Made by a program: the position numbers and the translations under genes
The notes under the pieces: generated by a model
Database searches by the model: none
What the model was told of the DNA's origin: nothing
Seen by the model: the letters and a program-made list of their open reading frames with translations, nothing else
Shown here: positions 1 through 64,000 of the stretch, piece by piece
Numbering within the stretch: the stretch's first letter is position 1
Layout of the letters: each line of letters opens with the position of its first letter
Assembly: GCF_000526315.1 (NCBI RefSeq)
Contig: NZ_JAFV01000001.1
Coordinates: 3,536,501-3,600,500, forward strand
Reading direction: 5' to 3'
Source of the DNA: Methylopila sp. 73B
Lineage (GTDB): Bacteria > Pseudomonadota > Alphaproteobacteria > Rhizobiales > Methylopilaceae
DNA: 64,000 bases

Positions 1-87
1 GCCTTCGGCGCGAGGAGGGATCCCCGCGCCCGTTCCTGAGGCGCTCGTCCCGTTGCGCCGCCGGCCTGCGCCTGATCTCCTCGCGCG

Positions 88-1161
88 ATGACCGACGCGC
101 CGACCATTCCCGTCTTCGACGGCCACAACGACACCCTCCTGCGTCTTCACATGAGCGGCGACGACGACCGGGGCGTGGGGGCGTTCCTGCAGGGCGGCGT
201 CGGCGGGCACATCGACCTGGCGAAAGCGCGCGAGGGCGGCCTCGCCGGCGGCATGTTCGCGATCTTCACGCCGTCGCCACAGCTCGGGGTCGACTACCTT
301 GAGCTGATGCGGGCCGCGACCTACGACGTGCCGCTGCCCGACCGCCTGCCGCTCGGCGACGCGCAGAAGGCCGTGCTCGCGATGGCCGCGCTGCTCCTGC
401 GGATCGAGCGCGCGTCGGAGGGCGCCGTCGCGGTCTGCCGCAGCGTCGCCGACATCCGCGCGGCGATGGCGGGGGACGCGCTCGCGACCGTGCTCCACAT
501 CGAGGGCGCCGAGGCGATCGACGCCGATCTCGACGCGCTCTACGCGCTGCACGCCGCGGGCCTGCGGTCGCTCGGGCCGGTCTGGAGCCGGCCGACGATC
601 TTCGGCCACGGCGTGCCGTTCCGGTTCCCGGCCTCGCCCGACATCGGGCCGGGCCTCACCGAAACGGGCAAGCGCCTGGTCAGGGCCTGCGACGAGCTCC
701 GCATCGTGTTCGACCTCAGCCACCTCAACGAGGCCGGATTCTGGGACGTCGCGAAGCTGTCCGCCCGCCCGCTGGTCGCGACGCATTCCAACGCCCACGC
801 GCTGACGCCGCACGCCCGCAACCTGACCGACGCGCAGCTCGCCGCCATCCGGGAGACGGGCGGCCTCGTCGGGCTGAACTTCGCGACCTGCTTCCTGCGC
901 GAGGACGGCCGCATGCGCGGCGACACCGCGCTCGACGCCATGGCGCGGCACCTCGACCACCTGATCGCGGCGCTCGGGGTCGACCACGTCGGCTTCGGTT
1001 CGGACTTCGACGGCGCGATCGTCCCGGACGCGCTCGGCGACGCGAGCGGCCTGCCGCGCCTGCTCGCGCATCTCAAGGCGCACGGCTACGACGACGCGAC
1101 GCTGGAGAAGATCGCCTGGCGGAACTGGCTGGCGCTGCTGGAGCGCGTCTGGGGGGAGTGA
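88..1161 (+). CDS. Membrane dipeptidase, peptidase family M19
   Basis: This 357-residue protein matches the renal or membrane dipeptidase family (M19), zinc enzymes that cleave dipeptides, including D-amino-acid and beta-lactam-like ones. Visible metal-site features are the N-terminal HND motif (residues 13-15), a bridging glutamate in LHIEGAEA (about E139), histidines in FDLSHLNE (about H212) and ATHSNAHAL (about H233), and GSDFDG near the C-terminus. There is no signal peptide, so it is probably cytosolic. It stands alone on the plus strand and faces the end of the cys operon across a repeat-bearing gap. The family assignment is secure, the physiological substrate is not. Confidence 0.9.
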   Translation: MTDAPTIPVFDGHNDTLLRLHMSGDDDRGVGAFLQGGVGGHIDLAKAREGGLAGGMFAIFTPSPQLGVDYLELMRAATYDVPLPDRLPLGDAQKAVLAMAALLLRIERASEGAVAVCRSVADIRAAMAGDALATVLHIEGAEAIDADLDALYALHAAGLRSLGPVWSRPTIFGHGVPFRFPASPDIGPGLTETGKRLVRACDELRIVFDLSHLNEAGFWDVAKLSARPLVATHSNAHALTPHARNLTDAQLAAIRETGGLVGLNFATCFLREDGRMRGDTALDAMARHLDHLIAALGVDHVGFGSDFDGAIVPDALGDASGLPRLLAHLKAHGYDDATLEKIAWRNWLALLERVWGE

Positions 1162-1167
1162 CGTCGG

Positions 1168-1281
1168 CCGTCATCCCGGACGCGGCGGAGCCGCGAGCCG
1201 GGATCGCCCGTTGGAGGCCCGGGCCAACGACCTGTTCGGATCACGGTCCCGGCTCTTCGCTTCGCTACGGCCGGGATGACG
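1168..1281. repeat. REP-like palindromic element, family 2
   Basis: The gap between the dipeptidase and the DUF934 gene holds an inverted arrangement. GTCATCCCGGACGCGGC with GCCGCGAGCCGGGAT lies on the left, and CCCGGCTCTTCGCTTCGC with GGCCGGGATGAC on the right. The same core (TCATCCCGG, GCGGCGGAGCCGCG, GCCGGG) recurs at about 1833-1882. It looks like a dispersed intergenic palindrome between two convergent genes and may serve as a bidirectional transcription stop. Confidence 0.55.
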
Positions 1282-1288
1282 CGTGGGT

Positions 1289-1825
1289 TCACCCCGGCTT
1301 GCGCGCCCAGGGCCGCGTGCCGGCGGGGACCTCCGCCTGCTGCGTGGAGCCGGTCGGCTGGTAGTAGAACGGCACGTCGGGCCACTGGCCCTCGGCGAGC
1401 TGCTTGCGCGTCACGGGGTTCGTGACCGCGAACGAGTCGAAGCCGCAGCGGCGCATCAGCGGCATCTGGTCGATCAGCACGTCGCCGACCGCGCGGATCT
1501 CGCCGGCGTAGCCGTAGCGCTCGCGCAGCAGCCGGGCGGACGACGAACTGCGGCCGTCCGAATACTTGGGGAAGTTCAGCGTGACGAGGGCCACGCGGTC
1601 GAGATGCGGCGCAAGCTCCTCGATCGCCTCGTTCGGCTCCACCGAGACGCCGAGCGGCGCGTTGCGGGAGACGAGCGCGTCGCGCTCCGCGAGAAAGCGC
1701 TCCAACGGCAGGATGGCCGGACCGTCGGAAACCGCCTCGTCCTCCGCCGCGCGGGTCCATTCGTCCGCCTGGAAGCGGCCGTCGCGCCAGATCGTCAGCT
1801 CGGCGTCGTTGGTCTCGGTCGTCAT
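1289..1825 (-). CDS. DUF934 family protein of the sulfate-assimilation operon
   Basis: A 178-residue protein that I recognise as DUF934, a family almost always encoded beside cysI and cysH in alpha- and betaproteobacteria and often annotated as an oxidoreductase-linked protein of unknown function. Central blocks rich in Asp and Arg (for example DRVALVTLNFPKYSDGRSSS) and a C-terminal QLAEGQWPDVPFYYQP segment are typical. No signal peptide or membrane helix is visible. It is the last gene of the leftward cys cluster, 156 bp after cysH, with a palindromic repeat in that gap. The start is supported by AGGA about 8 nt upstream. A role in reductive sulfate assimilation is inferred from context. Confidence 0.8.
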   Translation of the reverse strand: MTTETNDAELTIWRDGRFQADEWTRAAEDEAVSDGPAILPLERFLAERDALVSRNAPLGVSVEPNEAIEELAPHLDRVALVTLNFPKYSDGRSSSSARLLRERYGYAGEIRAVGDVLIDQMPLMRRCGFDSFAVTNPVTRKQLAEGQWPDVPFYYQPTGSTQQAEVPAGTRPWARKPG

Positions 1826-1832
1826 CGAATCC

Positions 1833-1944
1833 TCGTCATCCCGGCCAGGCGGCGGAGCCGCGACGAGCCGGGGTCGTCGTTAGAATAAAGCGCTGGCCGC
1901 AAATGGCGATCCCGGAGCGCGGCCTTGCGGCCCGCGTTCGGGAT
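1833..1944. repeat. Palindromic repeats between cysH and the DUF934 gene
   Basis: Two structures lie in this gap. Positions 1833-1882 repeat the TCATCCCGG/GCGGCGGAGCCGCG/GCCGGG core seen at 1168-1213. Positions 1909-1924 (ATCCCGGAGCGCGGCC) pair imperfectly with 1929-1944 (GGCCCGCGTTCGGGAT). The transcript between cysH and the DUF934 gene would carry stable hairpins, which could lower expression of the distal gene. Confidence 0.5.
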
Positions 1945-1981
1945 GATGATACCGCGGCTGAGACGCAAGGGCGCGCGGGCG

Positions 1982-2758
1982 TTAGATTCCGCTGCCTTCG
2001 TTCTCGGGCGTCATCGAGCCGGCGATGTGGATGCCGCACTCGGTCTTGGCGCGGCCGCGCCAGCGGCCGGCGCGGGGGTCCTCGCCCGGCTTCACGCGGT
2101 CCGTGCAGGGCGCGCAGCCGATCGAGAGGTAGCCGAACTTCACGAGCGGATGCTCGGGCAGGCCGTGCTCCAGCCGATAGGCCTCGACGTCCTTCCCGGT
2201 CCACTCGGCGAGCGGGTTCACCTTGATGCGCGCGCCGTCGCCCTCGAACACCGGGAGTTCGGCGCGGAAGGCGTTCTGGAACCGCTTGCGGCCGGAGATC
2301 CACGCGGGGAAGTCGCCGATCGCGTCGGCGAGCGGCTCGACCTTGCGGATGCGGCAGCAGAGGTCGGGGTTCGACTGCCAGAGGAAGTTCTCGGGATCGA
2401 GCCGCGCCAGTCGATCGGTCTTGGGACCGACGGAGCGCACGTCGGTGAGGCCGAGCAGCGCGACGAGCTGGTCGCGGTACTGCAGCGTCTCCTCGAACAG
2501 CTGGCCGGTGTCGACGAAGATGACGGGCGTCGTCGGGTCCACCTGCGCCACAAGGTGCAGCAGCACCGCGGAGTCCGCGCCGAAGCTCGAGACCAGAGCG
2601 ATGCGGCCGCGGAACAGGTCCTTCACCGCCGCACGGATCAGCGCCTGCGCGTCCTGGCCGCGATGGCGGGCGTCGAGATGCGCCGCGAGCGACGTCGCGC
2701 GCTCCGCGGCGCGGGCGGCGCTGACGCTCGGCAGCGGAACGTTGTTAGGCCGTTCCAT
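1982..2758 (-). CDS. cysH: Assimilatory adenylyl-sulfate (APS) reductase, PAPS reductase family
   Basis: This 258-residue enzyme reduces activated sulfate to sulfite. It has the nucleotide-binding FGADSAVLLHL block and the C-terminal catalytic ECGIH motif. It also has a CC pair (LCCRIRK) and a CxxC (GCAPCTD), the four cysteines that bind a [4Fe-4S] cluster in APS-type enzymes and are absent from the E. coli PAPS enzyme. It should therefore use APS directly with thioredoxin. I chose the ATG at 2758 (MERPNNVP), which overlaps the end of cysI by 14 bp. The reading frame stays open to 2830, but those extra residues do not look like family sequence. Transcribed leftward with cysI and cysG. Confidence 0.92.
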   Translation of the reverse strand: MERPNNVPLPSVSAARAAERATSLAAHLDARHRGQDAQALIRAAVKDLFRGRIALVSSFGADSAVLLHLVAQVDPTTPVIFVDTGQLFEETLQYRDQLVALLGLTDVRSVGPKTDRLARLDPENFLWQSNPDLCCRIRKVEPLADAIGDFPAWISGRKRFQNAFRAELPVFEGDGARIKVNPLAEWTGKDVEAYRLEHGLPEHPLVKFGYLSIGCAPCTDRVKPGEDPRAGRWRGRAKTECGIHIAGSMTPENEGSGI

Positions 2759-4406
2759 AGAGCGCTTCCTTGAAAGGCTGCTGGCCGAGCCTTCGGACAG
2801 CCGCGAGGAAAGGTTCATCGGGGCCCTCACGCAACTTGAGATAAGTGTCCACCACGGTCTCGACCGCGTCGACGACGTCTTCCGTCTTGAAGCCGGGGCC
2901 GACCAGAGTGCCGACCGAGGCGGTCTCGTCGCCGGAGCCGCCGAGGGTGATCTGGTAGACCTCCTCGCCGCGCCGATCGACGCCCAGCAGACCGATGTGG
3001 CCGACGTGGTGGTGGCCGCAGGCGTTGATGCAGCCCGAAATCTTGATCTTGAGCTCGCCGATCTCCTTCTGCCGCTCGGGCGACCCGAAGCGGTTCGAAA
3101 GATCCTGCGCCAGCGGGATCGAGCGGGCGTTGGCGAGCGCGCAGTAGTCGAGGCCGGGACAGGCGATGATGTCGGTGACGAGCCCGGCGTTGCCGGTCGC
3201 GAGGCCGTGCTCGGCGAGCTTGGCGTAGAGCGCCGGCATGTCGTCGAGCGCCACGTGGGGCAGCACGAGGTTCTGTTCGTGGCTGACCCGGATCTCGCCC
3301 TGCGAGTAGGCGTCGGCGAGGTCGGCGATCGCCTCCATCTGGACGTCGGTCGCGTCGCCCGGGATGCCGCCGATCGGCTTCAGCGAGATCGTCACCACGC
3401 CGTAGCCCGCCGCCTTGTGCGGCGTGACGTTGTAGGCCGCGAAGTCCGCGAAGGCCGCGCTGTCGGCCTTGGCGGCCTCGAAGGCGCTCGACCGCGACGG
3501 CTTCTCCGCCAGCACGGGCGGCGCGAAATAGGCCGTGATGCGCTCAATCTCGGAGTCGGGCAGGCGCAGAAGCTCGGTCTTCTTCACCTCGACGAACTCG
3601 GCCTCGATCTGGCGCGTGATCTCCTCCGCGCCGGTCTCGTGGACGAGGATCTTGATGCGCGCCTTGTACTTGTTGTCGCGACGCCCGTGCAGGTTGTAAA
3701 CGCGCATGATGGCCTCGACGTAGGCGAGCAGGTCCTCCTCGTCGAGATAGTCGCGCACCTTGTGGGCGATCATCGGGGTGCGGCCCTGGCCGCCGCCGAC
3801 GTAGACCGCAAAGCCGATCCCGCCGTCCGGTCCGCGCTTCAGCTCCAGCCCGATGTCGTGCACCTGGATGGCGGCCCGGTCCTTCGGCGCGCCCGTCACC
3901 GCGATCTTGAACTTGCGCGGCAGGAACGAGAACTCCGGATGGATCGACGACCACTGCCGCAGGATCTCGGCGTAGGGGCGCGGGTCCGCAATCTCGTCGG
4001 CGGCCGCGCCGGCGAAGTGGTCGGTGGTGACGTTGCGGATGCAGTTGCCGCTGGTCTGCAGCGCGTGCATCTCGACCTTGGCGAGGTCGTCCAGCACCGC
4101 CGGAATGTCCTTCAGCGCCGGCCAATTGAACTGCAGGTTCTGGCGGGTCGTGAAGTGGCCGTAGCCGCGGTCGTAGGTGCGGGCGATGTGGCCCAGCATC
4201 CGGAGCTGCTTGGACGACAGGGTGCCGTAGGGGATCGCGATCCGCAGCATGTAGGCGTGAAGCTGCAGGTAGACGCCGTTCATCAGCCGCAGCGGCTTGA
4301 ACTGGTCTTCCGTCAGTTCGCCGGTCAGGCGGCGGGCGACCTGATCGCGGAACTGGTCGACGCGGGCGGCGACGAAGCCATGGTCGAACTCGTCATAGCG
4401 GTACAT
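2745..4406 (-). CDS. cysI: Sulfite reductase hemoprotein (nitrite/sulfite reductase family)
   Basis: A 553-residue siroheme and [4Fe-4S] enzyme that reduces sulfite to sulfide with six electrons. The cluster-binding signature is present as CPGLDYC (CX5C) followed by GCINACGH (CX3C). Both duplicated nitrite/sulfite reductase halves can be seen, including the N-terminal ferredoxin-like half (LRIAIPYGTLSSKQLRML). The length suits a ferredoxin-type or single-subunit assimilatory enzyme. No cysJ flavoprotein lies nearby, so the electron donor is unknown. GAGGAG lies about 10 nt before the ATG, and the DUF2849 gene ends 12 bp upstream. Siroheme would come from cysG in the same operon. Confidence 0.93.
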   Translation of the reverse strand: MYRYDEFDHGFVAARVDQFRDQVARRLTGELTEDQFKPLRLMNGVYLQLHAYMLRIAIPYGTLSSKQLRMLGHIARTYDRGYGHFTTRQNLQFNWPALKDIPAVLDDLAKVEMHALQTSGNCIRNVTTDHFAGAAADEIADPRPYAEILRQWSSIHPEFSFLPRKFKIAVTGAPKDRAAIQVHDIGLELKRGPDGGIGFAVYVGGGQGRTPMIAHKVRDYLDEEDLLAYVEAIMRVYNLHGRRDNKYKARIKILVHETGAEEITRQIEAEFVEVKKTELLRLPDSEIERITAYFAPPVLAEKPSRSSAFEAAKADSAAFADFAAYNVTPHKAAGYGVVTISLKPIGGIPGDATDVQMEAIADLADAYSQGEIRVSHEQNLVLPHVALDDMPALYAKLAEHGLATGNAGLVTDIIACPGLDYCALANARSIPLAQDLSNRFGSPERQKEIGELKIKISGCINACGHHHVGHIGLLGVDRRGEEVYQITLGGSGDETASVGTLVGPGFKTEDVVDAVETVVDTYLKLREGPDEPFLAAVRRLGQQPFKEALYGTA

Positions 4407-4418
4407 GGGGCGAACTCC

Positions 4419-4754
4419 TCAGACGCCGGTCGGCCGAAGCAGGTCCGGACGGACCGTGGGGCCGACGGCGCGGATTTCCTCGCGCAGCCGCAGCGGCTTC
4501 AGCCGGCCGCCATCGCGCGTGACGTCGATCGGATAGGACTCGACCACCACCTGGGCGGCCTCGGCGCGCTTGCCGGCCGCAACGGCCTCGGCCAGGGCGT
4601 CGTCGCCTTCCGCCACCAACGCGGAGTCGATGCGGTCGATCCAGCCGCCGTTGGGCGCGAGGTATACGACGACGCCGTCGGACAGCCGGTTCGCTGTGAC
4701 GATCTGCGTGGCGGCCTTGGTCTTGGCGGCCGACTTCTGAATGGGCGCGGACAT
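4419..4754 (-). CDS. DUF2849 protein between cysG and cysI
   Basis: A 111-residue basic protein of the DUF2849 family, a small alphaproteobacterial protein nearly always found between siroheme synthase and sulfite reductase genes. I placed the start at ATG 4754 (MSAPIQKSAAK), because the upstream extension is a low-complexity proline/arginine run. The conserved body includes ANRLSDGVVVYL and GGWIDRIDSA. No catalytic motif is evident. It follows cysG by 16 bp and precedes cysI by 12 bp, so it is co-transcribed with them. A supporting role in sulfite reduction is inferred only from this linkage. Confidence 0.8.
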   Translation of the reverse strand: MSAPIQKSAAKTKAATQIVTANRLSDGVVVYLAPNGGWIDRIDSALVAEGDDALAEAVAAGKRAEAAQVVVESYPIDVTRDGGRLKPLRLREEIRAVGPTVRPDLLRPTGV

Positions 4755-4770
4755 GTTCGAGCTTGAACCT

Positions 4771-6189
4771 TCAGGCGGCGGCGGTCGTGCCGACGGCCGC
4801 GGCGGCGAGGGGGCGGGCGTCGCCGATGTCGGCCTGCGCCAGCGCCTCACCGATGAGAATCAGGACGGGAGCGCCGGCGTCGGCTTCGTGGGCCAGCGCC
4901 GGCAGGTCGGCGAGGCGGCCTGCGAAGACGCGCTCGCCCGGGCGGGCGGCGTTCTCCACGGCGGCGACGGGGGTGCGCCCGGACAGGCCCGCCTCCATCA
5001 GCCGTTCGGCGACCGCTCCGGCGACCGAGCGGCCCATGTAAACCGCAACGGTCGCGCCGCCAAGAGCGAGCCCCGACCAGTCGGGCAGCGTGCGGCCGTC
5101 GAGGTCGTGACCGGTGGCGAACACGAGGCTGGAGGCCACGCCGCGCAGGGTGAGCGGAACCTTGGCGGAGGCGGCCGCGGCGAAGGCGGCGGTGACGCCC
5201 GGCACCACCTCGAACGGAACGCCCGCCCGCGACAGGGCGGCCATCTCCTCGCCGACACGGCCGAACACCATCGGGTCGCCGCTTTTGAGCCGCGCGACAC
5301 GGCGGCCGGCCTTGGCCTCGCGGACCAGGATGGCCTCGATCTCGGACTGGGTGGCCTCGTGGTGGCCCTTGCGCTTGCCGACGGAGATCCGCTCGGCGTC
5401 GCGCCGGCCCATGGCGATGACCTCGGAGGGGACCAGCGCGTCGTGGACGATGACGTCGACTTCCTGGAGAACGCGCTGCGCGCGCAAAGTGAGCAGGTCT
5501 GTCGCGCCGGGCCCGGCGCCGATCAGCCAGACATAGCCGGCGACGTCCGCGCCGGCGGACAGCTCGCGCAGCGCCTCGTCGCGCGCGCCTTCGAGATCGC
5601 CGGCCAGCGCGCGGGCCGCGACGGCGCCCTCGAAGGCGCGCGCCCAGAACCGGCGTCGCGCCTCGCCCGCGGGAAGCATCCGCGCCACCGTCGCCCTGAG
5701 CCCGTCGGCGAAGGCGACGAGGCGGCCGAGATCCGGCGCGAGCATGGCTTCGATCTTCGCGCGGACGTGGCGCGCAAGCACCGGGGCCGCGCCCTCGGTG
5801 CCGATCGCGATCGCGAGCGGAGCGCGGTTGACGAGCGCGGGGGTGGTGAAGTCGCAGAGCGCGGGGCGGTCGACCACGTTGACCGGAATGCGCGCGGTCC
5901 GGGCGGCCGCTGCGATCGCCGTGTCGGCGGCCTCGTCTTCTGTCGCGGCGAACACCAGCACGGCGCCGTCGAGATGGCGTGGCGCGAACGGCTCTTCGAC
6001 CAGCGTCGCGCCAAGCCGGGCGACGTCTGCGCGCAGCTCGTCCTCCGCATGCGCCGCGACGACGCGGAGCTTCGCCTGCGTCTCGGCGAGCAGGCGCACC
6101 TTCGCGGCCGCAGCGGCGCCGTCGCCGACGATCGCGACGACGCGGTCCGCGACGCGGACGAAGGCCGGAAAAGAGGTCAGGCGCGGCAT
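4771..6189 (-). CDS. cysG: Siroheme synthase, multifunctional
   Basis: A 472-residue bifunctional enzyme. The N-terminal half (residues 1 to about 210) is a precorrin-2 dehydrogenase/ferrochelatase with a Rossmann-like start (RVADRVVAIVGDGAAA). The C-terminal half is uroporphyrinogen-III methyltransferase, with VWLIGAGPGATDLLTLRA, GKRKGHHEATQ and RLKSGDPMVFGR. It makes siroheme for the cysI product encoded downstream. I chose ATG 6189 (MPRLTSFPAF). Residues further upstream (from 6267) would be encoded by the AT-rich promoter region. First gene of the leftward operon, divergent from the RND efflux genes. Confidence 0.93.
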   Translation of the reverse strand: MPRLTSFPAFVRVADRVVAIVGDGAAAAAKVRLLAETQAKLRVVAAHAEDELRADVARLGATLVEEPFAPRHLDGAVLVFAATEDEAADTAIAAAARTARIPVNVVDRPALCDFTTPALVNRAPLAIAIGTEGAAPVLARHVRAKIEAMLAPDLGRLVAFADGLRATVARMLPAGEARRRFWARAFEGAVAARALAGDLEGARDEALRELSAGADVAGYVWLIGAGPGATDLLTLRAQRVLQEVDVIVHDALVPSEVIAMGRRDAERISVGKRKGHHEATQSEIEAILVREAKAGRRVARLKSGDPMVFGRVGEEMAALSRAGVPFEVVPGVTAAFAAAASAKVPLTLRGVASSLVFATGHDLDGRTLPDWSGLALGGATVAVYMGRSVAGAVAERLMEAGLSGRTPVAAVENAARPGERVFAGRLADLPALAHEADAGAPVLILIGEALAQADIGDARPLAAAAVGTTAAA

Positions 6190-6457
6190 TGGATGTCGGG
6201 GCGCTCCGAGAGACGTCCACACAATGGTATTACACATCGAAAATGGCAAGATCACCATATATAACAAAATTAGAACGTATTAAATAGCGGCGGCGTTTGA
6301 TGCGTTGCGGCAAAGTCACGTTCCGCTTCTCAGAGCGCGCGCCGGTTGCCCTTCGCCGCGCCGCATCCTAAGAACCGTGTCGGGGACGTCCGGACTTTTA
6401 CGCACGCGCGGCGCGCTCCGCCGCGTGCCATCTCTTTGTTTCGTGCAGGTGACCCCA
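6190..6457. promoter_or_regulatory. Divergent promoter region, cys operon and RND operon
   Basis: A 268-bp gap between divergent genes. Positions 6223-6287 are strikingly AT-rich for this genome. ATGGT (6224-6228) and ATGG (6243-6246) face ACCAT (6254-6258), which is compatible with a regulator site, and TATATAAC follows. This is the likely cysG promoter and operator. The half toward the efflux genes (6300-6457) is GC-rich and shows no obvious promoter. I cannot name the regulator. Confidence 0.45.
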
Positions 6458-7666
6458 ATGTCCCGCATCGCCGCGTTTTCGCGCTTGGTTCTCGCCCGGC
6501 GTCGCCTCGCGTTCGTTTCCGCCGCCGCGCTTCTCGCGCTGTCCGGGGCGGCGCACGCCCAAGGCGCGCCCGGACCGCTTCCCGTCTCTGCGGCGACGCC
6601 CATTCAGCGCCGCGTGTCGGACACCGCCGAGTTCACCGGCCGGTTCCAGGCGTCCAGCCTTGTCGAAGTCCGGGCGCAGGTCAGCGGCCAGCTGATGCAG
6701 GTGGCGTTCAAGGACGGATCCTACGTCAAGAAGGGCGACCTGCTCTTCAAGATCGACCCGCGGCCCTACGCGGCGTCGCTCGCCCAGGCCGAGGCGGCGA
6801 TCATCACCGCCCAGAGCAGCGTCGACCTGACCAAGTCCGACGTCGACCGCGCCAAGGACCTGATCCGGACCGGCAACATCACCGATCAGGTCGCCCAGCA
6901 GCGCCAGCAGGCCTACGCCGCGGCGCAGGCCAACCTGCAGTCCGCGCGCGCCCAGGCCGACACCGCCCGGCTCAACCTGGAATGGACCGACGTCCGCTCG
7001 CCGATCGACGGCCGCATCGGCCGCAAGCTGGTGACCGAGGGCAACCTGATCGCGTCGGGCGCGAGTTCGACCGTGCTGACCACGATCGTGGGCGTCCAGC
7101 CGATCTATTTCTACTTCGACGTCGATGAGCAGAGCTTCCTCCGCTACATCGGCTTCGTCCGCTCCGGCGCGCTGAAGCCGGACGAGAACGGCGCGCCGGT
7201 GAAGATCGCGCTGCCGAACTCGACCGAGTTCAACATCGAAGGCCGCATCGACTTCACCGACAACCAGCTCGACCAGCAGACCGGCACTCTGCGCCTGCGC
7301 GCGACCGTGCCGAACGCGGATCGCTTCCTGACCCCTGGCGTCTTCGGTCGCGTCCAGCTGACGTCCAGCCCCGAATACGAGGCCCTGCTGGTGCCGGACG
7401 ACGCCATCCTGTCCGACCAGACCCGCAAGATCGTGATGACGGTCGGACCCGACAACAAGGTGGTTCCGAAGGTCGTGGAGCCCGGGCAGCTCAACGGCGG
7501 GCTGCGGGTGATCAAATCCGGCCTCGCGCCGGACGACAAGGTGATCGTGAACGGCCTGATGCGCGCGCGCCCCGGCGCGGAGGTGAAGCCCGAGATGGTG
7601 GATCCCACCAAGCCTAAGGCGACTCCGGGGCAACAGGGCGCTGCGAAGCCCGGCGAAGCCAAGTAA
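6458..7666 (+). CDS. RND efflux periplasmic adaptor (membrane fusion protein)
   Basis: A 402-residue adaptor of the HlyD/AcrA family. From ATG 6458 it has a signal peptide ending near GAAHAQ. A barrel-sandwich half-motif follows (VEVRAQVSGQLMQVAFKDGS), then an alpha-hairpin rich in Gln and Ala, the second half-motif (WTDVRSPIDGRIGRKLVTEG), a beta-barrel and a membrane-proximal domain. It should bridge the inner-membrane pump encoded 11 bp downstream to an outer-membrane channel, which is not encoded here. The upstream extension to 6305 has no signal-peptide character and was left out. The substrate class (drugs, solvents, detergents) cannot be read from sequence. Confidence 0.9.
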   Translation: MSRIAAFSRLVLARRRLAFVSAAALLALSGAAHAQGAPGPLPVSAATPIQRRVSDTAEFTGRFQASSLVEVRAQVSGQLMQVAFKDGSYVKKGDLLFKIDPRPYAASLAQAEAAIITAQSSVDLTKSDVDRAKDLIRTGNITDQVAQQRQQAYAAAQANLQSARAQADTARLNLEWTDVRSPIDGRIGRKLVTEGNLIASGASSTVLTTIVGVQPIYFYFDVDEQSFLRYIGFVRSGALKPDENGAPVKIALPNSTEFNIEGRIDFTDNQLDQQTGTLRLRATVPNADRFLTPGVFGRVQLTSSPEYEALLVPDDAILSDQTRKIVMTVGPDNKVVPKVVEPGQLNGGLRVIKSGLAPDDKVIVNGLMRARPGAEVKPEMVDPTKPKATPGQQGAAKPGEAK

Positions 7667-7677
7667 GGGCGCGCGCC

Positions 7678-10600
7678 ATGGGCATCGGACATTTCTTCGT
7701 CGACCGGCCGATTTTCGCGTCGGTCGTCTCCATCGTCCTCATGATCGTGGGCGGCGTCGCGCTGCTCGGCCTGCCGATCGCGCAGTATCCCGAGATCGCG
7801 CCGCCGACCATCAGCGTCACCGCGCAGTACCCCGGCGCCAACGCCGAGACCATCGCCGAGACCGTCGCCGCCCCACTGGAGCAGCAGATCAACGGCGTGG
7901 AGGGCATGATCTACATGAACTCCCTGGCGACGGGCGACGGCCAGCTTCAGCTGACGGTCACCTTCCAGCCGGGCACCGACCAGGACATCGCGCAGGTCCA
8001 GGTGCAGAACCGCGTCAGCCAGGCGGATCCGCGCCTGCCGGAGGCGGTGCGCCGCAACGGCGTGCAGGTGAACAAGCGGTCGTCGGACTTCCTGATGGTC
8101 GTCAACCTGATCTCGCCGAACAAGTCGCTCGACACCGTCTACATGTCGAACTACGCGTCGGTGAACGTGATCGACGCGCTGAAGCGCATCGAGGGCGTCG
8201 GCGACATCCGGATCTTCGGCGAGCGTGAGCTGTCGCTGCGCGTCTGGCTCGACCCCAACCGGCTCGCGGCCTATGGCCTCGCCGCCGGCGACGTGGTCTC
8301 GGCGATCTCGGCGCAGAACGTGCAGGTGTCCGGCGGCTCGCTCGGCGCGCCGCCCTCGCCGCCCGGCACCGCCTCCCAGATCACCGTCACGACCCAGGGG
8401 CGCTTCCAGACCCCCGAGCAGTTCAAGCAGATCATCGTCCGCGCCACGGACGACGGCCGTCTGCTGCGTGTGGGCGACGTGGCGCGCGTGGAGCTCGCGG
8501 CGCGCCAGTACTCGTCGAACTCCTACCTCGGCGCCGATCCCACGGTGGGCATGGGCATCTTCCAGCGCCCCGGCACCAACGCCACCGACGCCGCGGAGCA
8601 GATCAAGTCCGCGATGGAGACGCTGAAAGGCGCTTTCCCGCCCGGGCTCGAGTACCGGATCGAGTACAATCCGACCGAATTCATCAACGAGTCGATCGAG
8701 GCGGTCGAGCACACCATCTACGAGGCGGTCGCGCTCGTCGTGCTGGTCGTGTTCATCTTCCTTCAGTCGTGGCGCGCCGCGATCATCCCGGTCGTCGCGA
8801 TCCCGGTGTCGCTGGTGGCGACCTTCGCGGTCATGTCGGCGTTCGGCTTCTCGCTGAACATGCTGACGCTGTTCGGCCTGATCCTCGCCATCGGCATCGT
8901 GGTCGACGACGCCATCGTCGTGGTGGAGAACGTCGAACGCAACATCGCCATGGGCAAGACGCCGCGCGAGGCCGCCCACGCCACGATGGACGAGGTCGGC
9001 ACCGCCGTCATCGCGATCGCGCTGGTGCTGTGCGCGGTGTTCGTGCCGACGGCGTTCATCCCCGGCATCTCCGGCATCTTCTACCAGCAGTTCGCGTTGA
9101 CGATCGCCGCTTCGACGGTTCTCTCGGCGCTCGTCTCGCTGACGCTCTCGCCCGCGCTCTGCGCCATCCTGCTGAGGCCGCATGCGCATGGGGGGCGGCG
9201 CAATCTCGGCCAGAAGGCGGCGGACCTGTTCAACCGCAACTTCGATCGCGGCGCGCACGGCTACAGCCGCTCCGTCGGCTGGATGGTCCGTCACAGGGCG
9301 ATCTTCCTGTTGGTCTACGTCGTGCTGATCGGCGGCGCGATCTACATGTTCTCGAGCGTCTCCCGCGGCTTCATCCCGCAGGCCGACCAGGGCTACGCGA
9401 TCCTGATCGCGCAGCTGCCCGAGGGCGCGAACCTCCAGCGCACCGACGAAGTGGCGCGCCGCGCCGCGGAGATCGTCCGCCAGGTGCCGGGCGTGAAGAA
9501 CGCGGTGACCATCGCCGGCTTCTCGGGCGCGACCTTCTCGGCCGCCTCGAACGCCGCGACGAGCTTCATCATCTTCGATTCGTTCGCCGATCGAACCCAG
9601 CACGGCGCGAGTCAACGCGCGCCTGCGATCCTGGCGGAAGCCCAGAAGCGCTTGTTCGCGATTGAAGAAGCCTTCGTGCTCGCCATTCTGCCGCCGACGG
9701 TGCGGGGCATCGGCAACGGCGGCGGCTTCAAGATGTACGTGCAGGACCGCACGAACATCGGCTTCGTCGCGCTCGAAGGCTCCGTGAACGAGCTGATCGC
9801 GAAGGCGAACGCGTCCGGACGGCTGAGCCGCGTGTTCACGTCCTTCAACACCCGCGCGCCGCAGGTCTATCTCGACATCGACCGCGTCAAGGCTCAGCAG
9901 CTGAACGTGCCAATCCAGAGCATCTTCGAGGCGCTGCAGACGCTCCTGGGCACGGCCTATGTGAACGACTTCACGGCGCTGGGACGCACGTTCCAGGTGA
10001 ACGCTCAGGCGGACGCGGAATTCCGCGTTCGGCTGGCGGACGTCTACCAGTTCAAGATCCGCTCGACGAACGGCGCGCTGGTCCCGCTCGGGACCTTGGT
10101 GACGGAGCGCAACCAGACCGGTCCCTACACGGTCGAGCGCGAGAACATCTACAACGCGATCTCGATCCAAGGCGACGCCGCGCCGGGCGTCTCCACCGGC
10201 GAGGCCATCGCCCTGATGGAGAAGCTGACGGCGGAGACGCTGCCCCCCGGGGCCGCGTTCGAGTGGGTGGACCTCGCCTATCAGGAGAAACTCGCAGGCA
10301 ACACCGCCGTCTTCGTGTTCGCCCTCGCCATCCTGTTCGTGTTCCTGTTCCTCGCCGCCCAGTACGAGAGCTGGGCGCTGCCGCTCGCCATCATCCTGAT
10401 CACGCCGCTGTCTCTGCTGGCGGCGCTGCTCGGCGTGGCCGCGAGGGGCTCGGACAACAACATCCTCACCCAGATCGGCTTCATCGTGCTGATCGGCCTC
10501 GCGGCGAAGAACGCGATCCTGATCGTGGAGTTCGCCCGGCAACGCGAGGACGAAGGCGAGAGCGTGATCCAGGCGGCGGTCGACGCGTGCCGCGACCGCT

Positions 10601-10890
10601 TGCGGCCGATCATCATGACGTCGCTCGCCTTCTCGCTCGGCGTGGTGCCGCTGGCCTTCGCGACCGGCGCCGCGGCGGAGCTTCGCCAGGCCATCGGCAC
10701 GGCGGTGCTCGCGGGCATGGTCGGCGTCACGATCCTCGGCCTGTTCCTTACGCCGGTGTTCTACGTCGCGATCCGCCTGCTGGTGGATCGCTTCCGCGGC
10801 GGGAAGCCCAAGGCGGGCGGCGCCGAGCCCTCCGGCGGCGGCGACAAGGCGCATGAGGCGCCCCACGACGCCGCGCCTCGGCCGGCCTGA
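7678..10890 (+). CDS. RND multidrug efflux permease, HAE1 family
   Basis: A 1070-residue inner-membrane proton antiporter of the AcrB/MexB type. It has twelve expected membrane helices in two repeats, an N-terminal helix (FFVDRPIFASVVSIVLMIVG), the paired proton-relay aspartates in GIVVDDAIVVVENVERN and large periplasmic loops. The C-terminal repeat contains AAKNAILIVEFARQ. The C-terminal tail is charged and glycine-rich. Length is normal for the family. It is coupled to the adaptor gene upstream. No local regulator or outer-membrane channel gene is present. A long frame also reads through on the opposite strand and is a codon-bias shadow. Confidence 0.93.
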   Translation: MGIGHFFVDRPIFASVVSIVLMIVGGVALLGLPIAQYPEIAPPTISVTAQYPGANAETIAETVAAPLEQQINGVEGMIYMNSLATGDGQLQLTVTFQPGTDQDIAQVQVQNRVSQADPRLPEAVRRNGVQVNKRSSDFLMVVNLISPNKSLDTVYMSNYASVNVIDALKRIEGVGDIRIFGERELSLRVWLDPNRLAAYGLAAGDVVSAISAQNVQVSGGSLGAPPSPPGTASQITVTTQGRFQTPEQFKQIIVRATDDGRLLRVGDVARVELAARQYSSNSYLGADPTVGMGIFQRPGTNATDAAEQIKSAMETLKGAFPPGLEYRIEYNPTEFINESIEAVEHTIYEAVALVVLVVFIFLQSWRAAIIPVVAIPVSLVATFAVMSAFGFSLNMLTLFGLILAIGIVVDDAIVVVENVERNIAMGKTPREAAHATMDEVGTAVIAIALVLCAVFVPTAFIPGISGIFYQQFALTIAASTVLSALVSLTLSPALCAILLRPHAHGGRRNLGQKAADLFNRNFDRGAHGYSRSVGWMVRHRAIFLLVYVVLIGGAIYMFSSVSRGFIPQADQGYAILIAQLPEGANLQRTDEVARRAAEIVRQVPGVKNAVTIAGFSGATFSAASNAATSFIIFDSFADRTQHGASQRAPAILAEAQKRLFAIEEAFVLAILPPTVRGIGNGGGFKMYVQDRTNIGFVALEGSVNELIAKANASGRLSRVFTSFNTRAPQVYLDIDRVKAQQLNVPIQSIFEALQTLLGTAYVNDFTALGRTFQVNAQADAEFRVRLADVYQFKIRSTNGALVPLGTLVTERNQTGPYTVERENIYNAISIQGDAAPGVSTGEAIALMEKLTAETLPPGAAFEWVDLAYQEKLAGNTAVFVFALAILFVFLFLAAQYESWALPLAIILITPLSLLAALLGVAARGSDNNILTQIGFIVLIGLAAKNAILIVEFARQREDEGESVIQAAVDACRDRLRPIIMTSLAFSLGVVPLAFATGAAAELRQAIGTAVLAGMVGVTILGLFLTPVFYVAIRLLVDRFRGGKPKAGGAEPSGGGDKAHEAPHDAAPRPA

Positions 10891-10916
10891 GCGTACGCCT
10901 GGGTTAACGACGGGTT

Positions 10917-10948
10917 ACGGGAACGCCTCGGTTTGGATGCGTTCCCGT
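10917..10948 (+). terminator. Hairpin after the RND operon
   Basis: ACGGGAACGC (10917-10926) and GCGTTCCCGT (10939-10948) form a perfect 10-bp inverted repeat with a 12-nt loop, 26 bp after the permease stop. No uridine tract follows, so termination would need a factor or the hairpin may only protect the transcript 3' end. Confidence 0.45.
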
Positions 10949-11021
10949 TCACGGATCCTCAGATGTTCTGCGTCATGATGCTGCGCGGCGGGCCCGGAGG
11001 AGGGCCCCGTGAGGATCGGTC

Positions 11022-12074
11022 ATGAGCGGAACAGGGATCGGGGCTGGAGGCGGCGCGCCGCGGGTCGACTGGGTCGACGTCGCGAAGGGCGTCTGCATCG
11101 TCCTCGTGGTGATGATGCACTCGACGCTCGGCGTGGAGAAGGCGGCCGGCGAGGTCGGCTGGATGCACCACGTGGTGGCTTTCGCCCGCCCCTTCCGCAT
11201 GCCGGACTTCTTCCTCATCTCCGGCCTGTTCCTCGCCGTGGTGATCGACCGGGACTGGCGCACCTACATCGACCGCAAGGTCGTGCATTTCGCCTATTTC
11301 TACCTGCTCTGGCTGCTGATCCAGGGCGCGGTGAAATGGCCGGGGCTGGCGCTGAGCGACGGCCTCGGCGCCGTCGCGCACCAGTTCGCCTTGTCGCTCG
11401 TCGACCCCTTCGGCACGCTGTGGTTCATCTACCTGCTGCCGATCTTCTTCGTCTTCGCCAAGCTGGTCCGCCGGGTTCCGCCGCTGCTGGTCCTCGCCTT
11501 CGCCGCCCTGCTCGAAAGCCTGCGGGTGCACACCGGCTGGACCGTGCCGGACGAGTTCTGCGCCCGGCTGTTCTACGTGATGCTCGGCTGGTACGCCGCG
11601 CCCCTGATCTTCCGTTTCGCGGAGTTCGCCCGGACGCGCCGGGGGCTCGCCACGGGCGGCCTCCTGGCGTGGGCGCTGGCGAACGGCGCCGCGGTGCAGG
11701 GCGGCGTCTCTGAGTGGATCGGCGTCAGTCTGGCGCTCGGCGTCGCGGGCGCTTTCGCGATCATCACGGTGGCCGCGCTCGTCGCGGGGACCGCCGCCGG
11801 CGAGCCGCTGCGCTACGCCGGCGAGCGCTCGATCGTCATCTACCTCGCGTTCTTCCTGCCGATGGCGGCGACCCGCATGATCCTGCTGAAGCTCGGCGTC
11901 ATTCCGGACATCGGGACGATCTCGGCGATCGTCACCGCCGCCGGGGTCATCCTTCCGCTCGTCCTGGAATGGGTCGTCATGCGCACGGGATGGGGGACGT
12001 TCCTGTTCGTCCGGCCCAAGGCGTTCTGGATCGATCGCAGGCGGCGCCCGGGCGTGGCGCCGGCCGCGGCCTGA
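11022..12074 (+). CDS. Acyltransferase 3 family membrane protein
   Basis: A 350-residue integral membrane protein of the acyltransferase 3 (OpgC/OafA/NodX-like) family. These enzymes move acyl groups across the membrane onto glycans or other acceptors. The first helix contains VDVAKGVCIVLVVMMHSTLG with the usual early histidine, followed by RPFRMPDFFLISGLFL. About ten hydrophobic segments run to the C-terminus. GAGGA lies 8 nt before the ATG. It stands alone between the RND operon and the cytochrome gene, so the acceptor is unknown. Confidence 0.82.
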   Translation: MSGTGIGAGGGAPRVDWVDVAKGVCIVLVVMMHSTLGVEKAAGEVGWMHHVVAFARPFRMPDFFLISGLFLAVVIDRDWRTYIDRKVVHFAYFYLLWLLIQGAVKWPGLALSDGLGAVAHQFALSLVDPFGTLWFIYLLPIFFVFAKLVRRVPPLLVLAFAALLESLRVHTGWTVPDEFCARLFYVMLGWYAAPLIFRFAEFARTRRGLATGGLLAWALANGAAVQGGVSEWIGVSLALGVAGAFAIITVAALVAGTAAGEPLRYAGERSIVIYLAFFLPMAATRMILLKLGVIPDIGTISAIVTAAGVILPLVLEWVVMRTGWGTFLFVRPKAFWIDRRRRPGVAPAAA

Positions 12075-12224
12075 GCCGGCAAAGCGCGGCCGAGCCCCCG
12101 CGTCGCTACGTCACATTAAGTTAAGAATAAAGTATAAGAGCCGGGGCCTGCAGGCGAACTCCAATCGTTCTATAACGCCTCCATAACGCCGCCGCGAAGG
12201 CGCTATGTCCAAGGAGTTAGCCGT

Positions 12225-12635
12225 ATGACCTTCCGTCGTCCGATCGCTCGTGTCTTTGCATACGCGACCGTCGCCGCCGGCCTCGCCCTCGCCGCTGGAG
12301 CGGCTGCGGCTGACGAAGGCCCGTTCACGCAGGACCAGCTCACCAAGGGCAAGTCCGAGTACAACACCCATTGCCGCACCTGCCACGCCAAGGACGGCAA
12401 CGGCGCCCTCGGGCCCGAGCTGCACGGCGACACCTTCAAGGGCCGCTTCGGCGGCCAGACGGCGGCGGACGTCCGCACCTGGGTCTACGAGAACATGCCG
12501 CAGACGGCGCCGAAGTCGCTCAAGGACGAGCAGCTCGACCCGCTGATGGCCTATATCCTTTCGCTCAATGGCTACACGGCGGGCTCGACCGCGTTCTCCG
12601 CCCAGTCGGGCGCGACGCTCAAGATCCCGGAGTGA
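12225..12635 (+). CDS. Small class I cytochrome c
   Basis: A 136-residue periplasmic c-type cytochrome. A signal peptide (to about AAAADEG) precedes one heme-binding motif, CRTCH, near residue 49. A later Met in YENMPQTAPKSL is a plausible sixth ligand. AAGGAG lies about 9 nt before the ATG, and the upstream 150 bp contains the AT-rich stretch TTAAGTTAAGAATAAAGTATAA, a likely promoter. It is monocistronic, with an intrinsic terminator after it. It could carry electrons from a periplasmic dehydrogenase to an oxidase, but the sequence does not name the partner. Confidence 0.87.
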   Translation: MTFRRPIARVFAYATVAAGLALAAGAAAADEGPFTQDQLTKGKSEYNTHCRTCHAKDGNGALGPELHGDTFKGRFGGQTAADVRTWVYENMPQTAPKSLKDEQLDPLMAYILSLNGYTAGSTAFSAQSGATLKIPE

Positions 12636-12689
12636 TCCGGACGCCTTGACGTTCGTCGCGCCGGCCTCGCCCGGCGTGGATTTTGAGAA

Positions 12690-12719
12690 CCTCGTCGCCT
12701 CCGGGCGGCGGGGTTTTTT
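12690..12719 (+). terminator. Intrinsic terminator after the cytochrome c gene
   Basis: CCTCGTCGCC (12690-12699) pairs with GGCGGCGGGG (12704-12713) through ten base pairs including G-U wobbles, with loop TCCG, followed by TTTTTT (12714-12719). It is the clearest Rho-independent terminator in the window. Confidence 0.85.
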
Positions 12720-12836
12720 GCGGCTCGCGTCGGGAGTGCGCTTAAGCCCGTGAGGCGCGCTCCCCGCCGTTTCGGGTTCCCTTCGCCCTCTCGACGCTTA
12801 TAGTCCCGGCCGAACCTCGACCGGGACTTCCGCCGC

Positions 12837-15800
12837 ATGCCAAGCCGTCCTGTCGCCAAAGGCGATCACGTCGTCCTCGTGGACGGCTCGTCCTACATCT
12901 TCCGGGCGTTCCACGCGCTGCCGCCGCTGACGCGCCCCTCCGACGGGCTGCCGGTCGGCGCGGTCTCCGGCTTCTGCAACATGCTGTGGAAGCTGCTGCG
13001 CGACGCCGGCTGGGTCGATCCCACTCATCTCGCGGTGATCTTCGACAAGTCCGAGACCACCTTCCGCAAGGAGGTCTACGCCGACTACAAGGCCAACCGC
13101 TCCGAGCCGCCGGACGACCTGATCCCGCAGTTCCCGCTGATCCGGAACGCGACCCGGGCGTTCTCGATCCCGGCGCTGGAGCAGGGCGGGTACGAGGCGG
13201 ACGACCTGATCGCGACCTACGCGCGGCTCGCCTCCGAGGCCGGCGCGGAGACGACCATCGTCGGCTCCGACAAGGACCTGTTCCAGCTCATCGGCGGCGG
13301 CGTGACCATGCTCGACCCGATGAAGGACAAGCGCATCGGGCCGGACGAGGTGTTCGAGAAGTTCGGCGTGGGACCGGAGAAGATGATCGACCTGCAGGCG
13401 CTGGCCGGCGACAGCGTCGACAACGTGCCGGGCGTGCCGGGCATCGGCGCCAAGACCGCGGCGCAACTGCTGGAGGAGTACGGCGACCTCGAGACGCTGC
13501 TGGAGCGCGCCCACGAGATCAAGCAGCCCAAGCGCCGCGAGAGTCTGATCGCGAACGCCGAGCTCGCGCGGATCTCCAAGCGCCTGGTGACGCTCGACCA
13601 GCATATGACGCTGGACGTGCCGCTGGCCGACCTCGCGGTCGAGGACCCCAACCCGACGCGGCTTGTCGCCTTCCTCAAGGCGATGGAGTTCAACACCCTC
13701 ACCCGCCGCGTGGCGGAGGCGACCGGCGTCGACATCGCGACCGTGACGCCCGACGCCGAGATGATGTCGGCCAAGCGGACCACCAGCTCTTCCCCCTCCA
13801 CCCCGCGGGGAGGGGCCGGGAGTGGTTCCGAAGAGGACGCCGCCCTGGACGCAGCCCTCGACGCAGCGCAGGTGGACATCGACGCGCTCGATTCTGCGCC
13901 GCCCCCCGCCTCGACCCTCTCCCGCAAAGGGGGTGGGGGCGAGGGCGCGACCCCGCAAGCGCTCGCCGAAAAGCTGCGGGCCGAGGCGGCCGCGGCTCCG
14001 GTCGATCGCTCGACCTACGAGGTGGTGCGCAGCCCGGCAGGCCTCGCGGAGTGGATCGCGGCGGCCCGGGAACAGGGTCACGTCGCCTTCGGCTTCGAGA
14101 CCACCTCGATCGACCCCATGCGCGCCGAGATCGTCGGCGTGGCGCTGGCCGTCGCGCCGGGGGTCGCGGGCTACGTGCCCCTCGGCCATCTCTCCGCGGG
14201 CGGCGACCTGCTGTCGGAGGGCGGCGCGGGACCGGTGGAGGGGCAGATCCCGACGGCCGAGGCGCTGACGCTGCTGAGCGACCTTCTGGCTGACGACTCC
14301 ATCCTCAAGATCGGCCACAACCTGAAGCAGGCGCTGACGCTGCTGGCCGAGCGCGGCCATCGCGCGGCTCCTTATGACGACGTGCTGCTGATGTCCTACG
14401 TGCTGGACAGCGGGTTGGGCGGCCAAGGACTCGACGAACTCGCCCGCCGGCACCTCGGCCACGCGCTGATCACGGCCGACGAGGTGACGGGGACGGGCCG
14501 CGGGCGGCTGCCTCTGGAACAGGCCGCGATCGACAAGGTCGCCCCCTATGCGGCCGAGCGCGCGGACGTCGCGCTGCGGCTGTGGCGGCTGTTCAAGCAA
14601 CGCCTCGTCGCCGAGCGCATGACCACGGTCTACGAGACGCTGGAGCGGCCGATGCCCGCGACGCTCTCGATCATGGAGCGGCGCGGAATCGCGATCGACC
14701 GGGCCATGCTCTCGCGGCTGTCCGGCGAGCTTGCCCAGCGCATGGGGGCGCTCGAGGCCGACATCCACGCGCTGGCCGGCGAGCCGTTCAACCTTGGGAG
14801 CCCGAAGCAGCTCGGCGACATCCTGTTCGGCAAGATGGGCCTGCCCGGCGCGAAGAAGACCAAGACCGGGGCCTGGGGCACGGCGGCCAACGTGCTGGAG
14901 GAGCTTGCGGCCGGCGGCCACGACCTGCCGCGCCGGATTCTCGACTGGCGCCAGCTGTCGAAGCTCAAGTCCACCTACGCCGACGCGCTGCCGACCTACC
15001 TGCATCCGGAGACGCGCCGGGTGCACACCAACTTCCAGCTCGCGGCGACCACGACGGGCCGGTTGTCCTCGACCGAACCGAACATCCAGAACATCCCGAT
15101 CCGCACCGAGGAGGGGCGAAAGATCCGCCGCGCCTTCGTGGCGGAGGAGGGGACCAAGCTGATCTCGGCGGACTACAGCCAGATCGAGCTGCGCGTGCTC
15201 GCCCACATGGCCGACATCCCGCAGCTGCGCCAGGCTTTTGCGGACGGGCTGGACATTCACGCCATGACGGCCTCCGAGATGTTCGGCGTGCCGGTGGAGG
15301 GCATGCCCTCCGACGTGCGCCGGCGGGCGAAGGCGATCAACTTCGGCATCATCTACGGCATCTCGGCCTTCGGCCTCGCGAACCAGCTCTCGATCGGGCG
15401 CGAGGAGGCGGGGCTCTACATCAAGACCTACTTCGAACGCTTCCCCGGCATCCGCGACTACATGGAGGCGACCAAGGCGGCGGCGCGGGCGGACGGCTTC
15501 GTCACCACCATCTTCGGCCGCAAGTGCCACTACCCGCTGATCAACGCCAAGAACCCGGCGGAGCGCGCGAACTACGAGCGCGCGGCGATCAACGCTCCGA
15601 TCCAGGGCTCCGCCGCCGACATCATCCGCCGCGCCATGGTCCGCATGGAGGCCACGCTGGCGGACGCGGGCCTCAGCGCGAAGATGCTGCTGCAGGTGCA
15701 CGACGAGCTGGTGTTCGAGGTCCCCGACGCCGAGATCGAGGCGACCGTCCCCGTAGTCGTGCGCGTGATGGAGCAGGCCCCCCTGCCGGCGCTGTCGCTC

Positions 15801-15857
15801 AGCGTGCCCCTCAAGGTCGACGCGCGGGCGGCGACGAACTGGGACGAGGCGCACTGA
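12837..15857 (+). CDS. polA: DNA polymerase I, proofreading site degenerate
   Basis: A 1006-residue replication and repair polymerase. Residues 1 to about 290 are the 5'-3' exonuclease (LVDGSSYIFRAFHAL, VGSDKDLFQL). The polymerase domain has motif A (DYSQIELR), motif B (RRAKAINFGIIYG) and motif C (LLQVHDELVF), all intact. The middle 3'-5' exonuclease domain is folded but altered. The DxE motif reads GFE (G419, E421), the KYD motif reads KQA (A499), and YAAED reads YAAER (R575). All three metal-binding aspartates known from E. coli Pol I (D355, D424, D501) are therefore replaced. A low-complexity linker (about residues 318-372) is encoded by palindromic repeats. hicA begins 11 bp after the stop. 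Confidence 0.96.
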   Translation: MPSRPVAKGDHVVLVDGSSYIFRAFHALPPLTRPSDGLPVGAVSGFCNMLWKLLRDAGWVDPTHLAVIFDKSETTFRKEVYADYKANRSEPPDDLIPQFPLIRNATRAFSIPALEQGGYEADDLIATYARLASEAGAETTIVGSDKDLFQLIGGGVTMLDPMKDKRIGPDEVFEKFGVGPEKMIDLQALAGDSVDNVPGVPGIGAKTAAQLLEEYGDLETLLERAHEIKQPKRRESLIANAELARISKRLVTLDQHMTLDVPLADLAVEDPNPTRLVAFLKAMEFNTLTRRVAEATGVDIATVTPDAEMMSAKRTTSSSPSTPRGGAGSGSEEDAALDAALDAAQVDIDALDSAPPPASTLSRKGGGGEGATPQALAEKLRAEAAAAPVDRSTYEVVRSPAGLAEWIAAAREQGHVAFGFETTSIDPMRAEIVGVALAVAPGVAGYVPLGHLSAGGDLLSEGGAGPVEGQIPTAEALTLLSDLLADDSILKIGHNLKQALTLLAERGHRAAPYDDVLLMSYVLDSGLGGQGLDELARRHLGHALITADEVTGTGRGRLPLEQAAIDKVAPYAAERADVALRLWRLFKQRLVAERMTTVYETLERPMPATLSIMERRGIAIDRAMLSRLSGELAQRMGALEADIHALAGEPFNLGSPKQLGDILFGKMGLPGAKKTKTGAWGTAANVLEELAAGGHDLPRRILDWRQLSKLKSTYADALPTYLHPETRRVHTNFQLAATTTGRLSSTEPNIQNIPIRTEEGRKIRRAFVAEEGTKLISADYSQIELRVLAHMADIPQLRQAFADGLDIHAMTASEMFGVPVEGMPSDVRRRAKAINFGIIYGISAFGLANQLSIGREEAGLYIKTYFERFPGIRDYMEATKAAARADGFVTTIFGRKCHYPLINAKNPAERANYERAAINAPIQGSAADIIRRAMVRMEATLADAGLSAKMLLQVHDELVFEVPDAEIEATVPVVVRVMEQAPLPALSLSVPLKVDARAATNWDEAH
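13788..13947 (+). repeat. REP-like palindromes inside the polA linker
   Basis: Two G/C-tract palindromes flank an Ala/Asp-rich stretch. One is at 13788-13825 (CCCTCCACCCCGCGGGGAGG core) and the other at 13908-13947 (CCCTCTCCCGCAAAGGGGGT core). Both are read in frame and give Ser/Pro/Gly-rich peptide between the 5' nuclease and the exonuclease-like domain. They resemble the extragenic palindromes common in Rhizobiales, but here they are coding. Confidence 0.55.
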
Positions 15858-15868
15858 GGGGGCGAGAT

Positions 15869-16114
15869 GTGTCGGCGGAACTTCTCGACCGGATGCGGCG
15901 AAACCCGCAAGGCGACTGGCTGATCCGGGATGTCGAAACGGTTTGCAGGCAGCACGGCGTTCGTTGCCAGCCGCCTCGGGCGGGAGGATCGCATTACAAG
16001 GTGTCCCACCCGGCGGTCTCCGAGATCCTCACGGTTCCCTTCAAACGACCGATCAAGCCGGTGTATGTTCGGAAACTGGTCGCGCTCATCGACGCCGTGA
16101 GGTCCTCGCTATGA
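15869..16114 (+). CDS. hicA: HicA-family mRNA interferase toxin
   Basis: An 81-residue protein of the HicA/YcfA family, small double-stranded-RNA-binding-fold RNases that cut mRNA during translation. The conserved C-terminal half GGSHYKVSHP contains the catalytic histidine, followed by VPFKRPIKPVYVRKLVALI. I chose the GTG at 15869, which has GAGGGGG about 7 nt upstream. An internal ATG at 15893 is the alternative. The N-terminus is a little longer than in minimal HicA proteins. The stop overlaps the antitoxin start as ATGA. The pair sits directly behind polA and may be transcribed with it. Confidence 0.82.
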   Translation: MSAELLDRMRRNPQGDWLIRDVETVCRQHGVRCQPPRAGGSHYKVSHPAVSEILTVPFKRPIKPVYVRKLVALIDAVRSSL

Positions 16115-16332
16115 CCCGTCTCGAGTACCCGATCGCCATCGAGCCACTGTCCGAGGAAGACGGCGGCGGCTTTGCGGCGATCGTTCCGGACCTGCCGGGC
16201 TGCATGAGCGACGGTGAGACGCCGGAGGCCGCGCTCGCCAATGTGCGGGACGCCATCGCGGCGTGGATCGAGGAGGCGCGGGAGCTCGACCGCGCGATCC
16301 CGGAGCCGTCGCGGCACCTCGCGCTCGTCTGA
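16111..16332 (+). CDS. hicB: HicB-family antitoxin, short form
   Basis: A 73-residue antitoxin with the HicB partial RNase H-like fold. Typical segments are YPIAIEPLSEEDGGGFAAIV, PDLPGCMSDGETPEAAL and NVRDAIAAWIEEA. The usual C-terminal ribbon-helix-helix or HTH DNA-binding domain is missing. It should neutralise HicA by direct binding, but it lacks the domain needed for autorepression. The start overlaps the hicA stop by four bases. Confidence 0.85.
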   Translation: MTRLEYPIAIEPLSEEDGGGFAAIVPDLPGCMSDGETPEAALANVRDAIAAWIEEARELDRAIPEPSRHLALV

Positions 16333-16440
16333 GGGCCGAACGGCCCCATTATCAGCCTAAAGTCTGGTCTCCGCGGCTTCGGGACCTAAACCTTGTAAGG
16401 GCGCGAAAGGGTCGCGGCCGACATTAGGGGAGCCGTGTCC

Positions 16441-17553
16441 ATGACCGTCGCCATTGTCCGTTCCACAACCGCCGGCCTTGCGGCCGCAGCGCTCCTCGGC
16501 CTCGGGCTGAGCGCTCCGGCGGCCGCGCAGGACGCAGCAGCGCCTGCGGCGCAGACGCAGGCCGCGGCGAAGCCGCGCATCGTCATCATCGGCACCGGCG
16601 GCACCATCGCCGGCGCAGGCGCGTCGAGCGTCAACACGGGCGACTACGACAGCGCCAAGGTCGCGGTCGACAAGATCATCGCGGCGGTGCCGGAGATCAA
16701 ACAGGTCGCTGACGTCAAGGGCGAGCAGATCTTCCAGATCGGCTCCGAGAGCTTCAACGACGAACGCCTGCTGAAGCTCGCCAAGCGCGTGTCGGAACTC
16801 GCAAAGCAGCCGGACGTCGATGCGGTGATGATCACCCACGGCACGGACACGATCGAGGAGACCGCCTACTTCCTCAACCTGACGCTGAAGACCGAGAAGC
16901 CGGTGGTGGTGATCGGCGCGATGCGCCCGGGCACGGCGCTGTCGGCCGACGGGCCGCTGAACCTCTACAACGCGGCGGTGGTGGCCGCGAGCCCGGAGGC
17001 GAAGGGCAAAGGGGTGCTGGTCGTGATGAACGACGAGATCCATTCGGCGCGCGACGTGACCAAGTCGAACGCGCTTAAGGTTGAGACCTTCGAGTCGCTC
17101 TACGGCCCCCTCGGCGTGGTGGTGGAGAGCAAGCCCTACTTCTACCGCCTGCCCGCCCGGCCGCACACGACGGCGACCGAGTTCGACATCGACGGGATCG
17201 ACAGCCTGCCGAAGGTCGACGTGTTCTACGCCCACGTCAGCATGGACCCGAAGGCGCTCGGCGCGCTTGCGGGCCTCGGCGGCAAGGCGCTGATTTACGC
17301 GGGCACCGGCAACGGCAGCGTGGCGGATTACATGGAGGCGCCGCTGACCGAGGTGCGGAAGTCCGCGCTGGTGGTGCGCGCGACGCGCACGGGCTCCGGG
17401 ATGGTGGTTCGAAACGGCGAGGAGAGGGACGACGAGCAGGATTGGGTCACGGCCGCGGACCAGTCGCCCCAGAAAGCGCGTCTTCTCACGTCGCTGGCGC
17501 TGACGAAGACCAGCGACCCGAAGGTGCTGCAGGAGATGTTCTGGAAATACTGA
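16441..17553 (+). CDS. Type II (periplasmic) asparaginase/glutaminase
   Basis: A 370-residue enzyme that hydrolyses asparagine, and usually glutamine, to the acid plus ammonia. After a signal peptide (cleavage near AAAQDAA) come the first catalytic threonine motif IVIIGTGGTIAGAG, the second active-site block VMITHGTDTIEETAYFL, and GSGMVVRNGE. Periplasmic location and length fit AnsB-type enzymes. ATG 16441 is preferred because AGGGGAG lies 8 nt upstream. A GTG two codons earlier (16435) is too close to that site. Monocistronic, with a hairpin after the stop. Confidence 0.92.
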   Translation: MTVAIVRSTTAGLAAAALLGLGLSAPAAAQDAAAPAAQTQAAAKPRIVIIGTGGTIAGAGASSVNTGDYDSAKVAVDKIIAAVPEIKQVADVKGEQIFQIGSESFNDERLLKLAKRVSELAKQPDVDAVMITHGTDTIEETAYFLNLTLKTEKPVVVIGAMRPGTALSADGPLNLYNAAVVAASPEAKGKGVLVVMNDEIHSARDVTKSNALKVETFESLYGPLGVVVESKPYFYRLPARPHTTATEFDIDGIDSLPKVDVFYAHVSMDPKALGALAGLGGKALIYAGTGNGSVADYMEAPLTEVRKSALVVRATRTGSGMVVRNGEERDDEQDWVTAADQSPQKARLLTSLALTKTSDPKVLQEMFWKY

Positions 17554-17580
17554 GCGTCAGCCCCGCGCCGCTTCATCTGG

Positions 17581-17602
17581 CGCGGGAGGGCCGCCTCCCG
17601 CG
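17581..17602 (+). terminator. Hairpin after the asparaginase gene
   Basis: CGCGGGAGG (17581-17589) and CCTCCCGCG (17594-17602) are a perfect 9-bp inverted repeat with loop GCCG, 27 bp after the stop. There is no uridine tract. Further on, 17603-17747 holds no gene I can support. Confidence 0.45.
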
Positions 17603-17747
17603 GCACGACATTCACGATAAGGATCGATGCGCCGCACAGGCTGCCCGCCGTGCGGCGCAGGCGTGAAGGGCTCGTCGCTATTCGAAGATGCGCGGATGAG
17701 GAGCTTAGGCAGCCATCGCGATGCAACGCGGGAGGGCGCGAAAGCCC

Positions 17748-17882
17748 TCAGCGCCGGTGGTCGCGCCGCGCCTTCACACGCACGGGGACCGGCTGCGGGC
17801 GGGACGCGGCGAGAGCCGCCCACCCAAAGCCGCCGCTGACAGCGGCGAGAGCGACATACGCAAATAGTTCGATACTCGTCAC
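17748..17882 (-). CDS. 44-residue single-span membrane peptide
   Basis: A small open frame starting at GTG 17882. Its N-terminal half is one hydrophobic helix (SIELFAYVALAAVSGGFGWA), followed by a short, strongly basic tail ending in KARRDHRR. A good Shine-Dalgarno (TTGAGGAGC, AGGAG about 9 nt before the GTG) makes translation credible. A candidate general-stress promoter lies about 60 bp further upstream. It is encoded 171 bp downstream of the nepR-like gene on the same strand. I recognise no family. Topology would place the basic tail in the cytoplasm. Confidence 0.55.
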   Translation of the reverse strand: MTSIELFAYVALAAVSGGFGWAALAASRPQPVPVRVKARRDHRR

Positions 17883-17942
17883 GGCGATCGCTCCTCAAGG
17901 GCGGTTCAGCGTGGATCGTCCTGTCTGTGCACCAATGTAGGA

Positions 17943-17970
17943 CCACGCCCTTAAAATTCCAAACGGTTCC
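17943..17970 (-). promoter_or_regulatory. Candidate EcfG-type stress promoter
   Basis: Read on the minus strand, GGAAC (17966-17970) is followed after 18 nt by CGTGG (17943-17947), about 60 bp before the 44-residue peptide gene. Alphaproteobacterial general-stress promoters have GGAAC and CGTT-like elements at this spacing. The -10 part here matches only CGT, so this is tentative. Confidence 0.3.
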
Positions 17971-18014
17971 GGGAGAGATCGTGGACGAGGCATGAACCTC
18001 GAGGGCCAAACGCC

Positions 18015-18047
18015 CGCGGCCGCCGGAGGCAAGCTCCAGCGGCCGCG
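18015..18047 (-). terminator. Strong hairpin after the nepR-like gene
   Basis: Arms 18015-18028 and 18034-18047 pair over 14 bp with one wobble on the RNA and a 5-nt loop, directly after the nepR-like stop at 18054. The downstream sequence on the minus strand (GGGCGTTTGG) is only weakly U-rich. Confidence 0.55.
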
Positions 18048-18053
18048 ACGTGT

Positions 18054-18251
18054 TCACCGATCGGAGCGTTCAGACGCGTCGCCCGGGCGAGCGCCCGCGC
18101 GCTCGCTACGACCAAGCTCTTCGAGCAGACGCTCAATGCGTCCATCGAGCGGCGTACGGACAAGAGTCCTGTAGCTCGCCTTTAATTCTTGGCCGATCGC
18201 ATCTTGAACGTCCCGATTCAAGGCTAGGCTCGAAGGATCGGTAGCGTTCAT
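18054..18251 (-). CDS. nepR: NepR-like anti-sigma factor of the general stress response
   Basis: A 65-residue protein whose core, IGQELKASYRTLV then RIERLLEEL, follows the NepR pattern IGxxLRxxYxxxVxxPxPDRxxxLLxxL. NepR holds the alphaproteobacterial stress sigma factor EcfG inactive until phosphorylated PhyR removes it. The usual PxPDR is changed to TPLDGR. I chose ATG 18251, which has GGAG 7-10 nt upstream. A TTG at 18278 in frame lacks such a site. No ecfG or phyR gene is adjacent, so this is an orphan and may be a second, divergent NepR. It is followed by a 14-bp hairpin. Confidence 0.68.
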   Translation of the reverse strand: MNATDPSSLALNRDVQDAIGQELKASYRTLVRTPLDGRIERLLEELGRSERAGARPGDASERSDR

Positions 18252-18350
18252 CTCCGGCTCCGTAGATTTGTGTTTCAAGGAGCTATTGGAAAGACAACGC
18301 GCCTTCCATGAGATCGTTTCGCTGTGCGGTCGATTTCGCTCGCCCTCGGG

Positions 18351-19631
18351 TCAAGCCCCCTTGGTGATCGCCACGACTCCGAAGGCCGCGACGTTGAGGG
18401 CGATGGCGTAGGTGGTCAGCAGCTTGAACGGCTTCAGCCGCTCGGCGACCTTCGCCGGATCGCCGGTGAAGGCGCCTGCGAGGAGGAGGACGTAGAGCGC
18501 CGGCAGCCAGTCGAGCGCGTAGCGCTGCACGTTGTGCTGGGAGAAGCCGTTGGAGTGGTAGAACAGGGTGATCCCGCACACCATCGCCGCCACGAGCAGC
18601 CCCACCAGCAGCTTGGCGTCGGCGCGGGCGTAGAGCAGGTAGAGCACGAAGGGGCTCGCGGCCAGCAGCGAGGTCCCCATCTGGTCCATCTTCACGATGT
18701 CGGTCATGTACTTGCCGCCGAACTCCATGTGGAAGCCCTGCAGGAACATGTGCGCGACGTTGAAGACGAGGTAGTCCTTGGAAAACAAGCCAATGTCGAG
18801 GATGCGCCAGGTGATGAAGTTGCGGTCGGCCTCGTTCGGGTAGAAGGCGATGTACTGGTAGCCGGTCTCGAGCGGCGCGCCGAAGCGGACCCAATTGTAG
18901 AGGCAGTAGATCCCGATCGCCGCGAGCACGGGAAGGCCGAGGCGAAGCGCGTCGGCGATGGTGGCGCGGTCGAAGGCGATCAGCTTCGCGCCCTTCGGCC
19001 GGGACAGCGCGAACAGGAACGGCGCCAGGAACAGCGCCATCTGGCGCGACAGGAAGGCGAGGCCGATCAGCGCCCCCGCGAGCGCGATCCGGCGGTCGAG
19101 CGCGGCGAGGATCGACAGGCTGACCAGCGTCAGCGCGACCGCCTGGGCGAAGAACCACACCGCGTCGCCGCGCAGCGCGACGTAGATCGCGGGAGTGCCG
19201 AACACGAAGGCGAGGGTGGCCCAGGCCCGCGCCTCGGTGGTCAGCCCCAGCCGGCCGGCGATCGACCACCAGCTCCAGCCGGTGACGGCGCAGAGCAGCG
19301 TCGAGATCACCACGAAGCCGGAGGCGTTCGGGCCGAACACGGCGACGAGCGGCGCCGCGACGAGCGCAGGGACCGGCGGGAAGATGACGTAGATGCGGTC
19401 CATGAAGACGGCGCAGTCGCTGTCGAAGCAGGACGGGCTGAAGAACCGGCCGTGGAGATAGGCGTGGGCCAGCAGCGCGTAGGAGTTCGATCCGCCGGTC
19501 TCGCGCAGCGCGCGGTAGGCCAGGGCGAAGACCAGCGCGAAGGCGAGCGCGCCCGCGACCGCGGTCACGACCGTCCAGCGATCGAACCGACGGCGTTCGG
19601 CCGCGATCTGCGCGGCGTCGGTTGCGGTCAT
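18351..19631 (-). CDS. Polytopic membrane protein, GT-C glycosyltransferase-like
   Basis: A 426-residue protein with about ten to twelve hydrophobic segments. The first periplasmic loop carries the acidic sequence FFSPSCFDSDCAVFMDRIYV, a position where GT-C glycosyltransferases place catalytic acids. Helical repeats (GALIGLAFLSRQMALFLAPF) resemble the GT87/mannosyltransferase group. I assign no substrate. It is alone on the minus strand, separated by 216 bp from the RTX gene, which reads away from it. The N-terminus before the first helix is short and basic, with no signal peptide. Confidence 0.55.
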   Translation of the reverse strand: MTATDAAQIAAERRRFDRWTVVTAVAGALAFALVFALAYRALRETGGSNSYALLAHAYLHGRFFSPSCFDSDCAVFMDRIYVIFPPVPALVAAPLVAVFGPNASGFVVISTLLCAVTGWSWWSIAGRLGLTTEARAWATLAFVFGTPAIYVALRGDAVWFFAQAVALTLVSLSILAALDRRIALAGALIGLAFLSRQMALFLAPFLFALSRPKGAKLIAFDRATIADALRLGLPVLAAIGIYCLYNWVRFGAPLETGYQYIAFYPNEADRNFITWRILDIGLFSKDYLVFNVAHMFLQGFHMEFGGKYMTDIVKMDQMGTSLLAASPFVLYLLYARADAKLLVGLLVAAMVCGITLFYHSNGFSQHNVQRYALDWLPALYVLLLAGAFTGDPAKVAERLKPFKLLTTYAIALNVAAFGVVAITKGA

Positions 19632-19847
19632 GGCGTCAGCGCTCCCTCAGTCTCGGACGGTCGCAGGGTGCCATGGACTGTTGTGCGAAAGGTCAATGGA
19701 CACGCTTAACGAGTTCGACCTTCGCGGCCGCAATCTCGCCATGGTTTGGGCGAGAAGGCGGGGCACGGTTGCGGTGGGGCGATACCTTTCCGTTTGGAGC
19801 GATCGCGGCGCCTCGAACGCAGCCGCGACGATGGGAGTGACGACGCA

Positions 19848-20960
19848 ATGGCCATCGCAACAGTGACGAACGATGCGATCGACGATCTGCGCTTCGTGCA
19901 GATGTTCGATCCGAACGCGGCCTTCGATTTCGGAACCTCGACCGAAGTGTCGCTCGTCAGCGACGACGGATACCAGCTGGTGCTTCAGGGGACCGGCTTC
20001 GAGTTCAACCGCTTCGACGAGCCGACCGACGGCACGATCACCGACATCTTCCTCTACGACCCATCGGGCGATCTCGTCGGCCGGTTCGATCAGGTGTCCT
20101 ATTCGCTCGAAGAGTATTACGACCGCGTGGCGGTCGACGGGCGCCCCTCCGGCTTCGTCGCGGACCTGCTGTCGGGCGCGGACTCCGCGACCGGCGGGTC
20201 CAGCGACGACTACCTCGAGGGCTACGGCGGGAACGACACGATCGCAGGTCTCGGCGGCGACGACATCCTCGACGGCGGAACCGGCAACGACCGCCTCGAC
20301 GGCGGCTCGGGGAACGACCAGCTCTACGGCTATGACGGAACCGACGTTCTCGTCGGCGGGACCGGGGACGACGAGCTCTATGGCGAGCGCGGCAATGACC
20401 GGCTCGTCGGGCAGGACGGCGCGGACGAGCTCTATGGCGGCGACGGCGCCGACACCCTCGACGGCGGGGCCGGGAACGACCGGCTGGAAGGCGGAAACGA
20501 CGCCGATCGGTTGGTGGGCGGCGTTGGAAACGACACGGTCGGCGGCGGCTCCGGCAACGACGTGCTGTTCGGCCAGGACGGCGTGGACCGCCTGTACGGC
20601 GACAGCGGCGCGGACTTCCTGGTCGGCGGCGTCGGCGCGGACCGGCTCACGGGCGGCTCGGGCGACGACACCTTCCGCTACGACTCGATCGCCGACCGCG
20701 GCGACGTGATCTTCGATTTCACCCGCGGCGAGGATCAGCTCGAGTTCAAGGCGTCGGGCTTCAGCGGGCTGACGGCGGACTTCGGACTCGTGGTCAACGC
20801 CGATCCCGACGCCGCCGGATCGGTCGGGAGCTTCCTGTTCGACACCGATTCCCACAAGCTCTACTACGACCGGGACGGCGGCGGATCGGCCGGCTCGCTC
20901 TACATCGCGACGCTGGACGGGGTCAGCACGCTGTCCCGCAGCGACTTCGACATCGTCTGA
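19848..20960 (+). CDS. RTX calcium-binding repeat protein
   Basis: A 370-residue secreted-type protein. Residues about 1-105 are a unique, non-repeat region of unknown function. About 17 consecutive nonapeptides of the GGxGxDxLx type follow (roughly residues 120-275), which wind into a calcium-loaded beta-roll. The C-terminal cap (DDTFRYDSIADRGDVIFDF) is typical of type I secretion substrates. There is no N-terminal signal peptide, as expected for that route. No ABC exporter gene is nearby. I start at ATG 19848 (MAIATVTND), because the upstream frame has no protein-like character. An intrinsic terminator follows the stop. Confidence 0.85.
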   Translation: MAIATVTNDAIDDLRFVQMFDPNAAFDFGTSTEVSLVSDDGYQLVLQGTGFEFNRFDEPTDGTITDIFLYDPSGDLVGRFDQVSYSLEEYYDRVAVDGRPSGFVADLLSGADSATGGSSDDYLEGYGGNDTIAGLGGDDILDGGTGNDRLDGGSGNDQLYGYDGTDVLVGGTGDDELYGERGNDRLVGQDGADELYGGDGADTLDGGAGNDRLEGGNDADRLVGGVGNDTVGGGSGNDVLFGQDGVDRLYGDSGADFLVGGVGADRLTGGSGDDTFRYDSIADRGDVIFDFTRGEDQLEFKASGFSGLTADFGLVVNADPDAAGSVGSFLFDTDSHKLYYDRDGGGSAGSLYIATLDGVSTLSRSDFDIV

Positions 20961-20987
20961 GGTGCGCGGGACCCCGACCGTCGATCG

Positions 20988-21014
20988 ACGAGGCGCCGCG
21001 GCGCCTCGTTTCTC
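20988..21014 (+). terminator. Intrinsic terminator between the RTX and transglycosylase genes
   Basis: ACGAGGCGC (20988-20996) and GCGCCTCGT (21001-21009) form a perfect 9-bp stem with loop CGCG, running into TTTCTC. It ends directly at the first possible start of the next gene. Confidence 0.7.
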
Positions 21015-21026
21015 ATGAGGACGTCC

Positions 21027-21707
21027 GTGCCGCGCGTGCCGATGGGTCTGGTTCCGATCGCTCTGGGCGCGGCGCTCGCCGCCGGCTCGCCGGCCATGGC
21101 CGAGGCCCCGCCTCGCGGAAGCGCCGCGATCGAGGCCCCCGCGCCGGCGGAGCAGACGCTCCGAGGGCTGATCCGCGAGGCCGCGGCTGCGAACGGCGTG
21201 CCGTCGGAGCTGGCGGAGGCGGTGGCCGAGGTCGAAAGCGGGTTCAATCCGAAGGCCGTCGGCGGCGTCGGCGAAATCGGGCTGATGCAGGTGCTGCCCT
21301 CGACCGCGCGGATGCTCGGCTTTCGCGCGGCGTTGCCGGAGCTGTTTGATCCAGAAACCAACGTCCGCTACGGCGTGCGTTATCTTGGAGAGGCCTGGCG
21401 GAAAACCGGCAACGACATTTGCGGGACCGTCATGAAGTACCGCGCCGGCCATGGCGAAACGCGGTTCTCGCACCTGTCCGTGGCGTACTGCATACGGGTG
21501 CGCGCGATCCTCGCGGCCCGCGGCTTCGCCGTCACGGGCGTGGTGCCTGTCGCGACCTTCGGCGCGACGGCGGGCGCGTCCTCGGCCGGCGTGCGGCGGC
21601 TCGCCAACGGACGGGTCCGGATGCGCTTCAACTGGCGCACGGTCGACAGCCGGCGGAAGGCGCTCGACCGCGCCGGGAGCGCGAGCCTGGGACTGATTGC
21701 GCGATGA
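21027..21707 (+). CDS. Lytic transglycosylase, SLT domain
   Basis: A 226-residue cell-wall enzyme that cleaves peptidoglycan glycan strands. After a signal peptide (VPIALGAALAAGSPAMAEA), the SLT domain holds the catalytic glutamate in EAVAEVESGFNPKAVG, followed by GEIGLMQVLPSTARMLG and NVRYGVRYLGEAW. I prefer the GTG at 21027, with GAGGA just upstream, to the ATG at 21015. That ATG abuts a terminator stem and has no ribosome site, and starting there adds only four residues. The C-terminal 60 residues are basic and of unknown role. Confidence 0.87.
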   Translation: MPRVPMGLVPIALGAALAAGSPAMAEAPPRGSAAIEAPAPAEQTLRGLIREAAAANGVPSELAEAVAEVESGFNPKAVGGVGEIGLMQVLPSTARMLGFRAALPELFDPETNVRYGVRYLGEAWRKTGNDICGTVMKYRAGHGETRFSHLSVAYCIRVRAILAARGFAVTGVVPVATFGATAGASSAGVRRLANGRVRMRFNWRTVDSRRKALDRAGSASLGLIAR

Positions 21708-21723
21708 ACGCACCCCTCAGCCG

Positions 21724-21755
21724 AAAAAAGGCCCAGACGGCCTCCGGCGGTCTGG
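21724..21755 (-). terminator. Minus-strand intrinsic terminator, no cognate gene seen
   Basis: Read leftward, CCAGAC (21755-21750), an inner GCC/GGC and GTCTGG (21738-21733) form a stem, followed by GCC and six U (21729-21724). This is a good Rho-independent shape, but it would stop antisense transcription coming from inside the downstream kinase region. On the plus strand the stem is preceded, not followed, by the A/T tract. Confidence 0.45.
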
Positions 21756-21792
21756 ACGTCACGCGCTGTGCAAGGCATGTGACGTCGGGGCA

Positions 21793-23367
21793 ATGAACGC
21801 GACGTCGACGGCGAGCCGGTCCGATGCGCGTGAAATGACGCGGGGACCGCGTCCCAAGGCGAACATGGCGACTGCGCATTCGGGCGCTCTGACCGGCCGC
21901 AAGGAGGTCCTCCTCCTGCTCCTTGGCTTCGCGGCTCTCGTCGCCGTGGGCGGGTCCTCGATCTGGCTCGCCCAACGAAACGCAGCTTTCACCGATCAGA
22001 TCGCGCAGACGCTCGAGTTCCGCTCCGAGGTCCGCCGCATGCTGGTGCTCGCCCAGAACGCGGAGACCGGCCAGCGCGGCTATCTGCTGACGGACGACGT
22101 CGCCTACCTCGCGCCCTACGAGGCGGCGCTCGCGGATCGCGCCAAGCGGACCGAACGGCTTCTGGCGCTCGCCGGCCCGGCCAAGGGCGTGCAACGCGAG
22201 CGTGCGGACGCCTTGCTGAAGGCCATTACGGCGAAGCTCGATGAGCTCGCGGAAACGGTGGCGCTTCAGCGGCAGGGGCGGCGGGATGAGGCGCTGGCGC
22301 TCGTGAAGACCGACCGCGGCCGCGAGGCGATGATCGCCGTGCGCCGGATCGCGGATGAGATGGTCGCGCACGAGGACGCGCAGTTCGCCGAGCGCTCCGC
22401 CGCGTCCGAACTGAGCGCCCGGTGGCAGCTCGCGGTGGTGCTGCTCGGCCTTCTGCTCGCGGCGGGCCTCGCCTACGGCGCCCAGCTGCTGGTGCGCCGG
22501 CAGGCCAAGGAGATCACGGCCGCGCAGGCCGAGCTCAAGGCGGCCAACGAAGGGCTCGAGGCGGCGGTCGTCGAACGCACGTCCGAGCTCGTCAGCGCCA
22601 ACCAGGAAATCCAGCGCTTCGCCTACATCGTGAGCCACGACCTGCGCGCGCCGCTTGTGAACGTGATGGGCTTCACCAGCGAGCTGGACGCGGCCCGCAA
22701 GCAGCTCAAGGAGCAGTTCGACGCGATCGCGGAGGGCGCGCCCGAACTGCTGAGGCCGGACGCCAGGCTCGCGGTGGAGGAGGACCTGCCGGAGGCGATC
22801 GGCTTCATCCGCACCTCGACGTCCAAGATGGACCGGCTGATCAACGCCATCCTCAAGCTGTCGCGCGAGGGACGCCGCGTGGTCACGCCGGAGACGATCT
22901 CCATCGCCGACATGGTGACGGCCATCGCCTCGACGATGCACCAGCAGACCGCCGCGGCGAACGCCGAGATCGTGGCCGCCGCCGGCCTGCCGGTTCTCGT
23001 GTCGGATCGGCTTGCCGTCGAGCAGATCATGCAGAACCTGATCGAAAACGCGGTAAAGTACCTCGATCGTTCGCGCCCGGGCCGCATCGTGGTCTCGGGC
23101 CGGCGCCGGGGGGCGTTTGTGGACTTTTCGATCGAGGACAACGGGCGCGGCATCGACGCCAAGGACCATGAGCGCGTGTTCGAGCTGTTCCGCCGCGCGG
23201 GGGCCCAGGACCAGCCGGGCGAAGGGCTCGGCCTCGCCTTCGTGCGCGCCACGGTGCGCCGCCTCGGCGGCTCGATCCGTCTGGACTCCGAGCCGGGCCG
23301 CGGCTCGACCTTCCATCTGACCTTCCCGGCCGTCTATCGGCCCCAGTCTGAAAGCCAGGCAGCATGA
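21793..23367 (+). CDS. CHASE3-domain sensor histidine kinase
   Basis: A 524-residue membrane sensor kinase. An N-terminal membrane helix (VLLLLLGFAALVAVGGSSIW) is followed by a periplasmic CHASE3-like helical domain (QNAETGQRGYLLTDDVAYLAP block). A second helix near residue 220, a coiled coil, the phospho-acceptor H-box (AYIVSHDLRAPLVNVMGF) and an ATPase domain with N (NLIENAVKYLD), G1 (DNGRGID) and G2 (GEGLGLAFVR) boxes follow. ATG 21793 is chosen. The frame is open further upstream, but that stretch covers a terminator-like stem. Its last codons overlap the response-regulator start, so the two proteins probably form a pair. Confidence 0.9.
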   Translation: MNATSTASRSDAREMTRGPRPKANMATAHSGALTGRKEVLLLLLGFAALVAVGGSSIWLAQRNAAFTDQIAQTLEFRSEVRRMLVLAQNAETGQRGYLLTDDVAYLAPYEAALADRAKRTERLLALAGPAKGVQRERADALLKAITAKLDELAETVALQRQGRRDEALALVKTDRGREAMIAVRRIADEMVAHEDAQFAERSAASELSARWQLAVVLLGLLLAAGLAYGAQLLVRRQAKEITAAQAELKAANEGLEAAVVERTSELVSANQEIQRFAYIVSHDLRAPLVNVMGFTSELDAARKQLKEQFDAIAEGAPELLRPDARLAVEEDLPEAIGFIRTSTSKMDRLINAILKLSREGRRVVTPETISIADMVTAIASTMHQQTAAANAEIVAAAGLPVLVSDRLAVEQIMQNLIENAVKYLDRSRPGRIVVSGRRRGAFVDFSIEDNGRGIDAKDHERVFELFRRAGAQDQPGEGLGLAFVRATVRRLGGSIRLDSEPGRGSTFHLTFPAVYRPQSESQAA

Positions 23368-23792
23368 ACACGCAGCGCCCCGTGACCATCGTGATGATCG
23401 AGGATGACGGGGGTCACGCCCGGCTGATCGAGAAGAACGTCCGCCGCGCGGGCGTGAACAACGAGATTCGCCACTTCGCCGACGGCACCTCGGCGCTCGC
23501 CTTCCTGCAGTCGCAGGAGGCCGCCGCCAACGGGCCGATGCTGATCCTGCTCGATCTCAACCTCCCGGACATGACCGGGATCGACATCCTGACCGTGCTG
23601 AAGGCCCACGACCGGCTGAAGCGCGCGCCGGTGATCGTGCTCACCACGACGGACGACAAGGTCGAGATCCAGCGCTGCTACGACCTCGGCTGCAACGTCT
23701 ACATCACCAAGCCGGTCGACTACGAGACCTTCGCCACGGCGATCCGCCAGCTCGGCCTGTTCCTCTCCGTGATGCAGGTTCCCGACGCATGA
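23364..23792 (+). CDS. Single-domain response regulator (receiver)
   Basis: A 142-residue stand-alone receiver. The acidic pocket is IEDDGG, the phospho-acceptor aspartate lies in ILLDLNLPDMTG, and the switch Thr/Lys are in IVLTTTDD and YITKPVD. It has no output domain, as in Rcp1 or CheY-like shuttles. It overlaps both neighbours by four bases, so it is translated with the CHASE3 kinase upstream and the hybrid kinase downstream. A relay between the two kinases is a reasonable inference. Confidence 0.92.
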   Translation: MNTQRPVTIVMIEDDGGHARLIEKNVRRAGVNNEIRHFADGTSALAFLQSQEAAANGPMLILLDLNLPDMTGIDILTVLKAHDRLKRAPVIVLTTTDDKVEIQRCYDLGCNVYITKPVDYETFATAIRQLGLFLSVMQVPDA

Positions 23793-24841
23793 GCCCAGAC
23801 AGCGCGTCCCGTCCGGGGGCGCGGCGCATCCTCTACATCGAGGACGACGCGGGGCTCGCCCGTCTCGTCAGCCGCGACCTCGCGCGCGCCGGCTACGAGG
23901 TCCGGGCCGTCGCGACCTGCGCGGAAGGGCTGACGCTGCTGACGGCCGAGCGGTTCGACGTGATCGCTCTCGACCATTTCCTCGCCGGCGAGACGGGGCT
24001 CGACCTTCTGCCCGCCATCAAGACGCTGCCGGACTCGCCGCCGGTGATCTACGTGACCGGCACGGACGAGGGCCGAGTCGCGATCGCCGCGCTGAAGGCC
24101 GGTGCGGTCGACTACGTCATCAAGGACGTCGGCGGCGAGTTCCTGGACCTGCTGCGCGCCTCGATCGCCCAGGCGATCGAACAGGTCGAGATGCGGCGCC
24201 TGAAGGAAGCGGCGGAACGGGCGGTCATCGAGGCCCGCGACCGCGCCGAGACGCTGCTGCGCGAGGTCAATCACCGCGTCGGCAACAGCCTGCAACTGGT
24301 CTCCGCCTTCGTGCATCTGCAGGCGGGCTCGATCCCGGACGGGCCGGCGCGCGACATGATGCGCGAAACCGAGGCGCGGATCATGGCGATCGCCCAGATC
24401 CACCGGCGGCTCTACACCTCCGACGACGTACGGGTCGTCAACATGTCGGACTACCTCGTAGGGCTCGCGGAGGAGCTCGCCAGCACGCTGCGGACGGTCG
24501 AGCGGCCGCACCGCATCTCGCTCGCGGTCGCGCCGGTGAAGGTCGCGACAGACCGCGCGGTTTCGCTCGGCGTCATCGTCACGGAACTCGTCACCAACGC
24601 GTTCAAATACGCCTACGCGCCGGGCGAGGAGGGCGAGGTGCGCGTGCAGCTCCTCCAGGATGGCGCGATGCTGACGCTGGTGGTCGAGGACGACGGCGTC
24701 GGCATGAGCGAGGACGCCGCGCCCCGCGGCACCGGCCTCGGCCAGAAGATCATTCGGACCATGGCGCAGGGCATCCAGTCCCGCCTGGAGCGCGACGCCG
24801 CCCACAAGGGCACGCGCGTGATGCTCGCGTTTCCAGCCTGA
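23789..24841 (+). CDS. Receiver-HisKA_2 (HRxxN) hybrid histidine kinase
   Basis: A 350-residue cytoplasmic protein. Residues about 10-125 are a receiver (IEDDAGLARL, phospho-Asp in ALDHFLAGETG). A helical linker and a HisKA_2-type dimerisation domain with the HRxxN motif (LREVNHRVGNSLQLV) follow. The ATPase domain has ELVTNAFKYAY, EDDGVGM and GTGLGQKII. HRxxN kinases are the class that commonly phosphorylates PhyR in the alphaproteobacterial general stress response. The link to the nepR-like gene 5.5 kb away is an inference. It ends six bases from the convergent engB stop. Confidence 0.9.
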   Translation: MSPDSASRPGARRILYIEDDAGLARLVSRDLARAGYEVRAVATCAEGLTLLTAERFDVIALDHFLAGETGLDLLPAIKTLPDSPPVIYVTGTDEGRVAIAALKAGAVDYVIKDVGGEFLDLLRASIAQAIEQVEMRRLKEAAERAVIEARDRAETLLREVNHRVGNSLQLVSAFVHLQAGSIPDGPARDMMRETEARIMAIAQIHRRLYTSDDVRVVNMSDYLVGLAEELASTLRTVERPHRISLAVAPVKVATDRAVSLGVIVTELVTNAFKYAYAPGEEGEVRVQLLQDGAMLTLVVEDDGVGMSEDAAPRGTGLGQKIIRTMAQGIQSRLERDAAHKGTRVMLAFPA

Positions 24842-24847
24842 GGCGGT

Positions 24848-25495
24848 TCAGCGGCGTTCCGAGATCAGCCGGGCCATGGTGGCGCGGGTCTCCGCGAGGC
24901 CGAGGCCTTCGCGGCTCGAGGTGACCAGGATCTCGGGATAGGCCGCCGGCCGGCGCTTGAGCGCGTCGAGCGTCTCCGCCATGCGCGCCTCGCGCTCGCC
25001 GAGCTTCACCTGGTCGAGCTTGGTCAGCACGATCTGGTAGGAGGTCGCGCTTTGGTCGAGCAGGTCGAGCACGTCGCCGTCAACCGTCTTCAGCCCATGG
25101 CGGCCGTCGATCAGCAGCAGAACCCGAGCGAGGCTCGCGCGGCCGCGCAGGTAGGACTTCACCAGGCCGGTCCACTTCCGCACCTGATCGACCGGCGCCT
25201 GGGCGTAGCCGTAGCCCGGCATGTCGACGAGGTAGGCCTGGCCGCCGAGGTCGAAGTAGTTGAGCTGCTGGGTGCGGCCGGGGGTGTTCGAGGTCTTCGC
25301 CAGCGTCTTGCGGCCGGTGAGCGCGTTGACAAGGCTCGACTTGCCGACGTTGGACCGCCCGGCGAGGGCGATCTCGGGCCGGTCCATCGCCGGCAGCTGT
25401 TCGAGGCGGGCGGCCCCCATCACGAAGTCGCACGGGCCGGCGAACAGCCGCCGGCCGATGTCGAGGAAGGGGTCTTCGGCGGGCTCGTCCGTCAT
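24848..25495 (-). CDS. engB: Ribosome biogenesis GTPase YsxC/EngB
   Basis: A 215-residue TRAFAC-class GTPase needed for large-subunit assembly. The P-loop is GRSNVGKSS, switch I has NTPGRTQ, G3 is DMPGYGYA, G4 is TKLDQVK and G5 is TSSREGLG. The start at 25495 (MTDEPAEDP) lies 26 bp after the yidC stop, and it is the last gene of the rpmH-rnpA-yidC-engB block, a common order. The same frame stays open far upstream across yidC, but that part is not coding. Confidence 0.94.
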   Translation of the reverse strand: MTDEPAEDPFLDIGRRLFAGPCDFVMGAARLEQLPAMDRPEIALAGRSNVGKSSLVNALTGRKTLAKTSNTPGRTQQLNYFDLGGQAYLVDMPGYGYAQAPVDQVRKWTGLVKSYLRGRASLARVLLLIDGRHGLKTVDGDVLDLLDQSATSYQIVLTKLDQVKLGEREARMAETLDALKRRPAAYPEILVTSSREGLGLAETRATMARLISERR

Positions 25496-25521
25496 CGGAT
25501 CCGGGGCGCGGGCGAGGGGCG

Positions 25522-27366
25522 TCAGCCCTTCGCCGCGTCCGTTGGCTTCTTGCGTTTGAAGGTGTCGAGCACGTTGCCCAGCAGATCGATCTTCACCCCC
25601 TGCCGCTTCATGATCAGCGCCTGCTGCACGATCGACAGGAAGTTGTTCCAGCTCCAGTAGATCACCAGACCGGCCGGGAACGAGGCCAGCAGGAAGGTGA
25701 AGAACACCGGCATCCAGGTGAACACCATCTGCTGCGCCGGGTCGGCGGGCGCCGGGTTGAGGCGCATCTGCAGGAACATCGTGACGCCCATGATCAGCGG
25801 CCAGACGCCGATCATCAGGAAGTGCGGCACGTCGTAGGGGAGCAGGCCGAACAAGTTGAACAGCGACGTCGGATCGGGCGCGGCGAGGTCGTGGATCCAG
25901 CCGAAGAACGGCGCGTGCCGCATCTCGATGGTGATGAACAGCACCTTGTAGAGCGCGAAGAAGACGGGGATCTGCACCACCACCGGCAGGCAGCCGGCCA
26001 GCGGGTTGATCTTCTCCTTCTTGTAGAGCTCCATCAGCTCCTGCTGCTGCTTGACCTTGTCGTCCTTGAAGCGCTCGCGGATGCGGGCCATCTCGGGCTG
26101 CACCAGCTTCATCTTCGACATCGAGACGTAGGACTTGTTCGCCAGCGGGAAGAAGAACAGCTTCAGGATCACCGTGACGATCAGGATCGCGACGCCGAAG
26201 TTGCCGACCATCTTGTAGAAGAAGTCGAGCGCATAGAACATCGGCTTGGTGATGAAGTGGAACCAGCCCCAGTCGATCATCAGCTCGAAGCGCTGGATGC
26301 CGGGCCGGTCGGCGGTCTGGGCGCCGAGCGCCTTCTGCCACCAGCTCGGGCTGTTCTCGTAGGAGTCGATCACCGACACCTGCTTGGCGCCGGCGAAGAG
26401 CTGGCCGGCGACCGCGGCGGTCGCGCCGGGCTGCACCGTCAGGGGATCGAGCAGGTAGTCGGTCTGGTAGGTCTTGCCGCCGTCGGTCGTCGCGGCGAAG
26501 CGGGCGTTGTAGGGCTTGTCCTGCGGCGGCACGAGGGCGGCCGCCCAGTACTTGTCGGTGATGCCGAGCCAGCCGCCGGTGGGCCGGAAGGTGCGCGGGC
26601 CGTCGTCGGTGATCTTCTTGTAGGCGAGCTCCTGCAGGCCCTGCTCGCCCATGACGCCGATCAGGCCCTCGAACAGCACGTAGTAGCCGGAGACGTGCGG
26701 CTCGCCGTGGCGGGAGATCAGCGCGTAGGGATAGAGCGTCGCGGGCTGGCCGCCGGCCGCGTTCGCGACCTCGTCCTTCACCGTGAACAGGTAGTCCTTG
26801 TCGACCGAGATGGTGCGGCGGAACGTCAGGCCCTGGCCGTTGTCCCAGGTCAGCACGGCAGGCGTCTGCGAGGTGAGCGGACCCTGGCTCTCGGCCTTCC
26901 ACTCCGTCTGCGCGTTGGGGAGGGGGATCTGGCCGCCCGGCGCGTTCACGAAGCCGAATTCGGCGTAGTAGGGCTGCGGGCTGCCGATCGGCGCGAACAG
27001 CACGATCTCGGGGCTCTTCGGGTCCACCGTCTCGCGGTAGTCCTTGAGCGTCACGTCGTCGACGCGGCCGCCGATCAGCGCGATGGAGCCATGCAGGCGC
27101 TCGGCGTCGATCGGGATGCGCGGGCTGTCGCGCAGCGCGCCTTCGCGGGTCTTGGCCGGCGCGTTGAGCGCGGCCTGGCCACCGGGCTGCGGCGCGTTGG
27201 CGGCGCCGGGCTGAGCGGCGTCGCTCTTGTCCGCGGTCAACGCCTGCTGGGTCGCCTGCTGCTGGCGCTGAGCGTCGATCTGCGGCTTCGCGAAGAAGAA
27301 CTGCCAGCCGATGAGAACCAGCGCCGAAAGCGCGATCGCGAGGATTGTGTTGCGGTTGTCCATCAT
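25522..27366 (-). CDS. yidC: Membrane protein insertase YidC
   Basis: A 614-residue inner-membrane insertase of the Gram-negative long form. It has an N-terminal helix ([19 protein letters not shown]), a Gln/Ala-rich linker and a large periplasmic beta-sandwich domain (about residues 80-370). Five C-terminal helices follow, with the conserved loop [21 protein letters not shown] and the hydrophilic groove segments. It inserts respiratory and other membrane proteins alone or with SecYEG. Two adjacent ATG codons (27366, 27363) could serve as the start. It lies 20 bp after rnpA. Confidence 0.95.
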
Positions 27367-27386
27367 CGTCCGCTTTGGGGCGGTCC

Positions 27387-27791
27387 TCAGGCAGGCGGGG
27401 GAGGAGCGGCGGACGCGCGGTCCGATGGGCCGCGGTCGGCCCGTCCATGGGCGCGGCGCAGGGCGTCGCCGAGGTCTCGTACGATGCGGGCGAACTCGGC
27501 GTCCAGCACCGCGCGCCGGGCGACGAGCACATAGTCGCAGCCGGGCCGCGCCGAGGGCGCGATCGCCAGCCGCGCGGCGACCCGGAGCCGCCGCTTCATG
27601 CGGTTGCGCTCGACGGCGCCGCCGACGCGCTTCGTCACGGTAAAGCCGACGCGGGGCGGCGCGGCGGGATCGCCGCGGTCGCGCATCTGCAGGCCGACGA
27701 GCGGTCCGCCGATCTTCACAGCGTCGCGGGTGGCCGCGACGAAATCCGCGCGGCGGCGCATCACATCGAGCCCGTCCGCGACCTTAGGCAT
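27387..27791 (-). CDS. rnpA: Ribonuclease P protein component
   Basis: A 134-residue basic protein that binds the RNase P RNA and matures tRNA 5' ends. The family hallmark RNR-type region appears as [23 protein letters not shown], split by the usual GxAVxRNRxKRR pattern. The C-terminal tail ([18 protein letters not shown]) is a low-complexity extension. It sits 40 bp after rpmH and 20 bp before yidC. Confidence 0.93.
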
Positions 27792-27831
27792 CGGCGTCCC
27801 AGCCGGAGGCGGCGCGACGCATCCGCCGTCG

Positions 27832-27966
27832 TCAGGCGCTGAGGCGCTTGCGGCCCTTGGCGCGGCGGGCTGCGATCACCTTGCGGCCGCCGACCGTCGC
27901 CATCCGCGAGCGGAAGCCGTGGCGGCGCTTGCGAACGAGCTTGCTGGGCTGGTAGGTCCGTTTCAC
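27832..27966 (-). CDS. rpmH: 50S ribosomal protein L34, GTG start
   Basis: A 44-residue ribosomal protein. From GTG 27966 it reads [18 protein letters not shown], then continues through [19 protein letters not shown] to KRLSA, an essentially canonical L34. The usual ATG is replaced by GTG, which is unusual for this gene. It is first in the rpmH-rnpA-yidC-engB block and has a clear sigma-70-type promoter and a terminator-like hairpin upstream. No dnaA gene or obvious origin lies in the window. Confidence 0.97.
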
Positions 27967-28033
27967 GGGTCACTCTCCGGTCGTCGCGACCGTTCCGCCC
28001 CGCCCTCCGGCGTGAAGCTGGCGCGGCGCGGCC

Positions 28034-28063
28034 AAAACAAAACGGCCCGCGTCAGACGCGGGC
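28034..28063 (-). terminator. Terminator-like hairpin in the rpmH leader
   Basis: On the minus strand, GCCCGCGT and ACGCGGGC (28063-28056 and 28052-28045) form an 8-bp perfect stem with a 3-nt loop. CCGTTTTGTTTTGG follows. It lies between the promoter -10 (28079-28084) and the rpmH start (27966), so it would be an attenuator of the rpmH operon. Confidence 0.6.
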
Positions 28064-28078
28064 GCGGCACGGGGCGGC

Positions 28079-28107
28079 TTATAAGGGTCCGGCCCCGTCG
28101 AAGTCAA
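28079..28107 (-). promoter_or_regulatory. Sigma-70-type promoter of the rpmH operon
   Basis: Minus strand: TTGACT (28107-28102), a 17-nt spacer, then TTATAA (28084-28079). Both boxes and the spacing are near consensus, as expected for a strongly expressed ribosomal operon. Transcription should begin near 28071. Confidence 0.75.
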
Positions 28108-28243
28108 TCGGCGTCGCGCGTTAGCAGGACCGCGTCTTCGGTCTGCGCGGCGCTGATCGACCCGCCCGCTGACGTCGAAGTGAATGGGGCGATACCCTGT
28201 CGACGGTTCTCGCGCGGACGGCGGATCAGCCTATAAGGGCGGT

Positions 28244-29044
28244 ATGGACGCATCCGACCCGCCGCTGGACGACACGCCTTCGCCCCGGCGCCCGCTGTGG
28301 CGCCGGCTCGCGCCCGTCATCCTTCTTCTCGCGCTCGTCGCCGCCGCGATCGCCGGCGGGATCCATCGGCTGCTGTCGTTCGACGCGCTGGTCGCCCACG
28401 CCGGCGCGCTGCAGGGCTTCGTCGCGGGCAATGGCGCGGTCGCCGCGGGGGCCTATGTCGCGGTCTATGCGGCGCTGGTCGCCCTGTCGCTGCCCGGCGC
28501 GCTCGTCGCCACGCTGACGGGCGGCTTCCTGTTCGGCGGGCTTGTCGGCGGGGCGCTGGCCGTCGTCGCCGCCACGGCGGGCGCGACCGTCGTCTTCCTG
28601 ATCGCGCGCACGGCGATCGGCGACGCGCTCGTCGCCCGGGCCAAAGGGGCGATCGCCCGGCTCGCCGACGGGTTTCGCGAGGACGCCTTCGCCTATCTTC
28701 TCTTTCTTCGGCTCGCGCCGGTGTTTCCGTTCTTCGTGGTGAACCTCGCGCCGGCCGCGCTCGGCGTGCGGCTGAAGACCTTCGTCGCGGCGACCGCGCT
28801 CGGGATCGTGCCCGGAACCTTCGCCTTCGCTTTCATCGGCGCCGGGCTTGGCGGCGTGGTGGCGCAGGAGGCGGAGCGCCGCGGCGCCTGTCTCGCCCGT
28901 GGCGGGGCGGACTGCGCCGCGCGGCTCGATCCCTCCACCCTCGTCTCGACGCCGATCCTGCTGGCGCTCGGCGGCCTCGCGGTCGTCGCGCTGCTGCCGG
29001 TCGCCGCGAAGCGCCTGCGCCGACGCAAAGGGCCCGCCGCGTGA
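28244..29044 (+). CDS. TVP38/TMEM64 (DedA-like) membrane protein
   Basis: A 266-residue integral membrane protein of the VTT/SNARE-associated family. The family core GALVATLTGGFLFGGLVGG is followed by LFLRLAPVFPFFVVNLAPAA and GIVPGTFAFAFIGAGLG. Members are thought to move or flip lipids or act in membrane homeostasis. A unique loop (residues about 205-225) contains two cysteines (RRGACLARGGADCAARL). I start at ATG 28244, with AAGGGCGG just upstream. The stop overlaps the reductase start (GTGA). TVP38 genes often neighbour or fuse to mercuric-reductase-like flavoproteins. Confidence 0.88.
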   Translation: MDASDPPLDDTPSPRRPLWRRLAPVILLLALVAAAIAGGIHRLLSFDALVAHAGALQGFVAGNGAVAAGAYVAVYAALVALSLPGALVATLTGGFLFGGLVGGALAVVAATAGATVVFLIARTAIGDALVARAKGAIARLADGFREDAFAYLLFLRLAPVFPFFVVNLAPAALGVRLKTFVAATALGIVPGTFAFAFIGAGLGGVVAQEAERRGACLARGGADCAARLDPSTLVSTPILLALGGLAVVALLPVAAKRLRRRKGPAA

Positions 29045-30465
29045 GCGACATCCTGACGCCCGATCTCTGCGTCATCGGCGCGGGCTCCGCCGGCCTGACG
29101 ATCGCCTCCTCGGCCGCCGGCCTCGGCGCCTCCGTTATGCTCATCGAGAAGGGCGAGATGGGCGGCGACTGCCTGAACGTCGGCTGCGTCCCCTCGAAGG
29201 CGCTGATCGCCGCGGCGAAGCGCGCCCACGCGGTCCGCTGCGCGGGCGCGTTCGGCGTGCGCGCCGGGGAGGTGGCGGTCGACTTCGCCGCCGTCATGGC
29301 CCACGTCCACGGCGTCGTCGCCGCCATCGCGCCGACGGACTCCGAAGCCCGCTACACCGCGCTCGGCGTCCGCGTGGTGCGGGACGCCGCCCGTTTCATC
29401 GACAGGCGCACGGTGGAGGCGGGGGCCTTGCGCATCCGCGCCCGGCGCACGGTGATCGCCACCGGCTCGCGCCCCGCGATCCCGCCGGTGCCGGGCCTCG
29501 CCGCCGTGCCCTACCTGACCAACGAGACCGTGTTCGGCCTAACGGCGCTGCCGGAGCGGCTGCTGGTGCTCGGCGCCGGCCCCATCGGGCTCGAGCTCGG
29601 ACAGGCCTTCCGCCGGCTCGGCTCCGAGGTCACGATCGTCGACTCCGGCCCGCCGCTCGCCCGCGAAGACCCCGAGATCGTGGCGCACACGCTGGGCGCC
29701 CTGAAGCGGGAAGGGATCACGCTGCACGCGCGGGTGACGGTGGTCGCCGCCAAGCGCGTCGCGGACGGCGTGGCGCTGGTGATCGACGAGGGCGCCGGCC
29801 CGCGCGAGATCGCCGGCACCCACCTGCTGATCGCCGCGGGCCGCAAGCCCGCGCTGGCGGATCTCGGCCTCGAGGCGGCGGGCGTCCGCCACACGCCGGC
29901 GGGCCTCGTCGTGTCGCGCGGCCTGCGCACCTCCAACCGTCGCGTCTATGCGGCCGGCGACGCGGCGGGCGGGCCGAACTTCACCCATGTGGCGGGCCAT
30001 CAGGGCGGGCTGGTGGTGCGGGCGGCGCTGTTCGGCCTGCCGGCCGGCTTCGACCCCACCCCAATCCCGCGCGTGACCTTCACCGATCCCGAGATCGCTT
30101 CCGTCGGCCTCGACGAGGACGCGGCCCGGGCGAAGCACACGACCATTGGCGTCTGGCGCTGGCCGTTCCACGAGAACGACCGCGCGCGCGCCGAGGGCCG
30201 CGTCGCGGGCCATCTCAAGGTCATCACCGACGCCCGCGGCCGGGTGGTGGGCGCGAGCCTCGCCGGCGAGCAGGCCGGCGAGCTCATCCACCTGTGGGCG
30301 GCGGCGGTCCAGAAGAAATGGGCCTTGACGGAGATCGCCTCCCTGACGCTGCCTTACCCCACGCTTGGCGAAATTTCGCGGCGGGCGGCGATCCTCCACG
30401 TGGCCGACCGTTTGACGAACCCCTGGGTCGGCCGCATCATCCGCTTCGTGCGGAAGCTGCCCTGA
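29041..30465 (+). CDS. Mercuric-reductase-like FAD disulfide oxidoreductase
   Basis: A 474-residue pyridine-nucleotide-disulfide oxidoreductase starting at GTG 29041. It has an FAD site (DLCVIGAGSAGLTIA), redox-active CxxxxC (GGDCLNVGCVPSKAL), a second nucleotide site (RLLVLGAGPIGLELGQ) and the FAD-ribityl motif (VYAAGDAAGG). A dimerisation domain (PRVTFTDPEIASVGL) follows. The C-terminal vicinal cysteines of true mercuric reductases are missing, and the usual HxxxxE active-site region reads HLWAAAVQKKW. It is therefore unlikely to reduce mercury. Overlaps the TVP38 gene by four bases and is followed by a sensor kinase. Substrate unknown. Confidence 0.85.
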   Translation: MSDILTPDLCVIGAGSAGLTIASSAAGLGASVMLIEKGEMGGDCLNVGCVPSKALIAAAKRAHAVRCAGAFGVRAGEVAVDFAAVMAHVHGVVAAIAPTDSEARYTALGVRVVRDAARFIDRRTVEAGALRIRARRTVIATGSRPAIPPVPGLAAVPYLTNETVFGLTALPERLLVLGAGPIGLELGQAFRRLGSEVTIVDSGPPLAREDPEIVAHTLGALKREGITLHARVTVVAAKRVADGVALVIDEGAGPREIAGTHLLIAAGRKPALADLGLEAAGVRHTPAGLVVSRGLRTSNRRVYAAGDAAGGPNFTHVAGHQGGLVVRAALFGLPAGFDPTPIPRVTFTDPEIASVGLDEDAARAKHTTIGVWRWPFHENDRARAEGRVAGHLKVITDARGRVVGASLAGEQAGELIHLWAAAVQKKWALTEIASLTLPYPTLGEISRRAAILHVADRLTNPWVGRIIRFVRKLP

Positions 30466-30488
30466 AGAAGCGCGCGCCACCGATCGTC

Positions 30489-31946
30489 ATGACGCTCAGT
30501 CCCCCCAACGTCCACGCCCGCCGCAATCTCGGCCTGTCCGGCAAGCTGCTGGGGCTGACCGTCGTCTTCGTGATGATGGCGGAAATTCTCGTCTACGTGC
30601 CGACGATCGCGAACTTCCGGCTGAACTACATCGACGACCAGGTGAACCGCGCGCGCACGGCGGCGCTCGCCCTCGACGCCGCGCCCGAGGGCGCGGTCGA
30701 GGAGACGCTCGCCCGCCGTCTGCTGAAGAGCGTCGACGCGCTCGCCCTGGTGCTGAAGACCGGGGACGCCCGCCGGCTGCTCGCCGTCGCCGAGATGCCG
30801 AGCGAGGTCGCGGTCACCATCGACCGGCGCGATCCGGACGACGCCGCCGCGATCCTCGACGCCTTCGACACGCTGCTGAACGGCCACAAGCGCCTCGCCC
30901 GCGTGGTCGACGTCGCTCCCAACCAGGGCGACTTCATCGAGATCGTGGTCGACGAGACGCAGCTGCGGCAGGCGATGCTGGCGTTCTCGCGCACCGTGCT
31001 GCTGCTCTCGCTGCTGATCTCCGCGACCACCGCGGGCCTCGTCTATCTCGCGCTCGACCGGATGATCGTGCGTCCGGTGCGCCGCCTGACCGAGACCATG
31101 GTGCGATTCGCCGAGGCGCCGGAGGACGCGAGCCGCATCGTGGTCGCCTCCGACCGGGCCGACGAGATCGGGATCGCCGAGGCCGAGCTCGAGCGCATGC
31201 AGAGCGAGATCCACGGCCAGCTGCAGCAGAAGTCCCGGCTCGCCGCGCTCGGCCTCGCGGTCTCGAAGATCAACCACGACCTGCGCAACCTGCTGGCCTC
31301 CGCCCAGCTGATGTCTGACCGGCTCGGCACGGTCTCGGACCCGACGGTGCAGAAGCTCGCGCCCAAGCTGATCGCCACGCTCGACCGGGCGATCGCCTTC
31401 TGCCAGTCGACGCTGTCCTACGGCCGCGCCCAGGAGCGCCCGCCGCAGCGGCGGCCGGTGGCCTTCGCCGACGTGGTCGAGGACGTCCGCACGGCGCTCG
31501 GCGTGGCGCCCGGCGGTCCGGTGCGGTTCTCCGCCGCGGTCGAGCGCGGGCTGACGATCGACGCCGACCCCGACCAGATGTTCCGCATCCTGCTCAATCT
31601 CGGCCGCAACGCGCTGCAGGCCTTCGAGGGCCGCGGCGTCCCGGACCCGGACCGGGACCAGATCCGGATCTCCGGCCGCCGGGAGGGCGCCGTCGCGGTG
31701 CTCGAGTTCTCCGACACCGGCCCGGGTCTGCCCCGTAAGGCGCGCGAGCACCTGTTCGAGCCCTTCCAGGGCTCCACCCGCACCGGCGGCACGGGGCTGG
31801 GCCTCGCCATCGCCGCCGAGCTCGTGCGCGCCCACGGCGGCTCCATCAGCCTCGTGGACGGCGCCCTCGGCGCGACCTTCCGCATCACCGTGCCGGATCG
31901 CCCCATCGACCTGCAGGCGCACGCCCGTCAGCGCGCGAGCGCGTGA
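30489..31946 (+). CDS. HAMP-domain sensor histidine kinase
   Basis: A 485-residue membrane kinase. Two membrane helices (about residues 25-45 and 165-190) bracket a periplasmic sensor of about 120 residues. HAMP (MIVRPVRRLTETMVRF) and a short coiled coil follow. The H-box is LAVSKINHDLRNLLASAQ, and the ATPase domain has NLGRNALQAF, DTGPGLP and GGTGLGLAIAAEL. The start ATG 30489 lies 23 bp after the reductase stop, so this is one transcript with TVP38 and the reductase. No response regulator gene is adjacent. It may sense membrane or redox state through its operon partners, which is inference. Confidence 0.88.
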   Translation: MTLSPPNVHARRNLGLSGKLLGLTVVFVMMAEILVYVPTIANFRLNYIDDQVNRARTAALALDAAPEGAVEETLARRLLKSVDALALVLKTGDARRLLAVAEMPSEVAVTIDRRDPDDAAAILDAFDTLLNGHKRLARVVDVAPNQGDFIEIVVDETQLRQAMLAFSRTVLLLSLLISATTAGLVYLALDRMIVRPVRRLTETMVRFAEAPEDASRIVVASDRADEIGIAEAELERMQSEIHGQLQQKSRLAALGLAVSKINHDLRNLLASAQLMSDRLGTVSDPTVQKLAPKLIATLDRAIAFCQSTLSYGRAQERPPQRRPVAFADVVEDVRTALGVAPGGPVRFSAAVERGLTIDADPDQMFRILLNLGRNALQAFEGRGVPDPDRDQIRISGRREGAVAVLEFSDTGPGLPRKAREHLFEPFQGSTRTGGTGLGLAIAAELVRAHGGSISLVDGALGATFRITVPDRPIDLQAHARQRASA

Positions 31947-32043
31947 CGGCCGTCGTTTTTCCTGCGCCGGGCCGCTTGCATTCCCCGCGGCGAGCGGCTA
32001 ACAAACCGGCCTCCGCCGAGGGGCTCCGTCGCCCCCGGCCAGC

Positions 32044-32120
32044 GCGCCCGTAGCTCAGCTGGATAGAGCACCAGACTACGAATCTGGGGGTCAGAGGTTC
32101 GAATCCTTTCGGGCGCGCCA
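32044..32120 (+). tRNA. tRNA-Arg (anticodon ACG)
   Basis: A 77-nt cloverleaf with acceptor GCGCCCG/CGGGCGC, D-arm TAGCTCAGCTGGATAGAGC, anticodon stem CCAGA/TCTGG around loop CTACGAA (ACG at 32078-32080), T-loop TTCGAAT, and CCA encoded at 32118-32120. ACG is edited to ICG and reads CGU/CGC/CGA. Confidence 0.97.
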
Positions 32121-32250
32121 ATCTTTTTCAAAAGCGAACGGACGGCTTGTGGGCGCTCTCGACGCGCGCCGCAGACCTGCTCCCCTGGCGGGTTCGGCCG
32201 CGGCATGGCGACCGTGGCCTAGGGCTCGCCCCGGCGGCCTCGCCGCGGGC

Positions 32251-33240
32251 TCACTCCGGCAGGGCGAACTGCAGCAGGACGGTGCGCTGGAAGCCGGAGA
32301 AGTTGTCGTCGGAGACCGCGGTGATCACCGCGCGGCCGTCCGCGCCGCGGTGGGTCGCGACGCCCTCGAGGTTGTCGATCGCCTGCGATAGCGTGGCCTC
32401 CATCAGCACGGGGCCGTCGACCACCGCGCCGGCCTTCACGTCGGCTTCCGACAGCCGTCGCATGCGAACCGAAAGCGACAGCGGCGGCACGTAGCGTCGC
32501 TCCAGAAGCACGAAGCCGCCGCTCGGGAGCCGCGCGACGTCGGTCGGGGAAAAGTCCTCGGTGCGCTTCACCGCGAACTCGAACGGCGTCTTGCTCCCGA
32601 CCACGAAGGCGCGGTTGTTTCCCGCGGCGTCGAGATACTTCTCGCCGATCATCATCAGCGCGCCCGACGACAAGGTCGCGATCGCCTCGTAACCGGCGTT
32701 GGACGGCGCGCCGCCGACGGCCTTCGGGAGCTTGATCGGGCGGCCAGCGCCGGCGCGCCCCTCCGCGTCGAGGGCGAAGCGCAGCACCTCGTGGACGCGC
32801 TCCGAGGCGATCCAGGCGCCGCGCCCGCGGATGTCGAGCGATTCGGTGTCCGCGCCGCGGCGGCCGGGCAGGGGGCCGCGCGGCCCGACGATCGGTTCCC
32901 GCACGACGCCGCTCAATCCGGTCGGCTTCGCGCCGTCGTAGGCGATCGCCCCCCGGAACCAGTTGCCGCGGTCGCTGATCGCGGTGAAGCGGCGGCCGTC
33001 GTCGGACAGCCTGAGGCCGGAAAGCCCGCCGAAGTCCTTGTCGCGCGACGACAGCGTCAATCCGCCGAGAAAAACCAGTTTGCCGTAGGCCCCGCCGACG
33101 GGGGTTGCGGAATCGAACCGCTCGATCGGCGAGGCGGTGACCTCGACCGGCGCTTCCTGCGCGGCGGCGGCGCCGAGGCCAAGCGCAAGGGAGCCGGCGA
33201 GCGCGACAAGGCGGACGAGCGCGCGGCCGGGACGCCTCAC
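32251..33240 (-). CDS. Esterase-like activity of phytase family protein
   Basis: A 329-residue secreted protein with a signal peptide ([17 protein letters not shown]). A phytase-like beta-propeller domain (PF13449 type) follows. Recognisable pieces are [46 protein letters not shown] and [14 protein letters not shown]. The name comes from the family; the activity is not established. It starts at GTG 33240, overlapping the cobT stop as GTGA, so it is translated with the cobaltochelatase genes. The same position after cobT is common in Rhizobiales. Confidence 0.82.
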
Positions 33241-35126
33241 GCGTGGCCCCGTCGCCCGCGGGCGGCGGGAGCCTTCTCGTCGAACAGTTCGGCGAGCTTC
33301 TCCGTCATCACGCCGCCGAGCTCCTCGGCGTCGACGATGGTGACGGCGCGGCGGTAGTAGCGCGTCACGTCGTGGCCGATGCCGATGGCGATCAGCTCCA
33401 CCGTCGACCGCATCTCGATCTCCTCGATGACGCGGCGCAGGTGCTTCTCGAGGTAGTTGCCGGCGTTGACCGAGAGCGTCGAGTCGTCCACCGGCGCGCC
33501 GTCCGAGATCACCATCAGGATGCGGCGCTGCTCCGGCCGGCGCTGCAGCCGCTCGTGCGCCCAGGCCAGCGCCTCGCCGTCGATGTTCTCCTTCAGCAGC
33601 CCCTCGCGCATCATCAGCCCGAGGTTCTTGCGCGTGCGGCGCCACGGCGCGTCGGCGGCCTTGTAGATGATGTGGCGGAGGTCGTTGAGGCGGCCGGGCG
33701 CCATCGGCTTGCCGGCGGCGAGCCAGGCCTCGCGCGACTGCCCGCCCTTCCAGGCGCGGGTGGTGAAGCCGAGGATCTCGACCTTCACGCCGCAGCGCTC
33801 CAGCGTCCGCGCGAGAATGTCGGCGCAGGTGGCCGCGACCGTGATCGGCCGGCCGCGCATCGAGCCGGAGTTGTCGATCAGCAGCGAGACCACGGTGTCG
33901 CGGAACTCGGTGTCGCGCTCGCGCATGAAGGTCAGCGCGCTCATGGGGTCGACCACCACGCGGGACAGGCGCGCCGGGTCGAGCATGCCCTCCTCGAGGT
34001 CGAAGTCCCAGGCGCGGTTCTGCTGGGCGAGCAGGCGGCGCTGCAGGCGGTTCGCGAGCCGGCCCACGACGCCCTGAAGCGCGGCGAGCTGCTTGTCGAG
34101 GTAGGACCTCAGCCGCGTCAGCTCCTCCTGGTCGCAAAGCTCCTCGGCCAGCGCCTCCTCGTCGAACTTGGTGGTGTAGGCGACGTAGTCCGGCTTCTCG
34201 CGCTCGGCGTGGCGGCTGTCCTGCGGCCGCCACGGCTCGGTGGCCTCCTCGGCCTCGCCGAGCTCGTCGTCGTCGGGCGCGTCGGTCGGCGGCGCGTCGG
34301 CCGCCTCCATCTGCTCCGCGTCGTCGTCGGCCTCGGAGGAGGCGTCGGTCTCGGCGGGGTCGGCGCCGTCGCTCGAATCCTCGGGGGCGTCGGCGGCTTC
34401 GCCTTCCTGCGTCGGGGGATCGCCGTCGTCGCTCTCCTCGCCGTCGTCGCTCTCCTGGCGGTCGGAGGCGAGCTCCTCGCCCATGTCGAGCGAGGTCAGC
34501 AGGTCGCGGATCGCGCGCGCATAGGCGCCCTGGTCCTCGACCACGCGGTCGAGTCGGGCGAAGTCGGGGCCGGCCCGCTCCTCGAGCCAGGGCCGCCACA
34601 GGTCGACGAGCTTCGCGGCCGCCTCCGGCGGCTTGTGGCCGGTGAGCTTCTCGCGCACCAGCAGCGCGACGGCGTCCTGCAGCGGCGCGTCGGCCTTGTC
34701 GGTGACCTCGGCGTAGGGGCCGCGGTGGTAGCGGTCCTCGAGCATGGCGGTGAGATTGCCGGCGGTTCCCGCCATCCGCCGCGCGCCGATCGCCTCGCAG
34801 CGCGCCTGCTCGACGGCGTCGAACACGGCGCGCGCCTCCGTGCCCTGCGGGGCGAGGCGGGCGTGGGTCTTGGCGTCGTGGCAGGCGACGCGCAGCGCCA
34901 TCGAGTCGGCGTGGCCCCGGAGGATCGCGACGTCCTGGGGCGTCAGCTTGCGCGGCGGCTCCGGCAGCCGCGCCTTCCCGGGCGTGAGCGCCGGGCGCTC
35001 AGAGGCGAAGGCGACCTCCATCTCCGGATCGCCGGCGATCGCGCGCAGGCAGCCCGCGACCGCCCGCTTGAACGGTTCGGACGGCGCCGCGGCCTTGTCG
35101 CCGGGCTTGCGGTTGGATCCGGACAT
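33237..35126 (-). CDS. cobT: Aerobic cobaltochelatase subunit CobT
   Basis: A 629-residue subunit that, with CobS, forms the ATP-driven chaperone for cobalt insertion by CobN into hydrogenobyrinic acid diamide (vitamin B12 pathway). The N-terminal domain is all-alpha. A long acidic low-complexity region (about residues 215-300, mostly Asp/Glu/Ser/Ala) separates it from a C-terminal von Willebrand A domain with a MIDAS motif ([13 protein letters not shown]). The acidic linker is typical of CobT. cobN is not in the window. Follows cobS and a small gene on the same strand. Confidence 0.95.
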
Positions 35127-35138
35127 GGGACGCCTCCG

Positions 35139-35528
35139 CTAATGCGCCGCGCGCTGGGGGGCGAGCGCGGCTTGAAACATGCGGACGATCTCCTCGACGC
35201 CGAGCGTGAAGAAGCCGCCCTGGCCCGTGTCGAAGGCGTTCCGCCAGATGCGATAGCCGCCCTCGAAGCCCTCGGGGATCGGCACGTCGCCCTCGCGCCG
35301 CAGCAGGCTCGCGAGCAGGGCGTCGATCGCGATCGGCGCGTGCTCCACGAGCCGCGGGACCAGCGCGCCCGTCTCCGGGTCCGGCAACGGCGCGTCCACG
35401 ATCGAGACGGACGCCACCTTCGACGCCCCGGCGACGTCGATCCGGCCGATCACGACCCTTGAGCTTGGAAGCTGGGCGTCGCGATAGCTCCACGCTTGTC
35501 CGGGAGCGAGATCCGCCGCGGTGGCCAT
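35139..35528 (-). CDS. Conserved small protein between cobS and cobT
   Basis: A 129-residue soluble protein with no domain I recognise. It has a beta-rich first half (SSRVVIGRIDVAGASKVASV) and a helical end (GGYRIWRNAFDTGQGGFFTL). A small protein of similar size often lies between cobS and cobT in rhizobia. I start at ATG 35528, because the upstream frame overlaps cobS. It is spaced 26 bp from cobS and 12 bp from cobT, so it is co-expressed with them. A role near cobaltochelatase is inferred only from position. Confidence 0.7.
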   Translation of the reverse strand: MATAADLAPGQAWSYRDAQLPSSRVVIGRIDVAGASKVASVSIVDAPLPDPETGALVPRLVEHAPIAIDALLASLLRREGDVPIPEGFEGGYRIWRNAFDTGQGGFFTLGVEEIVRMFQAALAPQRAAH

Positions 35529-35554
35529 GAGGTCTCCAGCGCTCGAGCCGCGCG

Positions 35555-36550
35555 TCAGCTCATCGCCACGTTGACGGCGCTCTCCGGCAGCTCGCGGCCG
35601 AAGCAGCGCTGGTAGAACTCGGCCACCAGGCTGCGCTCGAGCTCGTCGCACTTGTTCAGGAAGGTCAGCCGGAACGCGAAGCCGATGTCCCCGAAGATGT
35701 CGGCGTTTTCCGACCAGGTGATCACGGTGCGCGGGCTCATCACGGTCGACAGGTCGCCGTTCATGAAGGCCTGGCGCGTGAGGTCGGCCAGCCGGACCAT
35801 CTTGGACACGGTGTCCCGCCCGCCCTTTTCCTTCTGGTAGCGCGGCGACTTGGCGAGGACGATGTCCACCTCCTTGTCGTGCGCGAGGTAGTTCAGCGTC
35901 GTGACGATCGACCAGCGGTCCATCTGGCCCTGGTTGATCTGCTGGGTGCCGTGATAGAGGCCCGAGGTGTCGCCGAGGCCGACCGTGTTGGCGGTCGCGA
36001 ACAGGCGGAACGCCGGGTGCGGCCGCAGCACGCGGCGCTGGTCGAGCAGCGTGAGCTTGCCCGACTGCTCCAGCACGCGCTGGATCACGAACATCACGTC
36101 CGGCCGGCCGGCGTCGTACTCGTCGAACACCAGCGCCACGTTGTTCTGCAGCGCCCAGGGCAGGATGCCGTCGCGGAACTCGGTGATCTGCATGCCGTCC
36201 TTGAGCACGATGGCGTCCTTGCCGATCAGATCGATGCGGCTGACGTGGCTGTCGAGGTTCACGCGCACGCAGGGCCAGTTCAGCCGGGCCGCCACCTGCT
36301 CGATGTGCGTCGACTTGCCGGTGCCATGATAGCCGGTGACCATCACGCGGCGGTTGCGGGCGAAGCCGGCGAGGATCGCGAGCGTGGTGTCGTGGTCGAA
36401 CAGGTAGTCCGGGTCGAGGTCCGGCACGGCGCCCTGCGCCTCGCCGAACGCGGGAACCTCGAGGTCGCTGTCGATCCCGAAGAGCTGCCGCACCGACACT
36501 TTCATGTCGGGCGTCGGGGAGGAGAGCGGAGCGTCGAGGGCGTCGGTCAT
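35555..36550 (-). CDS. cobS: Aerobic cobaltochelatase subunit CobS
   Basis: A 331-residue AAA+ ATPase of the MoxR-related class. Walker A is [13 protein letters not shown], Walker B is [17 protein letters not shown], and sensor 1 is [19 protein letters not shown]. It assembles with CobT and drives cobalt chelation by CobN. The N-terminus includes the conserved [12 protein letters not shown] segment. First gene of the leftward cobS-cobT unit, 88 bp after the J-domain gene. Confidence 0.96.
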
Positions 36551-36638
36551 GGGGCCTCCAGGCGGTCCCGGACGGCGTCGCGCGGAACCGGGGGCGCGCT
36601 TCGTCAGCTCAGCGCGCGTCTTGAAAAGGGCGATCGTG

Positions 36639-37280
36639 TCAGCAGAAGCCGGCGGATCGGAGATAGTTATAGGCTTGGATGATCTCGCGCAATTTGTCCT
36701 CGGTGCTCCGGTCGCCGCCGTTGGCGTCCGGATGCAGCCGTTTGACCAGTTCCTTGTAGCGCGCCTTGATCTCCTCGCCGCTCGCGCTCGCGCCCAGGTT
36801 GAGCGCCTCGAGCGACTTGCGCTCGACGTTCTTGAGCTCGCGCTCGGGCTTCTGGGGCGCGCCGCTCGGGCCGTCCTCGTCGAACATGTGAAACGCGTCG
36901 TCGAAGGCGAAGCCGCTCGCCCAGCCGCGGTTCTTGCCGCCGCGGGCGCGCTCGGCCTTCGCGCGGGCCTCGGGCGTCGCGCCGGCGGCGGCGTTCTGGC
37001 CCATGGTCCAGGTCGGCCGATGCCCGGTCTGGCTGTCCTTCTGGTAGGCCATCACCGCTTCGTCGGACATGCCGGAGAAGAAATTGTAGTTCTGGTTGTA
37101 GGCGCGGACATGCGCCAGGCAGAACCGCCAGTACTCGTTCTCCCGGTCGCGGCCCTTCGGCGCCCGGTGGACGCCGGGCTCGCGGCACCCGGGATGGTCG
37201 CACCTCGCCACCTGCGGCTGCGGGCGGCTTTCGCCCCGCGCCACGCGGATCCGGTCGAACCATGGGCTGTCGAGTTTCAT
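36639..37280 (-). CDS. J-domain (DnaJ-like) protein with C-terminal J domain
   Basis: A 213-residue co-chaperone-like protein. The N-terminal 60 residues contain a Cys/His set (CDHPGC, then FCLAHV) that could bind zinc. A linker follows. The last 70 residues are a J domain ([23 protein letters not shown] in [10 protein letters not shown]), which should stimulate an Hsp70 ATPase. Start ATG 37280 is divergent from bolA. This bolA/J-domain/cobS neighbourhood is widely kept in alphaproteobacteria. Confidence 0.87.
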
Positions 37281-37421
37281 GACGCTGGCATTATGGGGGG
37301 CGGGGGGAGCGCGAACAAGAACGCGCGGCCGCAACGGAGAGGGGCATGATGCGGGCTTGACGCGGCGAACCGGGGCGACCCACATCGCGGCTGCTTCGCC
37401 GACCCCGACGGGAGAGACGCC

Positions 37422-37700
37422 ATGACCGTGCGCGCGCGGATCGAGACCAAGCTGACGGAGGCGCTGGCGCCGACGCGGCTCGACGTCATCGACGAGAGCC
37501 ACCTGCACGCCGGCCATGCCGGCGCCCGGCCCGAGGGCGAAACCCACTTCCGGGTGAAGGTGACCTCCGCGGCGTTCTCCGGCCTTGGCCGGGTCGACCG
37601 CCACCGCCGGGTCAACGCCCTGCTGGCCGAGGAGCTCGCCGGCCCCGTCCACGCCCTCGCCATCGACGCCCGCGCCCCCGAGGAGCCGGGGCGGCCGTAG
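37422..37700 (+). CDS. bolA: BolA-family protein
   Basis: A 92-residue BolA protein with a class II KH-like fold. Conserved pieces are the loop VIDESHLHAGHAG, HFRVKVTSAAF and HRRVNALLAEEL. The HAGH histidine and the invariant RxxxV helix histidine are those used by BolA for [2Fe-2S] binding with monothiol glutaredoxins. A purine-rich stretch (GACGGGAGAGACGCC) lies before the ATG. Divergent from the J-domain gene and convergent with the M48 peptidase gene. Confidence 0.9.
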   Translation: MTVRARIETKLTEALAPTRLDVIDESHLHAGHAGARPEGETHFRVKVTSAAFSGLGRVDRHRRVNALLAEELAGPVHALAIDARAPEEPGRP

Positions 37701-37718
37701 CCGCCAGCCGCGGGCGAC

Positions 37719-39206
37719 CTACTCGCCGATCACCTTGACGCGCAGGCCCGCCTGCAGCGGGTCGCCGGGGGCGAAGCCGTTGAGGACCGCGAAGCGCTCG
37801 AGCGCGCGGTCTGTCACGGCCATGCGGCGCGCCAGCGTCTCCTCGGTGTCGCCGGGACGCACCGTCGCGACCTCGATCTTCAGCGGCTGCGCCTGCTCCG
37901 ATTCGGCCTGCGTCAGGCGCCGGAAGGTCGAGAGCGAGGCGCGGAAGCCCTCGTCGATGTCGGGCGTCAGCTCGCGGGCCGCGAAGATCAGCCGGTAGAC
38001 GTCCGCGCCGAACTTCACGGCGGCGAAGCGGAAGGTCCACTCCTTGCCGCGCGCGACGACGGTGACCGCGTCCATGCCGTTGACCTCGAGCTTTTCGACC
38101 GGCCCCGGCTCGACGCCGTCGATCCAGTTCTCGGCGATGTAGCTTTCGAGCGTCTGGCTGGATCCAAGCCGCGCCGCGTCGAGGCGCAGCGCCCGGCCGT
38201 CGGGGGCGACGCCGAGCAGCGCCTCGGATCCGTTCTCGAAGGTGAAGCCTTCGGGCGCCAGGAAGGTGAACCCAAGCCGCGGATGCAGGAAGCGGCGGCC
38301 GCGGGCGAAGCCCTGCGCGGGGTCGTCGCCGTAGGTCGTGCCGTTCAGCGCGACAAGATAGGCGTCTCGGTCGCGCTCGCCGACGCCCGGCGCGCCGATC
38401 TGGCGGGCGGCGGTGACGGCGAGCTGCACCCGCTCAGGGGTAGAAGGATGCGTCGACAGGAAGTCGAGGCCGGGCTGCGAGGGCTTCTGCCCGAGCGCCG
38501 CGCTGCGGAGTTCGGACTGCCGGCCCATGGAGAGGAGGAAGCGCGAGGCGCCGTAGGGGTCGAAGCCGGCCCGCGCGATGTTCTGCACGCCGATGCGGTC
38601 GGCCTCCAGCTCCTGCGCGCGGGAGAAGCTCGCGAGCGACAGCTTGCTCTTGGCGAGCGCGACAGCCCCGGCCTCGCGGTCCTCCAGCACGTCGGAGACG
38701 ACGCGGCTGACCAGCACCGCCTTGCGCTCCTCGTCGGCGCGCTGGAAGGCGTGACGGGCGGTGACGTGCGCCATCTCGTGGGCAAGCACCGCCGCGACCT
38801 CGGAGGTGTCGTTGGCGACGGCGAGCAGGCCGCGGGTGACGTAGAGGTTGCCGTTCGGCAGCGCGAAGGCGTTGATCAGCGGCGAGTTGAGCAGCGTCAC
38901 CTTGTAGCGCAGGTCGGGCCGTTCGGAGGCCGCGGCCAGCCGGTCGGCGACCGAGTTGAGCAGCGTCACCAGGTCGGGCTTGGGATAGACGCCGCCATAG
39001 GCCGCGGCGATGCGCGCCTGCTCCTGGCTGACGGCGGTGGGGGCCGGGGCGACCTTGGGGGCGGAGGCGGGAACGATCGGCTGCGGCGTCGGCTTCTCGC
39101 CGCCGAAGCTGCCGCAGCCGGCCAGCAACGCCGCGGCGCTCGCAAGCGCTGCGAGACGCAGGGCGAAGGTCCGCCTGTCCCGATGCTGCCCGCCGAGGCC
39201 CGTCAT
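37719..39206 (-). CDS. M48 metallopeptidase lipoprotein with LysM-like tail
   Basis: A 495-residue envelope protease of the BepA/YfgC type. A lipoprotein signal ends in LLAGCGS. The M48 domain has HEMAHVTARH (HExxH) and the third ligand in ELEADRIGVQ. The C-terminal region ends with a LysM-like module (VRPGDTEETLARRMAV then VLNGFAPGDPLQAG). It may degrade misassembled outer-membrane proteins. I prefer ATG 39206, which has GGGAGGGG 7 nt upstream. ATG 39227 overlaps the stop of the upstream nuclease gene as ATGA and is the alternative. Confidence 0.88.
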   Translation of the reverse strand: MTGLGGQHRDRRTFALRLAALASAAALLAGCGSFGGEKPTPQPIVPASAPKVAPAPTAVSQEQARIAAAYGGVYPKPDLVTLLNSVADRLAAASERPDLRYKVTLLNSPLINAFALPNGNLYVTRGLLAVANDTSEVAAVLAHEMAHVTARHAFQRADEERKAVLVSRVVSDVLEDREAGAVALAKSKLSLASFSRAQELEADRIGVQNIARAGFDPYGASRFLLSMGRQSELRSAALGQKPSQPGLDFLSTHPSTPERVQLAVTAARQIGAPGVGERDRDAYLVALNGTTYGDDPAQGFARGRRFLHPRLGFTFLAPEGFTFENGSEALLGVAPDGRALRLDAARLGSSQTLESYIAENWIDGVEPGPVEKLEVNGMDAVTVVARGKEWTFRFAAVKFGADVYRLIFAARELTPDIDEGFRASLSTFRRLTQAESEQAQPLKIEVATVRPGDTEETLARRMAVTDRALERFAVLNGFAPGDPLQAGLRVKVIGE

Positions 39207-39223
39207 GCCGCAAGCCCCTCCCG

Positions 39224-40069
39224 TCATCTCGCGCTCGCCAGGCCGAGCTTTTCGATCTGGGCGGCCTCGGTCACGGCGATCGTCGGGCCGAGCCGCCGTT
39301 CGATCATGCCGCGAACCCTCAGGCGCGCGCCGGGCGACAGGCCGAGAGCCTCGGCGCCGCCGAGCCGCTTCGCGGCGGCCTCGCTCAGGACCAGTGCGAG
39401 AGCGTCGCGCCAGCGGCGTCCGAAATTCACGTAAAGCCGTCCGTTCACGGTGCGGACGCTCGCCACGCGTCCTTCGGCGATCTCGAAACGGCCGACGGAG
39501 CCCGCGAAGGCGTCGCCGTCGGCGGCGTCTCGGACCTCGTAGTACGTATTTGTCCACAAACCAAGGCTCGCGCGGCGGGCGCCGTCCTCCGCGGCGAGGA
39601 GCGTGGCGCGGCAGTCACGCCCCGCCCGGTCGGCGGCCGCGCGGGCGACGCCGCGGGCGAGCAGCTCGGCCGAAAGCCCCGCGGGATCGGCGGCTCCCTC
39701 GGGGGCGAGATAGCCGACGATCCGGCCGTGCCGGTCGGGGCTCGCAAGCGCCGGCCGAAGAACGAGAGGGCGGCCCGCGACGAGGGCGCGGAGGGTGGTC
39801 GCAGCGGCGTCCGCCAGCGGCCAGTCGGCCTCCCGGGTCCCGAGCGGCGCCTTGGGCGCGAGGATCCCGGCGAGCCGCAGCGTCCGTCCGTCCGCGAGCG
39901 CCGCGGTGTCGCCGTCGAGCGCCCGCTCCACCCGCACGCTCTCGGCCTTGGCGGAGAGGACGCAGGGCGCGGCGAGGGAGGGATGGATTGCGAGAAGCAG
40001 GGCGAGCGCGGTCGTCGCCGGCAGGGCGATGGCGGGGCCTGTCAGGAACGCGGGCGCACTCTGGAACAC
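39224..40069 (-). CDS. Secreted thermonuclease (SNase-like) family protein
   Basis: A 281-residue protein with a signal peptide (ALALLLAIHPSLAAP) and a staphylococcal-nuclease-like OB-fold domain. RVERALDGDTAALADGRTLRLAGI corresponds to the DGDT and RLxGI motif pair, and GREADWPLAD plus HGRIVGYLAPEG follow. A C-terminal extension (residues 190-281) is unique. The stop overlaps the first possible start of the M48 gene. Extracytoplasmic nuclease activity is plausible but unproven. Confidence 0.82.
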   Translation of the reverse strand: MFQSAPAFLTGPAIALPATTALALLLAIHPSLAAPCVLSAKAESVRVERALDGDTAALADGRTLRLAGILAPKAPLGTREADWPLADAAATTLRALVAGRPLVLRPALASPDRHGRIVGYLAPEGAADPAGLSAELLARGVARAAADRAGRDCRATLLAAEDGARRASLGLWTNTYYEVRDAADGDAFAGSVGRFEIAEGRVASVRTVNGRLYVNFGRRWRDALALVLSEAAAKRLGGAEALGLSPGARLRVRGMIERRLGPTIAVTEAAQIEKLGLASAR

Positions 40070-40115
40070 GCCAGACGGTAGGTTTCGCGTGGTGGACGAC
40101 GGGTTAACGCGGGGG

Positions 40116-41003
40116 TTACAGCACGATGATTCCGGCGTGCTTCGCCTTCTCGTCGGGCTCGACGTGGATGGTCACGATCGTGTCCGCGTCGTCGTCGTGC
40201 AGCGCGCGCTCGATGCGGTCGCAGATGTCGTGCGCTTCGGCCACGCGCAGGTCGCGCGGCACCACCAGGTGGAAGTCGACGAAGGTCAGCCGCCCCGCCT
40301 GCCGGGTGCGCAGGTCGTGGGCCTCGATCGCGCCGTCGGCGTTGGCCGCGATCACGCCCTTGATCCGGGCGACTGTGGCGTCGTCGGCCGCCTCGTCCAT
40401 CAGCCCGCCGACCGAGGCGCGCACCAGCTGGAAGCCGGACCACAGCACGTTCACGGCGACGAGGCAGGCGATGGCGGGGTCGAGCCAGGCCTTGCCGGTC
40501 CACACCGCAGCGCCGATGCCGATCAGCACGCCGATCGAGGAGACGACGTCGGTCATCAGGTGCTTGCCGTCGGCGACCAGCGCCGGTGAGCGCAGCGTCC
40601 GGCCGCGGCGCAGCAGCAGAAGGCACCATGCGGCGTTGATCGCGCTCGCGGCGAGGTTCGCCCCGATGCCGAGCGGGGTCAGCTCCAGCGGCCGCGGATC
40701 GAGAAAGGCGCGGTAGGCCTCGTTGAAGATCGTGGCCGCCGCCACGACGATCAGCACGCCCTCGGTCACGGCCGAGAGGTACTCCGCCTTGTGGTGGCCG
40801 TAGGGGTGGTTGCTGTCGGGCGGCGCCGCGGAGAGGCGCACGGCGACGAAGGCCGCGACCGCCGCCGCCACGTTCACGACGCTCTCGGCGGCGTCCGAGT
40901 ACAGCGCGACGGAACCGGTCAGCAGATAGGCGACCGTCTTCAGCGCCAGCACCGCGACGCCGACAACGATGCTTCCGAAGGCGATCTTCGCCGTCTGGTC
41001 CAT
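40116..41003 (-). CDS. Cation diffusion facilitator transporter
   Basis: A 295-residue CDF antiporter for divalent metals such as Zn, Co, Fe or Mn. Six hydrophobic segments hold the metal-site residues in helix 2 (SVALYSDAAESVVNVAAA) and helix 5 (VADGKHLMTDVVSSIGVL). The signature loop HPYGHHKAEYLSAVTEG lies between. The C-terminal ferredoxin-like domain (TRQAGRLTFVDFHLVVP) is present. Helix 2 reads SxxxD and helix 5 HxxxD, which resembles iron/manganese-type members rather than the HD-HD zinc set. The metal remains unproven. Monocistronic. Confidence 0.9.
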   Translation of the reverse strand: MDQTAKIAFGSIVVGVAVLALKTVAYLLTGSVALYSDAAESVVNVAAAVAAFVAVRLSAAPPDSNHPYGHHKAEYLSAVTEGVLIVVAAATIFNEAYRAFLDPRPLELTPLGIGANLAASAINAAWCLLLLRRGRTLRSPALVADGKHLMTDVVSSIGVLIGIGAAVWTGKAWLDPAIACLVAVNVLWSGFQLVRASVGGLMDEAADDATVARIKGVIAANADGAIEAHDLRTRQAGRLTFVDFHLVVPRDLRVAEAHDICDRIERALHDDDADTIVTIHVEPDEKAKHAGIIVL

Positions 41004-41157
41004 GCTCGCCCGCCGTTCGCGCGTGTTCGGAAGCGGAGCGCTTAGCGGACCGGCGACAAGCGTTCAACCGCTGAGTTCGCAACTGCGAGGCGGTCGCGAA
41101 ACCGGGCGCGCGCCCCCGTGCAAAACGCGATCGGCCATGCTACGACCGCGGCCGGCC

Positions 41158-41234
41158 GGTCCCGTAGCTCAGCTGGACAGAGCGACGGTTTCCTAAACCG
41201 TAGGTCGGAGGTTCGAGCCCTCCCGGGATCGCCA
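41158..41234 (+). tRNA. tRNA-Arg (anticodon CCT)
   Basis: A 77-nt cloverleaf with acceptor GGTCCCG/CGGGATC (one G-U pair), D-arm TAGCTCAGCTGGACAGAGC, anticodon stem ACGGT/ACCGT around TTCCTAA (CCT at 41192-41194), T-loop TTCGAGC, and encoded CCA at 41232-41234. It reads the rare AGG codon. Confidence 0.96.
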
Positions 41235-41266
41235 GTTTTCAGCCGATCCGCGCCGGCGGGCGACCC

Positions 41267-41860
41267 TCAGAGACGCCCGAACATCCGCCTGAGGGTCCCG
41301 TCGCGCCAGAGCAGCGCGTGCGTCAGCGCCATGCCGACATGGCCCGCGATCAGCGCCAGCAGCGCCCAGGACAGCGGCTCGTGCAGCGCGTCCGGCGCCG
41401 CGATCAGCCAGGGCTCCTCGCGGCCGGTGGCGGGAATGAGCGTGACCCCGCCGATCTCCCAGCCCTTGCCCTTGCCGTAGATGCGCACGAGCGCGAGCGC
41501 CGGCACGATGATCATCAGCCCGTGCAGCGCGAGGTGGCTGAGCCGGGCGAGGCGGCCGAGCGCGCCGGTCTCCAGCGCCGGCTGGCGGCGGAGCTGGCTC
41601 AGGCGCCAGAGCGACCGCGGCACGGCGATCGCGAGCACCGCGAGGCCGACATAGCCGTGGGGGCCGAAGCGGGCGATCCCGTTCAGCCATGGCGTCTCGC
41701 CGAAGATCTTGTAGAGCGCGACGATCGCGAACTGCCACAGCACGAGCGCGGCCAGCGTCCCGTGGAACAGCCGGGTGACGAGCCCGTAGCGGCGTGGCGT
41801 GTCCAGCGCGACGCCGTCCGGCCGCCCTGCGGCGGCGCTCTCCTGCGTTTGGGCGCTCAT
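41267..41860 (-). CDS. Cytochrome b561-type membrane protein
   Basis: A 197-residue, four-helix b-type cytochrome of the bacterial cytochrome b561/b6-N family. Heme-ligand histidines are visible in LVTRLFHGTLAALVLW, SHLALHGLMIIVPAL and LIAGHVGMALTHALL. Such proteins usually move electrons from quinol to a periplasmic acceptor. The start overlaps the transglutaminase stop (ATGA), so it is the last gene of the ATP-grasp/transglutaminase operon. The role in that setting is unknown. Confidence 0.83.
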   Translation of the reverse strand: MSAQTQESAAAGRPDGVALDTPRRYGLVTRLFHGTLAALVLWQFAIVALYKIFGETPWLNGIARFGPHGYVGLAVLAIAVPRSLWRLSQLRRQPALETGALGRLARLSHLALHGLMIIVPALALVRIYGKGKGWEIGGVTLIPATGREEPWLIAAPDALHEPLSWALLALIAGHVGMALTHALLWRDGTLRRMFGRL

Positions 41861-42735
41861 GCCTTGACGGGAACGACGTCCACGCTGTGGCGCGTCTTCT
41901 GGGGGCCGGCGGTGATCAGGACGCCGTCGATGGGGGCGACGTCGGAGTAGTCCCGTCCGACCGCGGCCACGATGTGGTCGTCGAGGGTGACCATGGCGTT
42001 GGTGGGATCGAACCCCATCCAGCCGATCTCCTCGCCCAGCCAGACGTCGACCCAGGCGTGCATCGCGTCGGCGCCCTCCAGCCGCGGGCGGCCCTTGGGC
42101 GGCTCGGTCCGCAGGAAGCCGCTGACGTAGGCCGCGGGAATCCCGATCCCCCGGAGGCTCGCGATCATCACATGCGCGAAGTCCTGGCACACGCCCTCGC
42201 GGCGGGCGAAGGCCTCCTCCGCCGGGGTGTCGACCGTGGTCGCGCCGGGCGCGTATTTGAAATCGGCCTTGATGCGCTTGGAGAAGGCGAGCAGCGCCTC
42301 GCCGATCGGCGCGTCGTCGTCCATCGCCTCTTCGCCATAGGCGGTGAAGGTCTCGCCCAGCCGCACGAGACGGCTCGGCCCGAGGAAGTGCATCGCTCCG
42401 CCCGGGCCGGGATCGCGCAGGCGGGCCGCGGTTGCGCGGACGGCGACGACCGTCGGCGTCTTCGCGAGATCGGGGGCCGCGCGCGCGACCGTCACCCGGG
42501 TCTTCATGGTGACGGAGAGCGCCGCGTGCGGCGGCAGCAGCAGGAGGTGGTCGAGCGCGTTGCCGAAGAAATCGCGTTCCGCGGTCTGCTCGTCCGGCCG
42601 GGGCACGATCGTCACCTGCGTCGCGCCGACCTCCTGGCCGCGTCCCGCCCGCGGCCGCACCCGCAGGATGTGGCGCGCGTCCTTCACTTCCGAGGGGTAG
42701 TCGTAGCCGATCTTGAGGACGAGGTCGTAGATCAT
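41857..42735 (-). CDS. Transglutaminase-like cysteine protease family protein
   Basis: A 292-residue protein with an N-terminal bacterial transglutaminase N domain (beta) and a papain-like transglutaminase core. The Cys-His-Asp triad is visible as REGVCQDFAHVM, DAMHAWVDVWL and GWMGFDPTN. Bacterial members act as peptidases or amide-forming enzymes, and their substrates are rarely known. It overlaps both neighbours by four bases, which implies strict co-expression with the ATP-grasp/alpha-E protein and the b-cytochrome. Confidence 0.9.
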   Translation of the reverse strand: MIYDLVLKIGYDYPSEVKDARHILRVRPRAGRGQEVGATQVTIVPRPDEQTAERDFFGNALDHLLLLPPHAALSVTMKTRVTVARAAPDLAKTPTVVAVRATAARLRDPGPGGAMHFLGPSRLVRLGETFTAYGEEAMDDDAPIGEALLAFSKRIKADFKYAPGATTVDTPAEEAFARREGVCQDFAHVMIASLRGIGIPAAYVSGFLRTEPPKGRPRLEGADAMHAWVDVWLGEEIGWMGFDPTNAMVTLDDHIVAAVGRDYSDVAPIDGVLITAGPQKTRHSVDVVPVKA

Positions 42736-45245
42736 TCGCTTTCCAACCGTTCGGCCAGCGCCGGCCCGGCGCCGAAGTACCGCCGCGACAGCAGATCGGA
42801 CAGCCCGGCCAGATCGTCCGCGATCCGCTTCAGGAAGGCCTCGTCGATCTCGGAGGGGTGGCCCGTGGTGAGCCGCGACTGCAGCCGCACCGCGCGCCGC
42901 GACAGCATGTCCAGCGTCTCGCCGTGCCTGCGGCCGGGGAGCGCGTCGAGGATCGTCTTGAAGCCGTTGACCTGGAAGGCCACGGACCGCGGGTTGAGCG
43001 GGTCAAGCACGGAGAGGTCGAGCGCTGTCTCGCGGGTGAGGTCCACCGAATAGCGCCTGCGGTAGGTGACGCGGCTGTCGGTGAACTCCAGCAGCGCCTC
43101 CAGCCCGCCTTCGAGCGTCTTTTCGCCCGCAAGCGCGGCGGCGACCAGCGCGGTGACCCGCCCGCGCTCGATCAGCCGGCCGGACTGCAGGAAGCGCCAG
43201 GCGGTGTGCTGGTACATGCTCTCGTGCACGAGACCCGCGAAGCCGGACAGCCGGGTGAGCACGCCGCTCGCAAGCGCCGCGACGTCGCCGGGCTCCTCGC
43301 GGAAGGCCTCGATCATGTCGACGATCTCGCCCAGCACCCGCCAGCCGTCCGGCGAGAACCGGTCGCGGATGCGCGAGGCGGTGGCGAAAGCCTGGCCGGC
43401 GAGGTCGAGCAGCCCCTCGGTCGGATCGCCCACCGCGGCGTCGACGCCGATCGCCGCAAGCCGCTCGCCGACCACCTGCTCCAGCGCGCCCACGCGCTCG
43501 CCTTCCGCGAGCCGGGCGGCGTGCAGGCGCACCAGCCGGGTCGCGGCCTCGGCGCGCTCGACGTAGCGTCCGAGCCAGTAGAGGTTGTCGGCGGCGCGCG
43601 CGGGCGGCGCGCTCGGCAGCCGGCGGGCGAAGCCGCCGCCGGGCTTCTCCAGCAGTGAGACCTGGCGCTCCACATGGTCGCCCGGCACCCAGACGTCCAC
43701 CGAATGGCCGCCGGACTGCATCGAGACGGCGTTGGGATCGGTCGAGCTCGAGGTGCGCGCGAAGCCGCCGGGCATCACCCGCCAGCCGTCGGCGCCGCGC
43801 GCCAGGAACACCCGCATCGTGACCGGCCGCGCGACCAGCTTGCCGTCCACGAACACCGGCGCTGTCGAGAGCCCGACGATCTCCTGCGCCACCACGTCGA
43901 GACCGTTCGTCTCCAGCATGTCGGCGAAGCCCTCTGAGTCCGCGGCGCGGATGCCGAGGTCGAGCGGCCTGCGGCGCTCGCCGGCCTCCGCGGACTGCGG
44001 AAAGGCGTGGGCGAGCGACAGGCGGTCGCGGTTCTTGGCGACGAAGGCGCGCTCCTTCTCCTGCCCGCACCACCAGGTGGCGACCGTCGGCAGCTTCAGC
44101 TCCTCGCCCAGCAACGCCTTGGCGAGCGCCGGCTGGAAGGCGAGCAGCGCCCGGGTCTCGAGGATGCCGGAGCCGAGCGCGTTGACGAGCTCAACCCCGC
44201 CGGCGCGGACCGCGCGGGCGAGGCCCGGCGTGCCGATGCGCGAGCGCGCGTAAAGCTCCAGCGGGTCGGCGAAGTCCGAATCGAGCCGGCGCCACAGCAC
44301 GCGGATCGGCTTCGCGCCGTCGACGGTGCGCACCTCCACCGATGAGCCGTGCACCGCGAGGTCGCCGCCTTCGAGCAGCAGCAGGCCGAGGTAGCGGGCG
44401 AGATAGGCGTGCTCGAAGTAGGTCTCGTTGTGGGGCCCGGGCGAGAGCAGGCCGGCGCGCACGCCCTTGCCGTCGTCGAGCGAATAGAGCGTCTCGCGGA
44501 AGTCGCGGAAGAAGCGCGCGAGACGCTGGATCTTGAGGTCGCGGATCAGGTCGGGGAACGCGCGGGAGGTGGCGACGCGGTTCTCCAGCGCGAAGCCGGC
44601 GCCGGAGGCCGCCTGGGTGCGGTCGCCCAGCACCCACCACTGGCCGTCCGGCCCGCGGCCGAGGTCGACGGCGATGAACCGGATGAGCGGCTGGCCGGAC
44701 TTGCCCTGGTCGGCCACGGGCCGCAGGAATTCGGGATTGCGGCCGAGGATCGCCGGCGGCAGCACCCCGTCGCGCACCAGCGCTCGCTCGCCGTAGAGGT
44801 CGCCGAGCAGCTTCTCGAGGAAGTCCGCGCGCTGGACCAGCCCCGCCTCGAGCGTCGCCCATTCCTCCCGGCTGATGATCAGCGGCGGGTGCGCCAGCGG
44901 CCAGGATCGCGGCCGGTCGCTCTGATCGACGGCGCCGTAGACGCGGTAGAACACGCCCGCCTCGCGCAGATACTGCGCGGCGGTGGCGAAGCGGCGGCCG
45001 CGCTCGGCCTCGTCCATGCGGGCGAGCGAGGCGATCATCTCGCGGTAATGCGGCCGCACCTGCCCGTCGGCCGTCATCATCTCGTCGTGGGTTCCGACGG
45101 GAGGACGATAGCCGGCGAGGAGCGCGCCTTTGGCCGCGCGTTCGGGCGCGGCCGGGGTCAGGACTTTCGCGGTGGGCACGTCACCAGGCTCTTCGGGCGG
45201 AGGGGGCGACTCGTCGATCGTCGCCGCGCGACGATGGCGCCTCAT
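42732..45245 (-). CDS. Circularly permuted ATP-grasp plus alpha-E domain protein
   Basis: An 837-residue fusion. Residues about 55-510 are the circularly permuted type 2 ATP-grasp domain (DUF404/407; landmarks GVFYRVYG, SREEWATLEAGL, QRADFLEKLLGDLYGE and GLLSPGPHNETYFEHAYLAR). The C-terminal third is the alpha-E domain (DUF403; ADNLYWLGRYVERAEAATRL). ATP-grasp enzymes of this class are predicted to form peptide or isopeptide bonds. In many genomes the two parts are separate genes. It follows the DUF2126 gene by 30 bp and overlaps the transglutaminase gene. Confidence 0.92.
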   Translation of the reverse strand: MRRHRRAATIDESPPPPEEPGDVPTAKVLTPAAPERAAKGALLAGYRPPVGTHDEMMTADGQVRPHYREMIASLARMDEAERGRRFATAAQYLREAGVFYRVYGAVDQSDRPRSWPLAHPPLIISREEWATLEAGLVQRADFLEKLLGDLYGERALVRDGVLPPAILGRNPEFLRPVADQGKSGQPLIRFIAVDLGRGPDGQWWVLGDRTQAASGAGFALENRVATSRAFPDLIRDLKIQRLARFFRDFRETLYSLDDGKGVRAGLLSPGPHNETYFEHAYLARYLGLLLLEGGDLAVHGSSVEVRTVDGAKPIRVLWRRLDSDFADPLELYARSRIGTPGLARAVRAGGVELVNALGSGILETRALLAFQPALAKALLGEELKLPTVATWWCGQEKERAFVAKNRDRLSLAHAFPQSAEAGERRRPLDLGIRAADSEGFADMLETNGLDVVAQEIVGLSTAPVFVDGKLVARPVTMRVFLARGADGWRVMPGGFARTSSSTDPNAVSMQSGGHSVDVWVPGDHVERQVSLLEKPGGGFARRLPSAPPARAADNLYWLGRYVERAEAATRLVRLHAARLAEGERVGALEQVVGERLAAIGVDAAVGDPTEGLLDLAGQAFATASRIRDRFSPDGWRVLGEIVDMIEAFREEPGDVAALASGVLTRLSGFAGLVHESMYQHTAWRFLQSGRLIERGRVTALVAAALAGEKTLEGGLEALLEFTDSRVTYRRRYSVDLTRETALDLSVLDPLNPRSVAFQVNGFKTILDALPGRRHGETLDMLSRRAVRLQSRLTTGHPSEIDEAFLKRIADDLAGLSDLLSRRYFGAGPALAERLESE

Positions 45246-45275
45246 GCCGCGTTTGGCGATGGACAGATCGGCGCG

Positions 45276-48200
45276 TCACTCTCCAAGCCAGGCGGGACGA
45301 CGCAGGTCGAGCGTATGCGGGAAGGACGGGTTCGGGGTCTCGCGCGTCGGCTCGAACGATCCGCCGGTGTGGCCGATGTCCTCGAAGCGCGCGAGCCGGC
45401 GGGCCTCGGCCTCGTAGGAGTTCACGGGGAAGGTGTCGTAGTTCCGGCCGCCGGGGTGGGCGACGTGGTAGACGCAGCCGCCGAGCGAACGCTTCGACCA
45501 CTTGTCGTAGATGTCGAAGGTGAGCGGCGCGTGCACCGGGATGGTCGGGTGCAGGCCGGAAGCCGGCTGCCACGCCTTGAAGCGCACGCCAGCGACCTGC
45601 TCGCCGGAGACGCGCGTCGGCGTCAGCGGCACGGGGCGCCCGTTGCAGGTGACGACATGGTGGGCCGGGTCGGCGTTGGTCAGCTTCACCTGCAGGCGCT
45701 CGACGGAGGAGTCCACGAAGCGGACGGTGCCGCCGATCGCGCCGGTCTCGCCCATGACGTGCCAGGGCTCCAGCGCCTGGCGCAGCTCGAGCGAGACGCC
45801 CTCGCGCTCGATCCGCCCGCAGAACGGGAAGCGGAACTCGGCCTGGGCCTCGAACCACTCGGCGCGCAGCGGGTAGCCGGCGCGCTTCAGCTCGTCGATC
45901 ACGTCGAGGAAGTCTTCCCAGACGAAGGCCGGCAGCATGAAGCGGTCGGCCAGGCGGGCGCCCCAGCGCACGAAGCCGCCCTGCGCCGGCTCCTTCCAGA
46001 ACTTCGCGATCATCGCGCGGATCAGCAGCTGCTGGGCGAGGCTCATGCGCGCGTCCGGCGGCATCTCGAAGCCGCGGAACTCGACGAGCCCCAGCCGGCC
46101 GGTCGGGCCGTCCGGCGAGTACAGCTTGTCGATGCAGATCTCGGAGCGGTGGGTGTTGCCGGTGACGTCGATCAGCAGGTTGCGGAACAGGCGGTCGACC
46201 AGCCACGGCGGCGGAGCCAGGCCTTCGCCCGGCGCCGGCACGTTCGCCATCGCGATCTCGAGCTCGTAGAGCTGGTCGTGCCGGGCCTCGTCGATGCGAG
46301 GCGCCTGGCTCGTGGGGCCGATGAACAGGCCCGAGAACAGGTAGCTGAGCGAGGGGTGGCGCTGCCACTGCAGCACGAGCGACTTCAGCAGGTCGGGCCG
46401 GCGCAGGAACGGGCTGTCGAGCGGCGTCGCGCCGCCGACCACCACGTGGTTGCCGCCGCCGGTGCCGACGTGCTTGCCGTCGATCATGAACTTGTCGGCG
46501 CCGAGGCGCGACTGGCGCGCGTCGTCGTAGACCCCGGTGGTGATCGCGACCGCCTCCCGCCATGAGGCGGCGGGGTGGACGTTGACCTCGATCACGCCGG
46601 GATCGGGCGCGACGCGGACCACGTTGACCCGCGGGTCGAACGGCGGCGCGTAGCCTTCGATCTGGACGGGCAGGCCGCTCTCCTCCGCTGTGTCCTCGAT
46701 CGCCGCGAGCAGGTCGAGATAGGCCTCGATCGACTCCATCGGCGGGATGAAGACGCAGAGCTTGCCGTCGCGCGGCTCAACCGAGAGGGCGGTGCGGACG
46801 TAGCCGACGATCTCGTTCTGCATCGTCGCCGGCGCCTGCCAGACGGGCTGGTCCGGCGTCGAGATGCGGCGTTGCTCGTGGCCGAGCGCGATCGTGTCCG
46901 GGTCCGGCAGCGGCTCCATCTCCCGCACCGGATCGGCGGGGAAGAAGTAGGGGAACTCGCTCTTGCTGAGATGGGGCAGGGCGCCCAGCGGCAGGCGGTA
47001 GCCGAGCGCGCTGTCGCCCGGCGACAGGAACAGCTTGCCGCGCCGGGTGCCCCAGCGCTCCGAGACCCAGCGCACCCCCTGCGCCTGCCAGGCCTGGATC
47101 GGCAGCACGAAGCCGGTGGGGTTGTTCAGCCCGCGGTCGAACACGCGGGCGAGGCGCGCGCGCTCCTCCGCGTCCTCGAGCTTCGGGTTCGAGGGGTCGA
47201 CGTTCGCCGGCAACTGCGCCTCGCGCACCAGCCAGTAGGACGGGTCCTCATAGGCGGCCTGGGCGTTGTCGGGCGCGACGCCGAGCCGCTCGGCCACGCC
47301 GCGCGCTAGAACCTCCGCGCCGGCGACGTCGGCCTCCTCGGAGGTCTTCTCGCGGGCGATGAGGTCCGGGTTCTTCCAGATCGGCTTGCCGTCCTTGCGC
47401 CAGTAGAGCGAGAAGGTCCAGCGCGGCAGGGTCTCGCCGGGATACCACTTGCCCTGGCCGTAGTGCAGGAAGCCGCCGGGGGCGAAGCGGTCGCGCAGGC
47501 GGCGGATGAGGTCGTCGGCCAGCGCCCGCTTCTGCGGGCCGGTGGCGTCGGCGTTCCATTCGGCCGACTGGAAGTCGTCGATCGAGACGAAGGTCGGCTC
47601 GCCGCCCATGGTGAGGCGCACGTCGTTGGCGACGAGCTCGGCGTCGACCTTTTCGCCGAGCGCGTCGAGCGCCGCCCAGCTGTCGTCGGAGAAGGGGAAG
47701 GACACCCGCGGCCGCTCGGCGATGCGGTCGACCTTCATCTCGAAGTCGAACTCGACCTCGGCGTAGCTGGCGAGGCCCGAGATCGGGGCCGCGGTGCGGT
47801 AGTGCGGCGTGGCGGCCAGCGGCACATGGCTTTCGCCGGTCAGCAGGCCGGAGGTGGCGTCGAGGCCGATCCAGCCGGCGCCCGGCAGGTAGACCTCGGT
47901 CCAGGCGTGGAGGTCCGTGAAGTCGTGGTCGGTGCCGGCGGGGCCGTCGAGCGAGACCAGGTCGGGCTTCAGCTGAATGAGGTAGCCCGACACGAAGCGG
48001 GCGGCGAAGCCCAGGTGCCGCAGCGTCTGCACCAGCAGCCAGGTGGTGTCGCGGCAGGAGCCGGAGCGCTTGGTCAGCGTCTCCTCCGGCGTCTGCACGC
48101 CGGGCTCCATACGGATGAGATAGGCGGTCTGCTGCTGGAGGACGCGGTTGAGGCCGACCAGGAAATCGACCGTGCGGGTCTCGCTGCGGTCGAGCGTCGC

Positions 48201-48593
48201 GAGGAAGTCCTGAAGCAGCGGTCCGGCCGGCTCGGTCTCGAGATAGGGCGCAAGATCGACGGCGAGCGACTCCTCATAGGCGAAGGGCCACTCCGAGGCG
48301 TAGTCCTCCACGAAGAAGTCGAACGGGTTGTAGACCGTCATGTCGGCCAGCAGGTCGACCTCGATCTTGAACTCGGTCGTCGGCTCCGGGAACACGAAGC
48401 GCGCGAGGTAGTTGCCGAAGGGGTCCTGCTGCCAGTTGATGAAGTGGTTCGCCGGGCTCACCTTCAACGAGAACGACGGGACCTTCGTCCGGGAGTGCGG
48501 GGCTGGGCGCAGCCGGATCACCTGGGGCCCGAGCTGGACGGGACGGTCGTACTTGTAATGCGTGACATGACGCAGGGCGGCTAGGATCGACAT
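45276..48593 (-). CDS. Transglutaminase-like protein with DUF2126 region
   Basis: A 1105-residue protein. The first 300 residues are a transglutaminase N plus core with the triad in [27 protein letters not shown] and [10 protein letters not shown]. The remaining 800 residues are the DUF2126 region (for example [20 protein letters not shown] and [18 protein letters not shown]), which has features of a GCS2/amidoligase-type fold as I recall. I start at ATG 48593 ([10 protein letters not shown]). The frame is open further but reads into the divergent promoter. It heads the four-gene leftward operon. Confidence 0.9.
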
Positions 48594-48796
48594 GTGGCGG
48601 GGGTCGGCGCTCCGGTTGGTTGGGCGTGAGCTTAACCGCCTGCGGCGCCGCAGCAAGGGCCGTTGTCCATTCCCGACAGGGCGGGGCGCCCAGATACCGC
48701 AACAGTAATTTCGCGCAGCACGGAACTGTTTCGCCGCGGCGCGCATTGCAGCGACGACCAATCGTGGCGCGCGGGCGCCAAAAGGATTCGACGACT

Positions 48797-49939
48797 ATGA
48801 AGCTCTTCTCCTGCCCCTCTTGCAGCCACGTGGTGTTCTTCGAGAACGTGGTGTGCGAGCGCTGCAATCACGCGCTCGGCTACGAGCCGGCGTCGAACAC
48901 GATGCTGGCGCTCGAGCCGTTGGACGGCGGGTGGACCGCGGTGGGCGCGAAGTCCGACGATCGCCCGTGGCGCTACTGCGCGAACTACGACCACGGCGTC
49001 TGCAACTGGATGGTCCCGGCCGACCAGGACGAGACCTTCTGCCTCGCCTGCCGCCACAACCTCGTGGTGCCGAACCTGGCCGACGCGACCAATGTGGCGC
49101 TGTGGCAGAAGATGGAGATCGCGAAGCGTCGGCTGTTCTACAGCCTGCTCCGCCTCAGGCTCCCGCTGCAGACCCGCGCCGAGCATCCCGAAGGCCTCGG
49201 GTTCGAGTTCCTGAGCAACGACGACGCCTCCGGGCAGCATGTGCTGACGGGCCATGACGACGGCCTCATCACCATCGCTCTGGCCGAGGCCGACGACGCC
49301 GAGCGCGAAAGCCGCCGCACGGCCATGGGCGAGCCCTACCGCACGCTGCTCGGCCACTTCCGCCACGAGATCGGCCACTGGTACTGGGATCGGCTGGTGC
49401 GCGACGGCGGCGCGCTGGAGGCGTGCCGTTCGGTGTTCGGCGACGACAGCCAGGACTACGCGCAGGCGCTGCAGAACCACTACGCCAACGGCCCGAAGCC
49501 GGGCTGGCAGAACGAGTTCGTCTCGCACTACGCAGCCGCCCACCCTTGGGAGGACTTCGCCGAGACCTGGGCGCACTACCTCCATATCACCGACACGCTC
49601 GACACCGGCCGCTCGTGGGGCTTCCGCGTGGATCCCCGCGTCGACCGCGAGGACCTGCTGACCGCGAAGATCGATTTCGACGTGTTCTCGCCGAACACGA
49701 CGATCGAGGAGATCGTGGAGTCGTGGCTGGCCCTCTCGGGCGCCCTGAACGCGCTGAACCGCTCGATGGGCGCGTTGGACCCCTATCCCTTCGTGCTGTC
49801 GGAGTCGGTCGTCAGCAAGCTGTCGTTCATCCACGAGCTGGTGCACGGCCGCGTCGCTCGCGGCGCGACCGGCTCCGACCTGCCGGAAACGCCGGACATC
49901 GAGCCGGCCCCGACCCCGGACGACCGCCAGGTCGCCTGA
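48797..49939 (+). CDS. Putative zinc-binding metallopeptidase
   Basis: A 380-residue cytosolic protein. The N-terminus has a rubredoxin-like double CxxC zinc ribbon (CPSC, then CERC), followed by a second Cys set (YCANYDHGVCNW and FCLACRHN). The peptidase core holds HEIGHWYW (HExxH) with a downstream glutamate in WEDFAETWAHYL. This family is often encoded beside ATP-grasp/alpha-E/transglutaminase genes, as here, divergently across 203 bp. It may process the product of that system, which is inference. Confidence 0.87.
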   Translation: MKLFSCPSCSHVVFFENVVCERCNHALGYEPASNTMLALEPLDGGWTAVGAKSDDRPWRYCANYDHGVCNWMVPADQDETFCLACRHNLVVPNLADATNVALWQKMEIAKRRLFYSLLRLRLPLQTRAEHPEGLGFEFLSNDDASGQHVLTGHDDGLITIALAEADDAERESRRTAMGEPYRTLLGHFRHEIGHWYWDRLVRDGGALEACRSVFGDDSQDYAQALQNHYANGPKPGWQNEFVSHYAAAHPWEDFAETWAHYLHITDTLDTGRSWGFRVDPRVDREDLLTAKIDFDVFSPNTTIEEIVESWLALSGALNALNRSMGALDPYPFVLSESVVSKLSFIHELVHGRVARGATGSDLPETPDIEPAPTPDDRQVA

Positions 49940-49970
49940 GGCGGCGGAGGCGAGGCGCCGGATAGCGCCC

Positions 49971-50082
49971 TCGGGTCCCTGCCTTGAGCCGGGACCCAGA
50001 ACCGCGGTCTTCCCGAAGAGGCCGCGGCGTTCAGCGTTCTTTCTATCGCCGGGGCTCGGGGGCCCGGCTCAAGGCCGGGACA
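49971..50082. repeat. Inverted palindromic repeats, family 3
   Basis: GGGTCCC (49973-49979) and GGGACCC (49991-49997) frame a short stem. The CCTTGAGCCGGGAC core at 49982-49995 recurs in opposite orientation as GGCTCAAGGCCGGGAC at 50066-50081. Between them CCGCGGTCTTC faces GAAGAGGCCGCGG. This is an intergenic paired palindrome between two plus-strand genes. Confidence 0.5.
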
Positions 50083-50170
50083 CGAGCGGGAGCTTGACCT
50101 TTCGGCCTGCGCGCCTGCGGGCTTTTAGGAACCCCGCTTCCAGCCTCTTGACGCGCCTCCAAACGTGAGT

Positions 50171-50188
50171 GAATGTTTACATACATTC
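50171..50188. promoter_or_regulatory. 18-bp palindromic operator upstream of the acyltransferase fusion
   Basis: GAATGT (50171-50176) and ACATTC (50183-50188) are perfect inverted half-sites around TTACAT. TTGACG at 50148-50153 can act as a -35 element, so the palindrome would cover the -10 and start-site region. A TetR regulator encoded at the end of the same operon is the obvious candidate ligand. Confidence 0.55.
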
Positions 50189-50205
50189 CTTGCAAGAGGC
50201 GTCCC

Positions 50206-53200
50206 ATGCTTCTCTCGCTGCTCCGCACCCGCCGTTTCGCGCCGCTGTTCTGGTGCCAGCTGTTCGCGGCGTTCAACGACAATTTCGTCAAGAACGCGCT
50301 CGCCATCCTGCTGCTGTTCTACGTCGGCGGCGCGGGCGGGCCGATGCTGGTCACGCTCGCCGGCGCGCTGTTCATCCTGCCGTTCTTCCTCGTCTCCGCG
50401 CTCGGCGGCGAGCTCGCGGACCGCTACGACAAGGCGCTGGTCGCCCGGCGCACCAAGCTCGCGGAGATCGTCGTCGCCGCGATCGCGGGCCTCGGCTTCA
50501 TCCTCGCCTCGACTCCCCTGCTGTTCGTCGCGCTGTTCCTAACCGGCGTGCTCTCCGCCCTGTTCGGCCCGGTGAAGTACGGCGTGCTGCCGGACCACCT
50601 GAAGCGCGAGGAGCTGGTCTCCGGCAACGCGCTGATCGAGACCGCGACCTTCCTCGCAATCCTCGCCGGCACGGTTGGCGGCGGGATCATGATCGCGGAG
50701 GCGAGCCCCTGGGCGATCGCCGCGACGACGCTCGCGGTCTCGGTCGCGGCCTACGGCTGCGCCCGGCTGATCCCGCCCACCGGCGAGCGCGCGCCGGATC
50801 TCGCGATCGAGCGCAACGTCTTCAAGAGCACCTTCCGGCTGCTGGGCGAGCTGAAGCGGCAGCCGCGGGCCTGGATCGCGTCAGTCGCGGTCAGCTGGTT
50901 CTGGGCGGTCGGCGCGGTCACGCTCGCGCTGATCCCGCCGCTGGTGAAGGACGTGGTGGGCGGACAGGAGAGCGTCGTCACGCTGTTCCTGGTGTTGTTC
51001 ACGGTCGGCATCGCCGCGGGATCGCTCGTCGCGGCGCGCTTGAGCGGCCGGCGCATCCTGCTCGCGCTGACGCCCGTCGCCGGCGTGCTGATCGGCCTCG
51101 CGGCGCTCGACCTGTCGCTCGCGACCTCCGGCGCGACAGCGGCGGACCTTGGCTGGCTCGCCTTTCTCGAAACCCCGGCGAACTGGCGGATCATGGCCGA
51201 CCTCGTGCTGTTCGCCGCCGCTGGCGGCCTGTTCGTGGTGCCGGCCTTCGCCTTCCTGCAGGCGGAGGCGGGCGAGGAGCGCCGCGCCCGGGTGGTCGCC
51301 GCCAACAACGTGCTGAACTCAGCCTTCATCGTGGCGGCGTCGCTCGTGGTGCTCGGCCTTCAGGCCGCCGGGCTGACGACGCCGGCGATCCTCGCCGCAC
51401 TCGGCGTTGCGAACCTCGTCGCCGCCGTCCTGCTCGGGCGCACGCTGCCCGGCTCGCTGCTGCGCGACGCGGTGCATCTGCTGTTCGGGCTGCTGTTCCG
51501 CGTCGAGGTCCGGGGCATGAAGAACCTCGAGACGGCGGGCCCCAAGGCGGTCATCGCCGTGAACCACACCAGCCTGCTCGACGCGCCCATGGTGATGTCG
51601 CTGCTGACCGACGACCCGGTCTTCGCCATCGACAGCGGCATCGCCACGCGCTGGTGGGTGCGGCCGCTGCTCAAGATGGTCCGCGCCTTCCCGATGGACC
51701 CGACCAAGCCGCTCGCCACCCGCGCGCTGATCAACCTCGTGAAGGAGGGAAACCGGCTGGTGATCTTCCCCGAGGGGCGCATCACCGTCACCGGCTCGCT
51801 GATGAAGGTCTATGACGGCTCGGCGCTGATCGCCGACAAGGCCGAGGCGCCGGTGATCCCGGTGCGGATCGAGGGCCTCGACCGCTCGCCGGCCTCCTAT
51901 CTCACCTCGCGGCAGATCCGGAAGCGGCTGTTCCCCAAGGTGGTCGTGACCATTCTTCCGCCCGTCATGCTGGACGTGGACAAGAGCCTCGTCGGCCGCA
52001 AGCGCCGGCGCGCCGCCGGAGCCGCCCTGACCGACGTGATGGCCAAGACCGCCCTCGACACTACGCCGGCCGACCGCACGCTGACGGAAGCCGTGGTCGC
52101 CGCCGCCCGCTTGGAGGGTTTCGGCCGCCGCGCGGTCGAGGACGCGCTCGGGACGAAGCTCAGCTACCGCAAGCTGCTCGCCGGCGCCGCGGCGCTGGGC
52201 GCCAAGCTCGACGCGCAGACGACGGCGGGGGAGGCGGTCGGCGTGCTGCTGCCGAACACGGCGGGCGTCGCGGTCACACTGCTGGCCCTGTCGCGCTCCG
52301 GCCGCGTGCCGGCGATGCTGAACTACTCCGCCGGCCCGAAGAACCTGGTCTCCGCCTGCGCGGCCGCTGAGGTGAAGCTCGTGCTGACCTCGCGCGCCTT
52401 CATCGAGAAGGGGCGGCTGCAGAAGGAGGAGGCGGCGCTGGGCGAGGCGGCGCGGCTCGTCTATCTCGAGGACGTGCGGTCGACCATCGGCGCGCTCGAC
52501 CGGCTGAAGGGCTTGCTCGCGAGCGGCAAGGCGCCCGCTGGGAAGCCCGGCGCGCCCGCCGCGGTGCTGTTCACCTCGGGCTCCGAGGGGACGCCGAAGG
52601 GCGTCGTCCTGACCCACCGCAACCTGCTCTCGAACGTGGCGCAGGTCGCGGCCAGCATCGACTTCGGCCCGGCCGACACCGTGTTCAACGTGCTTCCGGT
52701 GTTCCACGCCTTCGGGCTCACGGGCGGCCTGCTGCTGCCGCTGGTCTCGGGCGTGCGCACCTATCTCTACCCCTCGCCGCTGCACTACCGGATCGTGCCG
52801 GAGATGGTCTACGCGTCGAACGCGACCGTGCTGTTCGGCACCGACACCTTCCTCGCCGGCTACGCCCGAACCGCCCACCCCTACGACTTCCGCTCGCTGC
52901 GCTTCGTGGTGGCGGGCGCGGAAGCCGTGAAGCCCGAGACCCGCAAGGTCTGGGGCGAGAAGTTCGGCCTGCGCATCCTCGAGGGCTATGGCGTCACCGA
53001 GTGCTCTCCGGTGGTCGCGGTCAACACGCCGATGTTCAACCGCGCCGGCACGGTGGGCCGGCTGCTTCCGGGCGTCGAGCACCGGCTGGAGAGCGTCGAG
53101 GGCGTGACCGAAGGCGGCCGGCTGCACGTGCGCGGGCCGAACGTCATGGCGGGCTACCTCCGCGCCGAGACCCCCGGCGTGCTGGAGGCGCCCGAGGGCG

Positions 53201-53589
53201 GCTGGCACGACACCGGCGACATCGTCGCGATCGACGCCGACGGCTTCGTCGCGATCAAGGGCCGCGCCAAGCGCTTCGCCAAGATCGCAGGCGAGATGGT
53301 CTCGCTCGGCGCGGTCGAGGAGGTCGCGCGCGCGCTCTGGCCGGAGGCGGCCCACGCCGCCGTCACCGCGCCGGACCCGCGCAAGGGCGAGCGGGTGGTG
53401 CTGTTCACGACGCAAGGAGGCGCGGACCGCCGCGCCCTGCAGGCCGCGGTCCGCGAAGCCGGCCTGCCGGACCTGGCGGCGCCGGCCGAGATCCGCGCGC
53501 TCGACAAGCTGCCGCTGCTCGGCTCCGGCAAGACCGACTACGTGGCGGTGAAGGCGCTGGCCGCGGAGCCCGCGGAGGACGCGGCGTGA
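50206..53589 (+). CDS. Acyl-ACP synthetase/phospholipid acyltransferase with MFS domain
   Basis: A 1127-residue three-part fusion. Residues 1 to about 420 are a major-facilitator transporter of the LplT (lysophospholipid) type. Residues about 430-610 are a PlsC acyltransferase with N453-H454-TSLL-D459 (HX4D) and FPEGRITVTGS. The rest is an AMP-binding acyl-ACP/CoA synthetase (LFTSGSEGTPKGVVLTHRN, EGYGVTECSPVV, DTGDIVAIDADG). It should import lysophospholipid and re-acylate it. In E. coli these are lplT and aas. ATG 50206 has AGAGG upstream. An in-frame ATG at 50173 lies inside the operator palindrome and is rejected. The stop overlaps tetR. Confidence 0.92.
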   Translation: MLLSLLRTRRFAPLFWCQLFAAFNDNFVKNALAILLLFYVGGAGGPMLVTLAGALFILPFFLVSALGGELADRYDKALVARRTKLAEIVVAAIAGLGFILASTPLLFVALFLTGVLSALFGPVKYGVLPDHLKREELVSGNALIETATFLAILAGTVGGGIMIAEASPWAIAATTLAVSVAAYGCARLIPPTGERAPDLAIERNVFKSTFRLLGELKRQPRAWIASVAVSWFWAVGAVTLALIPPLVKDVVGGQESVVTLFLVLFTVGIAAGSLVAARLSGRRILLALTPVAGVLIGLAALDLSLATSGATAADLGWLAFLETPANWRIMADLVLFAAAGGLFVVPAFAFLQAEAGEERRARVVAANNVLNSAFIVAASLVVLGLQAAGLTTPAILAALGVANLVAAVLLGRTLPGSLLRDAVHLLFGLLFRVEVRGMKNLETAGPKAVIAVNHTSLLDAPMVMSLLTDDPVFAIDSGIATRWWVRPLLKMVRAFPMDPTKPLATRALINLVKEGNRLVIFPEGRITVTGSLMKVYDGSALIADKAEAPVIPVRIEGLDRSPASYLTSRQIRKRLFPKVVVTILPPVMLDVDKSLVGRKRRRAAGAALTDVMAKTALDTTPADRTLTEAVVAAARLEGFGRRAVEDALGTKLSYRKLLAGAAALGAKLDAQTTAGEAVGVLLPNTAGVAVTLLALSRSGRVPAMLNYSAGPKNLVSACAAAEVKLVLTSRAFIEKGRLQKEEAALGEAARLVYLEDVRSTIGALDRLKGLLASGKAPAGKPGAPAAVLFTSGSEGTPKGVVLTHRNLLSNVAQVAASIDFGPADTVFNVLPVFHAFGLTGGLLLPLVSGVRTYLYPSPLHYRIVPEMVYASNATVLFGTDTFLAGYARTAHPYDFRSLRFVVAGAEAVKPETRKVWGEKFGLRILEGYGVTECSPVVAVNTPMFNRAGTVGRLLPGVEHRLESVEGVTEGGRLHVRGPNVMAGYLRAETPGVLEAPEGGWHDTGDIVAIDADGFVAIKGRAKRFAKIAGEMVSLGAVEEVARALWPEAAHAAVTAPDPRKGERVVLFTTQGGADRRALQAAVREAGLPDLAAPAEIRALDKLPLLGSGKTDYVAVKALAAEPAEDAA

Positions 53590-54167
53590 GCCGCGCGCCG
53601 GACACCAGAGCCCGCATCGAGGCGGCGGCGCTCGCGCTGTTCGCGGAGAAGGGGGTCGACGGGACCTCGACCCGCGACATCGCGAAGGCCGTGGGCGTGA
53701 CCGAGGGCGCGCTCTACCGGCACTTCGCCTCCAAGGACGAGCTCGCCCGCGCGCTGTTCCTGTCGCGCTACGGCGGCTTCGCGGCGGGCGTCGAGCAGAT
53801 CCGGGCGAAGGCCGAGCCGTTCCCCGCGACGGCCGCGGCGCTGGTGCGGTTTTTCTACGCGGCCTTCGACGCCGACCCCGACGCCTTCGCCTATGTGCTG
53901 GTGACCCAGCACGACCACCTCGGCGGGATGGACCGCGATGCGCCGGAGAACGTGGTGGCGGCGCTCGCCCGCACGCTCGCCGACGCCATGGCGCGGGGCG
54001 AGATCGCGCAGGGCGACGTGGCGCTCGTGAGCGCCCTGGCGCTCGGCCTCGTGGTGCAGCCCGCGATCTTCCGCCTCTATGGGCGATTGCCCCAGCCGCC
54101 CTCGGCCTACGCCGAGGAGGTGACCCGGGCGGTGCTCGCGGCGGTGCGCTTCACCACACCCGCGTAA
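53586..54167 (+). CDS. TetR-family transcriptional regulator
   Basis: A 193-residue repressor. The N-terminal HTH reads ALALFAEKGVDGTSTRDIAKA then VGVTEGALYRHFASKDEL, the classic TetR pattern. The C-terminal ligand domain is alanine-rich and helical. It starts at GTG 53586, overlapping the acyltransferase fusion stop as GTGA, so it is translated with that gene. It is likely to autoregulate the operon through the palindrome at 50171-50188, perhaps sensing an acyl-CoA or fatty acid. Its end overlaps the convergent TraB/GumN gene by 17 bp. Confidence 0.9.
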   Translation: MSRAPDTRARIEAAALALFAEKGVDGTSTRDIAKAVGVTEGALYRHFASKDELARALFLSRYGGFAAGVEQIRAKAEPFPATAAALVRFFYAAFDADPDAFAYVLVTQHDHLGGMDRDAPENVVAALARTLADAMARGEIAQGDVALVSALALGLVVQPAIFRLYGRLPQPPSAYAEEVTRAVLAAVRFTTPA

Positions 54168-55167
54168 CGCGGTAGCCGTCTCGGCGGAGGCGCTCGACGA
54201 GGCCGTCGTCGCCCGCAAGATGCAGCGCGCCGACCGCCATGAAGGCGCCGCCGGCGGCGAAGGCGGAGCGGGAGCGCGCGTGCATCCGGGCGTTGCGCTC
54301 GCCGAGCAGCGCCTCGAGGTAGTCGTACTGCGTGCGCATGCGCGGGCCGCCGAGGTCGGCGTCGCGCACCGCCGCGGCGAGGAAGCCCATGCGGCGGTCG
54401 CGGTAGAGGTTGACCATGGTCTCGACCCAGTCGGCGAACCCGGGGCCAAGCCGCGCGGCGTCCACCAGCACCCGCACCGCGAGCTCCTCGGGCACAGAGG
54501 CGAGCGTCGCCATCTGTTCGTCGACGTCCTCGAGCCCCTCGACCCGGATGCCCTTCGCCCGCGCGGCCTCGACCACGAGTTGGTCGACGTTCAGCATCCC
54601 CTCGTCGATGCGGGCGATCCCGCAGCTCGGAGCGGTGGCGAGCATGGCGAGGAACCACGGCTCCAGCTTCTGCGCGGCGCCTTCCGGCACGCCGCGGGCG
54701 GCGAGCAGGTTGATGACCGCGAGGCGGTCGCCCGCCCGGACCTGGAACAGCGCATTGCCGCCGGGGCGCACCGCCCTCCGCCCGGCGATCTCGCGGGCCA
54801 TGGCCGCGGCCTGCGGGTCGGCGATCTCGCGGGGCTCGATCAGCACGAGGTTCGCCGAAGCCAGCGCGGCCGTCACCGGCGCGGCCAAAGGCTTCAGGCG
54901 TTCGTCGGAGAGGTGGATGGTGCCGAACAGGTGGGACGGCGCGGCGCCGTCCCTCTCGATCCGCCACAGCAGGCCCTCGGCGTCGCGCGTCTTCCGGCCC
55001 GCCGCCTCGAAGCGCGCAAAGGCCGCGGGGTCCTCGTCGCGCATCTTTCCGACGAGATCGGTCCCCTGGCAGACGAGCGGGGCCGACGCCGCGGCGGCCA
55101 GTCCGAAAAGCGACGCGGCAAGGATCGCGCAGAGCCGCTTCGCAAGGCGCGAAGCGGCGCGGCTCAT
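54151..55167 (-). CDS. TraB/GumN family protein
   Basis: A 338-residue exported protein. A signal peptide (LAAAASAPLVC) precedes the TraB/GumN (Tiki-like) domain, with the GxxH motif (FGTIHLSDERLKPL) and a later GALHLAGDDGLVERLRRDGY that supplies a second GxxH. Eukaryotic Tiki members are metalloproteases, but bacterial function is unproven. It overlaps the beta-propeller gene stop by four bases, making it the last gene of the mxa transcript, at the place where mxaH lies in Methylobacterium. I do not assign that name. Confidence 0.8.
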   Translation of the reverse strand: MSRAASRLAKRLCAILAASLFGLAAAASAPLVCQGTDLVGKMRDEDPAAFARFEAAGRKTRDAEGLLWRIERDGAAPSHLFGTIHLSDERLKPLAAPVTAALASANLVLIEPREIADPQAAAMAREIAGRRAVRPGGNALFQVRAGDRLAVINLLAARGVPEGAAQKLEPWFLAMLATAPSCGIARIDEGMLNVDQLVVEAARAKGIRVEGLEDVDEQMATLASVPEELAVRVLVDAARLGPGFADWVETMVNLYRDRRMGFLAAAVRDADLGGPRMRTQYDYLEALLGERNARMHARSRSAFAAGGAFMAVGALHLAGDDGLVERLRRDGYRVTRVW

Positions 55168-56129
55168 GGGGCGAGCACCGCGAGGTAGCGCGGGCCGGCG
55201 GGAACCGTCAGCCGGCCGAGCTCCTTGGCGCTCGCGAGGTCGATCAGCGAGACCGAGTCGTCGAACCAGTTCGCGACCGCCGCGGTCTTCCCGTCCGGCG
55301 CGAGCCAGATTCCTTCCGGGTACTGGCCGACCTTCACCTTGGCCGTCACCTCGAAGGTCTTGGCGTCGACCAGCGCGACGGCGCCGTCCTGCTGGTTCGT
55401 CACCGCCACCTGCGTCCCGTCCGGCGTCGGCGCGACGCCGTAGGGCATGCGGCCGACCGCGATCCGCTTCAGCTCCTGCCCGCTTTCGAGGTCGATCACC
55501 GAGAGATCGCCGCTCTGGACGTTCGCCACGTAGAGCCGGCGCTCGTCCGGCGACAGCGCCAGCGCGAAGGGCGCGCGGCCGACCTTGATCTCGCCGGTCG
55601 CGGTCATGGTCTTGAGATCGACGATGCTGACCGAGTCGCTCTCACGGTTCGCCACGTAGGCGCGGGCGCCCGACCTGGTCATCACGAGCGCCGCCGGCGA
55701 CTTGCCGACCTCGACCTCTCCGGTCGAGGCGCCGGTGGCGACGTCGAGCCGGTGGACCCGGTTGCGGCTCCAGTCGGAGACGTAGAGGTGCTCGTCGGTG
55801 GCGGCGACGCCGAAGGGCTGGCCCTTCACCTGGAAGATCGAGGTGATCCGCCGGGTGACGGCGTCCAGCAGGGTCACGCGGCCGAGGTCGGGATGCGTGA
55901 CGTAGAGCGAGCGGCCGTCCGGCCCGACGCCGATCGCGGCGGGCGCCTCGCCGATCTTGACCTCCTCGCCCGTCTCGCCGCCCGTCGCCATCGGCAGGAA
56001 GGTCACCGTCGCGGCGGTCTGGGAGACGACCGCGAGCACGGGGACGTCCGCCGCGGCGGCCCCCGCCGCCCCGCCCGCAAGGGCGAGCGCGACGGCGGCG
56101 GCGCGGAGCAGGGCGCGAGGAGCGATCAT
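55164..56129 (-). CDS. YVTN-type beta-propeller protein of the mxa operon
   Basis: A 321-residue periplasmic protein. A signal peptide (AVALALAGGAAGAAAADV) is followed by about six to seven YVTN/NHL-like repeats of roughly 42 residues, seen as GRSLYVTHPDLGRVTLLDA, ARAYVANRESDSVSIVDL and RRLYVANVQSGDLSVIDL. It forms a propeller and carries no catalytic motif. It overlaps mxaD upstream and the TraB/GumN gene downstream by four bases each. Position after mxaD corresponds to mxaE in Methylobacterium, but I infer that only from gene order. Confidence 0.83.
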   Translation of the reverse strand: MIAPRALLRAAAVALALAGGAAGAAAADVPVLAVVSQTAATVTFLPMATGGETGEEVKIGEAPAAIGVGPDGRSLYVTHPDLGRVTLLDAVTRRITSIFQVKGQPFGVAATDEHLYVSDWSRNRVHRLDVATGASTGEVEVGKSPAALVMTRSGARAYVANRESDSVSIVDLKTMTATGEIKVGRAPFALALSPDERRLYVANVQSGDLSVIDLESGQELKRIAVGRMPYGVAPTPDGTQVAVTNQQDGAVALVDAKTFEVTAKVKVGQYPEGIWLAPDGKTAAVANWFDDSVSLIDLASAKELGRLTVPAGPRYLAVLAP

Positions 56130-56659
56130 CCGCCGGCCTCGACCTTGGCCTTCAAGCCCTCGAGGCCGGTCTTGAAGAAGGCGGTCATGGCGTCGACCGC
56201 GGACTGGTCGTCCTTGCCCTCCGGCGGCTCGTTCGAGGTGTCGGCGCGGTAGAACCGGCCCTCCCACTTCACCTCGGCGCCGCCGTCCTTCGCCGTCACG
56301 ATCATCGCGGCGGAGTAGGAGCTCACGGGCAGGGTCTCGCCGGCCTCGCCGGACAGGCGGTAGGAGATGCTCCTCTTGGCCTCGTCGACCTCGTCGAGGC
56401 CCTCCACGATCTGGCCGGGCTTGCCCTTGAGCGCGAGCGTGCGCTCGGCGCCGGCGGCGGCGCCCGTGGCCGAGCTCTTCTCGACCTCCGGGTGCCAGGA
56501 CTGGATGGCGCCGAAGTCCTTGACCAGCGCCCACACCTTCGCCGGATCGGCCTTCACCGTGACGCTCTGGTCGACTTTCTGCGGGGTCGGACCATGCGCA
56601 TAGGCGGGCGCCGCCAGAACCAGGGCGAGGGCGGCGACGGCGGTCCTGCGTGACAGCAT
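56126..56659 (-). CDS. mxaD: MxaD, SRPBCC-fold methanol oxidation protein
   Basis: A 177-residue periplasmic protein. A signal peptide (VAALALVLAAPAYAHG) precedes a START/SRPBCC-like domain (VTVKADPAKVWALVKDFGAI, SWHPEVEKSSATG). MxaD is reported to help electron transfer from methanol dehydrogenase to cytochrome cL. It begins one base inside the mxaL stop (TGATG) and overlaps the propeller gene start. Confidence 0.9.
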   Translation of the reverse strand: MLSRRTAVAALALVLAAPAYAHGPTPQKVDQSVTVKADPAKVWALVKDFGAIQSWHPEVEKSSATGAAAGAERTLALKGKPGQIVEGLDEVDEAKRSISYRLSGEAGETLPVSSYSAAMIVTAKDGGAEVKWEGRFYRADTSNEPPEGKDDQSAVDAMTAFFKTGLEGLKAKVEAGG

Positions 56660-57639
56660 CAGTTGAAACTCCTGGAGGCATGGGTTGGCGCGCGCCGCCG
56701 CCCGAGGCGGGCGAGCGTCGGAACGCCGTAGAGCGCGACGAGCGCGAGAAGCGCCGCCGCGGCGGGAAGAGGCGAGAGATCGACGGCGACCGCGACCGGC
56801 CGCGGCCGGGCGTTGGCGGCGATCGCCTGGGCCAGCGCGTCGGGCTGGTCGAGCCGGGCGTAGCCGAGCCCCGTTATCCGGCCGAGATCGCCGAGGTAGC
56901 TCTCGCGCACGGAGGTGAGATGCTCCTCGCCGGCCGGCATCTCGCCGAACGGGGCGTTGCGGGCGTTGTAGCCGGGCAGGTTCTCGGCCCCGGTCGGCGG
57001 CGGCCCGAGGCGCGAGGCCTGCGGCACGTCCTCCATGGCGTAGAATCCGGTTTCGCGGCCGAAATCGTCGTGCTTCGGGATCGGCACGAGCTCGGTCCCG
57101 CCGACGCCGACGAGCAGGCCCTTCACCTTGTCCTTGTCGCCGGAATACTCGAGGGGCATGTCGGCGCGCATCGGCGGCGCCTCCTGGCCGTCGGTCAGGA
57201 ACACGATGTCGACGTTCATCGGCGCGAGCATGTCGAGCGCCGCGAACACGGCGGAGGCCACCCGGCTGTCGCCCTCCCACCCCATGCGCCAGTCGAGCCC
57301 CGCGATCGCGCCGGCGACGGCGCCGTAGTTCCGGCAGACGTCCATGGGCTCGAACAGCAGGAAGACGCGCCGCTCAGTGAACACGCCGAGCCCCATTTTG
57401 GAGCCGCAGGGCAACCGGCCGACCGCGGTCGAGAGCCGGGTCTTCACCGCCTCGAGCCGGCTCTGCGGCCGGCCGCTGGCGTCGCGGTAGTCGCGCGCGT
57501 TCATGCTGCCGGTGATGTCGACGAAGGCGACCACGTCGTAGGTCGGCCGCTCCGCCTCCGTCTCCGGCTGCAGCGCCGCGACGACGCCGAGCGCGAGCGC
57601 GGCGCCGAGCGCGACCGTGCGCCAGTCCGGCCGCCTCAC
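56659..57639 (-). CDS. mxaL: MxaL, von Willebrand A protein
   Basis: A 326-residue protein with an N-terminal hydrophobic anchor (VALGAALALGVVAAL), a VWA domain with a MIDAS-like motif (DVVAFVDITGSMNARD), and a C-terminal membrane helix (LPAAAALLALVALYGV). With MxaA, MxaC and MxaK it is needed to load calcium into methanol dehydrogenase. It overlaps mxaK by four bases and mxaD by one. Confidence 0.88.
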   Translation of the reverse strand: MRRPDWRTVALGAALALGVVAALQPETEAERPTYDVVAFVDITGSMNARDYRDASGRPQSRLEAVKTRLSTAVGRLPCGSKMGLGVFTERRVFLLFEPMDVCRNYGAVAGAIAGLDWRMGWEGDSRVASAVFAALDMLAPMNVDIVFLTDGQEAPPMRADMPLEYSGDKDKVKGLLVGVGGTELVPIPKHDDFGRETGFYAMEDVPQASRLGPPPTGAENLPGYNARNAPFGEMPAGEEHLTSVRESYLGDLGRITGLGYARLDQPDALAQAIAANARPRPVAVAVDLSPLPAAAALLALVALYGVPTLARLGRRRAPTHASRSFN

Positions 57640-58196
57640 GGTAGCCCCCGCGGCAGGCCCGGCAGGTCGGTCCAGAGCTTCTTCGGCTGGGCCTTGACCT
57701 CTTCCTCCTCGCCGCTCTCCAGCTCGGGGAAGTCGCGCACCAGCCGCATGGCGACGTCGAGGTTGTAGCGGGCGTCCCAGAGCTCGGGGTCGGCGTGCAG
57801 GGCTTCGCGGTAGGCGTCCTTGGCGAGGCGCACCTCCGGGATCGCCTGGTCGATCTTGCTGGCGTCCATGGCGGCGAGCGCCCGGCGGACCCGGGCGTTG
57901 CCGACGTCGTAGTGGAACCGCGCCGCAAGCTCCGGCCCGCCGCGCTCGGCGATGCGGCCCGAAAACCCCTGCGCCTCGTCGATTCGGTTGCGGATCAGCA
58001 GGTAATGGGCGCGCGCGAACAGCACCGCGCCGCTGGCGTCGTCCGCCGGCTGCACGTCGTGATTCTCAGCCAGCGCCTGGATGACCGCGCGCTCCTGCCG
58101 CAGCTCATAGAGCCGCCAGCCGGCGACCCCGAGCGCGACGAGCGCTGCGAGCAGCAGAACGGGCGGCAGCGCGCTCTTGAGCGTTCCGAGCGTCAC
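57636..58196 (-). CDS. mxaK: MxaK, methanol dehydrogenase maturation protein
   Basis: A 186-residue protein anchored by one N-terminal helix (LPPVLLLAALVALGVAGW), then an all-alpha, TPR-like periplasmic part (LFARAHYLLIRNRIDEAQGF, ELWDARYNLDVAMRLV). MxaK is one of the calcium-insertion proteins in methylotrophs. It is identified by position between mxaC and mxaL and by this layout. Overlaps both neighbours by four bases. Confidence 0.85.
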   Translation of the reverse strand: MTLGTLKSALPPVLLLAALVALGVAGWRLYELRQERAVIQALAENHDVQPADDASGAVLFARAHYLLIRNRIDEAQGFSGRIAERGGPELAARFHYDVGNARVRRALAAMDASKIDQAIPEVRLAKDAYREALHADPELWDARYNLDVAMRLVRDFPELESGEEEEVKAQPKKLWTDLPGLPRGLP

Positions 58197-59380
58197 GACG
58201 CCGCCCTCCCGGATTCGGTGCGCCTTCCTTCACCTCTCCCCAGCGGGGAGAGGTCGGCCCGAAAGGCCGGGTGAGGGGGTCTTGAGCGCGAAGGAGAGCG
58301 TGCGTCCCCCTCACCCGCCCGGCTTCGCCGCGCGACCTCTCCCCGCTGGGGAGAGGTGAAGGAAGGCGCCGCACGCGCCGCCTCCCCCTCCCAGTCCTCC
58401 AGCCGGCGCTCGCTGAGCTTGGCGCCGAGCAGCAGCAGCAGCGCGCCGGCGGCGGCCCAGTAGCACAGCCAGTCAAGGTCCTGCCGCGGGATGGTCTCGG
58501 AGTAGAGCGTCGGACGCTGCTCGAGCTGGTCGATTTCGCGGATGGCGTCGGAGACCTCGGCGGCGCTGCGCGCCTCGAACGAGCGGTAGGGCAGGCCGAG
58601 CGTCTTGAAGAAGATGTCGAGGTGGCGCTCGGGATAGGTCTGCGGGCTGTCCGGGTCGCCGGGCGGCGGGCGATCGGTGATGCCGCGCGCGCCCGCCGTG
58701 CGCAGGAACAGCCAGTAGAGCCGCACCGGATCGCGGGCGGCGGCGGCGCGCAGCGCGTCCTGCACGCGGCGGTCGATCACCGCCGCGCCGTCGGACACCA
58801 GCACGATTGCGCGCGAGGTCTCGGTCGAGGTCTCGTCGAACATTGAGAAGGCGAGCGAGAGCCCGCGGCCGACGTCGGTGTGGGCGAGGCCGGGGCGGTC
58901 GATGGCGCCGATCGCGGCGCGCACCGCGTCGTGCTTGTCGGTCATCGGGATGACCAGCATCGGCGCGGTCGAGAAGGCCGCGACGGCGACCCGGTCGGCG
59001 GGGCGGCGGGCGGCGAAGTCGGTCAGCAGGCGGCGCGCGGCCACCGACTTCGATTCCTCAGCCCCGTCCGGGCGCCGGTTGGCGAAGGTCGAGTCCATGC
59101 TCGACGAGCGGTCGATCAGCAGCACGATGTTGGCGCCGACGCCGGTGCGCTCGACCACGTGGTCGCGGCGGTGGAGGCCCGACAGGCCGAGGACGAGCAG
59201 CACGATCGACAGCGCCCCGAGGGCGACGAGCCCGGCGCCGACCGCGCGCGACAGCGTGTCCTCCGGCGCCACGTCGTCGGAGGGCACGCCCGAGAGCCGC
59301 AGCGGCGAGACCAGGAACGGCAGCAGCGCGAGCGGCAGCAGCGCAAGCGCCCAGGGGTGGTCGAAGCCCAGCCCCGTCAT
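58193..59380 (-). CDS. mxaC: MxaC, von Willebrand A protein with a repeat-encoded tail
   Basis: A 395-residue membrane protein. It has two N-terminal helices (ALALLPLALLPFLV and LVALGALSIVLLVLGLSG), a VWA domain with MIDAS-like DRSSSMDS, and a third helix (LDWLCYWAAAGALLLLLGAK). It belongs to the calcium-insertion group with MxaA, K and L. The last about 55 residues are translated from an inverted pair of palindromic elements (58220-58369) and are unlike MxaC. Typical repeat peptides are TSPQRGEVARR and LSPLGRGEG. Overlaps mxaA and mxaK by four bases. Confidence 0.9.
   Translation of the reverse strand: MTGLGFDHPWALALLPLALLPFLVSPLRLSGVPSDDVAPEDTLSRAVGAGLVALGALSIVLLVLGLSGLHRRDHVVERTGVGANIVLLIDRSSSMDSTFANRRPDGAEESKSVAARRLLTDFAARRPADRVAVAAFSTAPMLVIPMTDKHDAVRAAIGAIDRPGLAHTDVGRGLSLAFSMFDETSTETSRAIVLVSDGAAVIDRRVQDALRAAAARDPVRLYWLFLRTAGARGITDRPPPGDPDSPQTYPERHLDIFFKTLGLPYRSFEARSAAEVSDAIREIDQLEQRPTLYSETIPRQDLDWLCYWAAAGALLLLLGAKLSERRLEDWEGEAARAAPSFTSPQRGEVARRSRAGEGDARSPSRSRPPHPAFRADLSPLGRGEGRRTESGRAAS
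58220..58369. repeat. Paired palindromic repeat inside the mxaC 3' end
   Basis: A perfect 37-nt inverted repeat lies at 58220-58256 and 58333-58369. Each copy also contains its own palindrome CCTCTCCCCAGCGGGGAGAGG. Outward from each core comes a GGCC-rich stem and GTGAGGGGG. Two further copies of the unit, in the opposite relative orientation, lie at 60277-60430. Confidence 0.85.
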
Positions 59381-60462
59381 GTGGCGCGCTCGGCGCTGGC
59401 GAGGTCGCGGGCGAGCCTGTTCAGTTCTTCCGGCGGCAGCGCCGCGGCGGCGTTCGCCCCGTCGCCGAAGAAGGCGCGGCGCGAGGCGTCGAAGAAGGCG
59501 GCGATCGCCGCCTCGTGGCGCGCGAAAGCCGGCCGCGTCTGGAGAAAAGCCGCGACGTCGTCGCCGAACAGCCGCTTGCCGGCGGCCGCGTCGAAGGCGC
59601 GGTGGAGCGCGAGCGCGGCGGCCCGCCAGCCGGCTTCGCCCGCGCCCGCCGCCTTGCGCACGGCGCGGGCGGCGGCCGCGAAGGGACGCGCGGGCCTGCG
59701 GTGGAACGGCGGCCACGCCCGGCTCCAGGCCAGCAGCGCCAGCGCGAGCAGCGTCGCGCCGCCGGCGAGCGCCGCGACGATCTCGGCGCGGCGCAGGCTG
59801 GGAGACCTGGGCGCCGCGTCGGGCCGGAGCCCGTACTGCTGCTCGCCCGAGACGCTCGCGATCGGCCGGAGCGGGGACGTCAGGTAGCTCCAGCGCCCGG
59901 CCTGGATCTCCGCGCGTTTCCCCGCGCTGTCGGCGAAGGCGAGCGTGAAGGGCGGGACCTTCTCTTCTTTGGTCTCGAGCGCGGAGTAGAAGGTCTGGTA
60001 CTCGGCCGTGATCTGGTAGCGCACGCCGCTGTTCGGCGCGGGGCCGTCGGTGACGTCGATCCTGCGCAGGTCGAGCGAGTAGGAGACCGGGCCGACCTTC
60101 GGCAGCGACGACGGGTCGAGCCGGAACCCGGCGTCGACGTCGACGTAGGTCTTCAGCGTGAACACGTCGCCCAGCAGCACGCCGAACGGCCGTGGCCCGA
60201 AGGTCTCGGCGCCCCGTACCTGGGCGCTCGCCGGGCCGGCCATGAGGAGGGAGACGAAAGCGGCGGACGCCGTGAGCCCCCTCACCCAGAGGGCTGGCGC
60301 CCTCCGACCTCTCCCCACTGGGGAGAGGTGCGCGGCGGCCGCCGCAGCGCGCCCACTGCGATCGTGGCGAAGCCTTGCCTTCACCTCTCCCCAGCGGGGA
60401 GAGGTCGGCCCGCAGGGCCGGGTGAGGGGGCCTCGCGTTTCTGACGTGTATGGCTCGTCCAT
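59377..60462 (-). CDS. mxaA: MxaA, calcium-insertion protein; start uncertain
   Basis: From ATG 60462 this reads 361 residues. A clear signal peptide (ASAAFVSLLMAGPASAQ) only begins about 60 residues in. The first about 58 residues are encoded by palindromic repeats (60277-60430; peptides such as TSPRWGEVKARL). A GTG at 60285 just before the signal peptide would give 302 residues and may be the real start. The mature part is a beta-sandwich with a membrane helix (IVAALAGGATLLALALLAW) and a cytoplasmic helical tail. MxaA is required for active, calcium-loaded methanol dehydrogenase. Overlaps mxaC by four bases. Confidence 0.87.
   Translation of the reverse strand: MDEPYTSETRGPLTRPCGPTSPRWGEVKARLRHDRSGRAAAAAAHLSPVGRGRRAPALWVRGLTASAAFVSLLMAGPASAQVRGAETFGPRPFGVLLGDVFTLKTYVDVDAGFRLDPSSLPKVGPVSYSLDLRRIDVTDGPAPNSGVRYQITAEYQTFYSALETKEEKVPPFTLAFADSAGKRAEIQAGRWSYLTSPLRPIASVSGEQQYGLRPDAAPRSPSLRRAEIVAALAGGATLLALALLAWSRAWPPFHRRPARPFAAAARAVRKAAGAGEAGWRAAALALHRAFDAAAGKRLFGDDVAAFLQTRPAFARHEAAIAAFFDASRRAFFGDGANAAAALPPEELNRLARDLASAERAT
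60277..60430. repeat. Paired palindromic repeat at the mxaS-mxaA junction
   Basis: Two units of about 53 bp face outward: one on the minus strand at 60277-60330, one on the plus strand at 60377-60430. The right unit differs from the mxaC copy at 58229-58279 at only two positions. Both carry the CCTCTCCCC/GGGGAGAGG core and GTGAGGGGG edge. Confidence 0.82.
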
Positions 60463-61340
60463 CACGCGCCCCCCGTCAGCAAATGGTCGGCGAAGGCGTC
60501 GGCGTCGAAGCGATCGACCATGTCGAAGGCCGGCCGGCCGAAGCGGCGGAACGACTCGTCGAGCGCCGCGCGCCGAGCGCGGGCGTGGGCGATCCACTTG
60601 TCGCGGAGCGAGGGGCGCATCACCAGCAGGCGGCGGCGGCCGGTTTCGAGGTCGCGGGTCTCCACCAGGCCGAACCGCGGCGGCGGGGCCTCGACCGCGC
60701 TGGAGCGCACCACGACGGGCGCGACGTCGTGGCGCCACAGCGCGCCGAGCAACTCTTCGATCTCGGCCTGCGGCATGAGGAAGTCCGACACGACGAAGAC
60801 CAGCGCGCGCCGCTGCGGCAGCTCCTCGACCGCGGCGAGCAGCCCGCGGGAGCCCCGGCCCGCGCCGGGCTCCGCGCTCAGCCGCCGCCAGAGCTCGTCC
60901 GGCACGCCGCGCCGGGCGGTCGCCCTCAGCGCGAGCTCCGCGCGAGGCTCCGGGCCTGCGGCGATCAGGCCGAAGCGGTCATGGCTGCGGATCGCGGCGT
61001 GGGCGATCGCGGCGCAGAGGTTGGCGACGGGGTCCTCGCCCTCTCCGTCGCGGCGAAAGGACATCGAGCCCGAGAGGTCGAGCACCACGAACACATCGAT
61101 GCGGGCGCGATGTTCGAAGCGTCGGACCTTGAGGCCGCCGAACGGGTCGAGCAGCGAGGCGCGCATGTCGATGCGCCGGGCGTCGGGCTGCTCCAGCAGC
61201 GAGGCGTGGCGCAGGAAGGCGCCGTTCGCGCCCTGGCCCAACGCCTTGTGGCCGCCCGGCGCGACGCCCCGCGCGCGGCCGAACAACCGGTACGGCAGGT
61301 CGAATCGTGGAGGGCCGTCGCGGGCCGGCGCGGGGCTCAC
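60462..61340 (-). CDS. mxaS: MxaS, DUF58/von Willebrand A protein
   Basis: A 292-residue soluble DUF58 protein, starting at GTG 61340 over the mxaR stop (GTGA). The DUF58 segment (MRASLLDPFGGLKVRRFEHR) is followed by a MIDAS motif (VFVVLDLSGSMSFRR). DUF58 proteins pair with MoxR ATPases, and here the partner is mxaR. It has been linked to methanol dehydrogenase maturation, but its exact step is unknown. The final stop shares one base with the possible mxaA ATG. Confidence 0.9.
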   Translation of the reverse strand: MSPAPARDGPPRFDLPYRLFGRARGVAPGGHKALGQGANGAFLRHASLLEQPDARRIDMRASLLDPFGGLKVRRFEHRARIDVFVVLDLSGSMSFRRDGEGEDPVANLCAAIAHAAIRSHDRFGLIAAGPEPRAELALRATARRGVPDELWRRLSAEPGAGRGSRGLLAAVEELPQRRALVFVVSDFLMPQAEIEELLGALWRHDVAPVVVRSSAVEAPPPRFGLVETRDLETGRRRLLVMRPSLRDKWIAHARARRAALDESFRRFGRPAFDMVDRFDADAFADHLLTGGA

Positions 61341-62392
61341 GGCGCCGGCGTCCGCTCGAACACCTGCGCGCAGAGCGCCGCCACGATGCGGTCGCGCCGC
61401 GCCTCGTAGATCGGGTCGAGGAAGATGCGGTGCGCCATGACGGGCGTGAACACCGCGCGCACGTCCTCCGGCAGCACCATCGCGCGGCCCTCGAGCCAGG
61501 CGCGCACCCGCGCCGCACGCACCAGCGCCCCGACGCCGCGTGGGGACCCGCCGCCCTGGATCAGCCGCGCCATGTCGACGCCGTCGATCGCGATCCCGAC
61601 GCTGGACGGCGCGCGGATCGCGTCCCACAGCGCGAGCACGTAGGCCTCGAGCGTCCGGCTGGTGGTGATCGTCTCCTGAATCGCGCGTCCGGCCTCGCCA
61701 AGCCCGCGGTGGTCGAGCACGCCCTCCCTCAGGCCGCCGATCAGCCGGTCGACGTCGTGGAAGCGCGGGTCGAACACCAGCTCGCGCCGGGTCTCGACGT
61801 CCGTCGGCGTCTCGACGCCGATCTCCATCAGGAAGCGATCGCGCGCCGCGGCCGGCAGTTCGAAGGTCTCCTCCTTCTCCACCCGGTTGCGGTCGGCGAA
61901 GACCTGCAGGTGGGGGAAGGACCACTCCTTGCCGAAGGCGGTCACGCTGCGCTCGGCCATCAGCCGCAGCAGCAACGAGTGCACCTGGGGGCGGGCGCGG
62001 TTGATCTCGTTGAAGAAGAACACGGCGAGGTTTTCGCCATGGTGCAGCACCGGGCCGGGCTCCACGCGCGGCTTGCCGGCGTCGTCCACGAAGGCGGTGT
62101 AGAGCATGTCGGTCGGCATCAGGTCGACCGTGCCCTCGATGCGCTCGAACGGGCCGCCGAGCGCGCGGGCGACCGCCCGCAGGATGGTGGTCTTGCCGAC
62201 GCCGACGTCGCCCTCGAGCAGAACGTGGCCGCGGGCGAAGATCGCGATGGTCAGCAGGCGCACCACATGCGGCTGGCCGACGACCGCGCGGCCGACCTCC
62301 GCCTCGAAGGCGAGGGCCTGTTCGCGCCAGCGCTCGAGCGAGGCGGCGCCGGCGGGATCGTTGCGGAGGCCGGCGATCGAGGGGTGCGCCAT
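61337..62392 (-). CDS. mxaR: MxaR, MoxR-family AAA+ ATPase
   Basis: A 351-residue AAA+ chaperone, founding type of the MoxR family. Walker A is LLEGDVGVGKTTIL, Walker B is LAVFFFNEINRARPQ, and sensor/arginine finger regions follow (LPAAARDRFLMEIGVETP). It probably remodels methanol dehydrogenase during activation, working with VWA partners MxaS, C and L. A 208-bp gap with a hairpin separates it from mxaI upstream, the largest gap in the operon. Confidence 0.95.
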   Translation of the reverse strand: MAHPSIAGLRNDPAGAASLERWREQALAFEAEVGRAVVGQPHVVRLLTIAIFARGHVLLEGDVGVGKTTILRAVARALGGPFERIEGTVDLMPTDMLYTAFVDDAGKPRVEPGPVLHHGENLAVFFFNEINRARPQVHSLLLRLMAERSVTAFGKEWSFPHLQVFADRNRVEKEETFELPAAARDRFLMEIGVETPTDVETRRELVFDPRFHDVDRLIGGLREGVLDHRGLGEAGRAIQETITTSRTLEAYVLALWDAIRAPSSVGIAIDGVDMARLIQGGGSPRGVGALVRAARVRAWLEGRAMVLPEDVRAVFTPVMAHRIFLDPIYEARRDRIVAALCAQVFERTPAP

Positions 62393-62491
62393 GCGGGTCG
62401 GACCTTACGGGTTCGCGTCCGGGAAAAGGCGGCCGCCGCGCGGGGAGAAGCCGGTCAAGGCCTCGCCCCGCCGCCGGCGGCCGTCAGGTTT

Positions 62492-62536
62492 GTCGTCATC
62501 CCGAAGGGACGGCCGGAAGAGACCCGTCCCGACGAC
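62492..62536 (-). promoter_or_regulatory. Hairpin in the mxaI-mxaR gap
   Basis: GGGACGG (62506-62512) and CCGTCCC (62524-62530) form a 7-bp stem. Outer arms GTCGTC (62492-62497) and GACGAC (62531-62536) can extend it with an 8-nt one-sided bulge. It lies where abundant structural-gene mRNA ends and the low-level maturation genes begin, so it could set transcript stability or partial termination. Confidence 0.4.
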
Positions 62537-62600
62537 GAGAGGGAGCGGTCCGAACGCGCTCGAACCGCACGGGATTGGCGTCGATCAGACGTCCAGCCGG

Positions 62601-62906
62601 TCAGTTGCCGATCTTGGAGACGTCGTATTCGAACTTGCCGGTCTTCGCGAAGTTGTCGGCGCGCTTCTTGTTGCGCTCCTCCATCGCCTGGATCGAGGCC
62701 GACTGCTTGTTGATTTCCTTCGGGTCGTGCTTCGGGTCGTACTTCGAGCCCTTGATCTCGTTCTTCGCGGGATAGCCCGGCTTCGGCTCCCAGCACACGC
62801 CGGGCTCCTTGCAGTTGGTCCCGTCGTAGGCGAGCGCCGGAACGGCGAGCGCGGCGGAAGCGATGGCGGCGGCGACGGCGACCCGTCCGAGAGCGGCGAT
62901 CTTCAT
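62601..62906 (-). CDS. mxaI: Methanol dehydrogenase small (beta) subunit MxaI
   Basis: A 101-residue periplasmic subunit. A signal peptide (AAAIASAALAVPALAYD) is followed by the mature basic peptide with the single disulfide pair (NCKEPGVCWEPKPGYP) and the long lysine-rich helix (SIQAMEERNKKRADNFA) that wraps MxaF. Length and sequence match MxaI closely. The alpha2-beta2 enzyme oxidises methanol to formaldehyde with PQQ and calcium. A perfect AAGGAGG ribosome site lies 8 nt upstream. Confidence 0.97.
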   Translation of the reverse strand: MKIAALGRVAVAAAIASAALAVPALAYDGTNCKEPGVCWEPKPGYPAKNEIKGSKYDPKHDPKEINKQSASIQAMEERNKKRADNFAKTGKFEYDVSKIGN

Positions 62907-62914
62907 GAGCTGAT

Positions 62915-62921
62915 CCTCCTT
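62915..62921 (-). promoter_or_regulatory. Consensus Shine-Dalgarno of mxaI
   Basis: AAGGAGG on the minus strand, 8 nt before the mxaI ATG. It is the best ribosome site among the mxa genes here and fits the high protein demand for this subunit. Confidence 0.7.
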
Positions 62922-63015
62922 GAGGTGTTGCAGGCAGTTTTTCCAACCGAGGGGCGGCTCGCTTATGGCCGCGTGCGCGCCCCGTCCCGCGCCGGCCCGC
63001 CGGCGGAGATTTCTG

Positions 63016-63594
63016 TCATTCGCTGGGCTTGCAGGCCTCGGGCGTCTTCGCCAGGTCCGGCTTGGGCGCGGGCGAATGGCCGTCGTAGGGCTTGAAGTTC
63101 GCCTTCTCGGCCTCCTCGAGCCACTTCGCGTCCTCGGGACCGTCCTTGTAGAGGTGGCGCACCCAGGACATGATCTGGAGCATCTGGTCCGGGTTCACCG
63201 CGCCGTACATCGGCCCCATCTGGCCGGACGCGCCGCCGAAGATGGTCTCGAACAGGCCCTTGTCGGTGTTGTTGTCCGGATAGGTCCAGTAGTTGTCGTT
63301 GAGGCCGGGCCCGATCTTGCCTTCGGCGACATGGCCATGGCAGCCCGAGCACATGCTGAGGAACAGCTGCTCGCCGTTGGCGAGGCAGTTCGGCTCCTTG
63401 TTGTACGGGTTCTTGCCGGTCTCGAGGAACGCCTTGAACGCCTCGGTGTCGCGGCCCTCGGGGCCGGCGTCGTCGAGGTTCAGCGGCTCGCCGGTCACGG
63501 TGTTGTGCAGCTCGATGGCGGCCTGGGCGCCGAGCGCGCCGAAGCCCAGCGCGGCGGCGGCGAGCCCCGCCATCAGCAGGTTGCGTTTGATCAT
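63016..63594 (-). CDS. mxaG: Cytochrome cL, electron acceptor of methanol dehydrogenase
   Basis: A 192-residue periplasmic cytochrome. A signal peptide ([19 protein letters not shown]) precedes a single heme motif (MCSGCHGH), with a later Met-rich region ([10 protein letters not shown]) for the sixth ligand and [10 protein letters not shown] typical of cytochrome cL. It takes electrons from PQQ in methanol dehydrogenase and passes them on to a class I cytochrome c. ATG 63594 ([10 protein letters not shown]) has GGTGAG about 11 nt upstream. A GTG at 63609 is in frame but less likely. 42 bp after mxaJ. Confidence 0.95.
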
Positions 63595-63636
63595 CAGAAA
63601 CTCACTCACCTTTTGAAGTCGGCGATCGACGTCGCC

Positions 63637-64000
63637 TCAGCCGTTGGGCTGCAGCGTGGGAATGCCCTCGTCGTTCAGGACGGCGTCAATCTCGGGCTTC
63701 GCCTTGTCGATCGCGGCGTTGAGCTCCTTGAGGAGCCCCGCATCGTCCTTGCGGACGCCGATCGCCTGGTCGAAGTGCAGGGGAATCTTGAGCCCGTCCG
63801 AGCGCTTGAAGTCGTCCCGGATCATGGTCATGCGCAGCGGCTTCGACGACGCCTTGACGTAGCGCGCCACGTCGGAGGCGAAGGCGATGGCGACGTCCGC
63901 GTCGCCGTTCACCACCTCGTTCACCAGCTTGTCGGCCGGGACCTGGGTGTAGCGGTTCCGCTTGTCCTCGAAGTTCACCAGCGAGAGATTGTACGAGAGG
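63637..64000 (-). CDS. mxaJ: MxaJ, periplasmic solute-binding-like protein (5' end outside window)
   Basis: The C-terminal about 120 residues of a solute-binding-protein-like protein, cut by the right edge. It is read in frame from 64000 as LSYNLSLVNFEDKRNRYTQV, continuing through NGDADVAIAFASDVARYVK to FDQAIGVRKDDAGLLKELNAA. MxaJ is needed for methanol dehydrogenase and is related to amino-acid-binding proteins. The identity rests on this fold plus its place before mxaG. mxaF is expected upstream, outside the window. Confidence 0.9.
   Translation of the reverse strand, partial: LSYNLSLVNFEDKRNRYTQVPADKLVNEVVNGDADVAIAFASDVARYVKASSKPLRMTMIRDDFKRSDGLKIPLHFDQAIGVRKDDAGLLKELNAAIDKAKPEIDAVLNDEGIPTLQPNG

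Follow-up and report, generated by a model that had tools for sequence, protein, structure and literature searches.

Related ATP-grasp and alphaE systems

Predicted peptide-synthesis or tagging systems that contain the domains discussed here were reportedly set out in the 2009 amidoligase survey of Iyer et al. In the Anbu operon, a stand-alone circularly permuted ATP-grasp protein, an alphaE protein and a transglutaminase are encoded together with Anbu (PMC6376114; PMC5666114), and a pull-down with the four operon proteins of Yersinia bercovieri gave no specific complexes (PMC6376114). In Burkholderia cenocepacia, the genes I35_5080-5083 belong to the NtrC/sigma54 regulon and likewise lie next to one another, encoding DUF404/407 (ATP-grasp), DUF403 (alphaE), transglutaminase-like and large transglutaminase-like proteins (PMC5491218). 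We read the last of these as TG-DUF2126, a protein in which a transglutaminase-like domain is joined to DUF2126.

The locus studied here lies in a 64,000-nucleotide stretch of DNA from Methylopila sp. 73B, the whole of which we call the window. The locus shares with the Anbu operon the ATP-grasp, alphaE and transglutaminase families, but it lacks Anbu, carries TG-DUF2126, and has its ATP-grasp fused to alphaE with the ATP site lost. The ATP-grasp and alphaE of B. cenocepacia are separate genes, whereas at the window locus they are fused and no sigma54 site was found. Among solved structures, 3n6x (Mfla_0391, a putative glutathionylspermidine synthase) belongs to the family of the fused ATP-grasp (sequence E = 1e-61); it retains the EDN, VVKE and GSGGYG motifs, while the window fusion has none of these and adds alphaE. 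The carboxylate-amine ligases YbdK and glutamine synthetase are the best fold matches of the predicted DUF2126 model, although DUF2126 is larger and joined to a transglutaminase domain, and the sequence similarity is not significant. The open-licence literature that we searched yielded neither a paper giving the product of DUF2126 genes nor an account of the lost ATP site in fused copies. PMC3597751, PMC8407117, PMC13207237 and PMC10318531 give context for the readings presented below.

Layout and conservation of the cluster

Gene calls and Pfam matches recover every part named in a preliminary description of this DNA, at agreeing positions (Table 1), and the Pfam scores all exceed the cut-offs by a wide margin (PF09899, 1326 bits; PF14403, 410; PF04168, 184; PF01841, 72 and 57; PF15887, 348; PF01292, 80). 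We take the ATG at 48593 as the start of TG-DUF2126 because the alignment of relatives begins there; a start at 48761, from the open reading frame list, was judged too early. The zinc peptidase starts with the ATG at 48797. A gap of 30 bp separates the TG-DUF2126 and fusion genes, and two ATGA overlaps (42735/42732 and 41860/41857) link the fusion, TG2 and cytochrome genes. The overlapping-gene unit with a divergent zinc peptidase of that description is therefore present, with two overlaps joining three genes.

Table 1. Features of the locus in window coordinates
Feature	Position	Strand	Basis or remark
Zinc-ribbon metallopeptidase (PF10005 + PF15887); H190-E191-x-x-H194	48797..49939	+	Divergent from operon; Pfam 348 bits
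Divergent promoter region, 203 bp	48594..48796	.	Intergenic alignment
TG-DUF2126, 1105 aa: N-terminal transglutaminase-like domain + DUF2126 putative amidoligase	45276..48593	-	Pfam
Transglutaminase core of TG-DUF2126 (C180, H229, D245)	47856..48182	-	Pfam, alignment
DUF2126 domain of TG-DUF2126	45300..47762	-	Pfam, AlphaFold2, Foldseek
ATP-grasp-alphaE fusion, 837 aa	42732..45245	-	Pfam, AlphaFold2
Circularly permuted ATP-grasp domain of fusion, ATP/Mg site lost	43752..44885	-	3n6x fold match; residue losses
G207-D208-R209 of fusion, in place of Mg-binding E158-D159-N160 (ExN) of stand-alone paralogs	44619..44627	-	Alignment
A412 to A421 of fusion, in place of K366-E-V-x-G-S-G-G-Y-G of stand-alone paralogs (phosphate lysine, glycine loop)	43983..44012	-	Alignment
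R365 of fusion, in place of invariant K319 of stand-alone paralogs	44151..44153	-	Alignment
Alpha-E helical domain of fusion; conserved R560/E563/R564 (ER motif) kept	42774..43604	-	Pfam, alignment
TG2, second transglutaminase-like protein (C183, H226, D243); last gene of conserved unit	41857..42735	-	Pfam, alignment
b561-type cytochrome	41267..41860	-	Pfam; ATGA overlap with TG2

Among 40 further loci of the order, the fusion comes after TG-DUF2126 in 38, and TG2 is present in the unit in 37. Of 397 Pseudomonadota genomes sampled, 129 carry DUF2126 genes, and the order TG-DUF2126, fusion, TG2 is also seen at many of the 20 loci retrieved from these 129 as a phylum sample (19 families). Because the gene order recurs across the order and in the phylum sample, the unit is not a chance grouping, and the translationally coupled ATP-grasp, alpha-E, transglutaminase and DUF2126 unit described earlier holds up. 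The conserved unit consists of TG-DUF2126, the ATP-grasp-alphaE fusion and TG2, with the zinc peptidase linked in some lineages. The fusion of ATP-grasp to alpha-E, remarked on for this locus, is confirmed, though this paralog is usually found fused and the window is not special in that respect; the cytochrome is the part not common to relatives.

The zinc peptidase is the divergent neighbour in 14 of the 40 other loci of the order (15/41 with the window) and lies in the retrieved piece at 11 of 80 named loci, divergently in 9, a recurring link that bears out its earlier designation as a partner. Its zinc motif is well kept in linked homologs (H190 and H194 in 25/25, E191 in 24/25). Outside the genus, co-occurrence is 14/28 with DUF2126 against 5/60 without, in counts that ignore shared ancestry. 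Among the neighbourhoods of 16 unlinked zinc-peptidase genes, no other family is shared by more than 4, once clusters overlapping with the peptidase gene are set aside.

Loss of the ATP/Mg site in the fusion

The ATP-grasp template includes an ExN Mg-binding motif and phosphate-binding lysines (PMC4431377), and the roles of the lysine, the G-loop and the Mg ligands in ATP-grasp enzymes are described in PMC2845819, by comparison with which the K319 position may be read as the first phosphate lysine. In 21 stand-alone paralogs (20 loci from the other 72 alphaE-positive genomes, and the window genome's own), E158, N160, K319, K366, E367, G370-S-G-G-Y-G375 and K466 are invariant, with ExN, Lys366 and SGGYG all kept in 21/21. 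Among 102 aligned fused proteins, a complete ExN is found in 0/102 and Lys366 in 0/102. The ancestral residue persists in 1 (E158), 0 (N160), 1 (K319), 0 (K366), 5 (E367) and 2 (K466) of the 102 and, along G370-S-G-G-Y-G375, in 22, 3, 18, 4, 0 and 39; the window fusion has GDR at ExN, and A412 and R365 at the phosphate-lysine positions. None of 12 site positions is kept at 90% or more in the fused proteins, compared to 36 of 93 invariant polar or glycine positions (hypergeometric p = 0.0017, the 12 having been picked after the residue table had been seen). D159, which is acidic, and two arginines, R148 and R174, are retained, the E158 position holds Asp in 8/102, and the stretch that replaces the glycine loop is variable among fused proteins.

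The 102 were drawn from two sets. Among loci of the order, 38 have a fusion match and 34 with a frame above 700 aa were counted, leaving outside L049 (short), L075 (split), L059 and L076; the alignment of this set (A1, 34 rows) holds the window and 33 of these 34 fusions, L072 being left out. Among the named loci, 67/80 gave a fusion frame above 700 aa, with L141 omitted because it duplicates L051, seven without a fusion or with a stub only (L142, L143, L145, L185, L204, L212 and L217), and L168 (cut off), L151, L179, L180 and L205 also outside the count. The full-length fusions outside the 102 (L059, L076, L151, L179, L180 and L205; 801-830 aa) have neither ExN nor Lys366, nor does the shorter L049 fusion (617 aa), and L168 shows GDR. 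In a further 17 fused proteins, 16 of them from outside the class and with residues counted by eye, E158, N160 and SGGYG are each found in 0 and Lys366 in 9, and EDN is kept in 13/13 stand-alone copies with data there from the loci of these 17. Because Lys366 persists in 9/17 and E158 is replaced by Asp in 8/102, some fused members could still bind nucleotide.

The ATP-grasp fold itself is kept in the predicted structure. An AlphaFold2 model of the fusion (pLDDT 87.6, pTM 0.86), built with the window sequence and 55 of the 67 named fusions as input, matches 3n6x in Foldseek with a TM of 0.85 normalised by target and an E of 4e-27. The dN/dS of the ATP-grasp half is 0.07-0.31 against six Methylopila species, similar to DUF2126, and this half is under purifying selection. 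Fused proteins share 17 invariant positions specific to them, such as W203, R284, W392 and G394. A 78-sequence tree, with the alphaproteobacterial fusions represented by that of the window and 25 drawn at random, groups the fused proteins as a single clade with a support of 1.0. The residue pattern speaks against the ATP-using ligase that the preliminary description had placed in the fused part, and the fused ATP-grasp is very probably not a working ligase. A Pfam ATP-grasp match, here of 410 bits, is no proof of ligase activity.

TG-DUF2126 and TG2

Both transglutaminases were said to carry a Cys-His-Asp triad, and the alignments agree, with C180/H229/D245 of the TG-DUF2126 domain (TG1) in 118/118 sequences and C183/H226/D243 of TG2 in 106/106. 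TG-DUF2126 has a mean column identity of 71% in alignment A2 and 67% in A4, and the DUF2126 Pfam match is near full length (positions 3-826 of 826). An AlphaFold2 model of the DUF2126 domain (pLDDT 77, pTM 0.81; input, the window domain and 54 of 78 named DUF2126 proteins) finds 1r8g, YbdK, as its best solved-structure match in Foldseek, with a probability of 0.99 and an E of 2.6e-3 that falls short of 0.001, and 49 of the 50 fold matches listed are YbdK-type proteins, glutamine synthetase or close relatives. A profile comparison of DUF2126 with 18 YbdK-like proteins by hhalign was not significant (E = 0.07). From the predicted fold, DUF2126 is probably an enzyme of the glutamine-synthetase type.

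A second set in the same genomes

Elsewhere in the window genome, at 1.15 Mb of contig G000:C1, lies a complete Anbu operon, a second set of ATP-grasp, alpha-E and transglutaminase genes in which the ATP-grasp motifs are intact; Anbu is absent from the window locus, its sole match in the genome being G000:C1:1154540-1155295. Among relatives, a second alphaE gene is found in 41/41 DUF2126 genomes and Anbu is undetected in 5/41, both counted by eye. Across the phylum, 122 of 129 DUF2126 genomes have at least two alphaE genes and none has zero, against at least two in 12 of 268 genomes without DUF2126, in counts that treat genomes as independent and ignore shared ancestry. The stand-alone ATP-grasps read from DUF2126 genomes all have EDN, 11 in the order (beside the second alphaE gene, in 11 of the 41 genomes) and 13 with data in the phylum, and Anbu lies in the retrieved piece of 17/21 stand-alone ATP-grasp loci. 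Seven DUF2126 genomes of the phylum have a single alphaE gene; in one of these (G450, locus L262) the retrieved piece shows the stand-alone pair only, so the fusion is not always needed.

Proposed function and alternatives

We propose that the locus encodes a three-gene amide-bond cluster whose catalytic core is TG-DUF2126, with the fusion as a partner that takes no part in catalysis, a reading for which we find the case evenly balanced. The cluster would be an add-on to genomes with a stand-alone ATP-grasp/alphaE/transglutaminase set, often with Anbu. Dop is a depupylase that breaks a side-chain amide bond; the DUF2126 domain would make such a bond, or break it as Dop does, through a glutamine-synthetase-like active site, and the TG domain of TG-DUF2126 would transfer or hydrolyse these bonds. 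The fusion, which probably no longer uses ATP, might act as a subunit for scaffolding, specificity or regulation, presenting the substrate or pairing with its intact paralog, a partner role that we put forward tentatively. TG2 and the zinc peptidase may trim or recycle the product, which, by analogy with the nitrogen-limitation link discussed below, could be a peptide or protein tag that stores or recycles nitrogen. For the Pseudomonadota, it is conceivable, if somewhat short of probable, that an ancient duplicate of the Anbu-operon ATP-grasp joined with alphaE and, after losing its ATP site, persisted as a catalytically dead partner of TG-DUF2126 and of the living paralog, giving an active/inactive ligase pair that controls an amide-linked product. 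The near-fixed pairing of dead and live paralogs is a testable way into the role of Anbu-type operons, and the enzymes to assay are TG-DUF2126 and the stand-alone ATP-grasp, which, together with the lost ATP site of the fused gene, redirects experiments.

The kept fold, the purifying selection, the 17 fused-specific invariant positions and the Lys366 seen in 9 of the 17 further proteins would also suit a fused ATP-grasp that is an active ligase with a rebuilt and unusual nucleotide site. We consider this improbable, as few or none of the 102 aligned proteins retain ExN, either phosphate lysine or the glycine loop, and the replaced loop is variable, unlike an active site. Unlikely, though less so, is a mainly hydrolytic cluster, with TG1, TG2 and the zinc peptidase as peptidases or amidases and DUF2126 running backwards like Dop, in which nitrogen is recycled from tagged or cross-linked proteins. 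The presence of three domains of hydrolase type, the recurrence of the zinc peptidase, and retrieved pieces from Mangrovicella and Boseongicola with TG-DUF2126 and the zinc peptidase and without the fusion and TG2 are consistent with such a cluster, as is the induction of related genes by nitrogen limitation in the sources cited below. However, the comparison with Dop is an analogy, and the alphaE genes present in every DUF2126 genome searched, together with stand-alone ATP-grasps that look catalytically intact where read, suggest a synthetic step somewhere.

In the preliminary description, the b-type cytochrome was taken to hint at a membrane redox step, coupled to a peptide-tagging unit with an active ATP-grasp. 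That the cytochrome is translationally coupled to TG2, that two sister species have it in the same place, and that a different b561 gene (28% identity) directly follows TG2 at the Hyphomicrobium locus L220 fits this proposal, but a survey of the cytochrome, suggested in the same description, found that its linkage to the cluster is not conserved. It adjoins the cluster in 3 of 13 Methylopila species (the window and the two sister species) and in 2/40 other loci of the order, and no ortholog lies beside the cluster at the other loci scanned; the b561 genes of the window, the sister species and L220 apart, none was detected by a profile scan of 140 loci, among which at least one species occurs twice and some pieces are short. 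Four other Methylopila species have the ortholog away from the cluster, at least two of them with a manganese efflux gene beside it, and 10 other Methylopila loci share no gene downstream of TG2. Because it is adjacent in 3/13 Methylopila species and its ortholog lies elsewhere in four, the cytochrome is very probably a lineage-specific passenger. The ATP site of the fusion being lost as well, the tagging and redox proposal is largely refuted, and we regard it as highly improbable. Its authors had named a cytochrome unrelated in other genomes and an ATP-grasp protein lacking ligase activity as evidence against it; the former is what we found, and the latter is likely, judging from the residues.

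Promoter and nitrogen link

On the operon side of the intergenic region, the alignment reveals a candidate sigma70-like promoter, CTTGC / TWAnGnT. Related genes are induced under nitrogen limitation in Pseudomonas and Burkholderia, according to three studies (PMC5491218; PMC8050072; PMC3325844). A scan of up to 300 bp upstream of TG-DUF2126 at 120 loci, with a sigma54 consensus, found no enrichment of sigma54/NtrC sites over same-locus coding stretches (the mean fraction of controls scoring as high was 0.57), and the best site in the window is poor. The nitrogen link is drawn from Pseudomonas and Burkholderia, and since no sigma54 site was found upstream here, its extension to Methylopila is doubtful. 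Good-looking sigma54 sites occur at a few loci outside the genus, for example L207, L052 and L055.

Gene arrangement and extent of the conserved unit

This locus belongs to a widespread cluster type, known though uncharacterised, and its new element, as read from sequence, is that the cluster's ATP-grasp appears to be a maintained pseudoenzyme. A protein with a transglutaminase-like domain (TG1) and DUF2126 (TG-DUF2126) is followed by a circularly permuted ATP-grasp joined to alphaE (the fusion) and a second transglutaminase-like protein (TG2). The preliminary description of this arrangement is correct, since all parts are present as stated, with two ATGA overlaps (fusion/TG2 and TG2/cytochrome), a divergent zinc peptidase, and transglutaminase triads that are invariant in the alignments (TG2, 106/106 sequences; TG1, 118/118). 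The nearest named locus is that of Methylopila sp. Yamaguchi, with a 98% identical TG-DUF2126.

Coordinates of the cluster and related features (window positions unless a locus or contig is named)
Feature	Position	Strand
TG-DUF2126	48593-45276	minus
ATP-grasp-alphaE fusion	45245-42732	minus
TG2	42735-41857	minus
b561-type cytochrome	41860-41267	minus
Zinc-ribbon metallopeptidase, divergent from operon	start 48797	plus
Stand-alone ATP-grasp + alphaE + transglutaminase + Anbu, ATP-grasp motifs intact	G000:C1 (source genome contig) ~1150575-1155298 (= L036 8576-13299)	
Cytochrome ortholog abutting mntP-type manganese efflux gene, two Methylopila species	L101 5736-6906; L104 5989-7118	

Among 101 genomes (the source genome and 100 relatives), DUF2126 is present in 41, including 13/13 of the genus and 0/5 from other genera of the same family. 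In the 40 fetched loci besides the window's, the fusion follows TG-DUF2126 in 38 and TG2 comes next in 37; a divergent zinc peptidase is present in 14, namely 12 Methylopila loci and two of family f2. In L075 (genome G007) and L076 (G038) two frames share the TG-DUF2126 coding sequence, and in L075 the fusion is broken up as well, through either assembly error or real breakage.

The b-type cytochrome had been read as a coupled member hinting at a membrane redox step, a role that its distribution does not bear out. A window-type cytochrome is adjacent in only 2/40 loci, one of them Methylopila sp. Yamaguchi, the only such case among 80 named loci. Scanning 140 loci with a profile turned up one additional b561 gene (Hyphomicrobium, L220; 28% identical), which we judge to be about chance level because the 4.4-Mb source genome carries three. 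Four other Methylopila species have the ortholog away from the cluster (48-53% identity), with a manganese efflux gene next to it in at least two. Some Methylopila species pairs do share a gene downstream of TG2, but none there is shared by all 10 other Methylopila loci, compared by open frames rather than family searches. Given the rare adjacency, the orthologs elsewhere and the lack of a common downstream gene, the conserved unit stops at TG2, which leaves the cytochrome as a probable passenger. The window cytochrome is near a cation efflux gene (41003-40116), with a tRNA-Arg (CCT; 41158-41234, plus strand) between them.

The ATP site of the fused ATP-grasp

The first sign of site loss came from aligning the fusion with 3n6x, the solved structure of a putative glutathionylspermidine synthase of the same family. 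We then compared 102 fused proteins (the window's, 34 from the order and 67 named) with 21 stand-alone ATP-grasps, unfused paralogs of which 17 have Anbu in the fetched piece. All 21 stand-alone proteins carry E158-D-N160, K319, K366-E, G370-S-G-G-Y-G375 and K466, whereas the ancestral residue occurs in the fused proteins once at E158 and K319, twice at K466 and never at N160 or K366, and the glycine loop is gone. According to a template paper (PMC4431377) and a glutathione synthetase structure paper (PMC2845819), the ExN motif, two lysines and glycine loop bind magnesium and phosphate in ATP-grasps; these roles are placed on the alignment columns by our own mapping. The stand-alone set has 93 invariant polar or glycine positions. 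The fused set conserves 36 of them at a level of 90% or more, as against 0/12 site positions (p 0.0017, the 12 having been chosen after seeing the table). Six further full-length fusions outside the 102 agree. By sequence, then, the ATP-grasp half of the fusion lacks its ATP site, including ExN, lysines and glycine loop, which argues against the peptide-ligating role first proposed for it. An earlier description of this loss was not found in the open-licence literature searched.

In the fused proteins of L071 (G069), L073 (G018) and L044 (G099), from families f2 and f44, the site looks less changed: D-x-H replaces ExN and the loop reads EGTGRPG or EGSGRPG. These may be intermediates.

Age of the loss and maintenance of the fusion

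In a phylum sample of 20 loci (19 outside the class, one inside), 17/17 fused proteins lack E158, N160 and SGGYG, while EDN is kept in 13/13 stand-alone copies with data from the same pieces. Across all 119 fused proteins (102 + 17), none has a complete ExN or a stand-alone-type glycine loop. The loss is an old one. K366 is nevertheless retained in 9/17 phylum proteins, which counts against a simple loss story; because of these, ExN and the glycine loop look to have been lost before the lysine.

The fused proteins form one clade (support 1.0) on a long stem. The fold is kept in a model of the fusion (pLDDT 87.6), the ATP-grasp half matching 3n6x (TM 0.85, normalised by target) and then glutathione synthetases. 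The dN/dS of that half against six Methylopila species (0.07-0.31) is similar to that of DUF2126 (0.07-0.27), and 17 positions that never vary among the fused proteins are not fixed in the stand-alone set. The ER motif persists in the alphaE half. The ATP-grasp half is being maintained rather than decaying.

The intact paralog and a possible division of labour

A complete Anbu-type operon lies at 1.15 Mb in the source genome. Among the relatives, two alphaE genes occur in 41/41 DUF2126 genomes, with Anbu detectable in 36/41; alphaE is found in 32/60 genomes without DUF2126, a second copy being certain in none of these, though two alphaE fragments lie on different contigs in one. Of 397 genomes of the phylum, 129 have DUF2126, with at least two alphaE genes in 122, one in seven and zero in none, vs at least two in 12/268 without it. 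Several lineages carry the DUF2126 cluster and the stand-alone pair together at one locus. In evolutionary terms a live paralog is close by, though not always at the same locus; an intact stand-alone ATP-grasp was seen in 11 of the order's DUF2126 genomes and in 13 phylum copies.

Conservation is highest in DUF2126 (67-71% mean column identity, vs 44-49% for the fusion). Its model (pLDDT 77) first matches the carboxylate-amine ligase YbdK (probability 0.99) and glutamine synthetases, no match reaching E 0.001, and a profile comparison with YbdK-like proteins was not significant. On its conservation and these fold matches, we take TG-DUF2126 as the likely enzyme, a carboxylate-amine ligase or an amidase with a transglutaminase attached, and the fusion as its putative non-catalytic partner.

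Zinc peptidase, nitrogen link and neighbouring genes

The zinc peptidase co-occurs with DUF2126 beyond linkage, scoring above the Pfam cut-off in 27/41 genomes with DUF2126 vs 5/60 without, and outside the genus in 14/28 vs 5/60, counts that ignore phylogeny. It lies in the fetched piece of 11/80 named loci, including Aurantimonas, Mangrovicella, Methylobacterium and Hyphomicrobium, and no recurrent neighbour was found at 16 loci with unlinked peptidase genes. In the fetched pieces of Mangrovicella (L143) and Boseongicola (L185), TG-DUF2126 and the peptidase stand side by side without fusion or TG2; the Aurantimonas piece ends before their presence can be judged.

In related systems, the Burkholderia cenocepacia set I35_5080-83 lies within the NtrC/sigma54 regulon (PMC5491218), and Pseudomonas putida Anbu-operon genes are higher on nitrate than on ammonium (PMC8050072) and up under nitrogen limitation (PMC3325844). 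Because this evidence comes from Burkholderia and Pseudomonas and no sigma54 site was found at the window locus, whose intergenic region has a sigma70-like pattern, a nitrogen role here would be borrowed from related genes.

Elsewhere in the window, a single 1138-aa protein (50173-53589, plus strand) combines an MFS transporter with acyltransferase and AMP-binding ligase domains, and resembles a lysophospholipid transporter-acyltransferase-ligase fusion.
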